In this document: piece after piece, positions 1 through 64,000 of the stretch
Position numbering within the stretch: the first letter of the stretch is position 1
Layout: each line of letters opens with the position of its first letter
NCBI GenBank assembly: GCA_902774915.1
Contig: CACYKH010000007.1
Span: 62,001 to 126,000 of the forward strand
DNA length: 64,000 nt
Origin: an uncultured Lachnospiraceae bacterium
Lineage (GTDB): Bacteria; Bacillota; Clostridia; Lachnospirales; Lachnospiraceae
Reading direction: 5' to 3'
The notes under the pieces: generated by a model
The model's input: only the letters and a program-made list of their open reading frames with translations
Told to the model about the DNA's origin: nothing
Database searches by the model: none
Program-made: the position numbers and the translations under genes

Positions 1-822
1 AAATAAGTGAGATACAACGAAAGCACTTATTACTTCTGAACCAAGGTCATCTATTATAAGTAAATCGCTGCTGAAAATATATTCGTATATTTCTTCGAGA
101 ACTTTTTGGTCATATAAATCATTAAATGTTGTATAGTTGACCAATATGTCTCTGAAAAGTTCATTACTTGAAAGGTAGAGTACTGAGTGACCACTATCAA
201 GTAATTCCTTAGCAATACAGTTGGACAGAAATGTTTTTCCCAAACCTGTTCCACCGTATATTAAAAGGTTATCATGCTTTGTATCAAAATTCTTAACAAA
301 ATTTTGCGCTACATTGTATTGCTTTTCGGCATTTTCATATGGAGTCAGTTTGTTATCCTCATATGCTTCGTTGCTATAATAATCCAGCGTATAACTATCA
401 AAGTTTTCTTTGCTAAGTATATTGGATAAATTTGAACGGTTATATAGCTCTTTTATACGTATTTTTTTAACACATTCGCAAATTTTACCGTTATGCTCGC
501 CCCAATCCTGACAAATAGGGCAGTTGTATATAGGATCAAGATAGTCTTTTGGATAGCCATTAGATTCAAGCAATTCAGCTTTTTTATTTGATATTTCTAG
601 TATGCTTGATTCATAGTTGCCTGAATAGTTTGCTTTATCCTGCCTAAGTCTCTTTTTAACCTCTTCAAGCGCAATAGAAGATACTTGATTATCTAAATTC
701 TTTATTTCAGGAATCTTATCATATATCTCGTTTAGTCTTCTTTGATGCTCAGTGGTATTCTGGAGTCTGATTCGACTTAATTGAGCGCTTGTATCTATTT
801 TTTCATATTCTTGTATAATCAT
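1..822 (-). CDS. DnaC/DnaI-like helicase loader, C-terminus cut by window edge
   Basis: ATP-binding protein of the DnaC/DnaI family, which loads the replicative helicase onto DNA. I read this frame by hand on the minus strand: it starts MIIQEYEKIDTSAQ at 822 and stays open for 274 codons to base 1, so the 3' end lies outside the window. A cysteine cluster (CPICQDWGEHNGKICEC) about 100 residues in fits the zinc-binding N-terminal part of DnaI. The P-loop GGTGLGKT lies near residue 190 and a Walker B LLIIDDLGSE follows. The start overlaps the stop of the upstream DnaD-domain gene as TAATG (one shared base), which suggests translational coupling. DnaD plus DnaC/I is the usual primosome pair in Firmicutes. 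The family is clear; the choice between the names dnaC and dnaI is not. Confidence 0.9.
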   Translation of the reverse strand, partial: MIIQEYEKIDTSAQLSRIRLQNTTEHQRRLNEIYDKIPEIKNLDNQVSSIALEEVKKRLRQDKANYSGNYESSILEISNKKAELLESNGYPKDYLDPIYNCPICQDWGEHNGKICECVKKIRIKELYNRSNLSNILSKENFDSYTLDYYSNEAYEDNKLTPYENAEKQYNVAQNFVKNFDTKHDNLLIYGGTGLGKTFLSNCIAKELLDSGHSVLYLSSNELFRDILVNYTTFNDLYDQKVLEEIYEYIFSSDLLIIDDLGSEVISAFVVSHLF

Positions 823-1937
823 TAGGCTTCAACTTTCTCAAGGTAATATTTTTCTAAGTCTTTAAGTCGGTTACCTTTTTTCTTTTTTGAAGAATCATCT
901 GACTGAGATTTGATCGGAGTAGTATCCCTCATAGTCTTCTTATATTCTTCTTTCTCGGAAACTATATCACTAAAGCTTTTTACGCCTTTCTCATGCCAAT
1001 TATTAAGTATTCCATTAACATAGTTTAGAGTCGCATTATTTGGCTTTTTGAGGATTGCAGTATTGCATGCTTCAATAATTATCTCTGTAGAAAAACCGTA
1101 CTCATCCTTCCATTTGTCGATGATCTGTTTTTCAACAGGAGTTGGTGATAATCTTTCCTTTATACCTAAAGACTTCAGAATTCTACCATAAAGTGTAATA
1201 TATCTTGCTGAGTATTCTTCGGCATCTTCTCTATTAGTAATATCTTTTTCGTACCAGTCACGCGCTACCTTTTCTATATAGGAAAAGCTTGTCTTCTTAA
1301 CAGCAGCACAATACTCCAGCAGATACTCACAAAGGTCGAATGAAAATCCCAATTGGTCTTTAATATAAATCAAAGAATTAAGCTCTTTTGGTCCAAGGTC
1401 TCTGTTGCAATAAGCAGTTGCTTCACTGATAAGATTTGCAATCTCTGGATCCTTTTGAAAAACTTTAAGATTATCAGGAGTTGGCTGCTTCTTTTTAGGA
1501 GCTTTCTTCTGAGCTTCATCGTCGTCCTGGATTTCTTCCTCTTCATAGTTAGATGCTTTCTTAGAGGATTTTGCTTTCTCTTCATCAGAGCCAAGTGAAA
1601 GTTTTGAATCTACAATCTTGAGGTCAGAAAGTTCAACATCCATCTTTTTAAGATCCTTAAGAAGAATGCCAGTAACTTCTTTATCAGTATTGTAGCTAAG
1701 ACTCAGAACATCTGCCTTTATCCAGTATCTGATTCCTCTGCAAATATCATTCTCAGTACAGCTAAGATGATCTGCTATATCACTAACAGATATCTGGCTT
1801 TTAGTTGAACAAAGCATAGCCAGATAAATGTATAATTTTACGAAATCTCCATTGGCATCAGCCATATAATATTTGATAAAATTGTTGCTTATATTTGTAA
1901 ACGCTTCCTTCTCGGAAGTGATACTTATTTCACCCAT
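822..1937 (-). CDS. DnaD-domain replication initiation protein
   Basis: 371-residue primosome protein related to Firmicute DnaD/DnaB, which remodel origin DNA and help recruit the helicase and its loader. The first ~110 residues look like the winged-helix part, with a segment SVSDIADHLSCTENDICRGI typical of a helix-turn-helix. After a charged linker rich in K, E and D (about residues 110-155) there appear to be two DnaD C-terminal modules. Each ends in the family pattern Y-x3-I-x3-W: FSYIEKVARDW in the first and LNYVNGILNNW in the second. A Lys-rich tail follows. Translation is probably coupled to the downstream loader gene through TAATG. Two C-terminal modules are more like DnaB of Bacillus than DnaD, so I leave the symbol empty. 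Confidence 0.88.
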   Translation of the reverse strand: MGEISITSEKEAFTNISNNFIKYYMADANGDFVKLYIYLAMLCSTKSQISVSDIADHLSCTENDICRGIRYWIKADVLSLSYNTDKEVTGILLKDLKKMDVELSDLKIVDSKLSLGSDEEKAKSSKKASNYEEEEIQDDDEAQKKAPKKKQPTPDNLKVFQKDPEIANLISEATAYCNRDLGPKELNSLIYIKDQLGFSFDLCEYLLEYCAAVKKTSFSYIEKVARDWYEKDITNREDAEEYSARYITLYGRILKSLGIKERLSPTPVEKQIIDKWKDEYGFSTEIIIEACNTAILKKPNNATLNYVNGILNNWHEKGVKSFSDIVSEKEEYKKTMRDTTPIKSQSDDSSKKKKGNRLKDLEKYYLEKVEA

Positions 1938-2016
1938 TTTAGTAACCCTTTTTCACTCAATTTTTTCTCTCTTTTTTTAGTCGAATTGAATTGTATCAGA
2001 ACAAAATGTTAATTGC

Positions 2017-2047
2017 AAACACCCGAACCGCCTAAATGCGGGTGTTT
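2017..2047. other. hairpin between murC and the dnaD-like gene
   Basis: Inverted repeat AAACACCCG / CGGGTGTTT with a 13-base loop, in the 281-bp gap between murC and the DnaD-domain gene. There is no clear T-run on the minus strand, so it may be an operator or an inefficient terminator of murC. Confidence 0.5.
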
Positions 2048-2063
2048 TAGGGTGTGTTGAAAT

Positions 2064-2212
2064 TGTTGATAATGTGGACTAGTGGGAGTGTAAAATCAGG
2101 AATAACCCAAATAGGACATTCCATCCATGTGGAATGTCCTATATCAATGTTGATAATATAATCATTTTGGTTTACATAAAACCGTGTTTCATTTTGTGGA
2201 TTTTGTTGATAA
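2064..2212. promoter_or_regulatory. three DnaA-box-like 9-mers
   Basis: TGTTGATAA (reverse complement TTATCAACA) occurs exactly at 2064-2072, 2148-2156 and 2204-2212, all in the same orientation. The DnaA box consensus is TTATCCACA, so each copy has one mismatch. They lie between murC and the dnaD-like/dnaC-like replication operon. A role in DnaA control of that operon is an inference. Confidence 0.4.
2111..2142. terminator. 13-bp perfect hairpin, likely murC terminator
   Basis: ATAGGACATTCCA (2111-2123) and TGGAATGTCCTAT (2130-2142) are perfect inverted arms with a 6-base loop. Read from murC on the minus strand, the stem is followed by TTTGGGTTATT. That is only a weak U-tract, so termination is likely but not certain. 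Confidence 0.55.
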
Positions 2213-2218
2213 CTTGTT

Positions 2219-3604
2219 TTAAAGGAGCATAACGCCCACAGAATCTATGTTTCCTGCACCCATAGTTATTAACATATCATTGTTTTTTGAATTTTTTTCA
2301 AAATAATTTTTTATGCTGTCAAAATCACCTAAATATACTGCATCACAACCCAGTTTTTTCAGTTCGTTTTCGAGATCTTTTGATGAAACTGTTCCATCAT
2401 CTTTTTCCCTTGCGGCATAGATGTCAGCAAGAAGAACGTGGTCTGAAACTGAAAGTGCTTTTGCAAAATCGGTAAGATGCGCCTTTGTTCTGGAATAAGT
2501 GTGTGGCTGGAATGCAACCCACAGATCATTTTTCTTAACGCTTGTAGCAACGGCAAGTGATGCACTGATCTCTGTTGGATGATGAGCGTAGTCATCAATA
2601 ATAGTTGCGCCTTTTTCAGTAGTTCCTTTGTATTGGAATCTACGATCTGCACTATGACAGAGCTTCAGTCCTTCGCGGATATCATCCATAGATATTCCAA
2701 TGTAGAATGAAGCGGCGATAGCAGAAAGGGAGTTGATAGCATTGTGCTCTCCCATAACTGAAAGGCTGATCTCACCCTTGCTTTCGCCGTCAATATAAAG
2801 GTCATAAGTAGGCTGTCCAAGTTCGTTAAGTCTGATGTTCTTAGCCTGATAATTATTTCCGTCATTCTTACCAAAGGTAACAACCTTGATGTCGCGTCCC
2901 TTAACAGCGTCGATTACCTGATCTCTGTATTTCATATCACCATTTACGATGAGTGTTCCGCCGTCCTGAGTTTTAGTTGCGAAAGTTGCAAATGATGCGG
3001 CGATGTTTTCAATGTTCTTAAAGAAATCCAGGTGATCATTATCAATGTTAAGGATAATGCTGGCATAGGCCTTAAATTCATGGTAGCTGTTTGTATACTC
3101 GCAAGCCTCTGTTACAAAATAATCAGATGAGCCAACACGGATATTTCCATCGATTACATTTAGATGTCCTCCAATTGAAATGGTTGGATCTGTACTTGCC
3201 TTCAGCATGATGTGAGCCATCATGGAAGTTGTAGTTGTCTTTCCGTGTGTTCCTGCAACAGCTACACTGTACTTGTAGTTCTCCATAACCTGTCCCAGGA
3301 ACTGAGCTCTGGTCAGAAGAGGAATGTTCTTGGAAACAACCATTTGATATTCTTCGTTATCAGGATGAATAGCTGCAGTATAAACTACGAAGTCAATATC
3401 ATCCGTTATATTAGAAGCAACCTGTCCTATGTATACTTTGATTCCGTTTGCTTCCAAAGCTTTAGTTGTATCAGATTCTCTCATGTCAGAACCTGAAACA
3501 GTAAAGCCTTCCTTCTTAAGTATCTCGGCAAGTCCGCTCATGCTGACTCCGCCTATTCCAATAAAATGTGCGTGGCATGGTTTTTCAAAATCCACTTTAT
3601 ACAT
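2219..3604 (-). CDS. murC: UDP-N-acetylmuramate--L-alanine ligase
   Basis: MurC adds the first amino acid, L-alanine, to UDP-MurNAc in cytoplasmic peptidoglycan precursor synthesis, using ATP. The 461-residue length is normal. The N-terminal nucleotide-binding motif is GIGGVSMSGLAE, the P-loop is GTHGKTTTTSM near residue 110, and the C-terminal domain carries DDYAHHPTEI. The gene stands alone between the replication pair and the divergent ilvE. A modest AGAGGAC ribosome-binding site precedes the ATG. The assignment is secure. Confidence 0.97.
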   Translation of the reverse strand: MYKVDFEKPCHAHFIGIGGVSMSGLAEILKKEGFTVSGSDMRESDTTKALEANGIKVYIGQVASNITDDIDFVVYTAAIHPDNEEYQMVVSKNIPLLTRAQFLGQVMENYKYSVAVAGTHGKTTTTSMMAHIMLKASTDPTISIGGHLNVIDGNIRVGSSDYFVTEACEYTNSYHEFKAYASIILNIDNDHLDFFKNIENIAASFATFATKTQDGGTLIVNGDMKYRDQVIDAVKGRDIKVVTFGKNDGNNYQAKNIRLNELGQPTYDLYIDGESKGEISLSVMGEHNAINSLSAIAASFYIGISMDDIREGLKLCHSADRRFQYKGTTEKGATIIDDYAHHPTEISASLAVATSVKKNDLWVAFQPHTYSRTKAHLTDFAKALSVSDHVLLADIYAAREKDDGTVSSKDLENELKKLGCDAVYLGDFDSIKNYFEKNSKNNDMLITMGAGNIDSVGVMLL

Positions 3605-3722
3605 GTTAAATGTCCTCTTTTTTCTGGATTAAAATATCCTATTTATAATAAAACAAAACTTCAAGCAGTTATTTTATCACAAAAATCATTACTATCAAAT
3701 ACATTTTTCTACGTAAAAAATC

Positions 3723-3750
3723 TTGACAATCTAATCGCTAGGGGTAAAAT
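3723..3750 (+). promoter_or_regulatory. sigma-A-type promoter of ilvE
   Basis: TTGACA (3723-3728), a 16-bp spacer and TAAAAT (3745-3750), about 55 bp before the ilvE start. The -35 box is a perfect match. Confidence 0.65.
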
Positions 3751-3805
3751 TAAAGAAGTTGTTTTATTATCCTATATTATATAGGAATGCAAAGGAGAAA
3801 TAATT

Positions 3806-4831
3806 ATGGCTAAAAAGGATATCGATTGGGGCAGCCTCGGTTTCGGATATATGGAAACTGATGCAAGCTATGTATCAAATTTCAAGGATGGAAAATGGGA
3901 TGATGGAGTGATTACTCCAGACCACACAATTAGTATGAGTGAGTGCGCATGCGTACTTCATTACTCTCAGTCATGCTTTGAGGGACTTAAAGCATATGAG
4001 ACAGAGGACGGACACATTGTAACATTCCGCCCTGACCTTAACGCTCAGAGAATGATGGATACATGCGAGAGACTTGAGATGGCTGTTTTCCCTAAGGAGA
4101 GATTCCTGGACGCTGTTGACAAGGTAGTTCTTGCAAACGAGGACTGGGTTCCTCCATTTGGAAGCGGAGCTACATTATATATAAGACCATTTATGTTTGG
4201 TTCAAATGAAGTTATTGGTGTTAAGCCTGCTGATGATTATCAGTTCAGAATTCTTGTTACACCTGTTGGTCCTTACTTCAAGGGTGGCGCAAAGGCTATC
4301 ACAATCCGTATAAGTGATTTCGATAGAGCAGCACCTCACGGAACAGGACACATCAAGGCTGGACTTAACTATGCTATGTCACTTCATGCAATAGTTGATG
4401 CTCATAAGAAGGGATTCGATGAGAACCTTTATCTTGATCCTGCATCAAGAACAAAGATTGAAGAGACAGGTGGAGCAAATGTTATCTTCGTTAAGGGTAA
4501 CAAGTTCATCACACCTAAGTCAGGAAGTATCCTTCCATCAGTTACAAGAAGATCTCTTGAAGTTGTTGCTAAGGATTATCTTGGTATGGAAGTTGAAGAG
4601 AGAGAAGTATTCCTTGATGAAGTTCCAGAGTTTGAGGAGTGCGGTCTCTGTGGTACAGCAGCTGTTATTTCACCAGTTAGAGCAATTAATGATCACGGTA
4701 AGGAAATTGTATTCCCTGGTAGTGCTGATGGTAATGTTGGACCTACTATCAAGAAGCTTTATGATACACTTACAGGAATCCAGATGTGCAAGATCGAAGC
4801 ACCTGAGGGATGGGTTCACGTTATCAAATAA
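3806..4831 (+). CDS. ilvE: branched-chain amino acid aminotransferase
   Basis: PLP enzyme that makes the last step of valine, leucine and isoleucine synthesis (or the first step of their breakdown) by transamination with glutamate. The 341 residues fit the longer group of bacterial and eukaryotic-type BCATs. Visible family stretches are SQSCFEGLKAY, the phosphate-binding region around GHIKAGLNYAMS with the candidate PLP lysine, and the C-terminal ECGLCGTAAVISPV. An AAAGGAG site sits 10 bases before the ATG, and a good promoter lies at 3723. The gene is followed closely by a lipoprotein gene that may be cotranscribed. Confidence 0.95.
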   Translation: MAKKDIDWGSLGFGYMETDASYVSNFKDGKWDDGVITPDHTISMSECACVLHYSQSCFEGLKAYETEDGHIVTFRPDLNAQRMMDTCERLEMAVFPKERFLDAVDKVVLANEDWVPPFGSGATLYIRPFMFGSNEVIGVKPADDYQFRILVTPVGPYFKGGAKAITIRISDFDRAAPHGTGHIKAGLNYAMSLHAIVDAHKKGFDENLYLDPASRTKIEETGGANVIFVKGNKFITPKSGSILPSVTRRSLEVVAKDYLGMEVEEREVFLDEVPEFEECGLCGTAAVISPVRAINDHGKEIVFPGSADGNVGPTIKKLYDTLTGIQMCKIEAPEGWVHVIK

Positions 4832-4853
4832 TTCCGATTGGTAATTAGTTTTT

Positions 4854-5372
4854 ATGAAATCGTTTTTAAGAAAAAGTATTAAGAGAGTGGCACTTACGGT
4901 TTTGGGTGTGCTTATGATAAGCACCCTCACTTCTTGTGGTGCCACAACTAAAACAATAAAGTCAGAGGATATGAAAATAACTCTTTCAAGAGAATATAAA
5001 GAAAGTACTCTGGCAAATGCAACCTGGTATTATACCAGCCCTGATGGACTGGCTATGGGTATCAGGTCTCTTAAGGATGATGTGGAGAAGAGTGGTTTGG
5101 AATGTAATTCAGCTCAGGATTATGCGGCAGCATACATCAAGGCAAATAATATTCCTGGTTCTCCAAAGGTCACTAAGAAGGGTGACTATGTTTATTTCAA
5201 ATATAACCACAAAGTTTCAGGTACGGATTATTCTTATCTGACCTGCATCTATGATCACGATGATGAATACTGGCTTGTAAACTTCGCTTGTTATAAGGAA
5301 CTTTACAGTGAATACGAAAAAGATTTCTTTGAATCTGCTGATTCAGTAACATTTGTCGAAGATGATGAATAA
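4854..5372 (+). CDS. small lipoprotein of unknown function
   Basis: 172-residue exported lipoprotein. A basic N-terminus and a hydrophobic stretch end in the lipobox LTSC, so the mature protein would begin at that cysteine and be lipid-anchored outside the membrane. The rest is a compact polar domain with no motif I recognise; the C-terminus is acidic (VEDDE). The upstream ribosome-binding site is weak. It lies 22 bp after ilvE and 24 bp before an ABC exporter, so it may belong to either unit. The lipoprotein class is clear, the function is not. Confidence 0.8.
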   Translation: MKSFLRKSIKRVALTVLGVLMISTLTSCGATTKTIKSEDMKITLSREYKESTLANATWYYTSPDGLAMGIRSLKDDVEKSGLECNSAQDYAAAYIKANNIPGSPKVTKKGDYVYFKYNHKVSGTDYSYLTCIYDHDDEYWLVNFACYKELYSEYEKDFFESADSVTFVEDDE

Positions 5373-5396
5373 TATTAATTAGGAAAAATTTACCTT

Positions 5397-6167
5397 ATGA
5401 ATAAAGATAGATTTCTTCAGAATAGATTCATTTTATCTGAACTTGTAAAAAAAGGTATACGCTTAAAATATAGAAGATCGTATCTTGGAATTCTCTGGTC
5501 ACTTTTGGAACCATTACTGACTATGATAGTTCTTACTATTGTATTTGGTACTCTTATGGGTGAAAAGACCAGAGATTTTCCTGTCTATATATTGTCGGGT
5601 AGACTTCTTTATACTTTCTACTCACAATCAACAACTGCAGCTCTTAAATCAATTAGAGCAAACAGTTCTATAATAAAGAAGGTATATGTACCAAAAATCC
5701 TGTACCCTCTTTCATCCATACTTTTCAACTTTATTATCTTTTTAATATCGTTAATAGTACTGGCACTTGTATCAGTAGTACTTGGAGTATATCCAACTCT
5801 TTATCTCCTGCAGGCATTTGTGAGCCTTCTTGTGCTGCTTATGCTTAGCCTTGGCTGTGGACTTATTCTTTCTACAGTAGGTGTTTTCTTTAGAGATATG
5901 GAGTATCTGTGGAATGTTGCACTTATGCTCATCATGTATACATGCGCAATTTTCTACCGTGCATCAAAGCTTCTTGGAAGTAAGTGGAGCTTTGTGCTGA
6001 AGCTGAATCCATTATTCTGTGTCATTGAAACATTCCGAAGTGCAGTGTTTGGAGAAATGATGAACCTGAAGTACCTTGCGTACTCGGTTGGATTTAGTGT
6101 TGTTGCAATCATAATCGGTGTGATTGCATTTAAAAAGAATGAAGATAAGTTTATTTTGGAGATATAA
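5397..6167 (+). CDS. ABC-2 type polysaccharide/teichoic acid exporter permease
   Basis: 256-residue membrane subunit of an ABC-2 exporter of the TagG/Wzm type, which carries lipid-linked cell-wall polysaccharide or teichoic acid outward. The N-terminal cytoplasmic part RRSYLGILWSLLEPLLTM is typical. About six hydrophobic segments follow, among them MIVLTIVFGTLMG, the stretch beginning YPLSSILFNFIIFLISLIVL, and ALMLIMYTCAIFYRAS. The ATPase gene starts 3 bp after the stop, and uppP follows. The family is secure. The transported polymer (teichoic acid, rhamnan or other glycan) cannot be told from sequence. Confidence 0.92.
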   Translation: MNKDRFLQNRFILSELVKKGIRLKYRRSYLGILWSLLEPLLTMIVLTIVFGTLMGEKTRDFPVYILSGRLLYTFYSQSTTAALKSIRANSSIIKKVYVPKILYPLSSILFNFIIFLISLIVLALVSVVLGVYPTLYLLQAFVSLLVLLMLSLGCGLILSTVGVFFRDMEYLWNVALMLIMYTCAIFYRASKLLGSKWSFVLKLNPLFCVIETFRSAVFGEMMNLKYLAYSVGFSVVAIIIGVIAFKKNEDKFILEI

Positions 6168-6170
6168 TTA

Positions 6171-6911
6171 ATGAGCGAAACAGTTCTTAGGGTTGAAGAT
6201 GTAAGCATGCGCTTTAACCTAAGTAAAGAAAAGCACGATTCACTCAAAGAGTATTTTATTGCACTTGCAAGACACGAGCTTGTTTTTAATGAGTTCTGGG
6301 CTCTTTCAGATGTTTCCTTCGAACTTGAGAAGGGAGACAGACTGGGAATACTTGGATTTAATGGCGCTGGAAAGTCTACACTTCTGAAAGTAATAGCTGG
6401 TGTATTTAAACCTACAAAGGGTAGCGTTGACAGGACAGGTGTGCTGGCTCCTCTTATTGAGCTTGGCGCAGGTTTTGATCCTCAGTATACCGGATTAGAA
6501 AACATTTACCTTTATGGTGCATGCTTGGGTTATAGTCATAAGTTTATCGATGAGAAGCTTCAGGATATAATAGATTTCTCAGAGCTTAAGGAATTTATTG
6601 ACGTGCCACTCAAAAATTATTCTTCAGGAATGCGTGCCAGACTAGGATTTGCTATTGCAACTATCGTAGAACCAGATATACTAATACTAGATGAAGTTTT
6701 ATCTGTTGGCGATGCTAAGTTTAAAAAGAAGAGTGAGGCGAAGCTGATGTCACTCCTTGAGAAGGATGTAACAGTTCTCTTCGTATCACATAATATAGAT
6801 CAGGTTAGAAGATTATGTAACAAGGCAATCATTCTTGATAAGGGTAAGATGATCGATTATGGTGATGTTAAAAAGGTATCAGACCATTATGAGGAGTTAA
6901 CCGGTAAGTAA
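6171..6911 (+). CDS. ABC exporter ATPase, TagH/Wzt type
   Basis: 246-residue ATPase partner of the preceding permease. It has a Walker A GFNGAGKST near residue 62, an ABC signature YSSGMRARLGFAIA, a Walker B DILILDEVLSVGD and the H-loop VSHN. The insert around LIELGAGFDPQYTGLENIYLYG is characteristic of O-antigen/teichoic acid exporters. It ends shortly after the ATPase core, so it lacks the C-terminal carbohydrate-binding domain found in some Wzt proteins and the long tail of Bacillus TagH. It probably forms an operon with the permease and uppP. Confidence 0.93.
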   Translation: MSETVLRVEDVSMRFNLSKEKHDSLKEYFIALARHELVFNEFWALSDVSFELEKGDRLGILGFNGAGKSTLLKVIAGVFKPTKGSVDRTGVLAPLIELGAGFDPQYTGLENIYLYGACLGYSHKFIDEKLQDIIDFSELKEFIDVPLKNYSSGMRARLGFAIATIVEPDILILDEVLSVGDAKFKKKSEAKLMSLLEKDVTVLFVSHNIDQVRRLCNKAIILDKGKMIDYGDVKKVSDHYEELTGK

Positions 6912-6923
6912 AAGGGGGATAAA

Positions 6924-7823
6924 ATGGCTTTTATCGAATTATTAAAGGTTATATTTATAGGTATAATAGAAGGAATAACAGAGTGGCTTCCTATTAGTAG
7001 TACAGGACATATGCTCTTAGTAGATCAGTTCCTTAAGCTTCAGGCAGATGCTGAGTTCAAGGAAATGTTTTTTGTTGTTATTCAGCTTGGCGCAATTATC
7101 GCGGTTATTTACATGTATTGGACAAAGCTGTGGCCATTCAGACTTGCCAGCCGTGATGTTGCAGTAGATGCAAACGGACGTCCAGATCCAAAGTGGAAAA
7201 ATGAATACGTAATAGCTGGAATTGGTATAAGCAGACCTGTTTTCCTTATGTGGGTAAAGGTTATTGTTGCTACAATACCTGCTGGTATACTGGGACTTCT
7301 CCTTGATGACTGGATGGATAAATATGCGAAAACACCTGCGGTTATAGCTGTTGCACTGATAGTCTATGGTGTTCTTTTTATCCTAGTTGAGAATAGGAAT
7401 AAGAAAAGGCCTGTCAAAATAAAGAGGCTTGGACAATTGACATATCTTGATGCTCTTAAACTGGGACTTTTTCAGTCGCTCGCTATAGTCCCTGGTACTT
7501 CTAGATCAGGTGCCACAATAGTTGGTGGACTGACTATGGGAGTATCCAGAAGACTTGCTACTGAGTTTTCTTTCTTTATGAGTATTCCTATTATGTTTGG
7601 GTGGAGCCTGGTAAAGTTGATTAAATATGGGTTCCATTACTCAGCCCTGGAATTCTTTGAACTGCTGTTTGGAATGGTGGTTGCATTTGTTGTGTCAGTG
7701 CTTGTAATAAAATTCCTGATAGGGTACATCAAGAAACATGACTTTAAGATATTTGGTTATTATAGAATAGCCTTAGGTGTTCTGGTAATTTTGATTTTTA
7801 CAATAAAGCAGATTGTGATGTAG
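6924..7823 (+). CDS. uppP: undecaprenyl-diphosphatase
   Basis: BacA/UppP membrane phosphatase that recycles undecaprenyl pyrophosphate to the monophosphate carrier used for peptidoglycan and glycan synthesis. The family motifs are present: EGITEWLPISSTGHM near the N-terminus and PGTSRSGATI near residue 190. Several hydrophobic helices and a 299-residue length fit the family. An AAGGGGG site precedes the ATG. It lies 12 bp after the exporter ATPase, so carrier recycling and glycan export are probably made together. Confidence 0.96.
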   Translation: MAFIELLKVIFIGIIEGITEWLPISSTGHMLLVDQFLKLQADAEFKEMFFVVIQLGAIIAVIYMYWTKLWPFRLASRDVAVDANGRPDPKWKNEYVIAGIGISRPVFLMWVKVIVATIPAGILGLLLDDWMDKYAKTPAVIAVALIVYGVLFILVENRNKKRPVKIKRLGQLTYLDALKLGLFQSLAIVPGTSRSGATIVGGLTMGVSRRLATEFSFFMSIPIMFGWSLVKLIKYGFHYSALEFFELLFGMVVAFVVSVLVIKFLIGYIKKHDFKIFGYYRIALGVLVILIFTIKQIVM

Positions 7824-7853
7824 GCTTTTGACACCTTTTAATATGTGATAAAG

Positions 7854-7940
7854 ATGATTAGAATAGATAAGTTTTTAGCAGATTCGGGATTTGGCACCAG
7901 GAGCGAGGTTCGCTCTTTGGTAAAGCCCGAATCTGTTTCT
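7854..7940 (+). pseudogene. remnant of an RsuA/RluB-type pseudouridine synthase (S4 domain start)
   Basis: The first ~24 codons read MIRIDKFLADSGFGTRSEVR and so on, the hallmark opening of the S4 RNA-binding domain of RsuA-family 16S rRNA pseudouridine synthases. The reading then changes to unrelated sequence (PESVSVIGWSNYN...), and no catalytic domain follows. There is no ribosome-binding site. The remnant sits directly before a large unrecognised gene, so that gene or a rearrangement probably replaced the rest. The similarity is short but very characteristic. Confidence 0.65.
7879..7935. other. 57-bp imperfect palindrome inside the S4 remnant
   Basis: Outer arms CAGATTCGGG (7879-7888) and CCCGAATCTG (7926-7935) are perfect. 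Inside them ACCA pairs with TGGT and AGCGA with TCGCT. The left half is the coding sequence of the S4 remnant and the right half is nearly its reverse complement, which suggests a fold-back duplication. TTTCT follows, so it might also terminate uppP transcription. Confidence 0.6.
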
Positions 7941-8037
7941 GTAATCGGCTGGAGTAATTATAATATATTTGTTGCGCTTTTGTTATTATTAGAGGATTAT
8001 AATAAGAATACATATCATATATATGGGAGGAAAGAAT

Positions 8038-10290
8038 ATGCCACCTGTAAAGGGAAAAGCAGTTAAGTTTGTCAATTTTGAATCACCATTAGTTGGATTC
8101 CATTTAAATAGCTGGGAGTTTAACAAAGCATTAGAATCTTATAACAATATAATGCTTAATTTTCATGGTAATATACGTGGAAATGGAGCTGCCATCAAGG
8201 AGATTAGTAATTTATATTCTAACAAGATAGGCAGTAAATCTTATATAGATGTTATGGCAAAGCCATTTTTAGATGCTTTGGGAATAGACTCTACAATCAG
8301 ACCATCAGTTAAAGAGATGATGGATATAGCTAATAATATAAATATTGTTGAGCCTGACGGCAAGGTGGTTACCTATGCTGAGAAGTATTTCGATAATAGT
8401 ACAATTGATGTTTTGCTCGACAATGAGAAATCAGGTAAGTATTATGGTAGTCTACTGGCTGTTCATATGGGATCATTCTTATCTATGAAAAGTATGAATG
8501 AAATGGATAGTTATAAGACTGCATTTCTGGCTAATAAAATAACTCCAGGCGTTTCAAGAGCAGACCAGCCACCTAGAGTGTTTATTACGATGCCTAATGA
8601 AGCTCCGATTGCTGTTGTAGGCTCGAATTTTTTTAATACAGAGAAGGATCTTGATCAACCACAAGTAACGCTTAATAAGATAGATAGAGAACTTCTTGAG
8701 TATGACAATAAAATATTTGATTGGAATAAGGAGGCAATGAGTTGCCTCGCTGCTGCAGATAGAAATGAAAAAGAATATAATGAAAAACTTAAGGAATTGG
8801 AAGATAAGGTAAAACTCCAGGAAACAGCATATGATACTTGGAAGAAGGACAGGAATATTGTATCAGATAATACTATCAGAGAAGAATACAAAGCTTCCGA
8901 AAGAGCAAAACTGGAAGAAAAGTATAAAAAATGGGAAGAAGAAGTTAATAATACATATGAGGATGAGTTTAATGAGAGAAGAAAACTAGTAACTTCAAAC
9001 CAGGAAGCAATTGATAGAAAAACAAATAATGAACCACGTATTCCGGATCCACCAGTTGAAACTAATATCTTCCGTAAGATATGGGTGGCTTTGGGTGGAG
9101 GACATTCTAAACAATATAAGGATAGTGAAAATATTCGTAATCAGAGAATAAACGATCACCAGATCTGGGAATCTGAATTAGATCATCTTAAGAATAATCA
9201 GATATCTTATAAGAATAGCGTGGATGAACTAACAAAGCAGATTGAAGATATGAAGAGAGAAGAGCGCGCTAAGATAGAGATGGATGTTGAGAAGATACCA
9301 TCTGGCGCTGAACTACGTGCCAAGGAGGATGCAGATCGAAAGAAAATCATTGAGGATGCGAAAAAAGCAGTAAGTGATCATATCAAGGTAGAAAAACCTA
9401 AAATGGAGAAAAATGTTGCGAATCTAAAAAAATATGCTAAACAGTATAAGGATAGGGTTGTAGCGGCTGAGAGAATTAAGGATGAGAAAAAGAATCGTCA
9501 GGAGACTATTTTCGGTGCTATTTCAGATATTGATAAGGCTAAAGCGACATTCAATACATTTAAAAGTAATTATAAAAAGGCGTCAGAAGCTATACTAAAG
9601 CAGATAGTAAAGCCTCCGGTGCAGGAGAAGAAAGAATTAGATGCAGATTCTATCAATAGATTATTAAGAAATCCAGAGGTTAAAAATAAGTTTTTGGATG
9701 ATCCGGAGATCGGAACCCTTGGTAAGAATGCTACTTATAAAATGATGGAAATGATTAATCATAAGACTATGAGTAAAGTACCTGAAGAAACTGAGTTTGC
9801 TCTGGCTCATAGTATAATTGGCTGCCTTGATCCTGAAAAAGCAAATGAATTAGGTGAAAAAGTAAAAAAACATCAAAAAGTAAGTTTTTCCAGTTCTTCA
9901 AAGCCGTATGCTTATAGGATAGGTCAGGAAGCATATAAGAAGATGCAGGATAATGCTGCGAAAAAGTTTAAAGAGGTTTTTGGAGTTGAGTGTACACCTA
10001 CTAACGTAGAGAAAGTATCAAATGCAATAGGTCTCGACAAAGCAGTTAATTATCGAATTACTATGGTTGAATCGAATGAAGATGAATACTCTTTACCGCT
10101 CATTACTGAAAAGAATTATAAGGATGTAAATCTTCTTCTGATAACTGGTATAAAAACCGCTATGGGGCTGGATCCACTTAAAAAGGAAAACACAAAAAAG
10201 GATAACACAAAAAAGGCTGAGTCTGTTAATGTTAAGGAACAGGCTATCGTGGTTCGAAAAGCAACTAAGCCTGCAGGGATGAACATGTAA
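8038..10290 (+). CDS. large coiled-coil protein of unknown function
   Basis: 750-residue protein that I do not recognise. The start at 8038 is chosen because GGGAGG lies 7 bases upstream; an in-frame ATG at 8023 would overlap that site. There is no signal peptide and no long hydrophobic helix. Residues 1-210 look globular. From about 215 to 290 and again from about 375 to 530 the sequence is highly charged, with heptad-like K/E/L patterns that predict coiled coil. A Pro-containing linker (RIPDPPVETNIF) separates them. The last part (about 545-720) is globular again and ends in a Lys/Thr-rich tail. It is AT-rich and lies between uppP/the S4 remnant and rpmG, inside otherwise conserved housekeeping genes. 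This suggests later insertion. Confidence 0.85.
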   Translation: MPPVKGKAVKFVNFESPLVGFHLNSWEFNKALESYNNIMLNFHGNIRGNGAAIKEISNLYSNKIGSKSYIDVMAKPFLDALGIDSTIRPSVKEMMDIANNINIVEPDGKVVTYAEKYFDNSTIDVLLDNEKSGKYYGSLLAVHMGSFLSMKSMNEMDSYKTAFLANKITPGVSRADQPPRVFITMPNEAPIAVVGSNFFNTEKDLDQPQVTLNKIDRELLEYDNKIFDWNKEAMSCLAAADRNEKEYNEKLKELEDKVKLQETAYDTWKKDRNIVSDNTIREEYKASERAKLEEKYKKWEEEVNNTYEDEFNERRKLVTSNQEAIDRKTNNEPRIPDPPVETNIFRKIWVALGGGHSKQYKDSENIRNQRINDHQIWESELDHLKNNQISYKNSVDELTKQIEDMKREERAKIEMDVEKIPSGAELRAKEDADRKKIIEDAKKAVSDHIKVEKPKMEKNVANLKKYAKQYKDRVVAAERIKDEKKNRQETIFGAISDIDKAKATFNTFKSNYKKASEAILKQIVKPPVQEKKELDADSINRLLRNPEVKNKFLDDPEIGTLGKNATYKMMEMINHKTMSKVPEETEFALAHSIIGCLDPEKANELGEKVKKHQKVSFSSSSKPYAYRIGQEAYKKMQDNAAKKFKEVFGVECTPTNVEKVSNAIGLDKAVNYRITMVESNEDEYSLPLITEKNYKDVNLLLITGIKTAMGLDPLKKENTKKDNTKKAESVNVKEQAIVVRKATKPAGMNM

Positions 10291-10322
10291 AAAAACTGCA
10301 GTAATGAGTATGTAAAAACCCC

Positions 10323-10352
10323 TTGACTTGTAACTATATACTATGTTATTCT
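10323..10352 (+). promoter_or_regulatory. promoter of the rpmG-secE-nusG operon
   Basis: TTGACT (10323-10328), an 18-bp spacer and an extended -10, TGTTATTCT with hexamer TATTCT (10347-10352). It lies after the stop of the coiled-coil gene and about 130 bp before rpmG. The leader between them includes a weak GCAC/GTGC hairpin followed by a T-run. Confidence 0.5.
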
Positions 10353-10482
10353 AACCATTGCGTTTCTGTACGCACTTCTTTTGGTGTGCATTTTTCAGTC
10401 ATCCCAGCTGGCACCCGAAAGTTTACCCTATCTACGTATGGAAATGGTACCTAATTGTGAATATTTTTACGGAGGTGACATT

Positions 10483-10632
10483 ATGCGTGTCAAGATAACT
10501 CTTGCTTGTACAGAATGCAAGCAACGTAATTATAATATGATGAAAGAAAAGAAGCTTCATCCAGATAGAATGGAGACAAAGAAGTATTGTAAGTTCTGCA
10601 AGAAGCATACAATGCACAAGGAGACTAAGTAA
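10483..10632 (+). CDS. rpmG: 50S ribosomal protein L33
   Basis: 49-residue large-subunit protein. The true start is the ATG at 10483 ([16 protein letters not shown]), 6 bases after a strong GGAGGTGA; the longer open frame upstream is not used. It has both CxxC pairs (CTEC and CKFC), so it is the zinc-binding form of L33. Position directly before secE and nusG is the standard Firmicute order. Confidence 0.97.
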
Positions 10633-10659
10633 TTTAGTTCGTTTAGAGAGGTAGATATT

Positions 10660-10863
10660 ATGTCAGAGAAAAAGGATACATCACCTGCTCTTAAGAGAAG
10701 TTGGTTCCAGGAGTTAAAGGCTGAGTTCAGTAAGATAACATGGCCTGGAAAGTCACAGCTTGCAAGAGAAACAGCAGTTGTTCTCGTTTCAGCGATTGTG
10801 CTGGGCGGTATTATTGTAGTTGTTGATTGGTTACTTAACCTTGGTCTTCAATATTTGTGGTAG
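10660..10863 (+). CDS. secE: preprotein translocase subunit SecE
   Basis: 67-residue essential subunit of the SecYEG channel. It has a short cytoplasmic N-terminus, the family motif WFQELKAEFSKITWPGKSQ, and a single transmembrane helix (TAVVLVSAIVLGGIIVVVDW). An AGAGAGG ribosome-binding site lies upstream. It is cotranscribed with rpmG and nusG, and its stop lies 11 bp before the nusG start. Confidence 0.97.
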   Translation: MSEKKDTSPALKRSWFQELKAEFSKITWPGKSQLARETAVVLVSAIVLGGIIVVVDWLLNLGLQYLW

Positions 10864-10874
10864 GCGGTGATAAT

Positions 10875-11552
10875 ATGGCAGAAGAAAAGAATTTAGATAT
10901 AGAAGAAACTCCAGAGGTGACAGAAGCTGAAAACACAGCAGAGGTTACAGAGGAGACTGTAGAAGAAACTGCAGTAGAAGAGACTGCAACTGAAGAGCCT
11001 GTACGTCAGAAGTCTGCCAACATCAAGCAACAGGGTGACGATGAACCTCACTGGTATGTAGTTCATACATATTCTGGCTACGAAGAGAAGGTTAAGAAGG
11101 ATATCATGAAGACCATCGAAAATCGTAGATTAGAGGATCAGATGTTCGAAGTAATGGTACCTGTTCAGGATGTTACAGATATCAAGAAGGGCGTTAAGAA
11201 AACAGTTTCTAAGAAGATGTTCCCTGGCTATGTTCTGGTGCATATGATAAAGAACGATGTAACATGGTACGTTGTAAGAAATACACGTGGTGTTACTGGT
11301 TTCGTAGGTCCTGGATCTGAGCCTGTTCCACTTACAGATGCTGAGATGGTAAGACTTGGTGTCAGAGTTAATGACATTGAGATTGACGTTGAAGTTGGCG
11401 ATGCTATTAAGGTTATCGCTGGTCCTTGGGATGGAACAGTTGGAAACATCAAGACTATAAATCGTACTAAGCAGACAGTTACAATCGATATAGATCTTTT
11501 TGGAAGATCAACAGATGTGGAAATCAGCCTCGCTGAAATCCAGAAGATGTAA
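10875..11552 (+). CDS. nusG: transcription termination/antitermination factor NusG with acidic N-terminal extension
   Basis: 225-residue NusG. The start at 10875 is preferred over an in-frame GTG at 10857 because GGCGGTGA lies just before it. The NGN domain begins near residue 60 with HWYVVHTYSGYEEKV, and the KOW domain is near the C-terminus (VEVGDAIKVIAGPWDG). The usual length is about 175-180 residues. The extra ~57 residues form an E/T-rich acidic stretch (for example EETVEETAVEETATEE) ending in a short basic patch. NusG binds RNA polymerase and modulates pausing; what the extension does is unknown. The next genes are rplK and rplA. Confidence 0.96.
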   Translation: MAEEKNLDIEETPEVTEAENTAEVTEETVEETAVEETATEEPVRQKSANIKQQGDDEPHWYVVHTYSGYEEKVKKDIMKTIENRRLEDQMFEVMVPVQDVTDIKKGVKKTVSKKMFPGYVLVHMIKNDVTWYVVRNTRGVTGFVGPGSEPVPLTDAEMVRLGVRVNDIEIDVEVGDAIKVIAGPWDGTVGNIKTINRTKQTVTIDIDLFGRSTDVEISLAEIQKM

Positions 11553-11591
11553 TTAATGATATAACCGCCTTAAACCTGGGCGTTATATATA

Positions 11592-11622
11592 GTGGAAGGG
11601 GAAAATCCCCGCGATATACCAC
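11592..11622 (+). promoter_or_regulatory. ribosomal protein L1 leader (autoregulatory RNA site)
   Basis: GTGG (11592-11595) pairs with CCAC (11619-11622), and GGGG (11598-11601) with CCCC (11607-11610). The asymmetric internal loop carries AA on one side and GCGATATA on the other. This mimics the L1-binding site of 23S rRNA and sits 18 bases before rplK, where L1 represses its own L11-L1 operon. A second hairpin with a bulge (ATAACCGCC / GGGCGTTAT) lies just upstream. Confidence 0.8.
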
Positions 11623-11639
11623 GAGAGGAGGAAATCAAA

Positions 11640-12065
11640 ATGGCTAAGAAAGTCAAAGGTTACATTAAGTTACAGATACCTGCAGGAAAGGCAACTCCAG
11701 CACCACCTGTTGGACCAGCACTTGGTCAGCACGGTGTTAATATCGTAGACTTCACAAAGCAGTTTAACGATAGAACAGCTGATAAGGGAGATATGATCAT
11801 CCCTGTAGTTATCACAGTTTACGCAGACAGTAGTTTCAGCTTTATTACTAAGACTCCACCTGCAGCAGTTCTTATTAAGAAGGCAGCTGGTCTTGCTAAG
11901 GCTTCTGGTGAGCCTAACAAGAAGAAGGTTGGAAAGATCACAAAGGCACAGGTTGAGGAAATCGCTAATACAAAGATGCCAGACCTGAATGCTGCATCAC
12001 TTGAAGCTGCAATGAGCATGATCGCTGGTACAGCACGCTCAATGGGCATTGAAGTAGTTGACTAA
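11640..12065 (+). CDS. rplK: 50S ribosomal protein L11
   Basis: 141-residue L11, which binds the GTPase-associated region of 23S rRNA. The start at 11640 follows GAGAGGAGG at the normal spacing; the longer frame upstream runs through the L1 leader and is not used. Typical stretches are [21 protein letters not shown] and [17 protein letters not shown]. It is in an operon with rplA, 17 bp apart, and is probably controlled by L1 through the leader hairpin. Confidence 0.98.
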
Positions 12066-12082
12066 TTTCGGAGGTAATGAAG

Positions 12083-12793
12083 ATGAAAAAAGGTAAGAGA
12101 TATGAAGAGGCTGCAAAGCTTGTAGACAAGACAAAGCTCTATGATCTTGCTGAAGCAGCTGAGTTAATTAAGAAGACAGCAAACTCTAAGTTTGATGAGA
12201 CTATCGAAGCTCACCTTAAGCTTGGTGTTGATGGACGTCATGCAGATCAGCAGGTTCGTGGTGCGGTTGTACTTCCACACGGAACAGGTAAGACTGTAAA
12301 GGTTCTTGTTTTTGCTAAGGGTGACAAGGTAGACGAGGCACTTGCAGCAGGCGCTGATTATGCTGGTGGTGATGAGTTAGTACCAAAGATCCAGAACGAA
12401 GGATGGCTTGATTTCGATGTAGTTATCGCTACACCTGATATGATGGGTGTTGTTGGACGTCTTGGTCGTGTACTTGGACCTAAGGGTCTCATGCCAAATC
12501 CAAAGGCTGGTACAGTTACACCTGATGTAGTTAAGGCTATTGAGGATGTTAAGGCTGGTAAGATTGAGTACAGACTTGATAAAGCTAACATTATCCACGT
12601 TCCAGTTGGTAAGGCTTCATTTACAGCTGAGCAGATTGCAGACAACTACAAGGCTCTTATGGATGCAGTAGTTAAGGCTAAGCCATCAAGTGCTAAGGGT
12701 ACATACCTTAAGAGTGTTACAATCACTTCTACAATGGGCCCTGGTATCAAGCTTAACCCAATCAAGTTCTCAGGTCAGTCACAGGCTGAGTAA
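12083..12793 (+). CDS. rplA: 50S ribosomal protein L1
   Basis: 236-residue L1, a ribosomal stalk protein and repressor of its own mRNA. The ATG at 12083 is preferred to the one at 12077, because GGAGGT ends 7 bases before it. Family stretches are [15 protein letters not shown] and [18 protein letters not shown] strong terminator follows, so rplJ and rplL, which often come next, are not in this unit. Confidence 0.98.
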
Positions 12794-12828
12794 TAGAAAT
12801 TAGATAGTCATATATCTGATGAAATGAC

Positions 12829-12860
12829 AAAGGTCGGTTCTTACGAACCGACCTTTTTTT
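12829..12860. terminator. strong terminator after rplA, shared with convergent glycerate kinase
   Basis: AAAGGTCGGTTC and GAACCGACC are arms with a 4-base loop, followed by seven T. The A-run on the other side makes it work also for the minus-strand gene ending at 12896. Confidence 0.92.
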
Positions 12861-12895
12861 ACGCGTTTGTATTATATTACTAAGCTTTATTTATA

Positions 12896-14074
12896 TTACT
12901 TTGACTTATTAAATATATTAAAGGCTTTGATCATTCTAAATAACTGCTCACTTGTGGAAGATATATTAACTCTCGCTGTGGCTGGATCCATAGCTTCCTT
13001 TAATGTGCTTACTCGTCTGATGACAGGGAAGTATGCATCTACGTCAGGAAGTTCATCGCCATCAAATCCCGGTGCAACGGAGCCGACAAGTGCAATGACT
13101 GGTTTGTCGAATACTTTAGCTATATGAGCGATTCCCATAGGGGCTTTACCCATCTTAGTCTGAATATCAAGAAGCCCTTCGCCAGTTACAACCAGATCTG
13201 CATCACTGATATAGTTCTTCAGATTTGTTTCTTCAATAACTATCTTGTTACCTGCTTCAAGCTGGCCTGCAAGGAAGTTTTTGAATGCGAATCCGAGACC
13301 GCCGGCTGCCCCTGAACCAGGGAAGGTCGGATCTATTTTCTCGCCCATAGCCTCGCTTGCTACAGCAACGAAATGTTTCATCCATTCATCAGCAAGTTCT
13401 ATTTCTGAATCAAATAGTCCTTTTTGTGGACCGAAGATTCTTGATGCTCCGGTTGGACCATACAAAGGATTATTTACATCACAGGCTACACGGAATGTGC
13501 ATTCTGAAAGAGCAGGGTTGAAGTTTTCTGGAGTAATCTTATTTATGAATTCCAGGTCGCCTCCAGTAAGATAACCATTTTCTCCCTTTAATATTGCACC
13601 GCGTGAGTCATAGAATATAGCGCCTAATGCCTGAAGCATTCCGATTCCCGCATCGTTTGTAGCGCTTCCGCCCAGTCCTATAATAAAGTGCCTGCATCCT
13701 TTATTAATAGCGTCTATGATCATTTCACCTACGCCATATGTTGTTGTTTTGAAAGGATCCATTTCCACAGGAGATACAAGAGTGAGCCCTGCTGCAGCTG
13801 ACATTTCAATAATAGCTGTTTTATTTGGGTTTTCTATTATGCCATATTTGGCTTTTACTTTCTTTCCAAGTGGTCCTGTGACCGATATCTCTTCGAATGT
13901 TCCGCCACATCCAACGGTTACTGCTTCGACAGTTCCTTCTCCTCCATCTGCCAGAGGGCGTACCTCGTATTCGGCATCCGGAATGGCTCTCATAAGGCCT
14001 TTTGCTGCGGCCTCGCCACATTCAAGAGATGTGAGTGAGCCTTTCATTGAATCAATAGCAAATACAACTTTCAT
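12896..14074 (-). CDS. glycerate kinase (GarK/GlxK family)
   Basis: 392-residue kinase that phosphorylates glycerate, feeding it into lower glycolysis. The opening MKVVFAIDSMKGSLTSLECG, the stretch LADGGEGTVEA, GLGGSATNDAGIGMLQALGA and the C-terminal VVTGEGLLDIQT and GKAPMGIA are family landmarks. Length is normal. The gene is alone, convergent to rplA and divergent from a secreted Pce-like protein, with a 580-bp intergenic region in front of it. Family members yield either 2- or 3-phosphoglycerate, so I do not give a symbol. Confidence 0.94.
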   Translation of the reverse strand: MKVVFAIDSMKGSLTSLECGEAAAKGLMRAIPDAEYEVRPLADGGEGTVEAVTVGCGGTFEEISVTGPLGKKVKAKYGIIENPNKTAIIEMSAAAGLTLVSPVEMDPFKTTTYGVGEMIIDAINKGCRHFIIGLGGSATNDAGIGMLQALGAIFYDSRGAILKGENGYLTGGDLEFINKITPENFNPALSECTFRVACDVNNPLYGPTGASRIFGPQKGLFDSEIELADEWMKHFVAVASEAMGEKIDPTFPGSGAAGGLGFAFKNFLAGQLEAGNKIVIEETNLKNYISDADLVVTGEGLLDIQTKMGKAPMGIAHIAKVFDKPVIALVGSVAPGFDGDELPDVDAYFPVIRRVSTLKEAMDPATARVNISSTSEQLFRMIKAFNIFNKSK

Positions 14075-14224
14075 AACCTAGTTCTCCGTATAATGATTTT
14101 TTTTATTTGCTTATTACAACAGCTATTATATCAAATACATTTGGCATCTGCCATATTTCATTTTTTTACGAAAAATGAATTTTTGGCCGGTTTTAAAGAG
14201 GAAAGTGTCACGAATGAGAAATTG

Positions 14225-14489
14225 TGGGCTATACAGCATTTTTATAAAGTGTGAGTCACCCCTTGAATCCCATTTTTGATTGTTTTTAATGCTATATTGG
14301 CACTAAATGAGAGCTTATGGGTTATATAGGGCTATATAAAGCATAAGTCACCCGTTTGATTGCATTTGACGGGTGACTATCCTATTTGAAATACTTCTTT
14401 TAGCCCAGGGGCACTAATTTATGCATGAAAATAAGCCGTGTTTTCATACAAACGGGTGACGCATTGGATGAAAATGCTTTCTCAGCCCC
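14225..14489. repeat. intergenic four-site element, copy A (TGGGCT-N22/23-AGTCACCCGTT, >> <<)
   Basis: Most of the 581-bp gap between the glycerate kinase and the Pce-like gene. There are four bipartite sites. Forward: TGGGCT 14225 with AGTCACCCC 14254, and TGGGTT 14318 with AGTCACCCGT 14346. Reverse: ACGGGTGACT 14369 with AGCCCA 14402, and AACGGGTGAC 14451 with AGCCCC 14484. Spacers are 23, 22, 23 and 22 bp. Sites 2 and 3 form a perfect 10-bp inverted repeat (14346-14355 / 14369-14378). The same plan recurs at 30944-31196. The outer flanks (14075-14224 and 14490-14655) are AT-rich and show nothing further that I can identify. Confidence 0.85.
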
Positions 14490-14655
14490 AAATATTCTCA
14501 TGCGCCATTTGATATGCCCGCAAAGGCTGTCTAATAATAATAAAAGGTTGAAAAGCTGGTGAATTTAAGGTATCATAATATTTTCAGTTGTGTTTACATA
14601 AATTGAAAAACAACAAATCAAAGCATAAATCAAAACATAAATGGAGCGTGATATT

Positions 14656-17319
14656 ATGAGAAAAGCAATTTCAAGTGTTTTAGTCATTGCAATGATGATG
14701 AGCACATTTGGGGCATCTAATGTCCAGGCCGCATCGATTAATAGTGGTTCGAATTATGTGGAGGATAATGGGGTTATAGTAGAAGCATCAGTGACTGATG
14801 CTGAGGATATAGAAGACGATACTCAGGAGGTTACTACTGAGGAGCGTAATCAGACAAAAGGAAATTTGGATTCATTGGATACTGTTCCAACTGATCCTTA
14901 TGATTTTATCAGAGAAGATAAAGCAAGTGATCCTGTTACAGAATTAGATACAACAATAAGTCCTAATCCTAAATACGATTATGTGAATGAGGATAGAGCG
15001 ACTGCTGACAGGATTCATTATTTAAATCTGAATGATGGAAATCCTAGTCATACTAGTGATGCGATAGTTATAGAGAGTAATGGTCATTATGGTCTTATAG
15101 ATGCGTCAAATAAAGACGGTGATTCTAGATTTGGTATCGGTAATGATTCATCTGCTTCAGGAGCGGCTGTTCTTAAGTACCTGGCTGCTATAGGTGTAGA
15201 TCATCTTGATTTTGTTCTTGCTACACATTCGCATTCAGATCATTTAGGTGGTGTTCCTGATATAGTGAAGACAGTTGCAAGTATGAATAGCGAAACACTT
15301 AATTCATGGAATTACACTATGGACAAGTCGTATATAGATACTAAGGGTGATGAAATTGTTGATGAGTCAATAAAAAATGCAATCGATGCAGCTAGTGTTG
15401 ATCCAGAAAAAAAGGATGATGGTCAGGATCCACAACCTACACCAGGTACATTTTCATTAGTTGATGAAAATACAACCTACATTTATAAGAGTTATACATC
15501 AAACTATAGAGAAGATTCATGGGGATGGGCTAATGGAGTTTACTATAGCGATGCAGAGACGGCTATGTTGAAAGCGAAGAAGCTTAAGGTGGATGTTCGT
15601 ACAGATGAAGGAATGAATCAGCTTGGTGCTTCATATGCTGCACATGGTTCTGATACCTATGACGATACTATTAGCTTCAAGTTTGGTGATTTTAATATTT
15701 CATTATATAATCTTTATTCTCGTGCTAATACAGATGAGAATGCAAATTCTATAATCACATATATAGAAAAGAGTGGAAATAAAACAGTACTTCTTGCTGA
15801 CTTAGATTTATATGACAATCTTGAAAACAAGATTGCAAATTCTATTGTTGCTCAGCATGGTAAGGTTAATGTAATGAAGGTTGCCCATCATGGTAACACT
15901 CAGACTGATACACCTGCATCAACAAGCAAGCAGCTTGTTGATACATTAGGTGCACAGACAGCGATTATATGTACATCGAATGTTTCTATCTCAGGTTATT
16001 CACCTTTCTATGGTTATATGAAGGATAAGGGAATGTCTGTTTATAGAACCATGGATGTGAATGGAAAAGCTATTGTACAGGATGTTACTGGTGCAATGAG
16101 CATTAAATCCAGTTCTATTTCGAATTGTGCTGAAACACCAGTTGTAACAATTACAACAGTTTATAATGTTACGACTACTCAAAATAAGTATTACGGAACA
16201 AAAGGTGACGAAGCTACTAATACTGCAGAGGTTGTAAGAGCTGTTAAGACATTAACGGAAACAAAACATGTAACAGAAACAAAGGTAATCAATCAGACTA
16301 CAAAGCTCAATCTTGGTGCAACTCCATCTCAGTGGACGCCTAGTGGTGCAGGTACTAATGATTGGCAGAAGTGGTACAAGAGTTCTAGTGATTATGATTG
16401 GGTTCACCTTAATGGTAACGGTACTCATAAGAAGGGCTGGCAGCAGATTTACAGTTCTCCTCGTGGAAAGAGTTATACATATTATTTCGGTACAGACGGA
16501 ATAATGAAGATGGGATGGACTACTATCGGTGGTAAGAGAGCTTACCTTCGTACAGCTGATAACAGTAATGGTCCACAGGGATCACTGGCTACTGGCTGGG
16601 AGCAGATAAATGGTACATGGTACTATTTCGATGCTGACGGTAAGGGACATGAAGGCTGGATGCAGAACAATGCTGATTGGTATTGGATTGAAAATGGTTT
16701 AATGTACACAGGTGGACTTAAGAATATCAGTGGTGTTAATTATTTCTTTGGGTCAGATGGTAAGATGAAGAGCGGATGGCAGACATCTGGTGGTAATAAT
16801 TATTACTTCGATTCAAACGGTAAAGCACACAGTGGCTGGCTTCAGAGTAATAATAAGTGGTATTATACTGAATCCAGTGGTAAGATGGTGACTAGTCAGT
16901 GGATTGATAATTATTGGATTGGTTCAAACGGTGTTTGGTCATACCAGTACAAGGGCTCATGGAAGTCAAATTCTAAGGGCTGGTGGTATGAGGATGCATC
17001 TGGATGGTATCCAAAGTCTTGCTGGCAGAAGATAAATGGTGAGTTATACTACTTTGGTTCTGACGGATATATGGCAGCTAACGAGTGGATAGACGGTAAG
17101 TGGATCAACGGAAGTGGTTACTCAGGAAGATATAAGTATACTGGTTCATGGAAGTCAAATTCCAAGGGCTGGTGGTTTACAGACACATCGGGATGGTACC
17201 CAGTAAACAAGTGGCAGAAGATCAATGGCAAGTGGTATTATTTTGAAGGTGATGGTTACATGGCTTCTAATAAGTACATCGACGGCTATTGGGTAAATAG
17301 CAGCGGTGCGTGTGAATAA
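14656..17319 (+). CDS. secreted Pce-like metallo-beta-lactamase-fold protein with cell-wall-binding repeats
   Basis: 887-residue exported protein; the start at 14656 lies 9 bases after GGAG. A signal peptide (about MRKAISSVLVIAMMM... to VQAA) is followed by an acidic, low-complexity spacer. From about residue 120 comes a metallo-beta-lactamase fold: RIHYLNLNDG, SDAIVIESNGHYGLID, the metal motif THSHSDHLGG (H191, H193, D195, H196) and VAHHGNT (H411/H412). From about residue 590 to the end there are aromatic/glycine cell-wall-binding repeats (GW..., YYF...DG). They include two ~66-residue copies beginning WKSNSKGWW. The order and wording match pneumococcal Pce/CbpE, a phosphorylcholine esterase, so a teichoic-acid or phosphodiester hydrolase is likely. 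The substrate is inferred. Confidence 0.85.
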   Translation: MRKAISSVLVIAMMMSTFGASNVQAASINSGSNYVEDNGVIVEASVTDAEDIEDDTQEVTTEERNQTKGNLDSLDTVPTDPYDFIREDKASDPVTELDTTISPNPKYDYVNEDRATADRIHYLNLNDGNPSHTSDAIVIESNGHYGLIDASNKDGDSRFGIGNDSSASGAAVLKYLAAIGVDHLDFVLATHSHSDHLGGVPDIVKTVASMNSETLNSWNYTMDKSYIDTKGDEIVDESIKNAIDAASVDPEKKDDGQDPQPTPGTFSLVDENTTYIYKSYTSNYREDSWGWANGVYYSDAETAMLKAKKLKVDVRTDEGMNQLGASYAAHGSDTYDDTISFKFGDFNISLYNLYSRANTDENANSIITYIEKSGNKTVLLADLDLYDNLENKIANSIVAQHGKVNVMKVAHHGNTQTDTPASTSKQLVDTLGAQTAIICTSNVSISGYSPFYGYMKDKGMSVYRTMDVNGKAIVQDVTGAMSIKSSSISNCAETPVVTITTVYNVTTTQNKYYGTKGDEATNTAEVVRAVKTLTETKHVTETKVINQTTKLNLGATPSQWTPSGAGTNDWQKWYKSSSDYDWVHLNGNGTHKKGWQQIYSSPRGKSYTYYFGTDGIMKMGWTTIGGKRAYLRTADNSNGPQGSLATGWEQINGTWYYFDADGKGHEGWMQNNADWYWIENGLMYTGGLKNISGVNYFFGSDGKMKSGWQTSGGNNYYFDSNGKAHSGWLQSNNKWYYTESSGKMVTSQWIDNYWIGSNGVWSYQYKGSWKSNSKGWWYEDASGWYPKSCWQKINGELYYFGSDGYMAANEWIDGKWINGSGYSGRYKYTGSWKSNSKGWWFTDTSGWYPVNKWQKINGKWYYFEGDGYMASNKYIDGYWVNSSGACE

Positions 17320-17334
17320 GAGTAGGTTTTGAAT

Positions 17335-18033
17335 ATGATACTTAATGAATCATGGTTTCAACATCAATGGGAAATATTTGAAAAATGTTTTCTGAGAGAT
17401 GACAGGTACAAGCTCCTTATCAGTGGTGTGGGAGTGACAATTAAGGTTTCTATACTGGCAGCCCTTATGGGACTTGTTATAGGATTTCTTATAGCGCTTT
17501 GTAATCTGTCAAAGAAAAAAGGTCTTAATTTATTTGGAAAGATTTATACGGATATCATCAGAGGTACACCTTCTGTTACACAGCTGATGATTATATACTT
17601 TGTTGTATTTAGAACAGTAGACTGGCCAAAATGGATTATCGCTGCGATAGCATTTTCCATTAACTCTGGTGCTTATGTTTCTGAGATCATCAGAGCGGGT
17701 ATACTTTCTATAGAGAAGGGGCAGTCGGAGGCTGGTCGTTCTCTTGGACTTAGTAAAGCACAGACTATGATGTACATTATTGTACCTCAGGCTGTTAAGA
17801 ATATCTTCCCTGCTATGTGTAATGAGTTTATTACACTTATCAAGGAGACGGCTATTGTAGGTTACGTTGGCCTTGTTGATATTCAGAAGGCCGGTGACTT
17901 CATAAAGAGTGCTACATATGAGGCATTTATGCCACTTATTGCAACTGCTATTATTTACTTTATTATGATCAAGGTTCTCACACTTCTCCTTGGAAAAGTT
18001 GAGAAGAGATTAAGAAAGTCTGATAAGCGTTAA
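17335..18033 (+). CDS. polar amino acid ABC transporter, permease
   Basis: 232-residue inner-membrane subunit of the HisM/GlnP family. It has five or so hydrophobic helices and the EAA motif region [25 protein letters not shown], where the ATPase docks. The start at 17335 (MILNESW) follows AGTAGG; an in-frame TTG at 17329 is less likely. It opens a three-gene importer operon (permease, ATPase, binding protein). It begins only 15 bp after the Pce-like gene, but a function shared with that gene is not implied. Confidence 0.94.
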
Positions 18034-18046
18034 GCGGAGAATAGAT

Positions 18047-18769
18047 ATGATTAATGTTAAAGACCTTCATAAGAGTTTCAACGGAGTTGAAGTTCTTAAA
18101 GGAATAGATGAAAGCGTTGAGGAGGGCGAGGTTGTTGTTGTTATCGGTCCATCAGGTTCCGGTAAGAGCACATTCTTAAGATGCCTGAATCTGCTGGAGA
18201 AGCCTGATTCAGGTGAAGTGTGGGTAGATGACCAGCAGATCAATGCACACGGCGTGAATAAAAACCAGGTTAGACAGAAGATGGGAATGGTATTTCAGCA
18301 TTTTAATCTTTTCCCTCATCTGACTGTTAAGAAGAATATTACTCTTGCTCCAGTTAAGCTAAAGAAGATGACTAAGGAAGAGGCTGATAAGAAGGCTATG
18401 GAACTTCTTAAGATCGTAGGTCTTGAGGATAAGGCTGATGAGTATCCAAGATCTCTTTCTGGTGGACAGCAGCAGAGAATAGCAATAGCCAGAGCACTGG
18501 CTATGGAGCCTGAAATAATGCTCTTTGATGAGCCTACATCTGCTCTTGATCCAGAGATGGTTGGAGAGGTTCTTGAGGTTATGAAGAGCCTGGCAAAGAG
18601 TGGTATGACCATGGTTGTTGTAACACATGAGATGGGATTTGCCCGCGAGGTTGGAACGAGGATACTTTTCATGGATGGAGGAGTGATACTCGAAAAGGGC
18701 ACACCTTCAGATATTTTCGATAATCCTCAGAATGACCGTACGAGAGAATTCTTAAGTAAAGTACTATAA
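18047..18769 (+). CDS. polar amino acid ABC transporter, ATPase (GlnQ-like)
   Basis: 240-residue ATPase of the GlnQ/HisP family. Walker A is GPSGSGKST, the Q-loop follows in [16 protein letters not shown], the signature is [15 protein letters not shown], Walker B is [15 protein letters not shown], and the H-loop is VVTHEM. It works with the permease 13 bp upstream and the binding protein 45 bp downstream. The one permease gene implies a permease homodimer. Confidence 0.96.
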
Positions 18770-18814
18770 AAAATATTTACATACACTATCAAAAAGTATA
18801 AAGGAGTAAAAATT

Positions 18815-19627
18815 ATGAAGAAGATGAAAAAGATACTTGCACTCGCACTTGCAGGAGCTATGGTGCTTTCATTTGCAGCATGTGGAAGTAAGGATGAAAC
18901 AGCAAAGGATTCAAGCTCAAAGGAAACAATTACATTTGGTACAAATGCAGAATTCCCTCCATTTGAGTATGTAACATCAAGTGGTACAATCGGTGAGTTT
19001 GATGGTATTGATATGGCTATTGCTAAGCAGATTGGTGATGACATGGGTAAGGAAGCAAAGATCAACAACATGGAGTTCGATTCACTGCTTCTTGCACTTG
19101 ATAATGGACAGGTTGATGCAGTTATCGCTGGTATGACAGTAACTGATGAGAGAAAAGAGTCTTATGACTTCTCAACTCCATACTACACAGCTACACAGGT
19201 TATGATCGTTAAGGAAGACAGCGACATCCAGAAGGCTTCAGATATGAAGGATAAGAAGATCGTTGTAATCCAGGGTTATACAGGTGAGACATGTGTACAG
19301 GATCTTGGATATGAGTATGAGGCATTCAAGAAGGGTACAGAGGCTGTTATGGAGCTTGTTAACGGTAAGTGTGATGTTGTAGTTATCGATTCAGCTACAG
19401 CTGAGAAGTTCGTTGGTGATAACGAAGGTCTTAAGATCGTTGAGGATCCAGATACATTCGAAGCTGAGGAATATGCTATCGCAGTTAAGAAGGGTAACAC
19501 AGAGCTTCTTAACGAGATCAACGCTTCAATCCAGAAGATGCTTGATAACGGTACAGTATCAGAGCTTTCAGCTAAGTATCTTGATGTTGATACAGAGGAA
19601 GATGCATCAGGTTCAGATGCTGAATAA
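18815..19627 (+). CDS. polar amino acid ABC transporter, substrate-binding lipoprotein
   Basis: 270-residue lipid-anchored binding protein of the PBPb/SBP_bac_3 family. The start is set by AAGGAG 8 bases upstream, and the lipobox is LSFAAC. The domain starts ETITFGTNAEFPPFEY, with GEFDGIDMAIAKQIGDDMG and TVTDERKESYDFSTPYY, typical of amino acid receptors. An acidic tail (TEEDASGSDAE) ends it. The ligand cannot be fixed from sequence; glutamine, cystine, lysine or arginine are possible. A terminator follows directly. Confidence 0.95.
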   Translation: MKKMKKILALALAGAMVLSFAACGSKDETAKDSSSKETITFGTNAEFPPFEYVTSSGTIGEFDGIDMAIAKQIGDDMGKEAKINNMEFDSLLLALDNGQVDAVIAGMTVTDERKESYDFSTPYYTATQVMIVKEDSDIQKASDMKDKKIVVIQGYTGETCVQDLGYEYEAFKKGTEAVMELVNGKCDVVVIDSATAEKFVGDNEGLKIVEDPDTFEAEEYAIAVKKGNTELLNEINASIQKMLDNGTVSELSAKYLDVDTEEDASGSDAE

Positions 19628-19658
19628 TCTTTACAAGATAAGTTTATAAATGCTATTT

Positions 19659-19692
19659 ACCACCAGCTTGCTGTATGTAAGCTGGTGGTTTT
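19659..19692 (+). terminator. terminator of the amino acid importer operon
   Basis: ACCACCAGCTT (19659-19669) and AAGCTGGTGGT (19679-19689) with a 9-base loop, then TTTTA. Confidence 0.88.
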
Positions 19693-19726
19693 ATGTTATA
19701 ATGAAGAATGTTGGAGGTGAACATTC

Positions 19727-20503
19727 GTGAATGATTCATATGCATTAGTGACAGGCGCCAGCAGTGGACTCGGCTTTGAGTTTGCGAAGCAGTTGTCGGC
19801 AAGAGGATATAAACTGATACTTGTAGCAAGAAGACGGGATAAGCTTGAGCAGGTTCAGAAGTCAATAAAAACAGAAAGCATCATTATAGCAGCAGATTTA
19901 AGTGAGCGTGATGAATGCGTTAGGGTTATCACCGAAACCCTTGGACTTAATATAGATGTATTTATAAACAATGCAGGCTTTGGCGACTGTGGAAGGTTCT
20001 ATGAAACAGATGCAAACAAAGATCTTCAAATGATAGATGTAAATGTAACTGCCATGCATCTTCTTCTGAAGATGATGCTTCAGAGGATGAAATCCTCCAA
20101 GGTTACTGGCGGTTATATTTTGAACGTTGCATCCTCTGCAGGACTTTTTCCTGCAGGTCCTTATATGGCGACTTACTATGCAACTAAGGCCTACGTCACA
20201 AGTATTACCCAGGCTATAGCAAGAGAGTTAAAAGAAGAGGATAGTGAGATATATGTCGGAGCTCTTTGCCCTGGACCTGTAGATACTGAATTTAACGATG
20301 TAGCAAATGTGGAATTTGCACTTAAAGGAATATCTGCCGGATACTGTGTATCCTATGCACTAAAGCAGATGTTTGACAGACGAAAAGTATTAATTGTTCC
20401 AACGCTCAGAATGAAACTGGCAGTACTTGGAACAAGATTTCTTTCTAGAGATCAGGTTGTTGCATTGACAGCTGATCAGCAAAAGAAAAAACGAGACTTA
20501 TAA
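19727..20503 (+). CDS. short-chain dehydrogenase/reductase, GTG start
   Basis: 258-residue NAD(P)-dependent oxidoreductase of the classical SDR family. It has the cofactor motif TGASSGLGFEFA, the NNAG motif (FINNAGFG), the catalytic serine region LNVASSAGLFPAGP and YYATKAYV with the Y-x3-K pair. GGAGGTG 7 bases upstream sets a GTG start at 19727; the ATG at 19731 is out of frame. It is monocistronic between two terminator regions. The substrate is unknown; the DltE/YqjQ-like SDR subgroup is the closest by feel. Confidence 0.92.
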   Translation: MNDSYALVTGASSGLGFEFAKQLSARGYKLILVARRRDKLEQVQKSIKTESIIIAADLSERDECVRVITETLGLNIDVFINNAGFGDCGRFYETDANKDLQMIDVNVTAMHLLLKMMLQRMKSSKVTGGYILNVASSAGLFPAGPYMATYYATKAYVTSITQAIARELKEEDSEIYVGALCPGPVDTEFNDVANVEFALKGISAGYCVSYALKQMFDRRKVLIVPTLRMKLAVLGTRFLSRDQVVALTADQQKKKRDL

Positions 20504-20515
20504 ATAAAATAAATC

Positions 20516-20544
20516 TTTACTTTAAAAGTATTAAGTTGTATCAT
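20516..20544 (+). promoter_or_regulatory. candidate promoter of the thrS leader
   Basis: TTTACT (20516-20521), a 17-bp spacer and TATCAT (20539-20544), placed just before the T-box RNA begins. Confidence 0.45.
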
Positions 20545-20549
20545 ATAAA

Positions 20550-20822
20550 GAACTGTTGAAGAGGACATGTTCGTTGACTAAGAAGGAGTCGACAGAGAGA
20601 GGTGTCATGGCTGAGAACACCTTAGACTTTAAGTTTCGGATACTACCTCGGAGGGATTCTTAGTAAGGAAGTTACGGGAGCAAAGGCCTGGGTGACTGCT
20701 TGAAAGGAATACGTTGATCACGAAATAATCATTTGAGAGGTCGTGCAGATTGTACGGCAATAAGGGTGGAACCGCGTAGATACTACGTCCCTGTACTACT
20801 TATGTAGTGCAGGGATTTTTTA
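20550..20822 (+). promoter_or_regulatory. T-box leader of thrS
   Basis: tRNA-sensing antitermination leader. The stem I base is ACTAAGAA pairing with TTCTTAGT near 20653-20665, with GACAGAGAGA and a GGTGT/ACACC apical arm between. The specifier region GATACTACC offers ACU or ACC, both threonine codons. The invariant T-box AAGGGTGGAACCGCG lies at 20762-20776. The terminator arms CCCTG-TACTAC and GTAGTG-CAGGG (20789-20814) end in six T. Uncharged tRNA-Thr would stabilise the antiterminator and raise thrS expression. Confidence 0.95.
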
Positions 20823-20868
20823 TTACCAATAAAGAAACGTTATAAAACTATTTTTAGGAGGAACGATA

Positions 20869-22683
20869 ATGAGCGATAAAGATGAAAAGAGAGAATATTT
20901 TCTGAGTGTATACAGACACTCAATGGCACACGTAATGGCTAAGGCTGTTATGGAGATTTTTGGAAAGGAAAATGTTCAGATTGCCATCGGCCCACAGATT
21001 GACGATGGATTCTATTATGATTTCATGCTTCCAAGAACAATCACAAATGAGGACCACAAGACTATCGAGGATAAGATGCGCGAGATCCTTAAGCGTCGTG
21101 AGGATTGGACATGTAAGGAAGTTACAAAGGATGAGGCTCTTGAGATTTTCAAGGATCAGAAGTATAAGGTTGAACTCATTAACGACCTTCCTTCTGATGA
21201 GAAGATCACTATCTACTATACAGGTGATGATTTTGTGGATCTTTGTCGTGGACCACATATCTCAAATTCTCAGGAACTTATGAATGTTTCCTACAAGGTT
21301 AAGTCTGTATCTGGTTCATACTGGAGAGGTAACGAGAAGAACGACCAGCTCCAACGTATTTATATGTACTGCTTCCCATCAAAGCAGGAGATGAAGGCTC
21401 ACCTTGATTTTGTTAAGGAAGCCATGGAGCGTGACCACAAGAAGATAGGACCAGAGCAAGAGCTCTTTATGTTCGATGAGTCTGCACCTGGTATGCCATA
21501 CTGGCTTCCACGTGGATTCAAGATGTACAATGCTATCCTTGATTTCTGGCGTAAACTTCATGATGAGTATGGATATCAGGAAATCCTTGCTCCAGTTATA
21601 AATCACAAGAACCTTTGGGAGACATCAGGTCACTGGGGACATTACAAAGAGAACATGTTCCTCGTTACGAATGCATCTTCTGATGAAGAGACAGGTGAAG
21701 AGGTTATAGATACAGATATCCAGTATGCTATTAAGCCTATGAACTGTCCAAATGCTATCAACGTATATAAGAATGGACTTCACAGTTACAAGGAGCTTCC
21801 AATTCGTTATAGCGAGACTCAGGTTATTCATCGCCGTGAGAAGAGTGGTGAGTTAAATGGACTCTTCCGTGTTCAGATGTTCCATCAGGATGATGATCAT
21901 ACATTCCTTACAGAGGAAATGATTGAGGACGAGATTGGCGATATCATGGATATTGCTAAGTATATTTATGAGACATTTGGTCTTACATATGAGGCTGAGC
22001 TTTCAACAAGACCAGATGACTTTATGGGTGCACCAGAGCTCTGGGATGCTGCAGAGGCTTCTCTTAAGAGAATACTTGATAAGAAGTATGGCGAAGGTGG
22101 ATACGAGATAAACGAAGGTGATGGTGCGTTCTACGGACCAAAGATCGACCTTAAGATGAAGGACTGCATTGGTCGTGAGTGGCAGATGGGTACTATTCAG
22201 CTTGACTTCCAGCTCCCACTTAACTTCGACCTTAGATATGTAGCAGCTGACGGAACTCAGAAGAGACCTGTTATGATCCATAGAGCAATCTTCGGATCAT
22301 TTGAGAGATTCATCGGAATCCTTATTGAGAACTTCAAGGGTGTATTCCCATTCTGGATGTCACCATATCAGGTAGGTATTGTGCCAATCAGACCTGAGCA
22401 TAATGAATATGCGAAGAAGGTTGAGAAGACTCTCAGAAAGGCTGGAGTCAGAGTTGAGGCTGATTATTCCGACGAAAATATGAAGACAAAGATTAAAGGT
22501 TTCAAGAAGTATAAAGAACCATACATTCTGATCCTTGGTGATAAGGAAGCTGAGGAAGGAACTGTATCTGTAAATGTTCGCGGAAACAAGCAGATGAATG
22601 GTATTAAGTTAGATGATTTTGTAAATCTTTGTAAGATACAGATTGAAGAACATACACTGGAGCTTATTGATAGTGTTCAGTAG
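20869..22683 (+). CDS. thrS: threonine--tRNA ligase without TGS domain
   Basis: 604-residue class II synthetase that charges tRNA-Thr. The protein opens almost directly with the editing (N2) domain: RHSMAHVMAKAV with its H-x3-H pair, and later DLCRGPHI. The catalytic core shows MNCPNAINVYK, YSETQVIHRREKSGELNGLFRVQMFHQDDDH and VMIHRAIFGSFERFIGIL. The anticodon-binding domain is at the C-terminus. Most ThrRS have about 640 residues, with a TGS domain of ~60 residues in front. Here it is absent, and the AGGAGG site fixes the start. Controlled by the T-box. Confidence 0.96.
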   Translation: MSDKDEKREYFLSVYRHSMAHVMAKAVMEIFGKENVQIAIGPQIDDGFYYDFMLPRTITNEDHKTIEDKMREILKRREDWTCKEVTKDEALEIFKDQKYKVELINDLPSDEKITIYYTGDDFVDLCRGPHISNSQELMNVSYKVKSVSGSYWRGNEKNDQLQRIYMYCFPSKQEMKAHLDFVKEAMERDHKKIGPEQELFMFDESAPGMPYWLPRGFKMYNAILDFWRKLHDEYGYQEILAPVINHKNLWETSGHWGHYKENMFLVTNASSDEETGEEVIDTDIQYAIKPMNCPNAINVYKNGLHSYKELPIRYSETQVIHRREKSGELNGLFRVQMFHQDDDHTFLTEEMIEDEIGDIMDIAKYIYETFGLTYEAELSTRPDDFMGAPELWDAAEASLKRILDKKYGEGGYEINEGDGAFYGPKIDLKMKDCIGREWQMGTIQLDFQLPLNFDLRYVAADGTQKRPVMIHRAIFGSFERFIGILIENFKGVFPFWMSPYQVGIVPIRPEHNEYAKKVEKTLRKAGVRVEADYSDENMKTKIKGFKKYKEPYILILGDKEAEEGTVSVNVRGNKQMNGIKLDDFVNLCKIQIEEHTLELIDSVQ

Positions 22684-22819
22684 TTTTGGTGTGCTTTAAA
22701 TGAGCGGTATATCCCTTGAATTTTAAGGGAAATTATTATATCATAGACAGTGATTGTGCTAGTGATTTTTAAAGTGCACAAATATGTTGTTATTAAGTGT
22801 CAAAAGTGGAGTCATTTAG

Positions 22820-23377
22820 ATGATAGATGAAGAAAAAGTAAAACTTATGACCAAGATTTCCATATACGAGAAGAATGAGGAATTTGATGGTCTTTCACTT
22901 AGCCAGTTCTATAAAGAGGACTATGTTAAGTATGGCTGTCTTAAAACTCTGGTTGCTACAACCTTCGCGTATTGGCTTTGTGTTGCCGTCTATGCGGTAA
23001 TTAACTTTGAGAAGATTCTTGGTGATCTGAATCATGTTGATTACTTCAAGATGATAAGAGTATTGATGCTGGGATATGTTTCCGTCATGGCTCTTTTCTA
23101 CATCTATGCATTTATCGTTTATAACTACAAGTACAGTAAAAAACGTAGAGGCCTGGTTAAGTACAACAGAATGCTTAAAAAGCTTATAAAGCTTTATGAG
23201 GCAGATGAAAGTCACAATGATGTGCTTACAGGAAAGGTTAAAGTATATTCAGGAATTGGTGGAGATTTTGAAGATGATTTTCTTCCACCACCAGAGCAGA
23301 AGACTGATATGTTGATTCAGGAGGAAAGGAGTTTAGAGAATGGAGTCGATACTCAAGCTGAAGAATTCAATTCGTGA
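22820..23377 (+). CDS. two-helix membrane protein upstream of the cdaA cluster
   Basis: 185-residue membrane protein of unknown function. Two hydrophobic helices (about residues 37-58, VATTFAYWLCVAVYAVINF, and 79-99, MLGYVSVMALFYIYAFIVYN) are followed by a basic stretch (KYSKKRRGLVKYNRMLKKL) and an acidic cytoplasmic tail. GGAG lies 7 bases before the ATG. It overlaps the next membrane gene by 38 bases in another frame, so the pair is surely cotranslated. Placement before cdaA suggests the same transcript, but a role in c-di-AMP control is only inference. The 136-bp gap upstream holds just a weak TCCCTT/AAGGGA hairpin at 22712-22730. Confidence 0.8.
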   Translation: MIDEEKVKLMTKISIYEKNEEFDGLSLSQFYKEDYVKYGCLKTLVATTFAYWLCVAVYAVINFEKILGDLNHVDYFKMIRVLMLGYVSVMALFYIYAFIVYNYKYSKKRRGLVKYNRMLKKLIKLYEADESHNDVLTGKVKVYSGIGGDFEDDFLPPPEQKTDMLIQEERSLENGVDTQAEEFNS

Positions 23378-24251
23378 CATTTGTAGAAAACAGGATGAAA
23401 TTATTACTCCTATTCTCAGATTCATCTGGTCACTTATAGTTTTCATGTCAATACAGAAAATATATGGATATAACGATCTGGCTAGTAAGCCAGAGGTTAC
23501 TATCCTTCTTGCCGTTATGGCAGCGCTTCTTCCTGATGGATTTATGTTCTTCATGGCAGGAGTGGTTATGGCCCTTCATTCATTCTCAGTTTCACTCGAG
23601 GTTGGAGCGGTCTTTATAGTTCTGTTCGTAATCATTTATTGTGTTTACATCAGATTTTTCCCTAAGTATGCATATGCAGTCTTAATGGTTCCAGTATTCT
23701 ATGTACTGCACATTCCATTTGCTGCACCTATAGTGATTGCACTTGTAGCAGGTCTTGGTGGAGTTGTTCCAGCTGTTTGTGGAGTGGCTTTATATTACTT
23801 CTCTCAATGTGCAGCTGAGATTAATCATCTCCTTGCTACTAAGTCAAACGAAAATGAAATTGAGGCTGTAAAGCAGCTTTCATCTGTACTTATCGGAAAT
23901 AGGGATATGTACACTACAATGATTGCATTTGCTGTAACAGTTCTTACAATTGCGCTTCTGGCAAAGCTTACATTTAACTATGCTATCTATGTTGCTATGG
24001 GAGCGGGCATTGTTGTAAATATTATCGGAGCAATCCTTGCTGGTTTTATTATGAGCGAGGATGTTCCTATGGATATGGTAGTTATCGGAAGTATAGTTGG
24101 TCTTGTACTTGCTTTCATCCTTAGATTTGGACAGGGTATTCTGGATTATAAGCATACCGAGAGGGTTCAGTTCGAGGACGACGACTATTATTACTATGTA
24201 AAAGCGGTTCCAAAGATTGATTCAGAAAAGAAGAAACACGTAGCAGAGTAA
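23340..24251 (+). CDS. polytopic membrane protein of unknown function
   Basis: 303-residue integral membrane protein with about eight hydrophobic helices. It has a short cytoplasmic N-terminus (KNSIRDICRKQDEII) and an acidic, tyrosine-rich tail (FEDDDYYYYVKAVPK). Its AGGAGG and AAGGAG sites lie inside the preceding gene, which it overlaps by 38 bases. I know no function; similar proteins stand before cdaA in other Lachnospiraceae as far as I recall. Length and topology would fit a scaffold or transporter-like partner of the cyclase. Confidence 0.82.
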   Translation: MESILKLKNSIRDICRKQDEIITPILRFIWSLIVFMSIQKIYGYNDLASKPEVTILLAVMAALLPDGFMFFMAGVVMALHSFSVSLEVGAVFIVLFVIIYCVYIRFFPKYAYAVLMVPVFYVLHIPFAAPIVIALVAGLGGVVPAVCGVALYYFSQCAAEINHLLATKSNENEIEAVKQLSSVLIGNRDMYTTMIAFAVTVLTIALLAKLTFNYAIYVAMGAGIVVNIIGAILAGFIMSEDVPMDMVVIGSIVGLVLAFILRFGQGILDYKHTERVQFEDDDYYYYVKAVPKIDSEKKKHVAE

Positions 24252-24277
24252 CTCACAAAAGGGAACGGTGAATTTCC

Positions 24278-25153
24278 ATGGATGTAATATGGACCTTCAT
24301 TCAGTCCACCCTTAACAGGTTTTATTTTCCAGACCTGAAGTGGACTGACATTCTGGACATACTTATAATTGCATATATTGTTTATCACATTATTGTGTGG
24401 GTGAATTCGAGTCGAGCAAAGACCCTGATAAGGGGTATAATTGTTGTGGCTCTTTTTCTACTTTTTGCGGTAATTGCCAGACTGAATACCATCCTGTGGA
24501 TTGCCAAGAACTTGATAAATGTAATCATGCTGGCAATAGTAATCCTGTTCCAGCCAGAGCTGAGGCGTGCCCTTGATGAACTGGGAAGAAAGAACTATAT
24601 TTCAAACTTCTTCAAGTCATTTAATCCAAAGGCTATGGAAGAGAAGAGCCTGGATGATAGAACTATCTATGAGCTGGTTAAAACATCCATACAGCTTTCA
24701 AAGGATAAGACAGGCGCGCTTATGGTAATAGAGCGCGATACTCCACTGGGAGAGTACATTAATACAGGTATCAGCATTGATGCTGTTGTTTCACAGCAGC
24801 TTCTTGTAAATATATTTGAGAAAAATACACCACTTCATGATGGTGCTGTAATAATCCGTAAGGACAGAGTTGTAGCTGCAACATGCTATCTGCCACTTAC
24901 AGATGCTAAAGACATTACCAAGGAACTTGGTACAAGGCACAGAGCCGGTATTGGTATCAGTGAGGTTTCTGACAGTCTTACAATTATTATTTCTGAAGAA
25001 ACTGGTGGTATTTCTGTTGCATCCAAGGGTAAGCTTTATCAGAATCTTGATGAGGATGCTCTTAGAAAACAGTTATCAAAGTTCCAGGTTGCCAGAAATG
25101 AAAGGTCTTCCATGACAAAGATTCTGAAGAAGGGGGACCAGACAAATGGGTAA
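24278..25153 (+). CDS. cdaA: membrane diadenylate cyclase
   Basis: 291-residue CdaA (DacA/YbbP), which condenses two ATP into the second messenger c-di-AMP at the membrane. Three N-terminal helices occupy about residues 27-95. The DAC domain has the catalytic DGA motif at 188-190 (LHDGAVII) and RHR at 220-222 (LGTRHRAGIGISE). The ribosome-binding site is weak, but the gene lies 26 bp after the membrane pair. Its end overlaps the regulator gene cdaR by 8 bases, the classic cdaA-cdaR arrangement. Confidence 0.96.
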   Translation: MDVIWTFIQSTLNRFYFPDLKWTDILDILIIAYIVYHIIVWVNSSRAKTLIRGIIVVALFLLFAVIARLNTILWIAKNLINVIMLAIVILFQPELRRALDELGRKNYISNFFKSFNPKAMEEKSLDDRTIYELVKTSIQLSKDKTGALMVIERDTPLGEYINTGISIDAVVSQQLLVNIFEKNTPLHDGAVIIRKDRVVAATCYLPLTDAKDITKELGTRHRAGIGISEVSDSLTIIISEETGGISVASKGKLYQNLDEDALRKQLSKFQVARNERSSMTKILKKGDQTNG

Positions 25154-26396
25154 AAAGATAAAGAGTGTTCTTTTTGATAATTTCCATTTTAAACTCCTTG
25201 CTCTGATGATTGCATTTCTTATGTGGTTTGTTGTCATGAACATGGAAGATAGCATTGTATCTAAGACCATTACTGACATCCCAGTTGAAATGATCAACGG
25301 AGAGACAATCCTGGAAAATGGAAATCTTTATAATGTAACTGACGGTGACAAGGTTGATATTGTTGTAAGAGGACCTAGATCAATAGTTGAGGATCTTGAA
25401 AGCTATGATTTTGAGGCAACAGCTGATTTATCACACCTTTCAGTTACAAATTCAACCACCATTAAGGTAGTTACAAATTCAAACGTTACTGCTTCTAAAG
25501 CAAAGAAGATTACAATAACACCTATTAATCAGTATGTGACACTCAGTATCGAAGAAGAGGCTGAGAAGAGTGTACCAGTAAGAGTCATTACAACCGGCGA
25601 GGTTGCTGAGGGCTATGCACCAGGTGCTGGAGTTTCAACTCCAAATATGATTACTGTGAAGGGACCTGAATCAGTGCTCTCTACAATCGTGGAGGCAAGA
25701 GCTGTAGTTGATATTTCAGGGGCTGATAAAGAGGTTGTTAAAGTCGCAAATGTAGGATGTATTGACGGATATGGTTCAGCTGTCGAAAAGGATAATATTA
25801 CCCTTTCTGCTGGAACTGTAAGCGTGAGTATTCCGGTTTATAAAACAAAGGAAGTTCCTGTTAATGTGTCTACGGCTGGCGCGGTAAGAGATGGCTACGG
25901 TGTTAAGGAAGTTAACTTTGAGCCATCTACTATAACGATTGCTGGAGATGCAAAATTACTTGAAGACGTAGAGTCTATAGATATTTCTGATGTTGTCATC
26001 ACAGATGCAACAGAAAGTCTTGAGAAGAATGTTGAGATTGCAGGTTATCTTCCTGCAGATGTAATAGTTGCAGATGATACTGTAGATATTGCTGTAAGTG
26101 TTACTATTGAGCAGATGTCTGAGAGTGAGATTACAATTAACAAATCAGATATTAAGATTTTTGGTCAAAATAAGGATTACAGTTATACTATCATTTCTCC
26201 AGATTCACTTAAGGTTAAGATTAGTGGATTCTCAGAGGATATAGACGGAAAGAGCGCAAGCGATCTTGATGCAAAGGTAAATGTTAGCGAGATCGGGCCT
26301 GGAGAACGTGATGTAGAAGTATCATTCAATGAGTCAGATGTTTACACCATTAAGGATTCGTATTCGGTAAAAGTAGAGGTGAAAAAGACAGAATGA
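25146..26396 (+). CDS. cdaR: YbbR-domain regulator of CdaA
   Basis: 416-residue membrane-anchored extracellular protein that modulates diadenylate cyclase activity. A single N-terminal helix (LLALMIAFLMWFVVMNM) precedes a chain of YbbR repeats. These start with conserved VDIVVRGPRSIVEDL, MITVKGPESVLSTI, TITIAGDAKLLEDV and LKVKISGFSEDI, so four repeats are visible. It overlaps cdaA by 8 bases and the sirtuin gene by 4 (ATGA). CdaA-CdaR usually come with GlmM; here a sirtuin follows instead. Confidence 0.93.
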   Translation: MGKKIKSVLFDNFHFKLLALMIAFLMWFVVMNMEDSIVSKTITDIPVEMINGETILENGNLYNVTDGDKVDIVVRGPRSIVEDLESYDFEATADLSHLSVTNSTTIKVVTNSNVTASKAKKITITPINQYVTLSIEEEAEKSVPVRVITTGEVAEGYAPGAGVSTPNMITVKGPESVLSTIVEARAVVDISGADKEVVKVANVGCIDGYGSAVEKDNITLSAGTVSVSIPVYKTKEVPVNVSTAGAVRDGYGVKEVNFEPSTITIAGDAKLLEDVESIDISDVVITDATESLEKNVEIAGYLPADVIVADDTVDIAVSVTIEQMSESEITINKSDIKIFGQNKDYSYTIISPDSLKVKISGFSEDIDGKSASDLDAKVNVSEIGPGERDVEVSFNESDVYTIKDSYSVKVEVKKTE

Positions 26397-27145
26397 CAGA
26401 GATGATAGAAAAGCTGCAGGCAGCTATAAATGAATCGAACTATATAGTTTTCTTTGGTGGCGCCGGTGTTTCTACTGAAAGTGGAATACCTGATTTCAGA
26501 AGTCAGGACGGTCTTTATAATCAGAAATACAAATATCCACCAGAAGAGATAGTAAGTCATACATTCCTGGTTCATAAGACTGAGGAATTTTATGAGTTTT
26601 ATAAAGACAAAATGCTTGCTCCAGATGCTGAGCCAAATGCTGCTCACTATAAGTTAGCTGAGCTTGAGAAGGCTGGTAAGCTGAAGGCTGTTATAACACA
26701 GAATATTGACGGTCTTCATCAGGCAGCTGGAAGTAAAGAAGTGCTTGAGCTTCACGGTTCAGTGCTTAGGAATTATTGCACTAATTGTGGTAAAGAGTTC
26801 AGCAGTACTGCGGAAGATGTTCATGCAGGTGTTAAATACATCCTTGCATCTGATGGCGTTCCAAAGTGTGATGAATGTGGTGGCACAGTAAGACCAGATG
26901 TAGTCCTCTATGAAGAGGGACTGGATAACTATGTTATCAGTCGTGCCATTGAGCATATTTCTAAAGCAGATATGCTTATCATCGGTGGAACTTCCCTTGT
27001 GGTTTATCCTGCAGCCAGCTTCGTTAATTACTTTAACGGAAAGCATCTTGCAGTGCTTAATATGGCATCTACAGGAAGAGATTCACAGGCGGATATAGTT
27101 ATCCATGACAAGATAGGACAGGTCCTGTCTCAAATAACAGTATAA
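26393..27145 (+). CDS. cobB: NAD-dependent protein deacylase, sirtuin family
   Basis: 250-residue Sir2-type enzyme that removes acetyl or other acyl groups from lysine with NAD. It has the NAD-binding GAGVSTESGIPDFRS, TQNIDGLHQAAG, the catalytic histidine in LELHGSV, and a complete zinc Cys4 set (CTNCGKEF and CDECGG). Its start overlaps the stop of cdaR as ATGA, so it is part of that operon. A link between c-di-AMP and protein deacylation is suggested only by this coupling. Confidence 0.94.
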   Translation: MTEMIEKLQAAINESNYIVFFGGAGVSTESGIPDFRSQDGLYNQKYKYPPEEIVSHTFLVHKTEEFYEFYKDKMLAPDAEPNAAHYKLAELEKAGKLKAVITQNIDGLHQAAGSKEVLELHGSVLRNYCTNCGKEFSSTAEDVHAGVKYILASDGVPKCDECGGTVRPDVVLYEEGLDNYVISRAIEHISKADMLIIGGTSLVVYPAASFVNYFNGKHLAVLNMASTGRDSQADIVIHDKIGQVLSQITV

Positions 27146-27168
27146 ATTATTTTATGGAGGAAATATAA

Positions 27169-28404
27169 ATGTTTGATTTTGAAGAAATCGTAAAAGTTGA
27201 CCCTGAAGTGGCAGCAGCCATGACTGACGAGTGGAATCGTCAGAACGACAATCTGGAGCTTATTGCTTCAGAGAATATTGCTTCTAAAGCAGTTATGTCT
27301 GCAATGGGAAGCCACCTTACAAATAAGTATGCTGAGGGATATCCAGGCAAGAGATACTACGGCGGATGTCAGTATGTTGACGTTGTTGAAGATCTTGCAA
27401 GAGAAAGAGCAAAAGAGCTTTTCGGTGCTGAGTATGCAAACGTTCAGCCTCATTCAGGAGCTCAGGCTAATATGGCTGTATTCTTTGCAGTAATGAACCC
27501 TGGCGATACATTCATGGGAATGAACCTTGATCACGGCGGACACCTTACACATGGTTCACCTGTAAATATGTCTGGTAAATATTTCAACTGTGTTCCTTAT
27601 GGTGTTAATGATGAGGGACGCATTGATTATGATAACGTTCTTGCGATTGCTAAGGAAGCTCGTCCAAAGCTTATCGTAGCTGGTGCTTCTGCATATGCAA
27701 GAGAGATAGATTTCAAGAAGATGCGTGAGATTGCTGATGAAGTTGGCGCTGTACTCATGGTAGATATGGCTCACATTGCTGGTCTTGTTGCTGCAGGATA
27801 TCATATGAGCCCAATTCCATATGCTGACATCACAACAACTACAACACATAAGACACTTCGTGGACCAAGAGGTGGTATGATCCTCTGCAGCGAAGAAGTT
27901 AATGCTAAGTATAACTTCAATAAGGCTATTTTCCCTGGAATTCAGGGTGGCCCTCTTATGCATGTTATCGCTGGTAAGGCTGTTTGCTTCAAGGAAGCAC
28001 TTTCACAGGATTACAAGGATTACATGGGCAGAGTAGTAGAGAATGCAGCTACACTTGCTGCAGCTCTTCAGGACAGAGGATTCGACATTGTTTCTGGCGG
28101 TACAGACAATCACCTTATGCTTGTTGATCTTAAGAAACTTGGTCTTACAGGTAAGGAAGTTGAGAAGGCTCTTGATGAAGTTCGCATCACAGTTAATAAG
28201 AACACAGTTCCTAACGATCCACAGTCACCATTCGTAACAAGTGGTATCAGAGTTGGTACACCTGCAGTTACAACACGTGGCGCTGTTAAGGAAGATATGT
28301 TCACTATTGCAGATGCATTTAAGGCTGCAATCCTTGACAAGGACAGTGCTAAGGCTGAGGAGCTTGTTAAGAGTATTACAGACAAGTATCCACTTTATAA
28401 ATAA
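27169..28404 (+). CDS. glyA: serine hydroxymethyltransferase
   Basis: 411-residue PLP enzyme that interconverts serine and glycine and supplies one-carbon units to tetrahydrofolate. Typical stretches: [16 protein letters not shown], the PLP lysine in [17 protein letters not shown], and a C-terminal [20 protein letters not shown] strong TGGAGG site precedes the ATG. The distance of 23 bp from the sirtuin gene suggests readthrough. Codon use is that of a well-expressed gene. Confidence 0.98.
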
Positions 28405-28435
28405 TTAGGTTTTAAGTTTACGGACTATTAGTGAA

Positions 28436-30763
28436 ATGGAAGAAAATAATAACAATCAGAATAATCAAAATAATAATGACAACAAAAAACGTCCGGGAGG
28501 CCCAAATAGCATCCTGGGCGCAATCGTTGTAGCGGTAATTCTTTCCATCGTATTTATTATGGCATTCAATAATTACAGATCTGCTGGGGAAGAGGAAAGA
28601 ACCTACGACGAGTTCATACAGATGCTGGAAGACGGCGAAGTAAAAGATGTTGAGATTTACGAAAAGAAGATTAAGTTCACACCTACATTCAAAGATAAGA
28701 ATGTAGAAAATGTTACTTACTATGTAATTCGAACAGACGATTATCAGCTGGTAGACAGACTTGAAAAAGCAGATGTTAAGTTCACTGCAATCGATGAGGG
28801 TGGCAATGCAATCCTCAGTCAGATTCTTTACTATGTTGTTCTTATAGCTGTAATGTACTTCCTGACTATGCTCATTATGAGAAGAATAGCAGGTGGTTCA
28901 GGCGGCATTATGAACGTAGGTAAGTCAAATGCCAAGCTGTATGATATGACAAAGAATACCGGTGTTACATTTGCTGATGTTGCCGGTGAGGAAGAGGCAA
29001 AGGAATCTCTTACAGAAATGGTAGACTTCCTGAAAGAGCCTAAGAAGTATTTGGAGATCGGTGCGAGACTTCCTAAAGGTGCGCTTCTCGTTGGACCTCC
29101 GGGAACAGGTAAAACACTTCTTGCCAAGGCTGTTGCAGGTGAGGCTGGAGTTCCATTCTTCTCAATGTCAGGTTCAGAATTCGTAGAAATGTACGTTGGT
29201 GTTGGTGCATCACGTGTTAGAGATCTTTTCAAGCAGGCTACTGCAAAGGCACCATGTATCATATTCATTGATGAGATAGATGCTATTGGTAGAAGCCGTG
29301 ATACAAGACATATGGGTGGCGACTCTGAGCGTGAGCAGACTCTTAACCAGCTGCTTTCAGAGATGGACGGATTTGATTCCGAAAAGGGTATTATCATTCT
29401 GGCTGCTACTAACAGACCAGAAGTACTTGATAAGGCGCTTCTCAGACCAGGTCGTTTTGACAGACGTGTAGTAGTTGAACGTCCTGACCTTAAGGGTCGT
29501 GAAGATATACTTAAGGTTCATTCTAAGGAAGTTAAACTAGATGAGACAGTAGATCTTCATGAGATTGCAAATGTTACCAGCGGTTCGGTTGGTGCTGACC
29601 TTGAGAATATCATCAACGAGGCTGCTCTTACAGCTGTAAGAAAAGGAAGAAGCCTGGTTTGTCAGACTGATATACTTGAATCTATAGAGGTTGTATTTGC
29701 AGGTAAAGAGAAGAAGAATAACATTCTTTCAGCTGATGAAAAGAGTGTTGTTGCTTATCACGAAGCCGGACATGCACTTCTTACAATGCTCCAGAAGAAC
29801 ACAATGCCAGTTCAGAAGATTACAATCATTCCAAGAACCAAGGGTTCTCTTGGATATGTATGGCAGGCTCCTGAAGAGGAGAAGAATCTTGAAACTAAGG
29901 CTGAGATGGAAGCAGACATTGTAATTGCAGTTGGTGGACGTGCCGCAGAGGCTATTAAGTTCCCATCAGTTACAAATGGTGCATCTAACGATATACAGCA
30001 GGCTACTCAGAAGGCAAGAACCATGGTTACTATGTACGGAATGTCAGACAGACTTGGTATGGTTCAGCTGGAAGGTATTACAGGTGAGTACCTTGATAGA
30101 AGAAGAGTGCTTGAGTGCTCAGATGAGACAGCTACTATAGTTGATGAAGAAGTTAAGATGATCATCAACAATGCTTACGCTGTAGCATATAAGCTTCTTT
30201 CAGACAATGTGGCTATACTGGATGCAGTTGCTACTTATCTGATTGATCATGAGTCTATTACTGGTAAAGAGTTTATGGAAATCTTTGATCAGGTTACAGG
30301 TGGCATTCGCCCTAAGACTCCTGACTATGGCTCGCTTACATCTGGCGATATAACAAAGGGACTTAAGATTAAGCCACTTATCGCTAAGGGTAAGGAAAAG
30401 ATTAAAGCTAAGAAGCTTAAAGATAAGAGCAAGAATAAAGATAAGACAGCTTCGTCAGCTGATGCAAAGGAGAAAAAGAAGAAGGATAAGGATAAATACA
30501 GAGTATTTGCCAGTCCTGAATTCGAAGCTCGCCGTGATCAGCTTCTCCAGGAAGCAGAAGATGATTTGCTGGAAGAAATTGACGAAGAGGTTAAAACAGA
30601 AGTAAAAGAAGAAGTTAAATCTGAGGTTAAAGCTGAAGCTAAAGAAGAGGTTGAGGCAGAAACAAAGACTGTTGGAGAAACAAAACCGGAATCAGCTTCA
30701 GAGGTGAATGAAGAAAAATCTACAGAACCTCCTAAGCCTTGGGAAACAACAGATTCAGAGTAG
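28436..30763 (+). CDS. ftsH: ATP-dependent zinc metalloprotease FtsH with long charged tail
   Basis: 775-residue membrane AAA protease that removes misfolded and short-lived membrane and cytosolic proteins. An Asn/Gln-rich start, two transmembrane helices (about 28-44 and 127-145), the Walker A GPPGTGKT at 220-227, Walker [13 protein letters not shown], the SRH region [20 protein letters not shown] and the zinc site HEAGHA (H442) are all present. Common FtsH proteins have 610-660 residues. The extra ~135 residues at the C-terminus are Lys-rich, then Glu/Lys-rich ([19 protein letters not shown]). No clear ribosome-binding site is seen before the ATG. Confidence 0.96.
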
Positions 30764-30802
30764 ATTCAGAGCGGATTTAGAATAGATTTAGGTTAATGAA
30801 TG

Positions 30803-30854
30803 ATGACAGTCAAGATAAAGAGTGGATATCCATATTATCTTGGCTGTCATTTTT
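30803..30854 (+). terminator. ftsH terminator
   Basis: ATGACAG...AAGATAA pairs with TTATCTT...CTGTCAT around a loop of about 20 bases, and five T end the structure. Confidence 0.85.
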
Positions 30855-30864
30855 AGTTATTGGC

Positions 30865-30923
30865 GGTTATATGATTTAGGTTATAGGTTATATGGTTTTG
30901 GTTATATGAATTTGGTTTTATTG
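30865..30923 (+). repeat. short tandem repeat of GGTTATATG units
   Basis: Three 14-bp units (GGTTATATGATTTA 30865, GGTTATATGGTTTT 30886, GGTTATATGAATTT 30900), a 7-bp half unit GGTTATA at 30879, and a decayed GGTTTTATTG. They lie between the ftsH terminator and the four-site element. Confidence 0.75.
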
Positions 30924-30943
30924 TTTAGAAAGAAGCGGTGAGG

Positions 30944-31196
30944 TGGGCTCTATAATCAATAATTTATAAACGGTCACCCGTTCTTCATATTATTTAGCGG
31001 AAATAGTTCCTATTTGACGTTATTTGGGGTATGTCAATAAAAATGAATGAGGAGTCACCCTTTATTCTAGAAATAACGGGTGACTGTTTTGCTTATTACT
31101 CCAAATGAGCCCAAAACGACACTCTTAAGAATAATAATGATGCATATTATCACAATAACGGGTGACTTCAATTGTCTAAAAGTAACTATCAGCCCA
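30944..31196. repeat. intergenic four-site element, copy B (TGGGCT-N22/23-AGTCACCCGTT, >> <<)
   Basis: Second copy of the element at 14225. Forward sites: TGGGCT 30944 with GGTCACCCGTT 30972, and TGGGGT 31025 with AGTCACCC 31053. Reverse sites: AACGGGTGACT 31075 with AGCCCA 31108, and AACGGGTGACT 31157 with AGCCCA 31191. Spacers are 22, 22, 22 and 23 bp. The repeat distance is 81 bp (sites 1-2) and 82 bp (sites 3-4). Sequence between the conserved blocks is not shared with copy A. It fills most of the 599-bp gap between ftsH and the next gene. Confidence 0.87.
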
Positions 31197-31362
31197 TAAG
31201 ATTATAAAAGCATTCACAATTTAATAAAACTTCCGAAAGAAGAAAACAATTTTGATATGTAAGAACTTTATGATAGTATATACAAAGTGTATTTTGGATA
31301 AATGCTATAAAAAAGTAAAAAATATAAGCTCTAATAAAAAGAGTATAAGTGTGAGGTTAAAA

Positions 31363-32130
31363 ATGGACATAAAAGTACCTGTTATTATTGCCGTTTCATT
31401 TGGAATACTTGCCGGAATTGCAGTGTCATACAAGAGGCGACAATTATCAAAACTAAATGAGGTACAAAAAGAGAAAGTTATAATTGATAACTTTAAGAGT
31501 ACCGTAAAAACCGGTCTATATGCAGGAACAGGTTTTCTTTTTCTGTGTGCAATAATATGTGGGTTTATGTGTTTCAGGCTTTATAAAGAAGATGGGGACT
31601 TTGTTTTCAGAGATGTAACAGTAAATCTGAATGATGCTATTAAGAACGAAAATGAACCTGAGGCAGGAACATATGTGACTGCAAATTTCAGCCTTGTGGG
31701 AGAAGCGTTCTATTCAGATGATAATAGCACTATGTTTTATCCTGTAGTTCTAAATGATTCGGGAGAAAAACCCTGCGTCATCGCCATAAGAAGAGATATA
31801 GATGGAACAAATGTCATTGAATCATTAAACTATGTTGATGAATCTGTGAACTATATAAATAGTGGGAAAGATACTGGCAATCTTTCGGAAATAGAAGTGT
31901 CCGGACGGTATGTTGTTATCAGTCATAATCTGTCAGCTTACGAAAATGCAAATGATAACTCGAAAATAGATTATCAGAAATACAACATAAAGAATACATG
32001 TGTTGATATCACAGTTAGTAAAGAAAAACTAAAACACGATATAGTTGTTTTGTTTATAGCTTTTATTGTCTTTGTAGTAATGGGAACTGCAATGGTCATT
32101 ACAACGATAATACTATCTAAACACTTTTAA
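31363..32130 (+). CDS. membrane protein of unknown function
   Basis: 255-residue protein with three predicted helices: one at the N-terminus (VPVIIAVSFGILAGIAVSY), one near residue 50 (TGLYAGTGFLFLCAIICGF), and one at the C-terminus (IVVLFIAFIVFVVMGTAMV). An extracellular domain of about 150 residues lies between the last two. The ATG at 31363 follows GTGAGG; an open frame from 31252 has no ribosome-binding site. No domain recognised. It stands alone between the four-site element and a bidirectional terminator. Confidence 0.75.
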   Translation: MDIKVPVIIAVSFGILAGIAVSYKRRQLSKLNEVQKEKVIIDNFKSTVKTGLYAGTGFLFLCAIICGFMCFRLYKEDGDFVFRDVTVNLNDAIKNENEPEAGTYVTANFSLVGEAFYSDDNSTMFYPVVLNDSGEKPCVIAIRRDIDGTNVIESLNYVDESVNYINSGKDTGNLSEIEVSGRYVVISHNLSAYENANDNSKIDYQKYNIKNTCVDITVSKEKLKHDIVVLFIAFIVFVVMGTAMVITTIILSKHF

Positions 32131-32159
32131 AAAAGGAGAGGTTTTAGCCTCTCCTTTTT
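32131..32159. terminator. bidirectional terminator
   Basis: AAAAGGAGAGG and CCTCTCCTTTTT with a 6-base loop, placed between the convergent membrane protein and superoxide reductase genes. Confidence 0.93.
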
Positions 32160-32183
32160 CGATATTCGTCTTTAAATCTCTAA

Positions 32184-32558
32184 CTATACTTCTGCTTTCC
32201 AAAGTCCGTGAAGGTTGCAATACTCGTAAGCAGCTGTAACCTTGTCGCCATCAACGATAGCGAACTTAGCAACTGGCTCTTCTCCAGGAGAAAGGACTTT
32301 TCTCTGTCTTCCCTGCTCTGTCTCAAGAGCAATCCACTGGATAGAATGCTCTTCAAGCATTGGATGAGCAACTGAACCAACCTTAACTGTAACGATGTTG
32401 CCATCTATCTCGATTACAGGAACATGTTTCTCGCCTGCTGCATCAGTTGTATTAGGAACAATTTCAATCATTGTCTCGCCACAGCACTTAACATCGCAAG
32501 CATCCTTGTTAAGATATGTGATCATATTACCGCACTTTGTACACTTAAATACCTTCAT
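32184..32558 (-). CDS. dfx: desulfoferrodoxin (superoxide reductase)
   Basis: 124-residue non-haem iron protein that reduces superoxide to peroxide without making oxygen, a hallmark of anaerobes. The N-terminal desulforedoxin-type iron site is complete (CTKCG and CDVKCCG). The catalytic centre has VGSVAHPMLEEHSIQWI and CNLHGLW with the Cys/His ligands. AAAGGAGG precedes the ATG on the minus strand. It is monocistronic, with a terminator shared with its convergent neighbour. Confidence 0.96.
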   Translation of the reverse strand: MKVFKCTKCGNMITYLNKDACDVKCCGETMIEIVPNTTDAAGEKHVPVIEIDGNIVTVKVGSVAHPMLEEHSIQWIALETEQGRQRKVLSPGEEPVAKFAIVDGDKVTAAYEYCNLHGLWKAEV

Positions 32559-32689
32559 TTGTAATCCTCCTTTGAGTAAAAAATCATCTTGTTATATATG
32601 CTATAAACACATTTAAAAACATAATAACTACATTGGTAATTGTAACATAATAATGGCTTTTTAGGAAACACAAAATAGAACTAAAATTA

Positions 32690-32718
32690 TTGAGGAAATC
32701 TGTGTGATATGGTATAGT
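32690..32718 (+). promoter_or_regulatory. tRNA-Thr promoter
   Basis: TTGAGG (32690-32695), 17-bp spacer, TATAGT (32713-32718) with an extended-10 TGG in front. It would start transcription a few bases before the tRNA. Confidence 0.7.
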
Positions 32719-32729
32719 ATCGCTTGTAT

Positions 32730-32802
<73 letters not shown>

Positions 32803-32807
32803 TTTTA

Positions 32808-33368
32808 ATGAAATATATAGATAGGTGGGCACTTATGCGTAACTCTCGTAATGAGAATCTGAGCGAGCATAGCCTCGAGGTTGCAATGATCGCACATGCT
32901 CTTTGTGTTATAGGAAATGTGCGCTACGAGAAAAATCTTAATGCAGATAGAGCGGCACTGATCGGCCTCTATCACGACTCATCAGAAATCATAACTGGAG
33001 ATATGCCTACTCCCGTTAAGTACTACAATCCAGAGATCAAGGATGCATATAAGCAGGTTGAGACTATTGCTGAGTATAAGCTTCTTGAGAAGCTCCCATC
33101 TGACCTTAGACCTGCATTTGAAGAAATTTATAAATCAGATAATTCGACTGATGATAAATACATGCGCCGACTGGTAAAGGCTGCTGACAAACTATCAGCA
33201 TACATCAAATGTATTGAAGAAGAAAAGGCGGGTAATACTGAATTCTCAACTGCAAAGCAGTCAGTTGGAAATGCAATCAAAAAGCTTCAGGAAGAACTCC
33301 CTGAAGTGAGTGATTTTGTAGAAGAGTTCCTTCCGGCTTATGGAAAGACACTGGATGAGTTATCATAA
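32808..33368 (+). CDS. HD-domain 5'-deoxynucleotidase, YfbR family
   Basis: 186-residue HD phosphohydrolase that dephosphorylates deoxynucleoside monophosphates. Motifs: RWALMRNSRNENLSEHSLEVA, IAHAL, LYHDSSEIITGDMPTPVKYY and VKAADKLSAYIKC. Compared with YfbR, about the first ten residues (the usual ...HLSRLK part) are missing. The only ATG in frame lies 5 bases after the tRNA-Thr 3' end, with no ribosome-binding site other than AGG inside the tRNA acceptor stem. It therefore seems to be read from the tRNA transcript, perhaps nearly leaderless after tRNA maturation. Confidence 0.9.
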   Translation: MKYIDRWALMRNSRNENLSEHSLEVAMIAHALCVIGNVRYEKNLNADRAALIGLYHDSSEIITGDMPTPVKYYNPEIKDAYKQVETIAEYKLLEKLPSDLRPAFEEIYKSDNSTDDKYMRRLVKAADKLSAYIKCIEEEKAGNTEFSTAKQSVGNAIKKLQEELPEVSDFVEEFLPAYGKTLDELS

Positions 33369-33404
33369 AATCTTCAAAAAAACGTTAAATAAAATTCCTT
33401 TATC

Positions 33405-33434
33405 AAAAAGAGACATTGTAATATGTCTTTTTTT
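33405..33434 (+). terminator. terminator after the YfbR-like gene
   Basis: AGACAT (33411) and ATGTCT (33423) with flanking AAAAAG / CTTTTTTT; seven T at the end. Confidence 0.8.
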
Positions 33435-33470
33435 GATTTTCATAAAATATTTAGAATGAAAGAACCCCCA

Positions 33471-33491
33471 CAAAGTGTTATAATAACTTTG
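33471..33491 (+). promoter_or_regulatory. TATAAT box framed by a CAAAGT/ACTTTG inverted repeat
   Basis: CAAAGT (33471-33476) and ACTTTG (33486-33491) flank TATAAT (33479-33484). This looks like a -10 box inside a small operator, about 46 bp before the next gene. No good -35 box is visible. Confidence 0.4.
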
Positions 33492-33529
33492 TATGTGCAG
33501 TTTTTTAATTAGTGAAGGGAGTTATTATT

Positions 33530-33718
33530 ATGTACGACAAAATACCAGTATTTTTAGGGGCTGTTATTCTTATTCTTGGACTATTTATGGCTATCGCTCC
33601 AAAGAGTGCAGCAAAGAAAGAATTCAGGGATGATGAGGATCAGGTAAAGAAAATTAGAAGAAACGGAATAATTATGATTGTTCTTGGAATAGCCGTAATT
33701 ATTGTAGGACTTATTTAA
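33530..33718 (+). CDS. small two-helix membrane protein
   Basis: 62 residues, MYDKIPVFLGAVILILGLFM at the front, a charged loop KSAAKKEFRDDEDQVKKIRRN, and a second helix IIMIVLGIAVIIVGLI. The ATG at 33530 follows AAGGGAG at 8 bases; an in-frame GTG at 33512 is upstream of that site. Its stop shares one base with the next start (TAATG). The function is unknown. Confidence 0.8.
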   Translation: MYDKIPVFLGAVILILGLFMAIAPKSAAKKEFRDDEDQVKKIRRNGIIMIVLGIAVIIVGLI

Positions 33719-34467
33719 TGATCAAAGAAACTATTAACGATTTACTAAACAGAATCAAACAGGAGAAATGGTATAAGCATCTTTGCACCATAAACAAGCA
33801 TAAGCTTGAGGTGGGAAAGAATTGTTTTAGATGCGGTCTTTATAAGCAGGGAATCCTCCATGATCTTTCTAAGTATTCATGGACAGAATTTTCTGTTGGT
33901 GCAAAGTACTTCCAGGGAAACAGAAGCCCTAACGATGCTGAAAGAGAAGATAAGGGTTATACCTCGTCCTGGCTTCATCACAAGGGTCGTAACAAGCACC
34001 ATCTTGAGTACTGGATAGATTATGACCTTGTGAAGCGTGATGGAAGCATGATCGGAATGAAGATGCCTGATAACTATATCGTAGAAATGTTCTGCGATAG
34101 GGTTGCTGCCAGCAAGATTTATCATGAGGAGAAGGGTGACTACACGGACAGCACAGCTCTCGGATATTTCTTAAATGGTAAAGCGAAGGGTATTATGCAT
34201 CCATATTCAAGAAAGCGTCTGGAGATGCTTCTTAGAATGCTGGCAGAGAAGGGAGAAGATGAGACCTTCGCCTATGCCAGAAGGTATATGGATGGCTATA
34301 AAAGATACCTTAAGAGACAGAAATATAAAAAGAAACTGGAGAAGAAACTTGAAAAGAAATATTCAGATAGACTCATTTCTAGTTTAGACAAGAAATATAA
34401 CAGAAAACGTAAACACGACATTAAAAGAAATCATATTCAAAAAGATAAATATTTGAGACAGAAATAA
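33718..34467 (+). CDS. DUF5662 family protein
   Basis: 249-residue soluble protein that I recognise as the DUF5662 type common in Lachnospiraceae. The conserved block is KHKLEVGKNCFRCGLYKQGI, then LHDLSKYSWTEF, GAKYFQGNRSPN, SWLHHKGRNKHHLEYWIDY and MKMPDNYIVEMFCDRVAA. The many His/Asp residues in an HD-like spacing hint at a metal-dependent hydrolase, but no activity is known to me. The last ~60 residues are extremely basic. It is translationally coupled (TAATG) to the small membrane protein and lies 22 bp before dnaE. Confidence 0.85.
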   Translation: MIKETINDLLNRIKQEKWYKHLCTINKHKLEVGKNCFRCGLYKQGILHDLSKYSWTEFSVGAKYFQGNRSPNDAEREDKGYTSSWLHHKGRNKHHLEYWIDYDLVKRDGSMIGMKMPDNYIVEMFCDRVAASKIYHEEKGDYTDSTALGYFLNGKAKGIMHPYSRKRLEMLLRMLAEKGEDETFAYARRYMDGYKRYLKRQKYKKKLEKKLEKKYSDRLISSLDKKYNRKRKHDIKRNHIQKDKYLRQK

Positions 34468-34489
34468 AAGTTATTACCTGGAGAAACAA

Positions 34490-37400
34490 ATGGCATTCAC
34501 ACATTTACACGTACATACCGTATACAGCTTGCTGGATGGCTTTGCTAAGATTCCTGACCTTGTAGGTCGTGCAAAGGAACTTGGCTTTGATAGTCTTGCA
34601 ATAACTGATCACGGCGTTATGTATGGCGTAATTGAATTTTATAAAGAGTGCAAAGCCCAGGGTGTTAAGCCTATCCTTGGATGTGAGGTTTATGTGGCTC
34701 CTGAAAGTCGTTTTGACAGAGAGGTTGGAGCAAATGATGAGAGGTATTATCATCTGATCCTCCTGGCTGAAAACGAGACAGGATACAAGAATCTTACGAA
34801 GATTGTATCTCAGGGATTTACCGAGGGATTTTATTATAAGCCTCGTGTTGATAAGGAAGTTCTTAGAGAACATCATGAAGGTATAATCTGCCTTTCAGCC
34901 TGTCTTCAGGGTGAGGTGGCATTTTATCTGAGAAGACGTCTTTATGATGAGGCAAAGAAGGTTGCACTGGAATACAGAGATATTTTCGGTGAAGGAAATT
35001 ACTTCCTGGAAATGCAGGATCATGGTCTGAGTGACGATACTATCGTTAATACGGACCTTCTTCGCATGTCTCAGGAAACTGGAATAGAACTGGTCTGCAC
35101 AAATGATTCTCACTACGTTTGCGCGGAGGATTGGGAGGCACATGATATCCTTCTATGTATGCAGACTGGAACAACTATAAATGACGAAAACAGAATGCGT
35201 TATGATGGCGGTCAGTATTATCTTAAGTCTGAGCAGGAAATGGCAGATCTTTTCCCATACGCAAGGCAAGCGCTGGAAAACACTCACAAGATTGCTGAGC
35301 GTTGTAATGTTGAGATAATCTTTGGAGAGCAGAAGCTTCCTAAGTATGATGTGCCATCAGAATATCCGGACGCATTTTCTTATCTCACATATCTTTGTGA
35401 GGAAGGACTTAAGGAAAGATATCCTAATACACCGCAGGAATTAAAGGATAGACTGGACTATGAGCTGGGCGTTATCAGGGATATGGGATTCGTAGATTAC
35501 TTCTTGATTGTCTGGGATTATGTAAACTACGCCAAGAGCCATGGAATAGCAGTTGGACCTGGTCGTGGTTCTGCAGCAGGTAGTATAGTTTCATATGCAC
35601 TCAAGATCACAAATATAGATCCTATCAGATACAGCCTTATCTTTGAGCGTTTCCTTAACCCTGAAAGAGTAAGCATGCCTGATATCGATATTGACTTCGC
35701 GCCAGAAGGTCGCCAGGAAATGATCCGTTACGTATCTGAAAAGTATGGTCATGATAAGGTTGTTCAGATCATTTCTTTTGGTACGCTCGCTGCAAGAAAT
35801 GCTGTGCGAAATGTGGGCCGCGTTCTGGATATTAATCGTGGGCTTGTGGACAAGGTTGCAAAGTCCATTCCAAACGGTGCCAATTCAATGACACTTAAGC
35901 AGGCCCTTAAAGAGAGCCCTGATTTTATAGAATATTACAACACAAATAGTGATGTTAAATACATGGTAGATATGGCCATCAAGCTTGAGGGTGTACCAAG
36001 TCACCCATCCAAGCATGCCGCTGGCGTAGTTATCGGCCGTGAGCCAATTGTTGAATATGTTCCACTTTGCAAGAACAGTGGTGAAGATGCAATCTCCACT
36101 CAGTTTGAGAAGGATACTCTGGAGCAGCTTGGACTTCTCAAGATGGACTTCTTGGGTCTTAGAAACCTGACGGTTATCGAGGATGCGCTGAAGAACATCA
36201 AAGAGAGAACTGGTGAAGAGATTGACATCGATAATATAGATATGGCGGATCCAAATGTATTCGAACTCATTTCTTCTGGCGAATGTGCTGGTGTGTTCCA
36301 GTTGGAGAGTACTGGAATGCAGTCCTTTATGAAGGAATTGAAACCAAACAGCCTCGAGGATGTGGTAGCCGGTATCTCGCTTTACAGACCGGGTCCTATG
36401 GATTTCATTCCTCAATATATTAAGGGAAAGAACAGCACCGGTCCTATTCAGTACGATACGCCAGAACTTGAACCTATCCTGGAGCCAACATATGGATGTA
36501 TTGTTTACCAGGAACAGGTTATGCAGATAGTTATGTCTCTGGCTGGATATAGCATGGGTAAGTCTGACGAGGTTCGTCGTGCCATGTCCAAGAAGAAAGC
36601 CGGAGTAATGGAGAAGGAACGTGAGTACTTCGTTTATGGAAATGAAGAGCTGGGTGTTCCTGGATGTATCAAAAATGGAATCAAGGAAGATGTGGCCAAT
36701 AAGATATTCGATGAGATGACTGACTTCGCCAGCTATGCATTTAACAAATCTCACGCGGCTGCATACTGTGTGGTTACATATCAGACGGCATATCTGAAAC
36801 GCTACTACCCACTTGATTATATGGCAGCACTTCTTACTTCTGTTCGAGATAAGGCGCCAAAGCTTAGAACATACATTGAGGCTGTAAGGAGAATGGGCAT
36901 TAAGATTCTGCCTCCAGATATCAATGAAGGCTACGGCAAATTTACAGTGGCTGACGGCGGAATAAGATATGGAATGTCAGCTATCAAGTCCGTTGGTGAT
37001 GCAGTGGTAGATGCAATCATAGAGGAACGTGAGAAGAACGGTCCTTTCAAGGATCTTCAGGATTACATTACCCGCCTATCCGGAAAAGAGGCGAATAAGC
37101 GTACTATAGAAAGCTTTATCATGACGGGCGCATTTGACTGCTTCGGACTTAACCGTAAGCAGATGATGACAGCTTATTCGGACATTGCTACAGCAGTTAA
37201 CAATGAGAAGAAGAAAAATGCCAGCGGCCAGATGTCACTTATCGACTTTATGGGCGAAGAGGATACAGCACAGTTCACAGCGGATTATCCGGATGTGCCG
37301 GAGTTCTCAAAGGATATAATTCTCAGTGGTGAAAAGCAGATGCTTGGTCTTTATATCAGTGGTCATCCGCTGGACAGCATGAGAGATATCATAGAGAAGA

Positions 37401-37969
37401 GAACAGATATCAAGTCTACTGACTTTGAACTGGATGAGGAGACCGGACTTGCAAGTGCTGTTGATGGCAAAAAATATTCTCTTGGTGGAATTATAGAAAG
37501 CATTACTCCTCGCGTGACTAAGCGAGGTGAAAATATGGCAACGATGACAGTGGAGGATCTTTACGGAACAGTAGAAGTTATAGTCTTCCCTAAGTCGTTT
37601 GAAAAATACAGATCGTTGCTCGAGGTTAATGAGCCGATCATCATAAGCGGCCGAGCTCAGGTTTCAGATGATGAGAGCAAATTTATTGCATCTGACATCT
37701 ATTCCATGAATTCATATGTGGAGCAGGATGAGGCAGAGAAGAAGGAACTCTGGGTTCTCTTCGATGATATGGACGATCTGAACAGTCACATGAAGGACTT
37801 CAATTCAGTCCTTAGTGAGCATAGGGGTTATACACCGGTTTATGTGCAGCTGATGAAAGAAAACAAAGCTATGATGAATAGCATTAAGGTTGATGTTAAA
37901 TCCGGTGTTGAAGAAGCGCTGGTTTTGGAATACGGTAGAGATAGAGTGTTAGTTAGAGATAAGAAGTAA
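34490..37969 (+). CDS. dnaE: DNA polymerase III subunit alpha
   Basis: 1159-residue replicative polymerase subunit of the DnaE type. The PHP domain opens with HLHVHTVYSLLDG and contains AITDHGVMYG. The palm carries the catalytic aspartates in MPDIDIDF (D398, D400, D402), with GRGSAAGS before it. Helix-hairpin-helix and OB-fold regions follow near the C-terminus (TMTVEDLYGTVEVIVFP). Length is normal. GGAG lies 6 bases before the ATG. Firmicutes also carry PolC, expected elsewhere. Confidence 0.97.
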   Translation: MAFTHLHVHTVYSLLDGFAKIPDLVGRAKELGFDSLAITDHGVMYGVIEFYKECKAQGVKPILGCEVYVAPESRFDREVGANDERYYHLILLAENETGYKNLTKIVSQGFTEGFYYKPRVDKEVLREHHEGIICLSACLQGEVAFYLRRRLYDEAKKVALEYRDIFGEGNYFLEMQDHGLSDDTIVNTDLLRMSQETGIELVCTNDSHYVCAEDWEAHDILLCMQTGTTINDENRMRYDGGQYYLKSEQEMADLFPYARQALENTHKIAERCNVEIIFGEQKLPKYDVPSEYPDAFSYLTYLCEEGLKERYPNTPQELKDRLDYELGVIRDMGFVDYFLIVWDYVNYAKSHGIAVGPGRGSAAGSIVSYALKITNIDPIRYSLIFERFLNPERVSMPDIDIDFAPEGRQEMIRYVSEKYGHDKVVQIISFGTLAARNAVRNVGRVLDINRGLVDKVAKSIPNGANSMTLKQALKESPDFIEYYNTNSDVKYMVDMAIKLEGVPSHPSKHAAGVVIGREPIVEYVPLCKNSGEDAISTQFEKDTLEQLGLLKMDFLGLRNLTVIEDALKNIKERTGEEIDIDNIDMADPNVFELISSGECAGVFQLESTGMQSFMKELKPNSLEDVVAGISLYRPGPMDFIPQYIKGKNSTGPIQYDTPELEPILEPTYGCIVYQEQVMQIVMSLAGYSMGKSDEVRRAMSKKKAGVMEKEREYFVYGNEELGVPGCIKNGIKEDVANKIFDEMTDFASYAFNKSHAAAYCVVTYQTAYLKRYYPLDYMAALLTSVRDKAPKLRTYIEAVRRMGIKILPPDINEGYGKFTVADGGIRYGMSAIKSVGDAVVDAIIEEREKNGPFKDLQDYITRLSGKEANKRTIESFIMTGAFDCFGLNRKQMMTAYSDIATAVNNEKKKNASGQMSLIDFMGEEDTAQFTADYPDVPEFSKDIILSGEKQMLGLYISGHPLDSMRDIIEKRTDIKSTDFELDEETGLASAVDGKKYSLGGIIESITPRVTKRGENMATMTVEDLYGTVEVIVFPKSFEKYRSLLEVNEPIIISGRAQVSDDESKFIASDIYSMNSYVEQDEAEKKELWVLFDDMDDLNSHMKDFNSVLSEHRGYTPVYVQLMKENKAMMNSIKVDVKSGVEEALVLEYGRDRVLVRDKK

Positions 37970-38010
37970 TGTTGCTCTAAGTGTAAGATCATTTAGTGGA
38001 GGATGTTTTT

Positions 38011-38844
38011 ATGGAGAAGATTACATCTGTTAATAACGACAGGGTTAAACGTGTAGTAAAGATAATGAGTAGTCCAAAGGAGAGGAAGTACTCAGGTAAG
38101 TACATGGTTGAAGGTCTCAGAATGGTGAGAGAAGTCAAGATAGACCGACTTGATACGCTATTCATGACTCAGCAATTCTTTGATAAATATGTAGTCAAGG
38201 ATCCAGCTCTCCTTAAGCTTGTAAATAAAGCTGTGGATAATCAGAAGAGCTTTATAGTTTCTGAACTGGTTCTTAGAAAGCTGGCTGACACCGAGAATCC
38301 ACAGGGTGTAGTTGCTCTTGTAAATATGAAAGAGTACACGCTGGATGACATTATCAAGGTAAAGGATGGTAAGCCACTCATTCTGATAGTTGAGAGATTG
38401 CAGGATCCAGGCAATATGGGTACTATCATCAGAACAGCTGAGGGCGCTGGTGTTACCGGTATTCTTGTGAGCTACGATTCGGTTGATATTTACAGTCCTA
38501 AGGTTGTCAGATCAACTATGGGCTCCATCTTCCGCAGTAAGATATGTATTACTTATGACCTTAAGGGTGATATAGAAAAACTGAAGAAGGCAGGCATTAC
38601 TATTTTCGGAATGCATTTGGATGGACGTTCTATCTATGATGAAGATCTTACAGCTGCATGTGCATTCCTTATTGGAAATGAAGGTGCCGGACTTACAGAG
38701 GAGACAAGCGCTCAGACAGACAAGCTTCTTAGAATTCCAATGCTGGGTAAAGTTGAGAGTCTGAATGCGGCTGCATCTGCAACCATTGTTTCTTACGAAG
38801 CATTGCGTCAGAGAATCGCCAGCAGCGAAATGTTCTTCTTATAA
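38011..38844 (+). CDS. TrmH/SpoU family rRNA 2'-O-methyltransferase
   Basis: 277-residue SAM-dependent RNA methyltransferase of the SPOUT class. The N-terminal substrate-binding part begins KITSVNNDRVKRVVKIMSSPKERKYSG cut by a turn; the three SpoU motifs are NMGTIIRTAEGAG, FLIGNEGAGLTEE and IPMLGKVESLNAAASATI. The start at 38011 lies 8 bases after GGAGG; the in-frame GTG at 37996 precedes that site. It follows dnaE by 41 bp and the target nucleotide is unknown. Confidence 0.92.
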   Translation: MEKITSVNNDRVKRVVKIMSSPKERKYSGKYMVEGLRMVREVKIDRLDTLFMTQQFFDKYVVKDPALLKLVNKAVDNQKSFIVSELVLRKLADTENPQGVVALVNMKEYTLDDIIKVKDGKPLILIVERLQDPGNMGTIIRTAEGAGVTGILVSYDSVDIYSPKVVRSTMGSIFRSKICITYDLKGDIEKLKKAGITIFGMHLDGRSIYDEDLTAACAFLIGNEGAGLTEETSAQTDKLLRIPMLGKVESLNAAASATIVSYEALRQRIASSEMFFL

Positions 38845-38873
38845 AAATAAGGGTTTGCAAGGTTATTATTTAC

Positions 38874-38902
38874 TTGAATTATATATGTATAAGTGTTATA
38901 GT
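38874..38902 (+). promoter_or_regulatory. promoter of the lysine-riboswitch transcript
   Basis: TTGAAT (38874-38879), 17-bp spacer, TATAGT (38897-38902) with TGT in front as extended -10. Transcription would start just before the aptamer. Confidence 0.7.
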
Positions 38903-38911
38903 GGTTTAGAT

Positions 38912-39125
38912 TTGTAGAGGACGCGATGATTATCAGTAGCGTATCTGATGAGGCTGGATCAGATGATGATATGTGAAAGGATGAATCGCCGAAGTCATGT
39001 AGTACCAGCGGCTATGTGGTCTGGGACTTAGATTAAGAGTCTAAGGACTGTCATCTTGAATTCAGGATGGAGTGCTACGGTATAGAGGATATTCTATGGA
39101 CCGAAACTCCGTTTTGGTCCATTTT
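38912..39125 (+). promoter_or_regulatory. lysine riboswitch (L box) with terminator, upstream of dapA
   Basis: The conserved aptamer blocks appear in order: GTAGAGGACGCGA at about 38914, GTGAAAGG about 38973, ATCGCCGAAG about 38985, GGTCTGGG near 39018 and AAGGACTGTCATC near 39043. A terminator with arms TGGACCGAAAC (39097) and GTTTTGGTCCA (39111), then TTTTC, completes it. Lysine binding should favour the terminator and shut off dapA, feedback control of lysine and diaminopimelate synthesis. Confidence 0.94.
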
Positions 39126-39182
39126 CTTGTATATCGAAAATTCGAAATGGACTAAACGATTAGTCAAAGGGAGGATTAAAAA

Positions 39183-40070
39183 ATGGCTATTTTCAAAGGA
39201 TCAGGAGTTGCATTAGTTACACCTTTCACAGAGAGCATGGAGGTGGATTACGAACAGCTTAGAAAGCTGGTTGATTATCATGTAGAGCATAAGACAGATG
39301 CTATCATCGTTTGTGGTACATCTGGTGAATCTGCTACACAGACAGTTGAGGAACATCTTGAGTGCATCAGCGTAGTTGCTGAGCAGGCAAATGGACGTAT
39401 TCCTGTAATTGCAGGTACAGGCTCAAATGATACTGTTACTGCAGTAGAGCTTTCACAGGAGGCTGCTAAGTGTGGAGTTGATGGACTTCTTATGGTAACA
39501 CCTTACTATAACAAGTGTACACAGAATGGTCTTATCAAGCATTATTCAACAGTTGCTGAGAAGGTAAGTACACCTATTATCATGTACAATGTTCCAAGTA
39601 GAACAGGATGCAACATTCTTCCTGCTACAGCAGTTAAGCTTGCAAAGGAAGTTGAGAGCATCGTTGCTATAAAGGAAGCTTCAGGAAACATTTCACAGGT
39701 TGCTGAGCTTGCACATCTTGCAGATGGATGCATCGACATCTATTCAGGAAATGATGATCAGATTCTTCCACTCATGTCACTCGGCGGAATTGGTGTTATT
39801 TCTGTAACAGCTAACATTATTCCTGATGATACACATGATCTTTGCCAGAAGTTCTTCGATGGAGACTTTGAAGGTGCAAGAGAGCTTCAGCTGAAGGCTA
39901 TTGATCTTTGCAAGGCACTTTTCTGTGAGGTTAATCCTATTCCAGTTAAGAAGGCAACAGAGCTTATGGGACTTACTAATGGAGTTGTGAGACTGCCACT
40001 TACTGAGATGGAGCCTGAACATACTGAGATGCTTATCAAAGCAATGAAGGATTATGGAATCGATTTTTAA
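39183..40070 (+). CDS. dapA: 4-hydroxy-tetrahydrodipicolinate synthase
   Basis: 295-residue aldolase that joins pyruvate and aspartate semialdehyde, the first committed step to diaminopimelate and lysine. Shown by CGTSGESATQTVEEH, the catalytic tyrosine in MYNVPSRTG, the Schiff-base lysine in VAIKEASGN, and YSGNDDQILPL. GGGAGG precedes the ATG. It is controlled by the lysine riboswitch upstream. dapB follows after a 199-bp palindrome-filled gap. Confidence 0.97.
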   Translation: MAIFKGSGVALVTPFTESMEVDYEQLRKLVDYHVEHKTDAIIVCGTSGESATQTVEEHLECISVVAEQANGRIPVIAGTGSNDTVTAVELSQEAAKCGVDGLLMVTPYYNKCTQNGLIKHYSTVAEKVSTPIIMYNVPSRTGCNILPATAVKLAKEVESIVAIKEASGNISQVAELAHLADGCIDIYSGNDDQILPLMSLGGIGVISVTANIIPDDTHDLCQKFFDGDFEGARELQLKAIDLCKALFCEVNPIPVKKATELMGLTNGVVRLPLTEMEPEHTEMLIKAMKDYGIDF

Positions 40071-40082
40071 GAAAGTAATATA

Positions 40083-40240
40083 GCCGCTAGGGCATAATAT
40101 ATGTTTTTCTCGACATCGCTTTCGCTCGGTGCGGGCTACCCCTAGCGGATGCTAAGCTCTCACTTCGCACTTTGTGCTCGTGAATCGCTAAGCACCGAGA
40201 CCCGCAACGGTCTCGAAAAAAGATATTATGCCCTAGCGGC
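40083..40240. repeat. 158-bp nested palindromic element between dapA and dapB
   Basis: Ends GCCGCTAGGGCATAATAT (40083-40100) and ATATTATGCCCTAGCGGC (40223-40240) are perfect 18-bp inverted repeats, and the pairing continues imperfectly inward through T- and A-runs. A third, inverted copy of the tip, CCCCTAGCGG, lies at 40139-40148. Inner pairs: CTCGGTGC (40125) with GCACCGAG (40192), and CGAGACC (40196) with GGTCTCG (40209). It is more GC-rich than its surroundings and has no open frame. It could be a mobile palindromic repeat or an RNA processing/attenuation structure. Confidence 0.88.
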
Positions 40241-40269
40241 ATATACGTTTTCGTAAGGAGATAAAGAGA

Positions 40270-41043
40270 ATGACTAGGATAATTATGAGTGGTTGTAGTG
40301 GTCGTATGGGTCGGATGATTACGGGACTCGTGAAGGATGGTGAGGGTGCTGAGATAGTTGCCGGAGTTGATGTGTTTGATGATGGTACTCTTGGTTATCC
40401 TGTATATAAGAGTATTACTGAGGTGCAGGAGGAGGTCGATGCCATAATCGATTTTTCAAATCCTGCAACTTTGGATGCTACTCTTGAGTATGCGATAGAG
40501 AAAAATGTTCCAGTAGTGCTTTGTACTACAGGTTATTCTGATGAGCAGCTTGCTCAGATAAATGCAGCAAGTGAGAAGGTTGCACTTCTCAAGTCTGCTA
40601 ATATGAGTCTTGGTATCAATACTATTATGGAGCTTCTTAAGACAGCTACTAATGTATTTGGTGAGGCTGGTTTCGATATTGAGATTGTTGAGCAGCATCA
40701 TCATAACAAGCTGGATGCTCCTTCGGGAACAGCTCTTGCTCTTGCAGATGCTATCAATGAAGCTGCAGATGGTAAGTATGAATATGTTTATGACAGAAGT
40801 CAGAAGAGAGAGAAGAGAGATGCCAAGGAGCTTGGTATTTCAGCAGTGAGAGCTGGCTCAATACCTGGTATTCACGATGTCATCTTCGCTGGACCTGATG
40901 AAGTTATAGAAATCAAGCATACAGTTTATTCAAGAGCTGTATTTGGAAATGGTGCAATAAGCGCGGCTAAGTTCCTTGCTGGTAAGCCTGCAGGAATGTA
41001 CGGCATGAAGGATGTTATTGCAGCTCAGCTTGGAAATAATTAA
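40270..41043 (+). CDS. dapB: 4-hydroxy-tetrahydrodipicolinate reductase
   Basis: 257-residue NAD(P)H-dependent enzyme, second step of the diaminopimelate/lysine branch. The nucleotide-binding motif is GCSGRMGRMI, with a later CTTGYSDEQL, and the catalytic stretch EQHHHNKLDAPSGTAL. AAGGAG lies 9 bases upstream. It is probably on the dapA transcript, but the large palindrome between them may change its expression. Confidence 0.97.
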   Translation: MTRIIMSGCSGRMGRMITGLVKDGEGAEIVAGVDVFDDGTLGYPVYKSITEVQEEVDAIIDFSNPATLDATLEYAIEKNVPVVLCTTGYSDEQLAQINAASEKVALLKSANMSLGINTIMELLKTATNVFGEAGFDIEIVEQHHHNKLDAPSGTALALADAINEAADGKYEYVYDRSQKREKRDAKELGISAVRAGSIPGIHDVIFAGPDEVIEIKHTVYSRAVFGNGAISAAKFLAGKPAGMYGMKDVIAAQLGNN

Positions 41044-41084
41044 TGCTATCCTGAATTAACGAAAAGATTTATCGGAGTTTATTT

Positions 41085-41411
41085 ATGACTGAAGAACAAA
41101 TACTCTGTAGTGCTTCAAAGTATACTGAGAAGTTCTACCTCAATCCTAAATACTCAAACCTTCCTAAGAAGATTCAGGACGAGCTTAAGATTGCTCTTGT
41201 AATCTTTACAGAGGAGATTGGCGGAGAGATTTTCCTCTACTTCGATGATGAAGGTGGACTCTCAATTGCAACTGATTATAAAGAAAACGATTTTCTCTAT
41301 GATGAGATTGGAAGCGGTCTTAAAGTTAATCAGCTTAGGAATGAGAAACGCGAACTCTTTGAACAGCTTGAAGAGTATTACGAGTTACTGGACATGTTAA
41401 ACAAAAAATAA
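41085..41411 (+). CDS. small conserved protein (DUF6145-like)
   Basis: 108-residue soluble protein, which I believe is the DUF6145 type seen beside coaX in Lachnospiraceae; this is recognition by memory. It has a mixed domain with IALVIFTEEIGGEIFLYFDD and ends in a helical, charged C-terminus (EKRELFEQLEEYYELLDML). CGGAG lies before the ATG. It stands between dapB and coaX. Function unknown. Confidence 0.75.
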   Translation: MTEEQILCSASKYTEKFYLNPKYSNLPKKIQDELKIALVIFTEEIGGEIFLYFDDEGGLSIATDYKENDFLYDEIGSGLKVNQLRNEKRELFEQLEEYYELLDMLNKK

Positions 41412-41439
41412 GTCAGTGGGACCAGATCTGGTGACTTAT
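41408..41439 (+). repeat. GGGAC-core hairpin repeat before coaX
   Basis: ATAAGTCA (41408-41415) and TGACTTAT (41432-41439) enclose GTGGG and the perfect palindrome ACCAGATCTGGT. AAGGAG, the coaX ribosome-binding site, starts two bases further on. A related, longer copy lies at 51695-51746 before queC. Confidence 0.75.
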
Positions 41440-41453
41440 TAAGGAGATAGGAA

Positions 41454-42218
41454 ATGTTATTTGCAATAGACGTTGGAAATACAAATATTACTGTTGGACT
41501 TTTTGATGGAGAGAAGCTGTTAAAACAGTTCCGTATGATAACACAGACATCACGTACATCTGATGAGTACGGCGTATTCCTCAGACAGTGGCTGGATATC
41601 AATGCATCACCAGAAACAAAGATTGATGCAGTTATCATTTCATCAGTTGTTCCTAATATAATGCATTCTCTTACAAGTGCGATCATCAAATATTTTGATG
41701 TTAATCCACTTATTGTTGCACCAGGAATTAAGTCAGGAATCCGACTGGCAATTCCTAATCCAAAGGAGCTTGGTGCTGACAGACTTGTAGATGCAGTTGC
41801 AGCTTATGAGATGTATGGCGGTCCGGTTATCGTAGTTGATTTCGGAACAGCAACAACTCACGATCTCGTTCTTGCAGATGGAACATTTTCAGCAGGAGTT
41901 ACATCTCCTGGAATCAGGCTAGCGGCAAATGCACTCTGGACAGGAACTGCAAAACTGCCTGAGGTTGAAATTCGTAAGGTTGATACTGTTCTTGGAAAAG
42001 ATACTGTTTCAAGTATGCAGGCGGGTATTTACTATGGATACATCGGACAGACAGAATACATAGTAAAGACTATGAAAAAGGAATCTGGTCTTTCAGATAT
42101 AAAGGTTGTTGCAACAGGTGGTCTTGGAAAGATGATATCTGAAGCAACAGACGAGATTGATATCTACAATCCAGAGCTTACTCTTCACGGACTTAGAATT
42201 ATCTACGATAAGCAATAA
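41454..42218 (+). CDS. coaX: type III pantothenate kinase
   Basis: 254-residue kinase for the first step of coenzyme A synthesis. It is of the ASKHA fold with [12 protein letters not shown] (phosphate 1), [11 protein letters not shown] and [15 protein letters not shown] sets the ATG at 41454. Type III enzymes are not inhibited by CoA. The hairpin repeat directly before its ribosome-binding site may affect translation. A dus gene follows 28 bp on. Confidence 0.96.
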
Positions 42219-42246
42219 TAGTTTATAAATTTATGATGTGAAATAT

Positions 42247-43203
42247 ATGTCTAAAGAAATGTTTAAAAACAAAATATTCCTTGGACCAATGGCAGGTGTA
42301 ACAGACCTGCCTTTTCGCATTTTATGTAAGGAGCAGGGAGCGGATGTAATGGTAACGGAAATGGTATCCGCTAAGGGACTTTTCTATAAGAGTCCAAAGA
42401 CACCGATACTGCTTAGTACAGATGAAAGAGAAAAACCAGTGGGACTTCAGCTTTTCGGAAGTGAGCCGGAAATAATGGCTGGCGAGGCAGTGAAGCTTCT
42501 GGATAGAGGCTTTGACTTTATAGATATCAATATGGGATGTCCTGTTCCAAAGATCGTAAATAACGGTGAAGGTTCAGCTCTTATGAAAAATCCAAAATTA
42601 GTTGAAGAAATTGTGCATGCTATTGCAACAGCTGTGCCTATTCCTGTAACTATAAAGATAAGGGCTGGTTTCAGCGCTGATTCTATTAACGCGCCTGAAA
42701 TTGCTGAGGCAGCTGAACGTGGAGGGGCGGCTGCGGTTGCAGTTCATGCAAGAACCAGAGAACAGTATTACAGTGGAAAGGCTGACTGGTCTATTATAAA
42801 GAAGGTTAAAGATGCAGTCAGTATTCCGGTAATAGGAAATGGTGATCTTAAGTCGGCAGAGGACATTCTCTGTATGAAAGAGGAGACTGGATGTGACAGC
42901 TTTATGGTGGCGAGAGCTGCCAAGGGTAATCCATGGGTATTCAGGGAAATCAAGGCTGGGCTTGAAAAGGGTCTGGATCAGGTTCCACCTCGACCAGAGC
43001 TGGATGAAATCAGAGATATGATGCTGAGGCATATAGACCTGATGATCAAGGAAAAAGGGGAGTACATCGGCGTCCGCGAAATGCGTAAGCATGTTGCATG
43101 GTACACCGAAGGAATATATAATAGTGCAAGACTTCGTAAACAGGTTTGCGAGATCGAGCACGAGGAAGAGTTAATAAGTATTATAAAGGAATTAGGGAAA
43201 TGA
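42247..43203 (+). CDS. dusB: tRNA-dihydrouridine synthase
   Basis: 318-residue flavoenzyme that reduces uridines in tRNA D-loops. The TIM-barrel landmarks are LGPMAGVTDLPFRIL, NMGCPVPKIV with its active cysteine, VHARTREQYYSG and VIGNGDLKSAEDI. I use the ATG at 42247 (MSKEMFK); a GTG at 42238 is also possible because neither has a clear ribosome-binding site. Its stop overlaps the next start (ATGA). DusB type is the usual Firmicute form. Confidence 0.92.
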   Translation: MSKEMFKNKIFLGPMAGVTDLPFRILCKEQGADVMVTEMVSAKGLFYKSPKTPILLSTDEREKPVGLQLFGSEPEIMAGEAVKLLDRGFDFIDINMGCPVPKIVNNGEGSALMKNPKLVEEIVHAIATAVPIPVTIKIRAGFSADSINAPEIAEAAERGGAAAVAVHARTREQYYSGKADWSIIKKVKDAVSIPVIGNGDLKSAEDILCMKEETGCDSFMVARAAKGNPWVFREIKAGLEKGLDQVPPRPELDEIRDMMLRHIDLMIKEKGEYIGVREMRKHVAWYTEGIYNSARLRKQVCEIEHEEELISIIKELGK

Positions 43204-46200
43204 GTAAAAAAAGAATAGGTTTAATAATCGCCGGAATCGTTGCAATGTGTCTACTTATTATAGGCGCAAGCGTTGGTACTGTTCTGTTAATTCGTGGAAG
43301 GAACACGGACAGAGCCAAAGATGGAAATGAAGTAAAGGATGTTAACAGCAGCGTAGGTTCAGCTCTTACGGGGGACGGAGTTGAGATTGAAAAGAGTGAT
43401 TCTTTTGGAAAAGTCGCTGATGATAACACAGTCATGATCTACATGGTAGGTTCGGACCTTGAGAGTAAGGCCGGAGCTGCTACCTTTGATATTGCAGAAA
43501 TGATGGCTAGTGGAGTGGACACATCTAAGACAAATGTAGTCATCTTTACAGGTGGTTGCAGTCAGTGGATGTCTGACATTTCCAGCGATAAGAACTATGT
43601 TATGAGACTTGATAAGAGCGGTCTTATAGAGGATGGTGCCACAAATAGCATTAATAACATGGGTGATCCAAATACACTTCTTGGATTCCTGAATTTCTGT
43701 ACAGATAATTATAAGTCTGATCACTATACGCTTATCTTCTGGGATCATGGTTGTGGTCCTGTTTATGGATACGGAGTAGATGAGCTTCATAGTAACGATA
43801 CACTTACCTATCCAGAGATGGAGGCAGCCCTTGTTGCTTCTGATTTTGACAGTAAGAACAAGATAGACCTTGTTGGTTTCGATGCCTGTCTTATGGCTTC
43901 TATTGAGTATGCAGATCTTTTCTCATCATATGCTGATTACATGGTTGCATCTCAGGAGGTTGAGCCAGGACTTGGATGGGATTATTCATTCCTGAATACA
44001 TATAATTCAACAAGTGATCCAAAGAAGATAGGAACAGCAGTGGTAGATGCTTTTGGTGATTTCTATTCAAGTCACATAAGTATGATGAGTAACCCTCTTT
44101 ACACACTTTCTGTTATGGATCTTTCAAAAACAAATAAGGTTATAGAGGCGAGCAATGACCTCTTTGAAGATATGTATAAAGGACTCGGAAAAGAAGATTA
44201 TGCCGAGATAGTAAAGGCAAGAGATAATACAGTCAACCTTGGTTCTACTGCATATGGTTCAAAGGGAGATGCAATCGATGAGGTTGACCTTGGTTCTGTC
44301 GCTGATGAGTTTGGTAATCTTTATAAAGGATCCTCCAAGGATCTGAGTGACGCAATTGATGACCTCGTAATTAAACAGGCATCAAATGTTGATGGTACAT
44401 CAGGTATATCCATTTACTTCCCATATAATAACCAGATGTTCTATCAGTACTATGGTGAGAAAAGTATAGAAAGCATTTCTATTGGTGAAGAGTATTCAAC
44501 TTTCGTTGAGTCCTTCGCAACAGCATGGGAAAGTGATGGACAGAATGTATCGGACTTTTACACAGAGCTCGATACTGATGAAGAGGAATCTACTGAAGAA
44601 GAAACAACAGAAGAGACGACTGAGGAGTCCACAGAAGCTTCTACTGAGGAAGCTACAGAAGCTACCACAGAAGAAACAACAGAGGAAACTACTGAGGAGC
44701 CTACAGAACCAGTTGAGGATGCATCTTCTACAGATGCTGAATATATCGGTTCAAAGAAGACACTTAGTGTAAAGCTTTCCAAGGAACAGCAGAAGAATAT
44801 GGCTCAGGCAACTTATTCTGTATTTATGAAGAATTCAAGTGACGATACAACTGAGGCATATCTTCCAATATTTACAAATATAAAGATAAAACCTGATGAG
44901 AACGGAGAACTTTCAGTTCCTTATGATCCAGAGATTCTTGTTGCTTCATCCTATGATGGAGATACACCATGGCCTTTCAAACAGGTAGAGGATAACCTGG
45001 CTGGAAAAACTATTTACCGTTCAAATGGTCAGTATCTTATAAGTTCAATCAAGGACTTCCCAGATACATCAACAGAGCAGGTTGTTTGTAATGTGTCCAT
45101 GCAAGACGGAGAACAGCCTAAGATTCTCAGCTTTGACGCAGTTTCAGATTCAGAGCTTGTAGGAAAGAATGATATGACTCCAGAGGGCTGGGGCTATATG
45201 GCATACTATGCACCTACATATCTTCCTGTTACCAGTGTAGATGGTAAGATGCTTCCTTACTCAGAGTGGGATAGAGATGGCATTTTCCATATGGTATACA
45301 TTTCACTTGGAGAAAACTTTACATTTGCTACTAAAAAGCTTTCTGAAATTGACGCAGAGTTTGCGGTTCAGATTACTATCAAGGATGTAAAGGGAAATGT
45401 ACACGCCACAAGCCTTGTAGATTTCACAAGAAATGCAAGAACAAATACGAGTATCGGAACTGAGGAAGGAAAGATAGATGTTTCTGTTTTCTCAGACCAT
45501 GTAGTTATTAATTCCTATGAAGGAACGGACACAGAGCTTGTTATACCTGATTCTGTTCAAGGTGTTCCAGTAACTGCTATAGGACAGGAGGCTTTCAAGA
45601 ATGCAGGGATGACAAGTGTAGTAATTCCTGAGGGCGTAACAAATATTGGTCCGGAAGCCTTTAATAGGTGCGAAAATCTTGAAACAGTTGAGCTGCCTTC
45701 AACTGTTGAGTATATAGGTATGGACTCATTTGCTTACTCAGAAAAGCTTAGTTCGATTAATCTGCCTGAGGGGCTGAAGACAATAGATGATTTTGCATTT
45801 GATCAATGTTCTAGTCTCACAGAGGTGACAATTCCTTCTACTGTTGACTATTATGGACCTGGGGCATTTGCATATACTACTAAAATTACATTGGAAGGAA
45901 ATGAGAATTACCAGTATCTGGCAGATTCAATCTTTACTGCCGATGGTAAGACACTTGTTCAATGCTTCTCGACAGAGGAAAATTACTCTATACCAAGTGG
46001 AACTGAAGTGATAGGAGCATATTCCTTCAGAGATAATCTTGATATTAAGACAGTTGATATCCCTGAGGGAGTACGACTTATTGATGATGGCGCTTTCTTC
46101 CAGGCTGAAAATCTTTCTGATATAAAATTGCCGGATTCAGTTGAAGAGATTGGTGACTCTGCATTTGGATGCATAGTATTCACAGAAAAGAAGAAGATAG

Positions 46201-47213
46201 ATAAAATAAGCTTTGGTTCAAAGCTTACCAAGCTTGGTAATAAAGTGTTCAGAGGATTTGAAGTAGGAAGCTTTGAGGTATCAAAAGATAACCAGTACTT
46301 CAGTACAGTTGACGGATTTCTGACTAATAAGTCAAAGGACGGCCTCATACTTGCACCTACTACATCTGATAATGAAGTGAAGATTCCAGATGGAATAATC
46401 AGTGTTTATTCAGATGATTTTATGTCACAAAATGAGGGCGTTGAAAAGGTTACACTTTCTGACTCAGTCAGAGTGCTTAATGCCGATTCAATGTACTCAG
46501 TTAAGGAACTTCATATTGGAAAGAAGCTGAGATTCATTCTTTCCATGAATATGATGGGCAGCATTCAGAAGTTGACTATCAATGAGAAGAATAAGTACTT
46601 TACTATTAAGGATGATGTTCTTTATTCTCATGATATGAAGGAGCTCTACATTTATCCTCAGGAAAAGAAGGATAAGAAGTTCGAGGTGCCTGAGGGAGTT
46701 GAGAAGCTGGAAATGGGAGTTTTCAGCGACAATACCTACATGACAAGCATCAAGCTTCCATCAACACTTAAGGATGTTGGTCAGCGTGTTGGTTCTTATG
46801 AGGCAAATGCACTCAGTGAGATTACTACACTTACAAAGATAACTGTAAGCAAGAAGAATAAGAAGTATACATCTGCAGATGGCATTCTCTATACCAAGGA
46901 TGGTGACGAGGTAGTAGCTATCCCAGCTGCCATTAAGGGAGATGTAAAGATCAGATCCAGTGCTAAGATAATAGGTAAGGGTGCGGTTCAGAGTCTGAAG
47001 AATATAAATTCGATTACTCTTCCTGATGGTATGACAACCATCCGTTCCGGAAACTTCTATACTGTTTCAGGAGAAGTACATATTCCTGAGAGTGTGAATT
47101 ATATCTCAGAACGTTCATTTATTGACGCAGGAGAAGCTACAATTTATGGTAAGAAAGGTTCAGTTGCAGAGAGTTTTGCACAGAGTAAGGGACTGAAGTT
47201 CGAGGAGGAATAA
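43200..47213 (+). CDS. membrane-anchored clostripain-family (C11) protease with BspA-type repeats
   Basis: 1337-residue surface protein. The start at 43200 overlaps the dus stop (ATGA). One N-terminal helix (IGLIIAGIVAMCLLIIGASV) anchors it. The peptidase C11 domain covers about residues 75-450, with the catalytic pair H183 (FWDHGCG) and C230 (VGFDACLMAS). A spacer of about 45 residues made of T/E repeats (EETTEETTEES) follows at about 460-505. Then a beta-rich region leads to a run of BspA-like leucine-rich repeats (about 760-1320), with units such as LPEGLKTIDDFAFDQCSSL. C11 enzymes cut after Arg or Lys and are common in gut Clostridia. Repeats of this type bind host or surface ligands, so adhesion plus proteolysis is likely. 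Confidence 0.9.
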   Translation: MSKKRIGLIIAGIVAMCLLIIGASVGTVLLIRGRNTDRAKDGNEVKDVNSSVGSALTGDGVEIEKSDSFGKVADDNTVMIYMVGSDLESKAGAATFDIAEMMASGVDTSKTNVVIFTGGCSQWMSDISSDKNYVMRLDKSGLIEDGATNSINNMGDPNTLLGFLNFCTDNYKSDHYTLIFWDHGCGPVYGYGVDELHSNDTLTYPEMEAALVASDFDSKNKIDLVGFDACLMASIEYADLFSSYADYMVASQEVEPGLGWDYSFLNTYNSTSDPKKIGTAVVDAFGDFYSSHISMMSNPLYTLSVMDLSKTNKVIEASNDLFEDMYKGLGKEDYAEIVKARDNTVNLGSTAYGSKGDAIDEVDLGSVADEFGNLYKGSSKDLSDAIDDLVIKQASNVDGTSGISIYFPYNNQMFYQYYGEKSIESISIGEEYSTFVESFATAWESDGQNVSDFYTELDTDEEESTEEETTEETTEESTEASTEEATEATTEETTEETTEEPTEPVEDASSTDAEYIGSKKTLSVKLSKEQQKNMAQATYSVFMKNSSDDTTEAYLPIFTNIKIKPDENGELSVPYDPEILVASSYDGDTPWPFKQVEDNLAGKTIYRSNGQYLISSIKDFPDTSTEQVVCNVSMQDGEQPKILSFDAVSDSELVGKNDMTPEGWGYMAYYAPTYLPVTSVDGKMLPYSEWDRDGIFHMVYISLGENFTFATKKLSEIDAEFAVQITIKDVKGNVHATSLVDFTRNARTNTSIGTEEGKIDVSVFSDHVVINSYEGTDTELVIPDSVQGVPVTAIGQEAFKNAGMTSVVIPEGVTNIGPEAFNRCENLETVELPSTVEYIGMDSFAYSEKLSSINLPEGLKTIDDFAFDQCSSLTEVTIPSTVDYYGPGAFAYTTKITLEGNENYQYLADSIFTADGKTLVQCFSTEENYSIPSGTEVIGAYSFRDNLDIKTVDIPEGVRLIDDGAFFQAENLSDIKLPDSVEEIGDSAFGCIVFTEKKKIDKISFGSKLTKLGNKVFRGFEVGSFEVSKDNQYFSTVDGFLTNKSKDGLILAPTTSDNEVKIPDGIISVYSDDFMSQNEGVEKVTLSDSVRVLNADSMYSVKELHIGKKLRFILSMNMMGSIQKLTINEKNKYFTIKDDVLYSHDMKELYIYPQEKKDKKFEVPEGVEKLEMGVFSDNTYMTSIKLPSTLKDVGQRVGSYEANALSEITTLTKITVSKKNKKYTSADGILYTKDGDEVVAIPAAIKGDVKIRSSAKIIGKGAVQSLKNINSITLPDGMTTIRSGNFYTVSGEVHIPESVNYISERSFIDAGEATIYGKKGSVAESFAQSKGLKFEEE

Positions 47214-47298
47214 CCTTGACCATAAAGTCGCTTGGTGTTATAGTTACGCTTATCTATGCGCCAGTGTTTAACTAAGTTTATAGACATTTGGAGAGATT

Positions 47299-48192
47299 AT
47301 GTTTAAGAAGATAATAAATATCTTTAAAGACAACTTCAAACTGATTGGTTATATATTTGTTGTGGCTGCGCTATTAGTGGCTTGTGTTTCTACTTTGATA
47401 CAGCAGAATTTCCACAAGACCAAGGATATGGGGCGACTTGTTTCCATCAATCCACTTTATGACGAGCCACCACTTACACCAAGTTATACCAAGACTAACT
47501 ATTCTACTATTAATAGCACAGCCGTTGACGATGGCAGCGGTGTCATTCGTGATGAGGTTGGTGCTTATAGTGATGAAAAGAACCTGACGGAACAGCAGAA
47601 GAAAGATAAGGCTGCTCTTGAAGCACTTCTGGCAAGTAATGACAGAGGTGATGATGCCAGAACTACTTCTGAGAATAGAAAGAAAAAGTATAAGCTCAAT
47701 AATATTGTTGAGGTTAATAACAATATTTCTGTTACTATTTCAGGAAGTTCGGGATCAAGTGGTAATTCAGCTGTAGGTACAGCTCAGTATGCAACAGGTT
47801 CAAGCGGAAATTATCTTGGACAGTTCCTTCTGACTGGTTATTGTCCTTGTGCTATCTGTTGTGGTAAGACTAATGGTATTACTGCCAGTGGTAAGCTGGC
47901 TACCTCAAACCATACTATTGCCGCTGATAGCAGATATTCATTTGGTACACAGATGGTTATCAATGGACAGGTTTATACAGTTGAGGACCGTGGTGGTGCC
48001 ATTACTGGTAACCATATAGATATATTCTTTAATACACATTCAGAGGCGCTTGCATTTGGTAAGAAATATGCCGATGTTTATCTGTATGATGGAACAAACG
48101 GTACTGATAATTCTGATTCTTCAAATGATTCATCCAGTGAGTCCAGTGAAGATGACGATGATTCAGAAGACGATGAGGAAAATAATGATTAA
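47299..48192 (+). CDS. 3D-domain cell wall protein
   Basis: 297-residue exported, membrane-anchored protein. The N-terminal helix is LIGYIFVVAALLVACVSTLI; a long disordered Ser/Gly-rich stretch follows. The 3D domain (about 175-270), named for three Asp residues, shows LTGYCPCAICCGK, GITASGKLA, TIAADSRYSFGT, VEDRGGAI and HIDIFFNTHSEAL. Such domains occur in resuscitation-factor-like lytic transglycosylases and MltA-like enzymes acting on peptidoglycan. The Ser/Asp/Glu-rich tail is highly acidic. GGAG precedes the ATG. Confidence 0.9.
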   Translation: MFKKIINIFKDNFKLIGYIFVVAALLVACVSTLIQQNFHKTKDMGRLVSINPLYDEPPLTPSYTKTNYSTINSTAVDDGSGVIRDEVGAYSDEKNLTEQQKKDKAALEALLASNDRGDDARTTSENRKKKYKLNNIVEVNNNISVTISGSSGSSGNSAVGTAQYATGSSGNYLGQFLLTGYCPCAICCGKTNGITASGKLATSNHTIAADSRYSFGTQMVINGQVYTVEDRGGAITGNHIDIFFNTHSEALAFGKKYADVYLYDGTNGTDNSDSSNDSSSESSEDDDDSEDDEENND

Positions 48193-48225
48193 ACCGGGAC
48201 GTAGTCCTGAGGAAAGGATATAGAA

Positions 48226-49713
48226 ATGGGATTCTTATATAGAAGTACTAGAAATGAAAATGAAACAGCAACAGCCAGTGAGGCTATCTTAAAGGGACTT
48301 GCCGAGAACGGTGGACTCTTTGTACCAGACGAGATACCTGAGCTGGATGTACCTTTTGAAGAGCTTGCAAAGATGGACTACAAAGAGGTGGCTTACGAAG
48401 TAATGAGCCGTATGCTTACAGACTTTACAGAGGATGAGCTTAAGGCTTGTATTAACGGTGCTTATGACAGCAAGTTTGATACAGAACTTATTGCTCCAGT
48501 TAAGTATCATCATGGAGCATACATCTTAGAGCTGTTCCATGGTAAGACCATTGCATTTAAGGATATGGCACTTTCAATTCTGCCTTATCTTCTTACAACA
48601 GCTGCAAAGAAAAATAACATAGATAAAGAAATAGTAATCCTTACTGCTACATCTGGAGATACAGGTAAGGCTGCTCTTGCAGGTTTTGCTGATGTTCCTG
48701 GAACAAAGATTGCAGTGTTCTATCCAAAGAATGGTGTAAGTCCAATTCAGGAAAAGCAGATGGTAACAGAAAAGGGCAAGAATACATTTGTAGCCGGTAT
48801 TACAGGTAACTTTGATGATGCGCAGACAGGCGTTAAGAAGATGTTCTCTGATAAGGCATTGGCTGAGTACCTGGATGAAAAGGGATTCCAGTTCTCATCT
48901 GCAAATTCAATCAATATTGGACGTCTTGTTCCTCAGATGGTTTATTATGTTTATTCTTATACAAGACTTGTTGCTGCAGGAACGATTAAGGCTGGAGATG
49001 AGATTAATATTGTAGTTCCAACAGGTAACTTTGGAAATATTCTGGCTGCATATTATGCATCAGTTATGGGACTTCCAGTTCATAAGTTTATCTGTGCTTC
49101 AAATGATAACAAGGTTCTCTATGATTTCTTCACAACAGGAGAGTACGATAGAAACCGTGAGTTCATACTTACAACTTCTCCATCTATGGATATTCTTATT
49201 TCAAGTAACCTTGAGAGACTTATCTATAGAATCGCTGGAAATGATGCTGCTAAGAATGCAGAGCTTATGAAGAGTCTTAATGAGACTGGTAAGTACGAGA
49301 TTACAGAAGAGATGAAGAAGAATCTTTATCAGTTCTATGGAAACTATGCAACTACAGATGAAGTTGCCGAAACCATCAGAAAGGTATACGATGAGGACGG
49401 TTATGTGCTTGATACACATACATCTGTTGCAGTTGCTGTTTATGATAAGTATAAGGAGGAGACTGGCGACAGTGCTCCAACAATCATTGCATCTACAGCA
49501 AGTCCATATAAGTTTACTAGAAGTGTTATCACAGCTATCGAGCCAGAGCTTGATTCTAAAGAGGATTTTGAACTTGTAGATGAGCTTGAGAAGATTTCTC
49601 AGGTTAAGGTTCCACAGGCAATCGAAGAAATTAGAACTGCTCCTGTAGTTCACGATACTGTTTGTGACAAAGAGGATATGGAGAAGGTTGTTAAAAACTT
49701 TCTTGGTATCTAA
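48226..49713 (+). CDS. thrC: threonine synthase
   Basis: 495-residue PLP enzyme that turns O-phosphohomoserine into threonine. It is of the longer fungal/clostridial type. YRSTRNENETATASEAILKG opens it, the PLP lysine is in HGKTIAFKDMALSI, and TATSGDTGKAALAGF and VPTGNFGNILAAYYA bind the cofactor and phosphate. GAGGAAAGG precedes the ATG. It is monocistronic; no leader RNA was seen for it. The gap that follows holds the preQ1 riboswitch. Confidence 0.96.
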   Translation: MGFLYRSTRNENETATASEAILKGLAENGGLFVPDEIPELDVPFEELAKMDYKEVAYEVMSRMLTDFTEDELKACINGAYDSKFDTELIAPVKYHHGAYILELFHGKTIAFKDMALSILPYLLTTAAKKNNIDKEIVILTATSGDTGKAALAGFADVPGTKIAVFYPKNGVSPIQEKQMVTEKGKNTFVAGITGNFDDAQTGVKKMFSDKALAEYLDEKGFQFSSANSINIGRLVPQMVYYVYSYTRLVAAGTIKAGDEINIVVPTGNFGNILAAYYASVMGLPVHKFICASNDNKVLYDFFTTGEYDRNREFILTTSPSMDILISSNLERLIYRIAGNDAAKNAELMKSLNETGKYEITEEMKKNLYQFYGNYATTDEVAETIRKVYDEDGYVLDTHTSVAVAVYDKYKEETGDSAPTIIASTASPYKFTRSVITAIEPELDSKEDFELVDELEKISQVKVPQAIEEIRTAPVVHDTVCDKEDMEKVVKNFLGI

Positions 49714-49751
49714 TAAGTATTTGTAGTATTATATTAATCAATTTTAATCAT

Positions 49752-49848
49752 AGCTGTTCATTGGTACCATCCAGCTGATCAAAACTAGGACCGTTAAGAT
49801 GTTTTTAACGCGGATTCTGGATGTACCATGTTCAGAATCCGTTTTTTT
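49752..49848 (+). promoter_or_regulatory. preQ1-I-type riboswitch with antiterminator/terminator
   Basis: P1: AGCTG (49752-49756) with CAGCT (49772-49776), a 15-base loop starting TTC, then the A-rich tail GATCAAAACTAGG. The pseudoknot P2 would be TTGGT (49761) with ACTAG (49784), using wobble pairs. GGTACCATCCAG (49763-49774, loop plus P1) can instead pair with CTGGATGTACC (49817-49827), an 11-bp antiterminator. The terminator is CGGATTCTG / CAGAATCCG (49811-49841) plus seven T. Its position before queD-queE-folE-queC fits preQ1 sensing: bound ligand frees the terminator. Confidence 0.82.
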
Positions 49849-49900
49849 ATGGCTTCCCAAGGGGAGTGCTGTCGATGAGGTCAGCTAAAGAGGTGTTACA

Positions 49901-50320
49901 ATGTATATATTAAAAACAAAATCAGAATTTGATAGCGCGCATTTTTTAAAGGATTATAATGGCAGATGCGCAAATATCCATGGACATAGATGGGTAGTTG
50001 CCATTGAGGTTGGTTCCGAAACAGTTCTTGAGGAAGGCCCAAACCGTGGAATGGTTGTGGACTTTGGAAAACTGAAGGATGATCTTAAAGAAGAGACTGC
50101 TAAGCTTGATCATACTTTTATTATAGAGAAGGGAAGTATTAAGGATACTACCAAGGCTGCACTGGAAGCTGAAGGCTTTAGCATGTTTGAGCTGGATTTT
50201 CGCCCTACAGCAGAGAATCTGGCAAAATACTTCTATGATGTTATGTCAACTAAAGGATATGACGTGATACTTGCAAAAGTCTGGGAAACTCCAGAAAATT
50301 GTGCGGAATATAGAGCCTAG
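49901..50320 (+). CDS. queD: 6-carboxytetrahydropterin synthase
   Basis: 139-residue zinc enzyme of the PTPS fold, second step of the 7-deazaguanine (queuosine precursor) pathway. The zinc and active-site residues are in SEFDSAHFLKDYNGRCANIHGHRW and in the distal RPTAENLAKYFYDVM. GAGGTG lies upstream. First gene of queD-queE-folE-queC, controlled by the preQ1 leader. Confidence 0.95.
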   Translation: MYILKTKSEFDSAHFLKDYNGRCANIHGHRWVVAIEVGSETVLEEGPNRGMVVDFGKLKDDLKEETAKLDHTFIIEKGSIKDTTKAALEAEGFSMFELDFRPTAENLAKYFYDVMSTKGYDVILAKVWETPENCAEYRA

Positions 50321-50331
50321 AGGATAATCTA

Positions 50332-51012
50332 ATGTTTAGAGTAGCCGAAAAGTTTGTCAGTATCAATGGTGAGAGTAGACGGGCTGGTGAGCTGGCAGTA
50401 TTCATCCGCTTCACCGGATGCAATCTGAATTGTAGCTATTGTGATACGGCATGGGCAATACCAGAGGATTCGCCCCATGAAGAACTGACAAAGGAAGAAA
50501 TAATAGAATATATTAAATCCACTGGGGTAGATAACATTACCCTTACTGGTGGGGAGCCAATGCTTCAGTCAGAAATAAATGATCTGATAGTCGATTGCAT
50601 TTCACTTAATAAGAGGGTTGAGATAGAGACTAATGGAGCGGTTTCGCTAGAGGACTTGTATGAGGAAATTCAAAAGCTTTCATTAAGGGATGAGGTTTCT
50701 GTTACACTTGATTACAAGTGCCCAGGCAGTGGAATGAAAGAATTCATGGTCATGGAGAATTATGATCTCCTACGTGAATATGATACGGTGAAGTTTGTTG
50801 TTTCAGATGAAGATGATCTGGACAGGGCACGTGAAATTATTGAGAGTCAGAAGCTGGTTGAAAGAAAAGTTGCGGTTTATCTAAGTCCGGTATTCGGAAG
50901 GATAGAACCTAAAACTATAGTTGAATATATGATGGAACATAAGATGAATGGTGTGACGAACCAGTTGCAACAACATAAATTCATCTGGCCCCCTGAAATG
51001 AGAGGCGTGTAA
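50332..51012 (+). CDS. queE: 7-carboxy-7-deazaguanine synthase (radical SAM)
   Basis: 226-residue radical-SAM enzyme that contracts the QueD product to 7-carboxy-7-deazaguanine. The cluster motif is CNLNCSYCDTAW (C-x3-C-x2-C), preceded by SINGESRRAGELAVFIRF. TLTGGEPMLQ is the SAM-binding GGE region. It lies 11 bp after queD with AGAGGA upstream. Confidence 0.95.
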   Translation: MFRVAEKFVSINGESRRAGELAVFIRFTGCNLNCSYCDTAWAIPEDSPHEELTKEEIIEYIKSTGVDNITLTGGEPMLQSEINDLIVDCISLNKRVEIETNGAVSLEDLYEEIQKLSLRDEVSVTLDYKCPGSGMKEFMVMENYDLLREYDTVKFVVSDEDDLDRAREIIESQKLVERKVAVYLSPVFGRIEPKTIVEYMMEHKMNGVTNQLQQHKFIWPPEMRGV

Positions 51013-51085
51013 TCTTAGTATTTAGATCAAACATGAAAGTTTGTTTAAGGATACAATGAATGTAATTAGAATAAGGAGAATTTAG

Positions 51086-51682
51086 ATGGCAGTAGATCAG
51101 GCAAAAATCAGAGAGCATATAAGAGGAATACTCGAAGCAATTGGAGAGGACCCAGATAGAGAGGGACTTAGAGAAACTCCAGACAGAGTTGCAAGAATGT
51201 ATGGCGAAATCTTCGAAGGAATTGGTTATACTAATGATGAGATTGCAAATATGTTCAATAAAACCTTCGAGGCACCTATAAATAATGACATGGTGCTTGT
51301 TAAGGATATTGAGATATTTAGTTATTGCGAGCATCATATGGCACTGATGTACGATATGAAGGTTTCTGTTGCTTACATTCCACGCGACAGAGTGCTTGGA
51401 CTTAGTAAGATTGCTCGTATTGCGGATATGGTTGGAAAGAGACTTCAGCTTCAGGAGAAGATTGGAAGCGACATAGCTTACATCATGGAGAAGGCAACCC
51501 TTTCACCAGATGTGGCTGTTGTCATCACTGGAAAACATAGCTGCATGACAGCTCGTGGAATCAAAAACACCCCTGCAGTCACCCTGACTACAACGTTTAG
51601 AGGTGCATTTAAGGATGATTTAGATTTACAAGAAAGAGTATTAAGACTGATTGACCTGAGAGTTTCCAGAGAGGATTTTTAG
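51086..51682 (+). CDS. folE: GTP cyclohydrolase I
   Basis: 198-residue enzyme that opens GTP to dihydroneopterin triphosphate, the entry to both folate and queuosine precursors. Zinc-binding Cys/His and active-site residues are in [20 protein letters not shown] and in [14 protein letters not shown]; also [22 protein letters not shown] precedes the ATG. Location inside the que cluster points to 7-deazaguanine synthesis as its main duty here. Confidence 0.97.
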
Positions 51683-51694
51683 TTTACATAATAT

Positions 51695-51746
51695 TAAGTC
51701 AGAGGGACAGATCTAGGAGTCAGTGGGACCGGGTCTCGTTGACTTA
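51695..51746 (+). repeat. GGGAC-core hairpin repeat before queC
   Basis: TAAGTCA (51695-51701) and TGACTTA (51740-51746) enclose two half copies: GTCAGAGGGACAGATCTAGG and GTCAGTGGGACCGGGTCTCG. It is related to the repeat at 41408. TTGGAGG, the queC ribosome-binding site, comes three bases later. Confidence 0.75.
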
Positions 51747-51758
51747 TTTGGAGGTAAT

Positions 51759-52430
51759 ATGAAGAATAAGAAGGAAGCGGTTGTTGTTTTTAGTGGCGGA
51801 CAGGATAGTACAACCTGCCTCGTATGGGCAACCAAGATATATGAAAAGGTTTATGCTGTGTCATTTGATTATGGTCAGAGACACAAGAAGGAGCTGGAAT
51901 GTGCAGCTGATATAGCGAAGGAACTTGGAGTTGAACATGTTGTTCTGGATCTCAAGGAGTTAAATGCCCTCGCCCCAAATTCTCTTACAAGGGAGGATAT
52001 TGAGGTTGATAAGGATGCACCAGAGCAGGGACCTCCAAATTCATTTGTAGAGGGAAGAAATCTTTTGTTCCTCACATATGCTGCTATTTTTGCGAAGACT
52101 CACGGGGTGACAGATATAATCACTGGCGTTTCGCAGAGTGATTTCTCAGGTTACCCAGATTGTAGAGATGTATTCATCAAGTCTCTCAATTCAACGCTGG
52201 ATCTGGCTATGGATTATACCTTCTGTCTTATCACACCACTTATGTGGATTGATAAGGAAGAGACATGGGAGCTGGCGGACAGCCTGGGTGCATTTGATTT
52301 AGTACGCGAAAAGACATTAACGTGCTATAATGGTATTGTCGGTGATGGATGTGGCGACTGCCCATCCTGTAAACTCAGAAAAAGAGGACTAGATAATTAT
52401 CTGGCAAGAAGAGGTGAAACTAAAGAATGA
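51759..52430 (+). CDS. queC: 7-cyano-7-deazaguanine synthase
   Basis: 223-residue ATP-dependent enzyme that makes preQ0, the last step of the cluster. The PP-loop is [16 protein letters not shown] and the zinc site is [10 protein letters not shown] with an earlier Cys. The start at 51759 is fixed by TTGGAGG; the open frame begins earlier inside the hairpin repeat. Its stop overlaps the next start (ATGA). No queF (preQ0 to preQ1) lies in this cluster. Confidence 0.95.
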
Positions 52431-53344
52431 AAAATCTTTTATTCGTTGTAAATCCGAAGGCAGGTAGAACGGTCATCAAGTCGGATCTTATAAATATAAT
52501 AGAGATATTTTCAAATGCAGGCTATGCGGTTGAGGTTTATCCAACCAAGGGTCAGGAACAAACAGAGCAGTATGTTTACGAAAATGCTGAACGTTTTGAC
52601 CTGGTGGTATGTGCAGGTGGTGATGGTACCCTGGATAATACGGTTGGAGGAATAATGATGCTGGAGCGCAAGATTAAGAAGCGTATCCATATGGGATATA
52701 TTCCTTGCGGCAGCACAAATGATTATGCCCGAAGCCTGAAGATAAGTCTGGATCCAGTTCAGGCTGCAAAGGATATAGTTGAAGGCGATATCTGCCATGT
52801 GGATGTAGGAAAGCTGGAGAATACATTTTTCATTTATGTTGCAGCATTCGGTGCATTTACAGAAATTTCTTATTCTACACCACAGAACCTTAAGAATGCA
52901 TTGGGACATGCGGCCTATGTTATGGAGGCTGGTAAATCCGTGCTGAATATGAAGAGCTATAACATGAAGGTTCTTTTTGATGATGATGAGGTGGAAGGTA
53001 ATTTTGTTTATGGACAGATTACTAATTCACTTTCAATCGGTGGCTTTAAGAATTTTGGTTCGAAGAATATGTCTTTCTCAGATGGTAAGTTTGAAACGGT
53101 TCTGATAAAGACGCCAGAGAATCCTCTGGAGCTTCAAAGAATAATTAACAGTCTTCTGATGGATGACCTTTCAGATGAAATGATAGTCTTTAGAGAATCT
53201 TCCCGAGTAGTTATAAAGTCTAAGGAAGAGGTTCCTTGGACTGTAGACGGAGAATATGGTGGAAGCTTTAAGACCACGAGAGTTTCTAATATAAGAAAAG
53301 CGGTTTCTATGACGCTAAAAGATAAGAGTGCATTCCTGGGATAA
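52427..53344 (+). CDS. diacylglycerol kinase-family lipid kinase
   Basis: 305-residue kinase of the DagK/YegS family, which phosphorylates diacylglycerol or a related lipid. [11 protein letters not shown] opens it, [16 protein letters not shown] is the nucleotide-binding glycine motif, [14 protein letters not shown] follows, and the C-terminal domain has VDGEYGG. It overlaps queC by ATGA, so it lies on the same transcript although the pathways are unrelated. The lipid substrate is not certain. Confidence 0.92.
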
Positions 53345-53366
53345 TATCCCAGGAATCTTTATTTTT
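53332..53366 (+). terminator. terminator overlapping the lipid kinase stop
   Basis: ATTCCTGGG (53332-53340) and CCCAGGAAT (53348-53356), then CTTTATTTTT. The left arm is part of the coding sequence. Confidence 0.85.
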
Positions 53367-53404
53367 AGGGCTTTTTCACAGTTTCTCCTTTGGTAATGAA
53401 ATAC

Positions 53405-53433
53405 TTTAAAATAATACGGAAATATGCTATAGT
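53405..53433 (+). promoter_or_regulatory. promoter of the glycosyltransferase operon
   Basis: TTTAAA (53405-53410), 17-bp spacer, TATAGT (53428-53433) with extended-10 TGC in front. Confidence 0.6.
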
Positions 53434-53485
53434 ATCAATATCTATGGGCTGAAATAATAAGCACATTGATAATGGAGTGAAAAAG

Positions 53486-54892
53486 ATGAAGAAGCAGCTA
53501 AAGGAACAGCTGAGACAGTGTGAGAATTTAATAGTTCTGCTGTTTAAAATAATTTTATATTTTCTCGTCTTCTGGACATTCTACAGACTATATGCCATCG
53601 AGAACTGGCAGCTGCTGAGTATATCCAGAACTGCTGCGGTAACTATTCTTAGTTACCTTATTTCGGGTTACCTTTTTCTCAAGATTTATGGTGGTTATGA
53701 TATTGGTAAGAGAAAGAGTAAACCGATTATCATTTCTATAAGTCTTGCAGCTGTAATGACTGATCTTGTAGCGTACATCATGCTCTGCGTCATGAACACC
53801 AACGATGCTAATAATAAAACATTTACGCTGGAACAACCATGGCTCCTTTTGATTATTTTTGCGTTACAGATTTTGATTATAGATATTTCTGTTTATGGTG
53901 GTAACTGGATATTCTTCAAGATTTATGATCCTGAAAGATGTCTGATAGTCACCTCGTCACAGAGGTCTCTAAATGAAATCAGCAAGAGTGTGCGTAAGTA
54001 TAGGCTGCAGTATAAGATATGCAGAAATATAGATTACCGTAACGAGACTCTTCGAGATATCATTCAGAAGTATGATACGATTTTTATTTACGACGTTCCT
54101 ATTAAAGAGAGAACTCAGATAGTAGAGTTCTGCTATCAGAATATGAAGAATGTTTACATCAATCCTGAGATGGCAGATGTGGTTGAGCTGAATTCTCATC
54201 ACGTAATGCTGGACGATGTTTCTCTCTTCGAGCTTTCATCACTGGGACTCACAGCTGAACAGAGATTCCTGAAGAGGACATTTGATATTATTATTTCAGT
54301 ACTGGCACTGGTGATAACATCTCCATTACTTCTTATCTCTGCAATTGCAATTAAGAGTTATGATCATGGTTCAATCTTCTTTAAGCAGAACAGAGCGACA
54401 CGAGGCGGAAAGATATTCTCGGTTTATAAGCTGAGAACCATGAAAGAGAATGTAGATAATTATCTTTCGGTTATTGATGATGACAGAGTTACTCCTGTGG
54501 GTAGGATTTTGAGACGATTCAGAATTGATGAGATTCCTCAGTTCCTAAATGTAATCAGGGGCGAAATGTCAGTAGTAGGTCCAAGACCTGAAATGCTGGC
54601 GAATATATTTAACTACACAAACGATCTTCCTGAGTTTGAGTACAGACTCAGAGTTAAGGCTGGTATTACTGGATATGCTCAGATAGCCGGTAAGTATAAT
54701 ACTTCTCCAAAGGACAAGCTGGTGCTTGACCTGATGTACATAGAGGAGTACAGCTTCTGGCTTGATATTAAGCTTATCTTCCAGACCTTGATCGTTATCT
54801 TTAAAAAGGATTCGACTGAGGGGTTCTCAGCTGAAACAGAATCCACATATGAAAAGTATTATGAAAGTGTTTATCCGGGGGAATACGAATGA
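53486..54892 (+). CDS. exopolysaccharide priming sugar transferase
   Basis: 468-residue membrane enzyme of the bacterial sugar transferase family, which places the first sugar phosphate on undecaprenyl phosphate. Four N-terminal helices are followed by a Rossmann-like middle. The catalytic part begins KRTFDIIISVLALVITSPLL and carries NRATRGGKIFSVYKLRTM, RFRIDEIPQFLNVIRGEMSVVGPRPE and the C-terminal KAGITGYAQIAGKY. The ATG at 53486 follows ATGGAG; a GTG at 53477 is less likely. It overlaps the first glycosyltransferase by ATGA. Confidence 0.94.
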   Translation: MKKQLKEQLRQCENLIVLLFKIILYFLVFWTFYRLYAIENWQLLSISRTAAVTILSYLISGYLFLKIYGGYDIGKRKSKPIIISISLAAVMTDLVAYIMLCVMNTNDANNKTFTLEQPWLLLIIFALQILIIDISVYGGNWIFFKIYDPERCLIVTSSQRSLNEISKSVRKYRLQYKICRNIDYRNETLRDIIQKYDTIFIYDVPIKERTQIVEFCYQNMKNVYINPEMADVVELNSHHVMLDDVSLFELSSLGLTAEQRFLKRTFDIIISVLALVITSPLLLISAIAIKSYDHGSIFFKQNRATRGGKIFSVYKLRTMKENVDNYLSVIDDDRVTPVGRILRRFRIDEIPQFLNVIRGEMSVVGPRPEMLANIFNYTNDLPEFEYRLRVKAGITGYAQIAGKYNTSPKDKLVLDLMYIEEYSFWLDIKLIFQTLIVIFKKDSTEGFSAETESTYEKYYESVYPGEYE

Positions 54893-55863
54893 TAGATATT
54901 TTACTTGCGACTTATAACGGAGAAAAGTTTATTGATAAACAGCTTAAATCTCTTCTGACTCAGGGCAGAGATGAACTGGATGATGACCTGAGACTTGTTA
55001 TAAGAGATGATGGATCCACAGATAATACTGTAAATATCATCAAGAAGAGACTTGAATACTACAGGGCTAAGAGAGAGGACCCAATGGAGGTTCATATCAT
55101 CGAGGATGATAACAACACAGGTTCTCCTTCAGCGAATTTTATGAAGCTTCTTACAGTTTCCAAGGCAGATTACATTATGTTTTCTGATCAGGACGATATG
55201 TGGTATCGCCGCAAGACTGAAGAAACTTACAGAAAGATGAAGAAGCTTGAGAGGATTTACGGAACTGATAAACCGCTCATGGTTCATTCGGATCTTTCAC
55301 TTATGGATGAAAATGGAAAGAAGATAACTGAGTCATTCTATGAGTATCAGAATCTTCCTAAAAAAGATAAGCTCAGCAGCCTCATGATCCAGAATACAGT
55401 TACAGGATGTACTGTGATGATGAACAGAGCTGCGGCAGACCTTGTATCCCAGGCGCCTGCTTCTGAGATGCTTCTTATGTATGACCACTACGCAGCTATA
55501 CTTGTTGCTGCTACAGGTCACATTGGATTTGTTGATGATCCACTTATCAGATACAGACAGCATAGTGGCAACCAGGTTGGGGCGCATGCCGCTGGAAGCA
55601 AGGATGAATACAAGATGCGTTTCAATATGGGACGTGATAAGTTCCTGAAAGATATGGACCTTAGCTATAGACAGGTTGGTTTTATCCTCAAAAGATATGG
55701 TGATCTGATAAAGAAGACTAAGGGTGAGGAAGTTTACGAGATGATGAAGGAATACTCTAATCTCGTTATGGCCGGCAAGATTGAGAAGATTGAATTCTTC
55801 CAGAAATACGGGGTATATAAAAATGGAGCCATTAAAAAGATGGTTCAGATGATTTGGTGCTAG
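54889..55863 (+). CDS. GT2 glycosyltransferase, rhamnosyltransferase-like
   Basis: 324-residue family 2 transferase. IDILLATYNGEKFIDKQLKSL and IRDDGSTDNTVNII bind the nucleotide sugar, DQDDMWY carries the metal-binding acid pair, and FVDDPLIRYRQHSGN is typical of enzymes annotated as rhamnosyltransferases (WcaA-like). It overlaps the priming transferase by ATGA. A dTDP-rhamnose enzyme, rfbD, lies 7 kb downstream, so rhamnose is a plausible substrate. Confidence 0.9.
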   Translation: MIDILLATYNGEKFIDKQLKSLLTQGRDELDDDLRLVIRDDGSTDNTVNIIKKRLEYYRAKREDPMEVHIIEDDNNTGSPSANFMKLLTVSKADYIMFSDQDDMWYRRKTEETYRKMKKLERIYGTDKPLMVHSDLSLMDENGKKITESFYEYQNLPKKDKLSSLMIQNTVTGCTVMMNRAAADLVSQAPASEMLLMYDHYAAILVAATGHIGFVDDPLIRYRQHSGNQVGAHAAGSKDEYKMRFNMGRDKFLKDMDLSYRQVGFILKRYGDLIKKTKGEEVYEMMKEYSNLVMAGKIEKIEFFQKYGVYKNGAIKKMVQMIWC

Positions 55864-55890
55864 TTTAGTGGCTGGCGCCGTGGAGATTTT

Positions 55891-56652
55891 ATGAAGATAA
55901 CCGGAAGCGTTGTTACATACAATAACGATAAGACAATTGAAAGATGCCTTCGTTCAGTTCTCAAGGAAACGGCTGATAAGGATTATGAGTTTGAACTCTA
56001 TGTTTATGACAATGGTTCTTCTGATAAGACAGTCAGCATAATCGAGGAACAGTTCCCTCAGGTTAACCTAGTTAAGGATACTGAGAATAAAGGCTTTGGA
56101 GCGGGACACAATGCCATCATAAAAAGAGTAAAGTCGGATTATCACTTTGTTATTAATCCTGACATTTATCTTGATATGGATACCATTGGTGGACTTACAG
56201 CTTATCTGGAGGAACATAGAGAGGCTGGACTCATCACTCCAAGGATTCTTAATAACGATGGAACAGAACAGTTCCTTCCAAAATATTGTCCAACTATCAG
56301 ATATGTAATCATCAGTAAATTTCCGGGATTTAAATATTTAAGAAGAAGATATACAAGGCAGGATGAAAACCTGTCAGAACCTACAGAAATTGAATTCTGT
56401 ACAGGTTGCTTCTTCGGAGCGAGAACAAAATATCTCAAATCCAAGAAGGGATTTAGTAATAGATATTTTATGTATTGTGAAGACTCTGATCTTTCAAAGA
56501 GAGTGAGAGATGAGGGTAAGAAGATAATCTTTTATCCTGACTACACAGCTTATCATAACTGGCAGAGGGATAATACAGGGAATATAAAAGGTGTGATCAG
56601 ATTCCTGAAATCACTGGTTGTATTCTTTAACAAATGGGGTTGGAGATTTTGA
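55891..56652 (+). CDS. GT2 glycosyltransferase, WbbL-like
   Basis: 253-residue family 2 transferase. KITGSVVTYNNDKTIERCLR, YDNGSSDKTVSII, GFGAGHNAI and FVINPDIYLD form the GT-A core. FCTGCFFGART and FMYCEDSDLSKRV with the catalytic acids follow. This pattern is that of WbbL-type dTDP-rhamnosyltransferases. GGAG precedes the ATG. It is third in the unit with the priming transferase; a flippase or polymerase is not nearby. Confidence 0.9.
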   Translation: MKITGSVVTYNNDKTIERCLRSVLKETADKDYEFELYVYDNGSSDKTVSIIEEQFPQVNLVKDTENKGFGAGHNAIIKRVKSDYHFVINPDIYLDMDTIGGLTAYLEEHREAGLITPRILNNDGTEQFLPKYCPTIRYVIISKFPGFKYLRRRYTRQDENLSEPTEIEFCTGCFFGARTKYLKSKKGFSNRYFMYCEDSDLSKRVRDEGKKIIFYPDYTAYHNWQRDNTGNIKGVIRFLKSLVVFFNKWGWRF

Positions 56653-56678
56653 TAATAATTGATTTTGGGTAACAATGT

Positions 56679-57302
56679 ATGGACTTTAAGAAATTATTGA
56701 AAGTCAATTTAATAAATCTTGGTATACTGGGGCTAATAGTTGCTTTCTATTTTTTGTCTGGAGCTGCCGAATCAGGTGATGAGAATACTGGAACAACTGT
56801 TCTTACTGGATTATTTGGACTTGGGTGGTTAGCTTATTCGATTATTTCTAATGTTGTAGTTCTTAAGGAAAGTGATACAGAAAGTATTACTGAAGTGAGG
56901 AACAGACTTATTAGAGCTGGAAATAAACGTTTTTTTGTAAAAGAACGAACACATCTATTGAATATGTTGGACAGTCTGGAAAGTAGAAAGAAATATTTTA
57001 GCAATCTTGACGATGGAAAGCTTAAGGATCTTTATTATATGACGAGAAGTCAGATGATAAGAAATGCGACAAACGTTTCCGAATATATTGAGACTTTCGA
57101 TTATATATCTGGACAAGATTCTGGTTATGCTAAAGAAATGTGTGATAATTCACAGGAATTGCTTAATAAGTTTAATAAGTTAGTTGAACTTACGGTTACG
57201 TATGATGATACGACACTTGATTATGATACAAGAGAAATTGATGACATGATTGAAGCACTTCAAGAGATGAGAGATACAGGAAAGGCAAGGTTAGGTTCAT
57301 GA
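56679..57302 (+). CDS. membrane protein, possibly XpaC-like
   Basis: 207-residue protein with two N-terminal helices (LINLGILGLIVAFYFLSG and LFGLGWLAYSIISNVVV) and a long helical cytoplasmic part. That part ends in ELLNKFNKLVELTV and DMIEALQEMRDTGKARL. The plan is that of XpaC-type proteins, which often stand beside toxic-anion-resistance (TelA) genes; the likeness is weak. No good ribosome-binding site. It overlaps the VWA gene by ATGA and so opens that operon. Confidence 0.6.
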   Translation: MDFKKLLKVNLINLGILGLIVAFYFLSGAAESGDENTGTTVLTGLFGLGWLAYSIISNVVVLKESDTESITEVRNRLIRAGNKRFFVKERTHLLNMLDSLESRKKYFSNLDDGKLKDLYYMTRSQMIRNATNVSEYIETFDYISGQDSGYAKEMCDNSQELLNKFNKLVELTVTYDDTTLDYDTREIDDMIEALQEMRDTGKARLGS

Positions 57303-58942
57303 AAAAAAGTAATGTAGCAATAGTAATTGGAATTGTTTTTGCAGTAGTAATTGTTTTTCTTTTAGGTATAATTGCTATCTTTAGAAACTTTAAAGGTGGT
57401 AAGACTAAAGATTCTATGCTCAAGCATATCAAGGTTTATGAGAGTGACCCAGTTAAGGCGTCAATTTCCCTTGATGATAATACTCTGTATGATGAGCTGC
57501 CAGAGATTTCAAAGTATCCTCTTGCAGTAACAGGTAATGCTGATATCAATATCGAGATAATGACATCTCCAGAGAAAGCTGGAGAGAATTATGAGTCATG
57601 GCTTATCGATGTTGCTCGTGATTTCAATGCATCAGGAGCTACTACAGAAAATGGTAAGACTATAGGATTATCAGTAAGATCAGTTTCATCAGGTCTTGCT
57701 GCAGATTACATTATTTCAAATAAGCACACACCACAGCTCTTCACCCCATCAAATGCTCTTTGGGGTGAGTACATCAATGCTAATGGTGGTAACGTTACAG
57801 TTTATAACGAGAGACTTGTTGGAAATACAGCTGGTCTTCTTATAGATAAGAATAGTGAATATAAAACTGCTGAAGAAATAATCGCTGCAGTTCAGGAAGG
57901 TAAGATCAACATCGGTTATACAAACCCACAGACAAGTTCATCCGGTATGAACCTGCTTCTTACAATCCTTCACAATGGTGATGCTGAGAACATGTTTAGT
58001 GATCAGGCAATCGAGTCATTCACTAAGTTCCAGAACAACATTCCTTTCGTTGCATATAATACTATGCAGATGAGAGATAGTGCTCAGAAGGGTACTCTTG
58101 ATGGAATGATTCTTGAGTATCAGACATATATCAACGAGCCAAATATTAATAAGATGTACAACTTTGTTCCATTTGGTATTCGTCATGATAATCCACTTTA
58201 TGTTGTAAATGAGGATTACCTTTCAGATGACGAGATGGAAGCTATCAAGCAGATTAATGATTACTGCATGAGTTCTAGCAGCCAGTCAGTTGCAACAAAG
58301 TATGGTTTCAACGCAAACGATGATTATAAGACAGATATGCAGTTTACTGGTGCTGAGGTAAACAAGGCACTTGAGATGTACAAGGCTAACAAGGATAATG
58401 GTCAGGATATCATTGCAGTATTTGTTGCAGACTGCAGCGGAAGTATGTATGGTGATCCAATTATCCAGCTTAAGGAATCTCTTTCAAATGGTATGCAGTA
58501 TATCAATGAGAATAACTATGTTGGACTTGTAAGCTACAGCGACGATGTAACTATAGAAGTTCCTATAGCTAAGTTCGATATGAACCAGAAGGCTTACTTC
58601 CAGGGTGGTATCAATGGACTTACAGCTAACGGATCAACAGCAAGTTATGATGCTGTTGTAGTTGCAATGGATATGATAGAGAAAGCAAAGAAAGATCATC
58701 CAGATGCAAAGGCTATGATCTTCCTCCTTAGTGATGGTTATCAGAACGTTGGTTACAGTCTTAGTACTGTAGAGCCAGCACTTAAAGAATCTCAGATTCC
58801 TGTTTATACAATCAGCTACACAGCTGATGCTGATACAGATGCTATGAGAAAGCTTTCAGAAGTAAACGAAGCTGCTACAATCAACGCCGACAGCGAAGAT
58901 ATCGTTTATAAGATTAAGAGTCTGTTTAATTCACAGATGTAA
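57299..58942 (+). CDS. membrane-anchored substrate-binding-like plus von Willebrand A protein
   Basis: 547-residue protein. One N-terminal helix (NVAIVIGIVFAVVIVFLLGI) anchors it; there is no lipobox. Residues ~75-365 resemble a type-2 solute-binding fold (INIEIMTSPEKAGENYESWL, YTNPQTSSSGMNLLLTIL). Residues ~370-547 are a von Willebrand A domain with a complete MIDAS: DCSGSM at D378, NGSTASYDAV and LSDGYQNVG. Such fusions sit in membrane complexes whose cargo is unknown. It is translationally coupled to the membrane protein before it, and a small membrane protein follows 18 bp later. The three probably act together at the cell surface. Confidence 0.88.
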   Translation: MKKSNVAIVIGIVFAVVIVFLLGIIAIFRNFKGGKTKDSMLKHIKVYESDPVKASISLDDNTLYDELPEISKYPLAVTGNADINIEIMTSPEKAGENYESWLIDVARDFNASGATTENGKTIGLSVRSVSSGLAADYIISNKHTPQLFTPSNALWGEYINANGGNVTVYNERLVGNTAGLLIDKNSEYKTAEEIIAAVQEGKINIGYTNPQTSSSGMNLLLTILHNGDAENMFSDQAIESFTKFQNNIPFVAYNTMQMRDSAQKGTLDGMILEYQTYINEPNINKMYNFVPFGIRHDNPLYVVNEDYLSDDEMEAIKQINDYCMSSSSQSVATKYGFNANDDYKTDMQFTGAEVNKALEMYKANKDNGQDIIAVFVADCSGSMYGDPIIQLKESLSNGMQYINENNYVGLVSYSDDVTIEVPIAKFDMNQKAYFQGGINGLTANGSTASYDAVVVAMDMIEKAKKDHPDAKAMIFLLSDGYQNVGYSLSTVEPALKESQIPVYTISYTADADTDAMRKLSEVNEAATINADSEDIVYKIKSLFNSQM

Positions 58943-58960
58943 TAGAGGTTTAGTGTTTAT

Positions 58961-59284
58961 ATGGCAACAGAGTCATTAAGAGATATGATTATACTGTTTC
59001 TGATTGCTGCAGTATTATTAGTTATTTCATTTTTCTCATTTAACGAGAAAGGATTTTTGTTTAATAACAATTATATCTTTGCATCAAAGTATGAAAGAGA
59101 ACACATGGATAAACGTCCATGGTACCAGCAGACTGCTGTTTCGTTCTTCTTTATGGGGCTTGCCTGCACATTCTTCGGTCTATCAATATTATTCAATGAC
59201 AACTCCATTTGCTATGGGTTAGGAATTGTACTAACAATAATAGCTTGTGGATATGCAATTATAGCTCAGTTTATAAATATGTAA
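58961..59284 (+). CDS. small membrane protein of the VWA operon
   Basis: 107 residues with three hydrophobic helices (MIILFLIAAVLLVISFFSF, AVSFFFMGLACTFFGLSIL, CYGLGIVLTIIACGYAIIA) and a polar loop with HMDKRPWYQQT. AGAGG lies upstream. No family recognised. It ends the three-gene unit at a terminator. Confidence 0.75.
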   Translation: MATESLRDMIILFLIAAVLLVISFFSFNEKGFLFNNNYIFASKYEREHMDKRPWYQQTAVSFFFMGLACTFFGLSILFNDNSICYGLGIVLTIIACGYAIIAQFINM

Positions 59285-59291
59285 AAAAATG

Positions 59292-59331
59292 AAAGGCACT
59301 ATCCACACTGGAATGTGGATGGTGCTTTTCT
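59292..59331 (+). terminator. terminator of the VWA operon
   Basis: GGCACTATCCACA and TGTGGATGGTGC with a 6-base loop, followed by TTTTC. Confidence 0.88.
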
Positions 59332-59353
59332 TGTGAAAAAATAAATTGACAAG

Positions 59354-59497
59354 ATGAGATATATCTCATATACTAAACATTTGGAGGATGGTATATTTGA
59401 GTTAAGATGTATATTCGGAAATGATATTAAACATGCAAAAAACAGAAGAAATGACTGGATCAGAAGACACGAAATTGATGAATTAAGAGGTGATTGA
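59354..59497 (+). pseudogene. relic of a HigB/RelE-type toxin
   Basis: 47-codon frame too short to be a full toxin (~100 residues). It keeps LEDGIFELRCIFGNDI, which matches the middle of phage-derived Gp49/HigB toxins, and then jumps to KHAKNRRNDWIRRHE, which matches their C-terminus. The N-terminal third and about 30 core residues between these parts are missing. Its stop is one base before the start of the antitoxin gene, the normal toxin-antitoxin order. This is an internally deleted, surely inactive toxin. Confidence 0.75.
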
Positions 59498-59498
59498 T

Positions 59499-59798
59499 AT
59501 GACGTTAAAAGAGTATAAAGAAAAAAGAATGCAAGATCCAGAGTTTGCGGCAGCATATTATGATATTCTTCCTGAGATGAATATTATTCGTGCAATGATT
59601 GATGCAAGAGTTTCAAGAAATCTCACTCAGAAAGAACTGTCCGAGAGAACGGGTATTGCTCAAACCGAAATAAGTAAACTGGAAAATGGAACTAGGAATC
59701 CATCAATAAAACTTCTTCAACGACTTGCTGATGGTATGGATATGGTGTTGAATGTAACATTTATACCTAAAGAATCTGAGGCATTAAAAAACATTTAA
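59499..59798 (+). CDS. HigA-type antitoxin, XRE family
   Basis: 99-residue DNA-binding protein. The N-terminal helix is TLKEYKEKRMQDPEFAAAYYDI, and the Cro/C1 helix-turn-helix is NLTQKELSERTGIAQTEISKLENG, a pattern of residues ~45-68. GAGGTGA 6 bases before the ATG sets the start at 59499. It is intact while the adjacent toxin is a relic, so it may now act only as a repressor or as protection against related toxins. A strong terminator follows. Confidence 0.9.
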   Translation: MTLKEYKEKRMQDPEFAAAYYDILPEMNIIRAMIDARVSRNLTQKELSERTGIAQTEISKLENGTRNPSIKLLQRLADGMDMVLNVTFIPKESEALKNI

Positions 59799-59806
59799 GC
59801 GAGAGA

Positions 59807-59838
59807 CCTCTCCTATTGAAAGATAGGAGAGGTTTTTA
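59807..59838 (+). terminator. terminator after the antitoxin
   Basis: ACCTCTCCTAT and ATAGGAGAGGT with a 6-base loop, then five T. Confidence 0.93.
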
Positions 59839-59850
59839 ATGTGCATTGAC

Positions 59851-59905
59851 AAAAGTTATAAAAAGTTATAAAGAGTTATAAAAGATTATAAAAGTTATAA
59901 AAGAA
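59851..59905 (+). repeat. 10-bp phased AAAAGTTAT repeats
   Basis: Four successive 10-mers (CAAAAGTTAT, AAAAAGTTAT, AAAGAGTTAT, AAAAGATTAT) followed by decayed copies, starting directly after a TTGACA at 59847. A-runs in phase with the helix repeat would bend the DNA. The stretch precedes a lipoprotein gene by about 20 bp. Confidence 0.75.
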
Positions 59906-59925
59906 ATTATGGGTTAAAAGGAATT

Positions 59926-60819
59926 ATGATAAAAAAGGGTAAAAGATTTATTTTTAAAAGAGAGCTATTTGCGGCGTTACTCATCATAGTAATGCTTCTA
60001 AGTCTTACATCATGTATGCCTCAGTGGTACACAGATGCCGACATAGCAAAGTTTGAAAGAGAAGGGAAAACAGAAGTTTCTAAATGGCTGGAAAAGAACA
60101 TTCCAGATGCCGAGCTGGATGAAAGTTCAGTTACCATTTCCTATGATGCTTTCGGACTTGATGATTTAGTCTTTGGGGAATATATACTAGATGGTGAAAC
60201 TAAGAGCTTTATGTTTGTTCGCGGAAGCGAGGACATGTATACAAACGAAATGTACCATACAGCAGATGATGCGGTTGCTGAAATGTATGCTAAGGGTTTT
60301 GGACTGAAAAACTACAGCATTAAACATACAGAGGATTCTTATGACGTTTCATTTTATGTGGAATATAAGAAGTATGCAGATAAAAAAGGTGATGGTAATT
60401 TTGAGGTGTCAGATGAGAATGGTTTTTACAGGTACTTACCATATGATCTGACTGAATATGAGTTAGAGGATTTTTTAGAAACAGAAAGTAAAAGATGTAG
60501 CAGGTTCCATGGCTCTGGATGTGAGTATGTTCTCGATACGGATACTCTTACGGTACAATATTCAGCTTTGCAATATTTGAGGGACCATCCATTCTTTGAC
60601 AGTTTTGAAATCTATAATAGGAGGATGGATAGTAGTATCATGCTTAAGGTGGGTTATAATAATGAGAATGATGCGCCAGATACAATAGAGGTTTGGTATT
60701 ACTATAAGAAAACGTCAACTGCAACAGCAAGTGATGGAGAACCAATATCTTACTTAGAACGAGATTATAATAAAACTAAAGTATATGATTTCGATACACT
60801 TACTTTGAAACAAGATTAA
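59926..60819 (+). CDS. lipoprotein of unknown function
   Basis: 297-residue lipid-anchored protein. A basic start and hydrophobic stretch (LFAALLIIVMLLSLTSC) end in the lipobox LTSC. The mature domain has no family that I recognise; it is rich in acidic and aromatic residues (EYELEDFLETESKRCSRFHG). AAAAGGAA precedes the ATG. It is monocistronic between the bent-DNA repeat and a terminator. Confidence 0.8.
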   Translation: MIKKGKRFIFKRELFAALLIIVMLLSLTSCMPQWYTDADIAKFEREGKTEVSKWLEKNIPDAELDESSVTISYDAFGLDDLVFGEYILDGETKSFMFVRGSEDMYTNEMYHTADDAVAEMYAKGFGLKNYSIKHTEDSYDVSFYVEYKKYADKKGDGNFEVSDENGFYRYLPYDLTEYELEDFLETESKRCSRFHGSGCEYVLDTDTLTVQYSALQYLRDHPFFDSFEIYNRRMDSSIMLKVGYNNENDAPDTIEVWYYYKKTSTATASDGEPISYLERDYNKTKVYDFDTLTLKQD

Positions 60820-60827
60820 ATAAATAT

Positions 60828-60873
60828 AGCACTGTCCAGGTTTTAGTGTTAGAATATGGGCGGTGCTTTTATT
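60828..60873 (+). terminator. terminator after the lipoprotein gene
   Basis: AGCACTGTCCA pairs with TGGGCGGTGCT using two G-U pairs; TTTTATT follows. Confidence 0.7.
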
Positions 60874-60902
60874 ATGAATATTATGAAAAGAGGAAAAATG
60901 AA

Positions 60903-62357
60903 ATGAGTCACGATAAGTATGAAAGTCCTTTATCACAAAGATATGCCAGCAAGGAAATGCAGTATATCTTCTCACCTGATAAGAAATTCAAGACATGGAG
61001 AAAACTCTGGATTGCACTTGCTGAAACAGAGATGGAGCTGAATCTTCTTGGAGAAGATGGTCAGCCACGTATCAACCAGGAAATGATTGATGAATTAAAG
61101 GCAAATGCTGACTATATAGATTATGATATGGCAAAAGCTGAAGAGGCAAAGGTTCGCCACGATGTTATGGCTCACGTTCATACATACGGCGCTTCTTGTC
61201 CTAAGGCTGCAGGAATTATCCACCTGGGAGCAACAAGCTGCTACGTAGGTGATAATACAGATGTAATCATTATGACAGAAGGTCTTAAGCTGGTTCGTAA
61301 AAAGCTCCTTAATGTTTTAAATGAGCTTTCAAAATTTGCTATGGAATATAAAGATCTTCCAACTATAGCATTTACTCATTTTCAGCCAGCTCAGCCAACT
61401 ACTGTTGGTAAGAGAGCTACTCTCTGGATGAATGAGTTCTTCATGGATCTTCAGGATATAGATTATATGATCTCTCAGCAGAAGCTCCTTGGTTCCAAAG
61501 GAACAACAGGAACTCAGGCTTCATTTCTTGAGCTCTTTAATGGAGACCATGATAAGGTTAAGAAGTTAGATAAGATGATAGCTGAAAAGATGGGCTTCGA
61601 TGATGTTTATCCAGTATCAGGACAGACATATTCACGTAAGGTAGATTCACGTGTTCTGAATGTCCTCTCAGGTATTGCTCAGTCAGCTCACAAGTTCTCA
61701 AATGACATCCGTCTTCTTCAGCATCTGAAGCAGATTGAAGAGCCATTCGAGAAGAACCAGATTGGTTCATCAGCTATGGCATACAAGAGAAATCCTATGA
61801 GAAGTGAGAGAATAGCTTCACTTGCAAACTATGTAATCTGCGATGCACTTAACCCAGCCATCGTAGCTTCAACACAGTGGTTTGAAAGAACTCTTGATGA
61901 TTCAGCTAACAAGAGAATCTCAGTTCCAGAAGCATTCCTTGCAGTAGATGGAATTCTTGATCTTTGCCTTAATGTTGTAGACGGCTTAGTTGTATATGAC
62001 AAGGTTATAGGGAAGAAGTTTATGGAAGAGATTCCATTTATGGCTACAGAAAATATTATGATGGACGCTACTAAGGCTGGTGGAGACCGTCAGGAGCTTC
62101 ATGAGAAGATTCGTCAGTACTCCATGGAAGCAGGTGCAAACGTTAAGAAAGAGGGTAAGGAAAATAACCTCCTTGATCTTATTGCAGCTGACCCAGCATT
62201 TGGTAAAACTCTCGACGAGCTTAAAGCTCTTATGGAGCCAAGCCTCTACGTAGGACGCGCTCCACAGCAGACAGAAGAATATATAAACGAAGTAATCAAG
62301 CCAGTACTTGATGCAAACGCATCCGAACTTGGTCTTACTGCTGAAATTAATGTTTAG
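60903..62357 (+). CDS. purB: adenylosuccinate lyase
   Basis: 484-residue lyase acting twice in purine synthesis, on SAICAR and on adenylosuccinate. The start at 60903 follows AGAGGA at 9 bases; an open frame from 60846 would run through the previous terminator. Landmarks: IIHLGATSCYVGDNTD, THFQPAQPTTVGKRA, GTTGTQASF and the family signature GSSAMAYKRNPMRSE. The length fits the longer clostridial/eukaryotic-type enzyme. Confidence 0.96.
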   Translation: MSHDKYESPLSQRYASKEMQYIFSPDKKFKTWRKLWIALAETEMELNLLGEDGQPRINQEMIDELKANADYIDYDMAKAEEAKVRHDVMAHVHTYGASCPKAAGIIHLGATSCYVGDNTDVIIMTEGLKLVRKKLLNVLNELSKFAMEYKDLPTIAFTHFQPAQPTTVGKRATLWMNEFFMDLQDIDYMISQQKLLGSKGTTGTQASFLELFNGDHDKVKKLDKMIAEKMGFDDVYPVSGQTYSRKVDSRVLNVLSGIAQSAHKFSNDIRLLQHLKQIEEPFEKNQIGSSAMAYKRNPMRSERIASLANYVICDALNPAIVASTQWFERTLDDSANKRISVPEAFLAVDGILDLCLNVVDGLVVYDKVIGKKFMEEIPFMATENIMMDATKAGGDRQELHEKIRQYSMEAGANVKKEGKENNLLDLIAADPAFGKTLDELKALMEPSLYVGRAPQQTEEYINEVIKPVLDANASELGLTAEINV

Positions 62358-62396
62358 TAAGTCAGGCACAAAGTTTTAGAAAGGAAGCAAACGAAT

Positions 62397-63317
62397 ATGA
62401 AATATTTCGTAACGGGAGTTTGTGGCCAGCTTGGTCACGACGTAATGAATAATCTTGCAGAGAGAGGCTACGATGGAGTTGGAAGTGATATCCAGCCACA
62501 GTACAGCGGAGCTGATGATGGAACAGCTGTAACGAAAATGCCTTACATCCCTATGGATATTACAGATGCCGAAGCGGTAAAAAGAGTAATTAGAGTTGTT
62601 CAGCCAGATGTTGTTATCCACTGCGCAGCATGGACAGCAGTAGATGCGGCTGAGGACGAAGAGAATCAGCCAAAAGTTAGAGCTATTAATGTAGACGGTA
62701 CTCAGAACATAGCTGATGCATGTAAAGAGCTGGATTGTAAGATGTTCTATATCTCTACAGACTATGTATTTAATGGTCAGGGTGAAAAGCCTTGGGAACC
62801 TGATTGCAAGGATTATGCTCCACTTTGCGTTTATGGTCAGACAAAGCTGGACGGCGAGCTTGCAGTAGCAAATACATTGGATAAGTATTTCATAGTTCGT
62901 ATAGCCTGGGTGTTTGGAACAAACGGAAAGAACTTTATAAAGACAATGCTGAACGTTGGAAAAACTCATGACAGAGTAACAGTAGTAAGTGACCAGATAG
63001 GTACACCTACTTATACATACGATCTTGCAAGACTTCTTGTGGACATGAGTGAAACTGATAAATATGGTTACTATCATGCAACAAATGAAGGCGGTTATAT
63101 TTCATGGTATGATTTCACTTGTGAGATATATAAGCAGGCGGGACTCACTACAGAGGTTGTACCGGTTACAACGGCTGAGTATGGAATTTCAAAAGCAACC
63201 AGACCTTTCAATTCGAGACTTGATAAATCAAAGTTAGTGGAAGCAGGTTTTGAACCACTTCCAACATGGCAGGATGCTCTTTCGAGATATCTAAAAGTAT
63301 TAGAAGAACAGAATTAG
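62397..63317 (+). CDS. rfbD: dTDP-4-dehydrorhamnose reductase
   Basis: 306-residue NADPH-dependent SDR-type enzyme, last step of dTDP-L-rhamnose synthesis. The nucleotide-binding stretch is VTGVCGQLGHDV, DVVIHCAAWTAVDAAEDE follows, and the catalytic triad lies in YISTDYVFNG and VYGQTKLDGE. AAAGGA precedes the ATG. No other rml gene is near, but the rhamnosyltransferase-like genes at 54889 and 55891 would use its product. Confidence 0.95.
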   Translation: MKYFVTGVCGQLGHDVMNNLAERGYDGVGSDIQPQYSGADDGTAVTKMPYIPMDITDAEAVKRVIRVVQPDVVIHCAAWTAVDAAEDEENQPKVRAINVDGTQNIADACKELDCKMFYISTDYVFNGQGEKPWEPDCKDYAPLCVYGQTKLDGELAVANTLDKYFIVRIAWVFGTNGKNFIKTMLNVGKTHDRVTVVSDQIGTPTYTYDLARLLVDMSETDKYGYYHATNEGGYISWYDFTCEIYKQAGLTTEVVPVTTAEYGISKATRPFNSRLDKSKLVEAGFEPLPTWQDALSRYLKVLEEQN

Positions 63318-63324
63318 TTAATAA

Positions 63325-63370
63325 GCGAGGAAACACCTAAAATGATTGCATTTTCGGCGTTTCCTCGTTA
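63325..63370 (+). terminator. terminator of rfbD
   Basis: AGCGAGGAAAC and GTTTCCTCGTT arms with further ATG/ATTTT pairing inside; a short T-run follows (TTATAATTT). Confidence 0.75.
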
Positions 63371-63433
63371 TAATTTATAGGATGCAAAAGGTTTTTAAGT
63401 AAATAAATAATTTTAAAGAAGGGGAGTTTTTTT

Positions 63434-64000
63434 ATGGATAATAACATGAATCCTAATCAAATGGGTCCAGATCCTAGTATGATGTCAGGTCCTCAACAGC
63501 CACAGGCACCACAGCAGGATTTTGGCCAGCAGCCACAGGCACCACAGCAGTTTGGTGGACAGCCACAGCAGCAGTTCGGTGGACAGCCACAGCAGCAGTT
63601 CGGTGGACAGCCACAGCAGCAGTTCGGTGGACAGCCACAGCAGCAGTTTGGCGGACAGCCACAGCAGCAGTTTGGCGGACAGCCACAGCAGCAGTTTGGT
63701 GGACAGCCACAGCAGCAGTTTGGCGGACAGCCACAGCAGCAGTTTGGTGGTCAGCCACAGCAGCAGTTCGGCGGACAGCCACAGCAGTTTGGTGGTCAGC
63801 CACAGAACCAGTATGGTCAGCCACAGATGGGCGCTCAGCCAGGTATGGTTTATAATGATCAGCCAGCACAGCAGCCAGGCGGACCTGGAATGGGTGGACC
63901 AAAGCAGCTACCTAAGCCACCAAAGGAAGGCGGAAGCAAAACTGGTCTTATCATCGGAATAGTTGCTGGTGCAGTTGTTCTTATTGGACTTATTATTACA
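63434..64000 (+). CDS. PQQQFGGQ-repeat membrane protein, C-terminus cut by window edge
   Basis: Open frame of 189 codons without stop to the window end, starting MDNNMNPNQMGPDPS after GGGGAG. The N-terminal ~155 residues are low complexity, mostly Gly, Gln, Pro and Phe, with nine exact 8-residue units GGQPQQQF plus two shorter ones. A basic Pro-rich stretch (PKQLPKPPKEGGSK) leads to a hydrophobic helix TGLIIGIVAGAVVLIGLII at the edge. This suggests a cytoplasmic, unfolded region anchored in the membrane, with an outer domain beyond the window. The function is unknown. Confidence 0.85.
   Translation, partial: MDNNMNPNQMGPDPSMMSGPQQPQAPQQDFGQQPQAPQQFGGQPQQQFGGQPQQQFGGQPQQQFGGQPQQQFGGQPQQQFGGQPQQQFGGQPQQQFGGQPQQQFGGQPQQQFGGQPQQFGGQPQNQYGQPQMGAQPGMVYNDQPAQQPGGPGMGGPKQLPKPPKEGGSKTGLIIGIVAGAVVLIGLIIT
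63554..63790 (+). repeat. 24-bp tandem coding repeat (GGQPQQQF)
   Basis: Nine 24-bp units from 63554 to 63769, then a 21-bp unit lacking one Gln codon to 63790. Units differ mainly at third codon positions (TTC/TTT, GGT/GGC), so the protein repeat is kept while the DNA drifts. Repeat number may vary between strains by slippage. Confidence 0.93.

Follow-up and report, generated by a model that had tools for sequence, protein, structure and literature searches.

The ends of Mu and Tn7 and lambda attP combine repeated sites with a bending site at whole-helical-turn spacing. IS200/IS605 elements are not known to leave a target duplication, and Tn7 makes duplications of 5 bp. Replication-oriented insertion is described for IS200/IS605 and Tn7-TnsE elements (PMC5371812). 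The direct repeats of MITEs wane with age, according to a review (PMC10969869). Among the TIMEs tabulated in PMC4133298, 4 of 18 are flanked by direct repeats; the insertion of TIME-RES made a 5-bp duplication, and few database TIMEs keep one. REPs (PMC3733652) are palindromes of 20–40 bp with GTAG or CGTC tags, present in high copy number.

The window, i.e., the whole stretch of 64,000 nucleotides analysed here, corresponds to G000:C7:62001-126000 of the source genome (G000; a draft of 2.61 Mb in 67 contigs) and contains two copies, A and B, of an element composed of four sites (Table 1). Each site is bipartite, 35–36 bp long, with GGGNT 23–24 bp upstream of GTCACCC on the site's own strand. 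In copy B, GTCACCC is located at 30973 and 31054 and GGGTGAC at 31078 and 31160, which gives the order >> << (two sites on the plus strand, then two on the minus strand); the layout of copy A is identical. All four sites of copy B and their order, as reported in the preliminary description, are present at the coordinates listed. A search for GGGNT-N23/24-GTCACCC on both strands of the whole window returned eight sites, which divide equally between A and B; the expectation is 0.035 per window (mean of 200 Markov-1 simulated windows), and the claim that the rule exceeds chance is thereby confirmed. That all eight sites obey a single rule is true of the GTCACCC part; the outer part deviates in two of them (GGGTT in A site 2, GGGGT in B site 2). 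The site-to-site distance of about 82 bp applies to both arms of B (81 and 82 bp) and to one arm of A (83 bp), and fails for the other arm of A (92 bp). The earlier account of the spacers should be amended: an interval of 17 bp separates the inner sites in each of the four source-genome copies.

Table 1. Positions of the element copies, their sites and the adjoining repeats in the window.
Feature	Position in window	Strand	Motif or length	Basis
Copy A, whole four-site element	14226..14488	.	263 bp, ~25 helical turns	
A site 1 (outer)	14226..14261	+		pattern search
A site 2 (inner)	14319..14353	+	GGGTT variant	
A site 3 (inner)	14371..14406	-		pattern search
A site 4 (outer)	14454..14488	-		pattern search
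Diverged 14/21-bp tandem repeats (GGTTATATG...) outside copy B	30865..30926	+		
Copy B, whole four-site element	30945..31195	.	251 bp, ~24 helical turns	
B site 1 (outer)	30945..30979 (G000:C7:92945-92979)	+	GGGCT-N23-GTCACCC	pattern search
B site 2 (inner)	31026..31060	+	GGGGT-N23-GTCACCC	
B centre, between inner sites	31061..31077	.	17 bp	
B site 3 (inner)	31078..31112	-	GGGCT-N23-GTCACCC	pattern search
B site 4 (outer)	31160..31195	-	GGGCT-N24-GTCACCC	pattern search

In the whole source genome, GGGCT-N16..32-GTCACCC has 14 matches, all of them inside four clusters, and the reversed control has none; two further sites fall outside this GGGCT count (A2, GGGTT; B2, GGGGT), and this pattern detected no single site away from the elements. 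The clusters are A, B, C (G000:C2:218772-219033) and D (G000:C3:30914-31175). Of the 61 genomes of the genus, two contain the arrangement GTCACCC-N17-GGGTGAC, namely the source genome (4 places) and G305 (17 places; MAG RUG10561, an uncultured Lachnospiraceae), with no control matches. The search for further genomic copies foreseen in the preliminary description was thus successful, yielding C and D in the source genome and more in G305. The 17 places were counted as 15 distinct elements, since in two cases the ends of two contigs have 99 bases in common; we infer that these ends belong together, such overlaps being also possible as assembly branch points. One element is split in this way into g070 and g071. 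The 15 elements comprise ten four-site and five three-site copies (the latter g046, g063, g067b, g068, g074a). The three-site copies are devoid of one outer site, no degenerate fourth site being detected by the R1 scan of their loci, and their remaining GTCACCCGT parts are intact, except in g067b, where the outer part of site 2 is also gone. In addition, G305 carries a half element (G305:C96:6999-7172) and a single site at a contig end (C98:8085). Both genomes are drafts, and elements lie at several G305 contig ends.

R1, a sequence model of the element centre built from 19 copies, was run on 61 genus and 397 family genomes, and the best candidates of each genome were scored (at most 68 in the genus and at most 10 in the family). 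Among these, believable elements were obtained only from the source genome and G305; all 68 scored G305 candidates (of 765) matched, so the copy numbers there are lower bounds. No site off the elements except the one at the contig end was found among these 68 of 765 candidates, single sites often being below the threshold. Genomes as close to the source genome as G305 or closer (by ftsH or tsf) had no match. Weak R1 matches in G326 and seven other family genomes were, by eye, single hairpins, other short repeats or coding-like sequence, and a lookalike in G327 lies within apparently coding sequence. The exact 18-base centre was found in 24 stretches of a collection of genomes from 84,980 species, 15 of them from RUG10561; the other nine, as well as all five viral stretches with this centre, are single hairpins or TGTCACCC arrays and do not have the four-site layout. 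An earlier viral match proved GC-rich and unrelated by eye. Arrays of TGTCACCC/GGGTGACA occur in rhizobial genomes and similar viral contigs (L101-L105, L080, L082, L087, L100) in a different layout and are perhaps an iteron-type control region. An origin from a phage or plasmid was examined by blastn: copy B and one G305 copy retrieved nothing from plasmids; from phages, copy B retrieved only one 31-base fragment (E = 0.9) and the G305 copy nothing. No ORF of at least 80 codons spans an element (23 rows), and three overlap an edge by 8–51 bp. Among the literature matches listed, no title describes such an element. The family appears to be a novel type of small element, either mobile or associated with the chromosome.

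The geometry of the element is quantised. Arms, measured from outer to inner GTCACCC within a search range of 75–100 bp in source-genome and G305 copies, fall into two classes one helical turn apart, 8 of 81–83 bp and 25 of 92–93 bp (1 of 81, 6 of 82, 1 of 83, 10 of 92 and 15 of 93 bp), with no other length among these 33, which are not independent because the G305 arms are related by descent. The R1 scan of the same loci detected no further site at any other distance from a centre. The 17-bp central gap in G305 is not an independent result, since the copies there were found with that gap. Element lengths are 251, 262, 262 and 263 bp in the source genome and 262–274 bp in the eight complete G305 copies (the edge of g076 is ambiguous by 3 bp); these totals approximate 24, 25 and 26 helical turns (10.5 bp each). 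Since the spacing steps are about one helical turn, the proteins would be seated on one face of double-stranded DNA, and the phased sites point to a putative protein complex there.

Before the sites were counted, 4 of 75 were dropped as read twice over contig overlaps. The site consensus is approximately TTTCGGCTATATG-N15-GGAGTCACCCGT in G305, which is not itself palindromic, and TTTGGGCT-N23-GAGTCACCCGTT in the source genome. The outer sites, of the (G/C)GGCTATAT type and in inverted order, constitute terminal inverted repeats. GTCACCC is identical in 55 of 55 G305 sites used, an invariance partly conditioned by the fact that sites were picked by GTCACC. The spacers within G305 sites are 34–40% identical between copies (29% is expected by composition), and the flanks 26–33%. 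Judged by its spacers, nearly every G305 copy would represent a lineage of its own, which is unusual for recently amplified copies.

A fifth motif, TTATGTAAAC (at most 1 mismatch), is present in 10 of 33 arms, i.e., in 10 of 25 in G305 and none of 8 in the source genome (shuffles: mean 0.25, maximum 3). It stands 44, 53–54 or 64 bp from the inner GTCACCC, again in steps of about one helical turn. Since it never occurs in both arms of one copy, the G305 copies have an alpha arm and a beta arm. All five three-site copies retain the TTATGTAAAC arm, the opposite outer site being absent. Fourteen of the 15 G305 copies were oriented by arm type, by eye, before the strand test; g069, which has no clear arm type, was left out. 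A leave-one-out profile agrees with this orientation in 14/14 cases with a strand-blind alphabet and in 12/14 as a nucleotide profile. With the alpha arm on the left, the DNA around the element shows a negative GC skew for 13 of 14 copies (element itself excluded; two-sided p 0.0018), g046 being the sole exception; for copies defined by TTATGTAAAC alone the rule holds in 9/10 (p 0.021). The coding majority agrees with the orientation in 14/15 rows (the g070 and g071 rows are halves of one element). Copies g063 and g073 have convergent immediate neighbours and still follow GC skew, which leans towards replication over transcription, although GC skew is itself coupled to gene direction. In the source genome the G305 nucleotide profile gives the expected orientation in 4/4 copies and the strand-blind A/T versus G/C profile disagrees for A, B and C; because of this disagreement these copies were left out of the polarity count.

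Formation of a structured RNA or a hairpin was considered as well. Rfam has no match over the element; elsewhere in the window, at 38907-39085, a lysine riboswitch was identified (RF00168, 112 bits). Applied to a 98-column central alignment, RNAalifold predicts 16 pairs, nearly all of them within the sites, and yields a covariation term of -0.06 kcal/mol. Both partners have changed in 4 of the 16, including a lone spacer pair (9 sequences changed, 4 broken). The inner site pair could form a 10-bp hairpin. Complementarity of the 14 bases beside the inner sites is 0.481 within copies and 0.402 between them, a value reached by 16 of 5000 permutations; it is led by g070, g064 and g065. This excess counts against a purely double-strand reading and could reflect an RNA or single-stranded DNA hairpin, or template switching at a palindrome. 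B site 1 contains a single terminator-like match (shuffle mean 0.4), and in copy D a terminator is situated between tsf and the element. Ten rows have both neighbours called, of which 8 are co-directional and 2 convergent. Terminator-like hairpins with AGTCACC...GGTGACT-type stems recur outside elements in several Lachnospiraceae (L046 8931-8970, the right flank of L064, L124-L126, L142).

The neighbouring genes encode glycerate kinase and a choline-binding protein at A, FtsH and a protein without a Pfam match at B, a nucleotidyltransferase (rfbA type) and an amidase at C, and EF-Ts and an M24 peptidase at D. The G305 neighbours include phosphofructokinase, CTP synthase, FeoB, a GMP synthase C-terminal-domain protein and a D12 methyltransferase; choline-binding repeats were found in 4 of 33 flanking proteins scanned. 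The protein after copy B has 255 amino acids (window 31363-32130; no Pfam match), and a tRNA lies at window 32730-32802. The neighbours differ at each source-genome and G305 place; the preliminary description had called those of B unrelated to those of A. It had also named two findings that would speak against it, a single copy per genome and constant company of one gene family; there are 4 and 15 copies per genome, not always beside one family. Its reading as a mobile or genome-organising element, and not a gene-specific operator, stands in this either-or form.

The empty-site check proposed in it was first considered at copy B, where the gene behind ftsH has no counterpart in the 19 relatives' ftsH loci examined; for this reason D was chosen for the test. 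A tsf/M24 search matched 51 of 61 genomes, and the best 29 other loci were compared with the source genome. Both tsf and the M24 peptidase gene are present in 13 of these 29, and in all 13 the element is absent from the gap between them, which answers the check in favour of an empty site. The distance between the aligned ends in the 13 is at most 206 nt in nine and consists of 498–1163 nt of other DNA in four; the source-genome intergenic region measures 466 bp, of which the element takes up 262. In G352 (tsf 89% at the DNA level) the gap is more than 100 bp shorter than removal of the element alone would make it, and hence other DNA was gained or lost too. In G307 the same gap holds a gene of a Y1-type (IS200-like) transposase (L191 2890-3630) with TATGCAAATAGGGACGGTTCTC-type repeats around; the tsf/M24 gap seems to accept insertions.

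Copies g064 and g065/g067a, at different G305 loci, share about 92% identity, and their homology stops where the outer sites do. The longest flank repeats of the 14 four-site copies average 2.07, compared to 1.86 for mismatched flanks. Repeats of 5 bp were found in two copies, both joined over contig ends: CATTT beside both edges of g070/71 and AATCT 5–6 bp off the edges of g065/67a; 9 of 182 mismatched flank pairs have such a repeat. A 5-bp target duplication is possible in single copies, the repeat of g070/71 being the one plausible case. The proteins scanned beside and near the elements include no member of a recombinase family, the genome-wide search covering the Tn3 type alone: Tn3 transposase (PF01526) is encoded by 0 of 61 genus genomes, and 2 of 14 control genomes are positive. 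A Tn3/TIME origin, suggested by the 262-bp length and the site of about 38 bp, was set aside on this ground. In G305:C96 a half element (L074 5203-5372) and the full g074b (6101-6375), about 1 kb apart, share by eye the left flank and site 1, and the arm of the half element resembles that of g075; this suggests that copies may have exchanged sequence.

Of 37 element edges, 22 have a tandem repeat (period at least 9, TRF score at least 40) no farther than 120 bp away; among 57 control intergenic blocks from the same loci, unmatched for distance from genes, 11 contain one (p 1.3e-4). Several arrays begin inside the outermost element bases. Elsewhere in the window are a tandem array of a 24-bp unit at 63545-63817 (11.5 copies, 91% matches) and, at 44601-44708, a degenerate 24-bp repeat inside a 1355-codon ORF (43146-47213).

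Considered at the sequence level, these data call for a protein complex on DNA that would be both polar and phased and could move, at the least on an evolutionary time scale. The reading favoured here, tentatively and with somewhat more doubt than confidence, is a non-autonomous mobile element whose sites could seat a phased polar nucleoprotein complex and which would be spread by a replication-coupled recombinase. A trans-acting recombinase-type protein would bind the four sites, a DNA-bending helper could sit in one arm, and together they would fold the DNA into a synaptic complex needing sites on one helical face. The element would then be copied to new intergenic places, leaving no regular target duplication, with copying coupled to the direction of replication as in IS200/IS605-type elements or Tn7-TnsE. 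Mobility is supported by presence and absence at D together with the 92% pair at two loci; polarity is compatible with it because replication-oriented insertion is described for IS200/IS605 and Tn7-TnsE, and the weak hairpin signal would likewise be in keeping with a single-strand mechanism. Weighed against it were the failure to find an autonomous copy or, for the Tn3 type genome-wide, a transposase, the absence of a target duplication excess, the near-random spacers beside invariant GTCACCC, the intact remaining sites of the three-site copies and the gap mismatch in G352. As the main alternative, the element could be a resident of the chromosome: a host protein would assemble on the four phased sites in a polar manner and there mark, pause or guide something replication-borne (fork, translocase or SMC-like loader), and copies would be kept by selection, one orientation being tolerated or needed. 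This is possible, although on balance unlikely. Invariant sites amid near-random spacers, orientation following GC skew in 13/14 copies, target duplications not above chance, the TTATGTAAAC arm kept by 5/5 three-site copies that miss the opposite outer site, and the edge tandem repeats (22/37 versus 11/57), producible by repeated fork trouble or nicking, all agree with it; however, a core chromosome function should be wider than 2 of 61 genus species, and the 92% pair, the empty D gap in relatives and the differing copy number (4 versus 15) speak against it as well. It is also conceivable, if rather improbable, that the element is of a new kind, a gene-less polar four-site scaffold of whole helical turns that is both spread between intergenic places and kept by a fork-linked complex, with one orientation surviving and the edges gaining tandem duplications.

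A classical MITE, derived from a DDE transposon by internal deletion, retaining its terminal inverted repeats and moved in trans, with target duplications since decayed, would have the size below 500 bp, the non-coding, intergenic and multi-copy character and the inverted ends reviewed in PMC10969869. The lack of direct repeats is weak evidence against it, as only 4 of the 18 TIMEs tabulated in PMC4133298 have them, and g070/71 carries a 5-bp direct repeat at its edges; the two 5-bp repeats raised this reading to a level at which it is still quite unlikely. It does not account for full sites duplicated inside both ends with fixed helical phasing, for orientation following GC skew, or for flank repeats without excess over mismatched flanks in 14 copies, and no parent element was found by the pattern search of the source genome or by R1 in G305 (68 of 765 candidates). 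A very unlikely role would be at the level of transcription or of a hairpin, such as a terminator, an insulator, a structured RNA between operons or a cruciform. The within-copy complementarity (16/5000 permutations) raised it to this level, and it fits the 8/10 rows between co-directional genes, the possible 10-bp hairpin of the inner pair, the AGTCACC-type stem hairpins elsewhere in the group and the terminator-like match in B site 1; against it, Rfam has no match, the covariation term is -0.06 kcal/mol, arm lengths differ in steps of about one DNA helical repeat, D already has a terminator between tsf and the element, and g063 and g073 follow skew in convergent contexts. An operator cluster of one dispersed regulon would explain paired inverted sites and the choline-binding repeats in 4 of 33 flanking proteins, but is hardly credible, as FtsH, EF-Ts, the nucleotidyltransferase, phosphofructokinase, CTP synthase, the GMP synthase C-terminal-domain protein and FeoB share no function.

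Repeated copies within one genome can expose a large protein–DNA complex from sequence alone, here through four bipartite sites, a bending-type site, helical phasing and polarity. Identifying the partner protein would tell whether multi-site ends and use of the replication fork are within reach of small non-autonomous elements, or whether these Lachnospiraceae possess a polar chromosome site so far unrecognised.

Among known systems, the Mu and Tn7 ends and lambda attP belong to recombinase-carrying elements, whereas the present element is gene-less and has 4–15 copies. REP/BIME units with RAYT transposases (PMC3733652) are likewise intergenic and inverted and possibly spread by a single-strand transposase; the sites here are instead bipartite, 35 bp long and non-palindromic, united in one composite of fixed geometry, and do not correspond to REPs. 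The orientation of copies along replication, read here from GC skew as a proxy coupled to gene direction, would be shared with the IS200/IS605-type and Tn7-TnsE elements treated in PMC5371812. TIMEs, as far as tabulated in PMC4133298, have nearly the same, similarly conserved length (262 bp) and a less conserved core, and most also lack direct repeats, but they possess two 38-bp Tn3-type ends and are usually single-copy, in contrast to four sites and 4–15 copies. With prokaryotic MITEs (Correia, Chunjie and QMITE2; PMC10969869) the element has in common small size, non-coding sequence, multiple intergenic copies, inverted ends and truncated forms; it measures 251–274 bp, has 4 and 15 intergenic copies and carries terminal inverted repeats. 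It differs from MITEs in having no target duplication above chance and no known parent transposon, as well as in its four complete sites in place of two ends, its helically quantised spacing and its GC-skew polarity.
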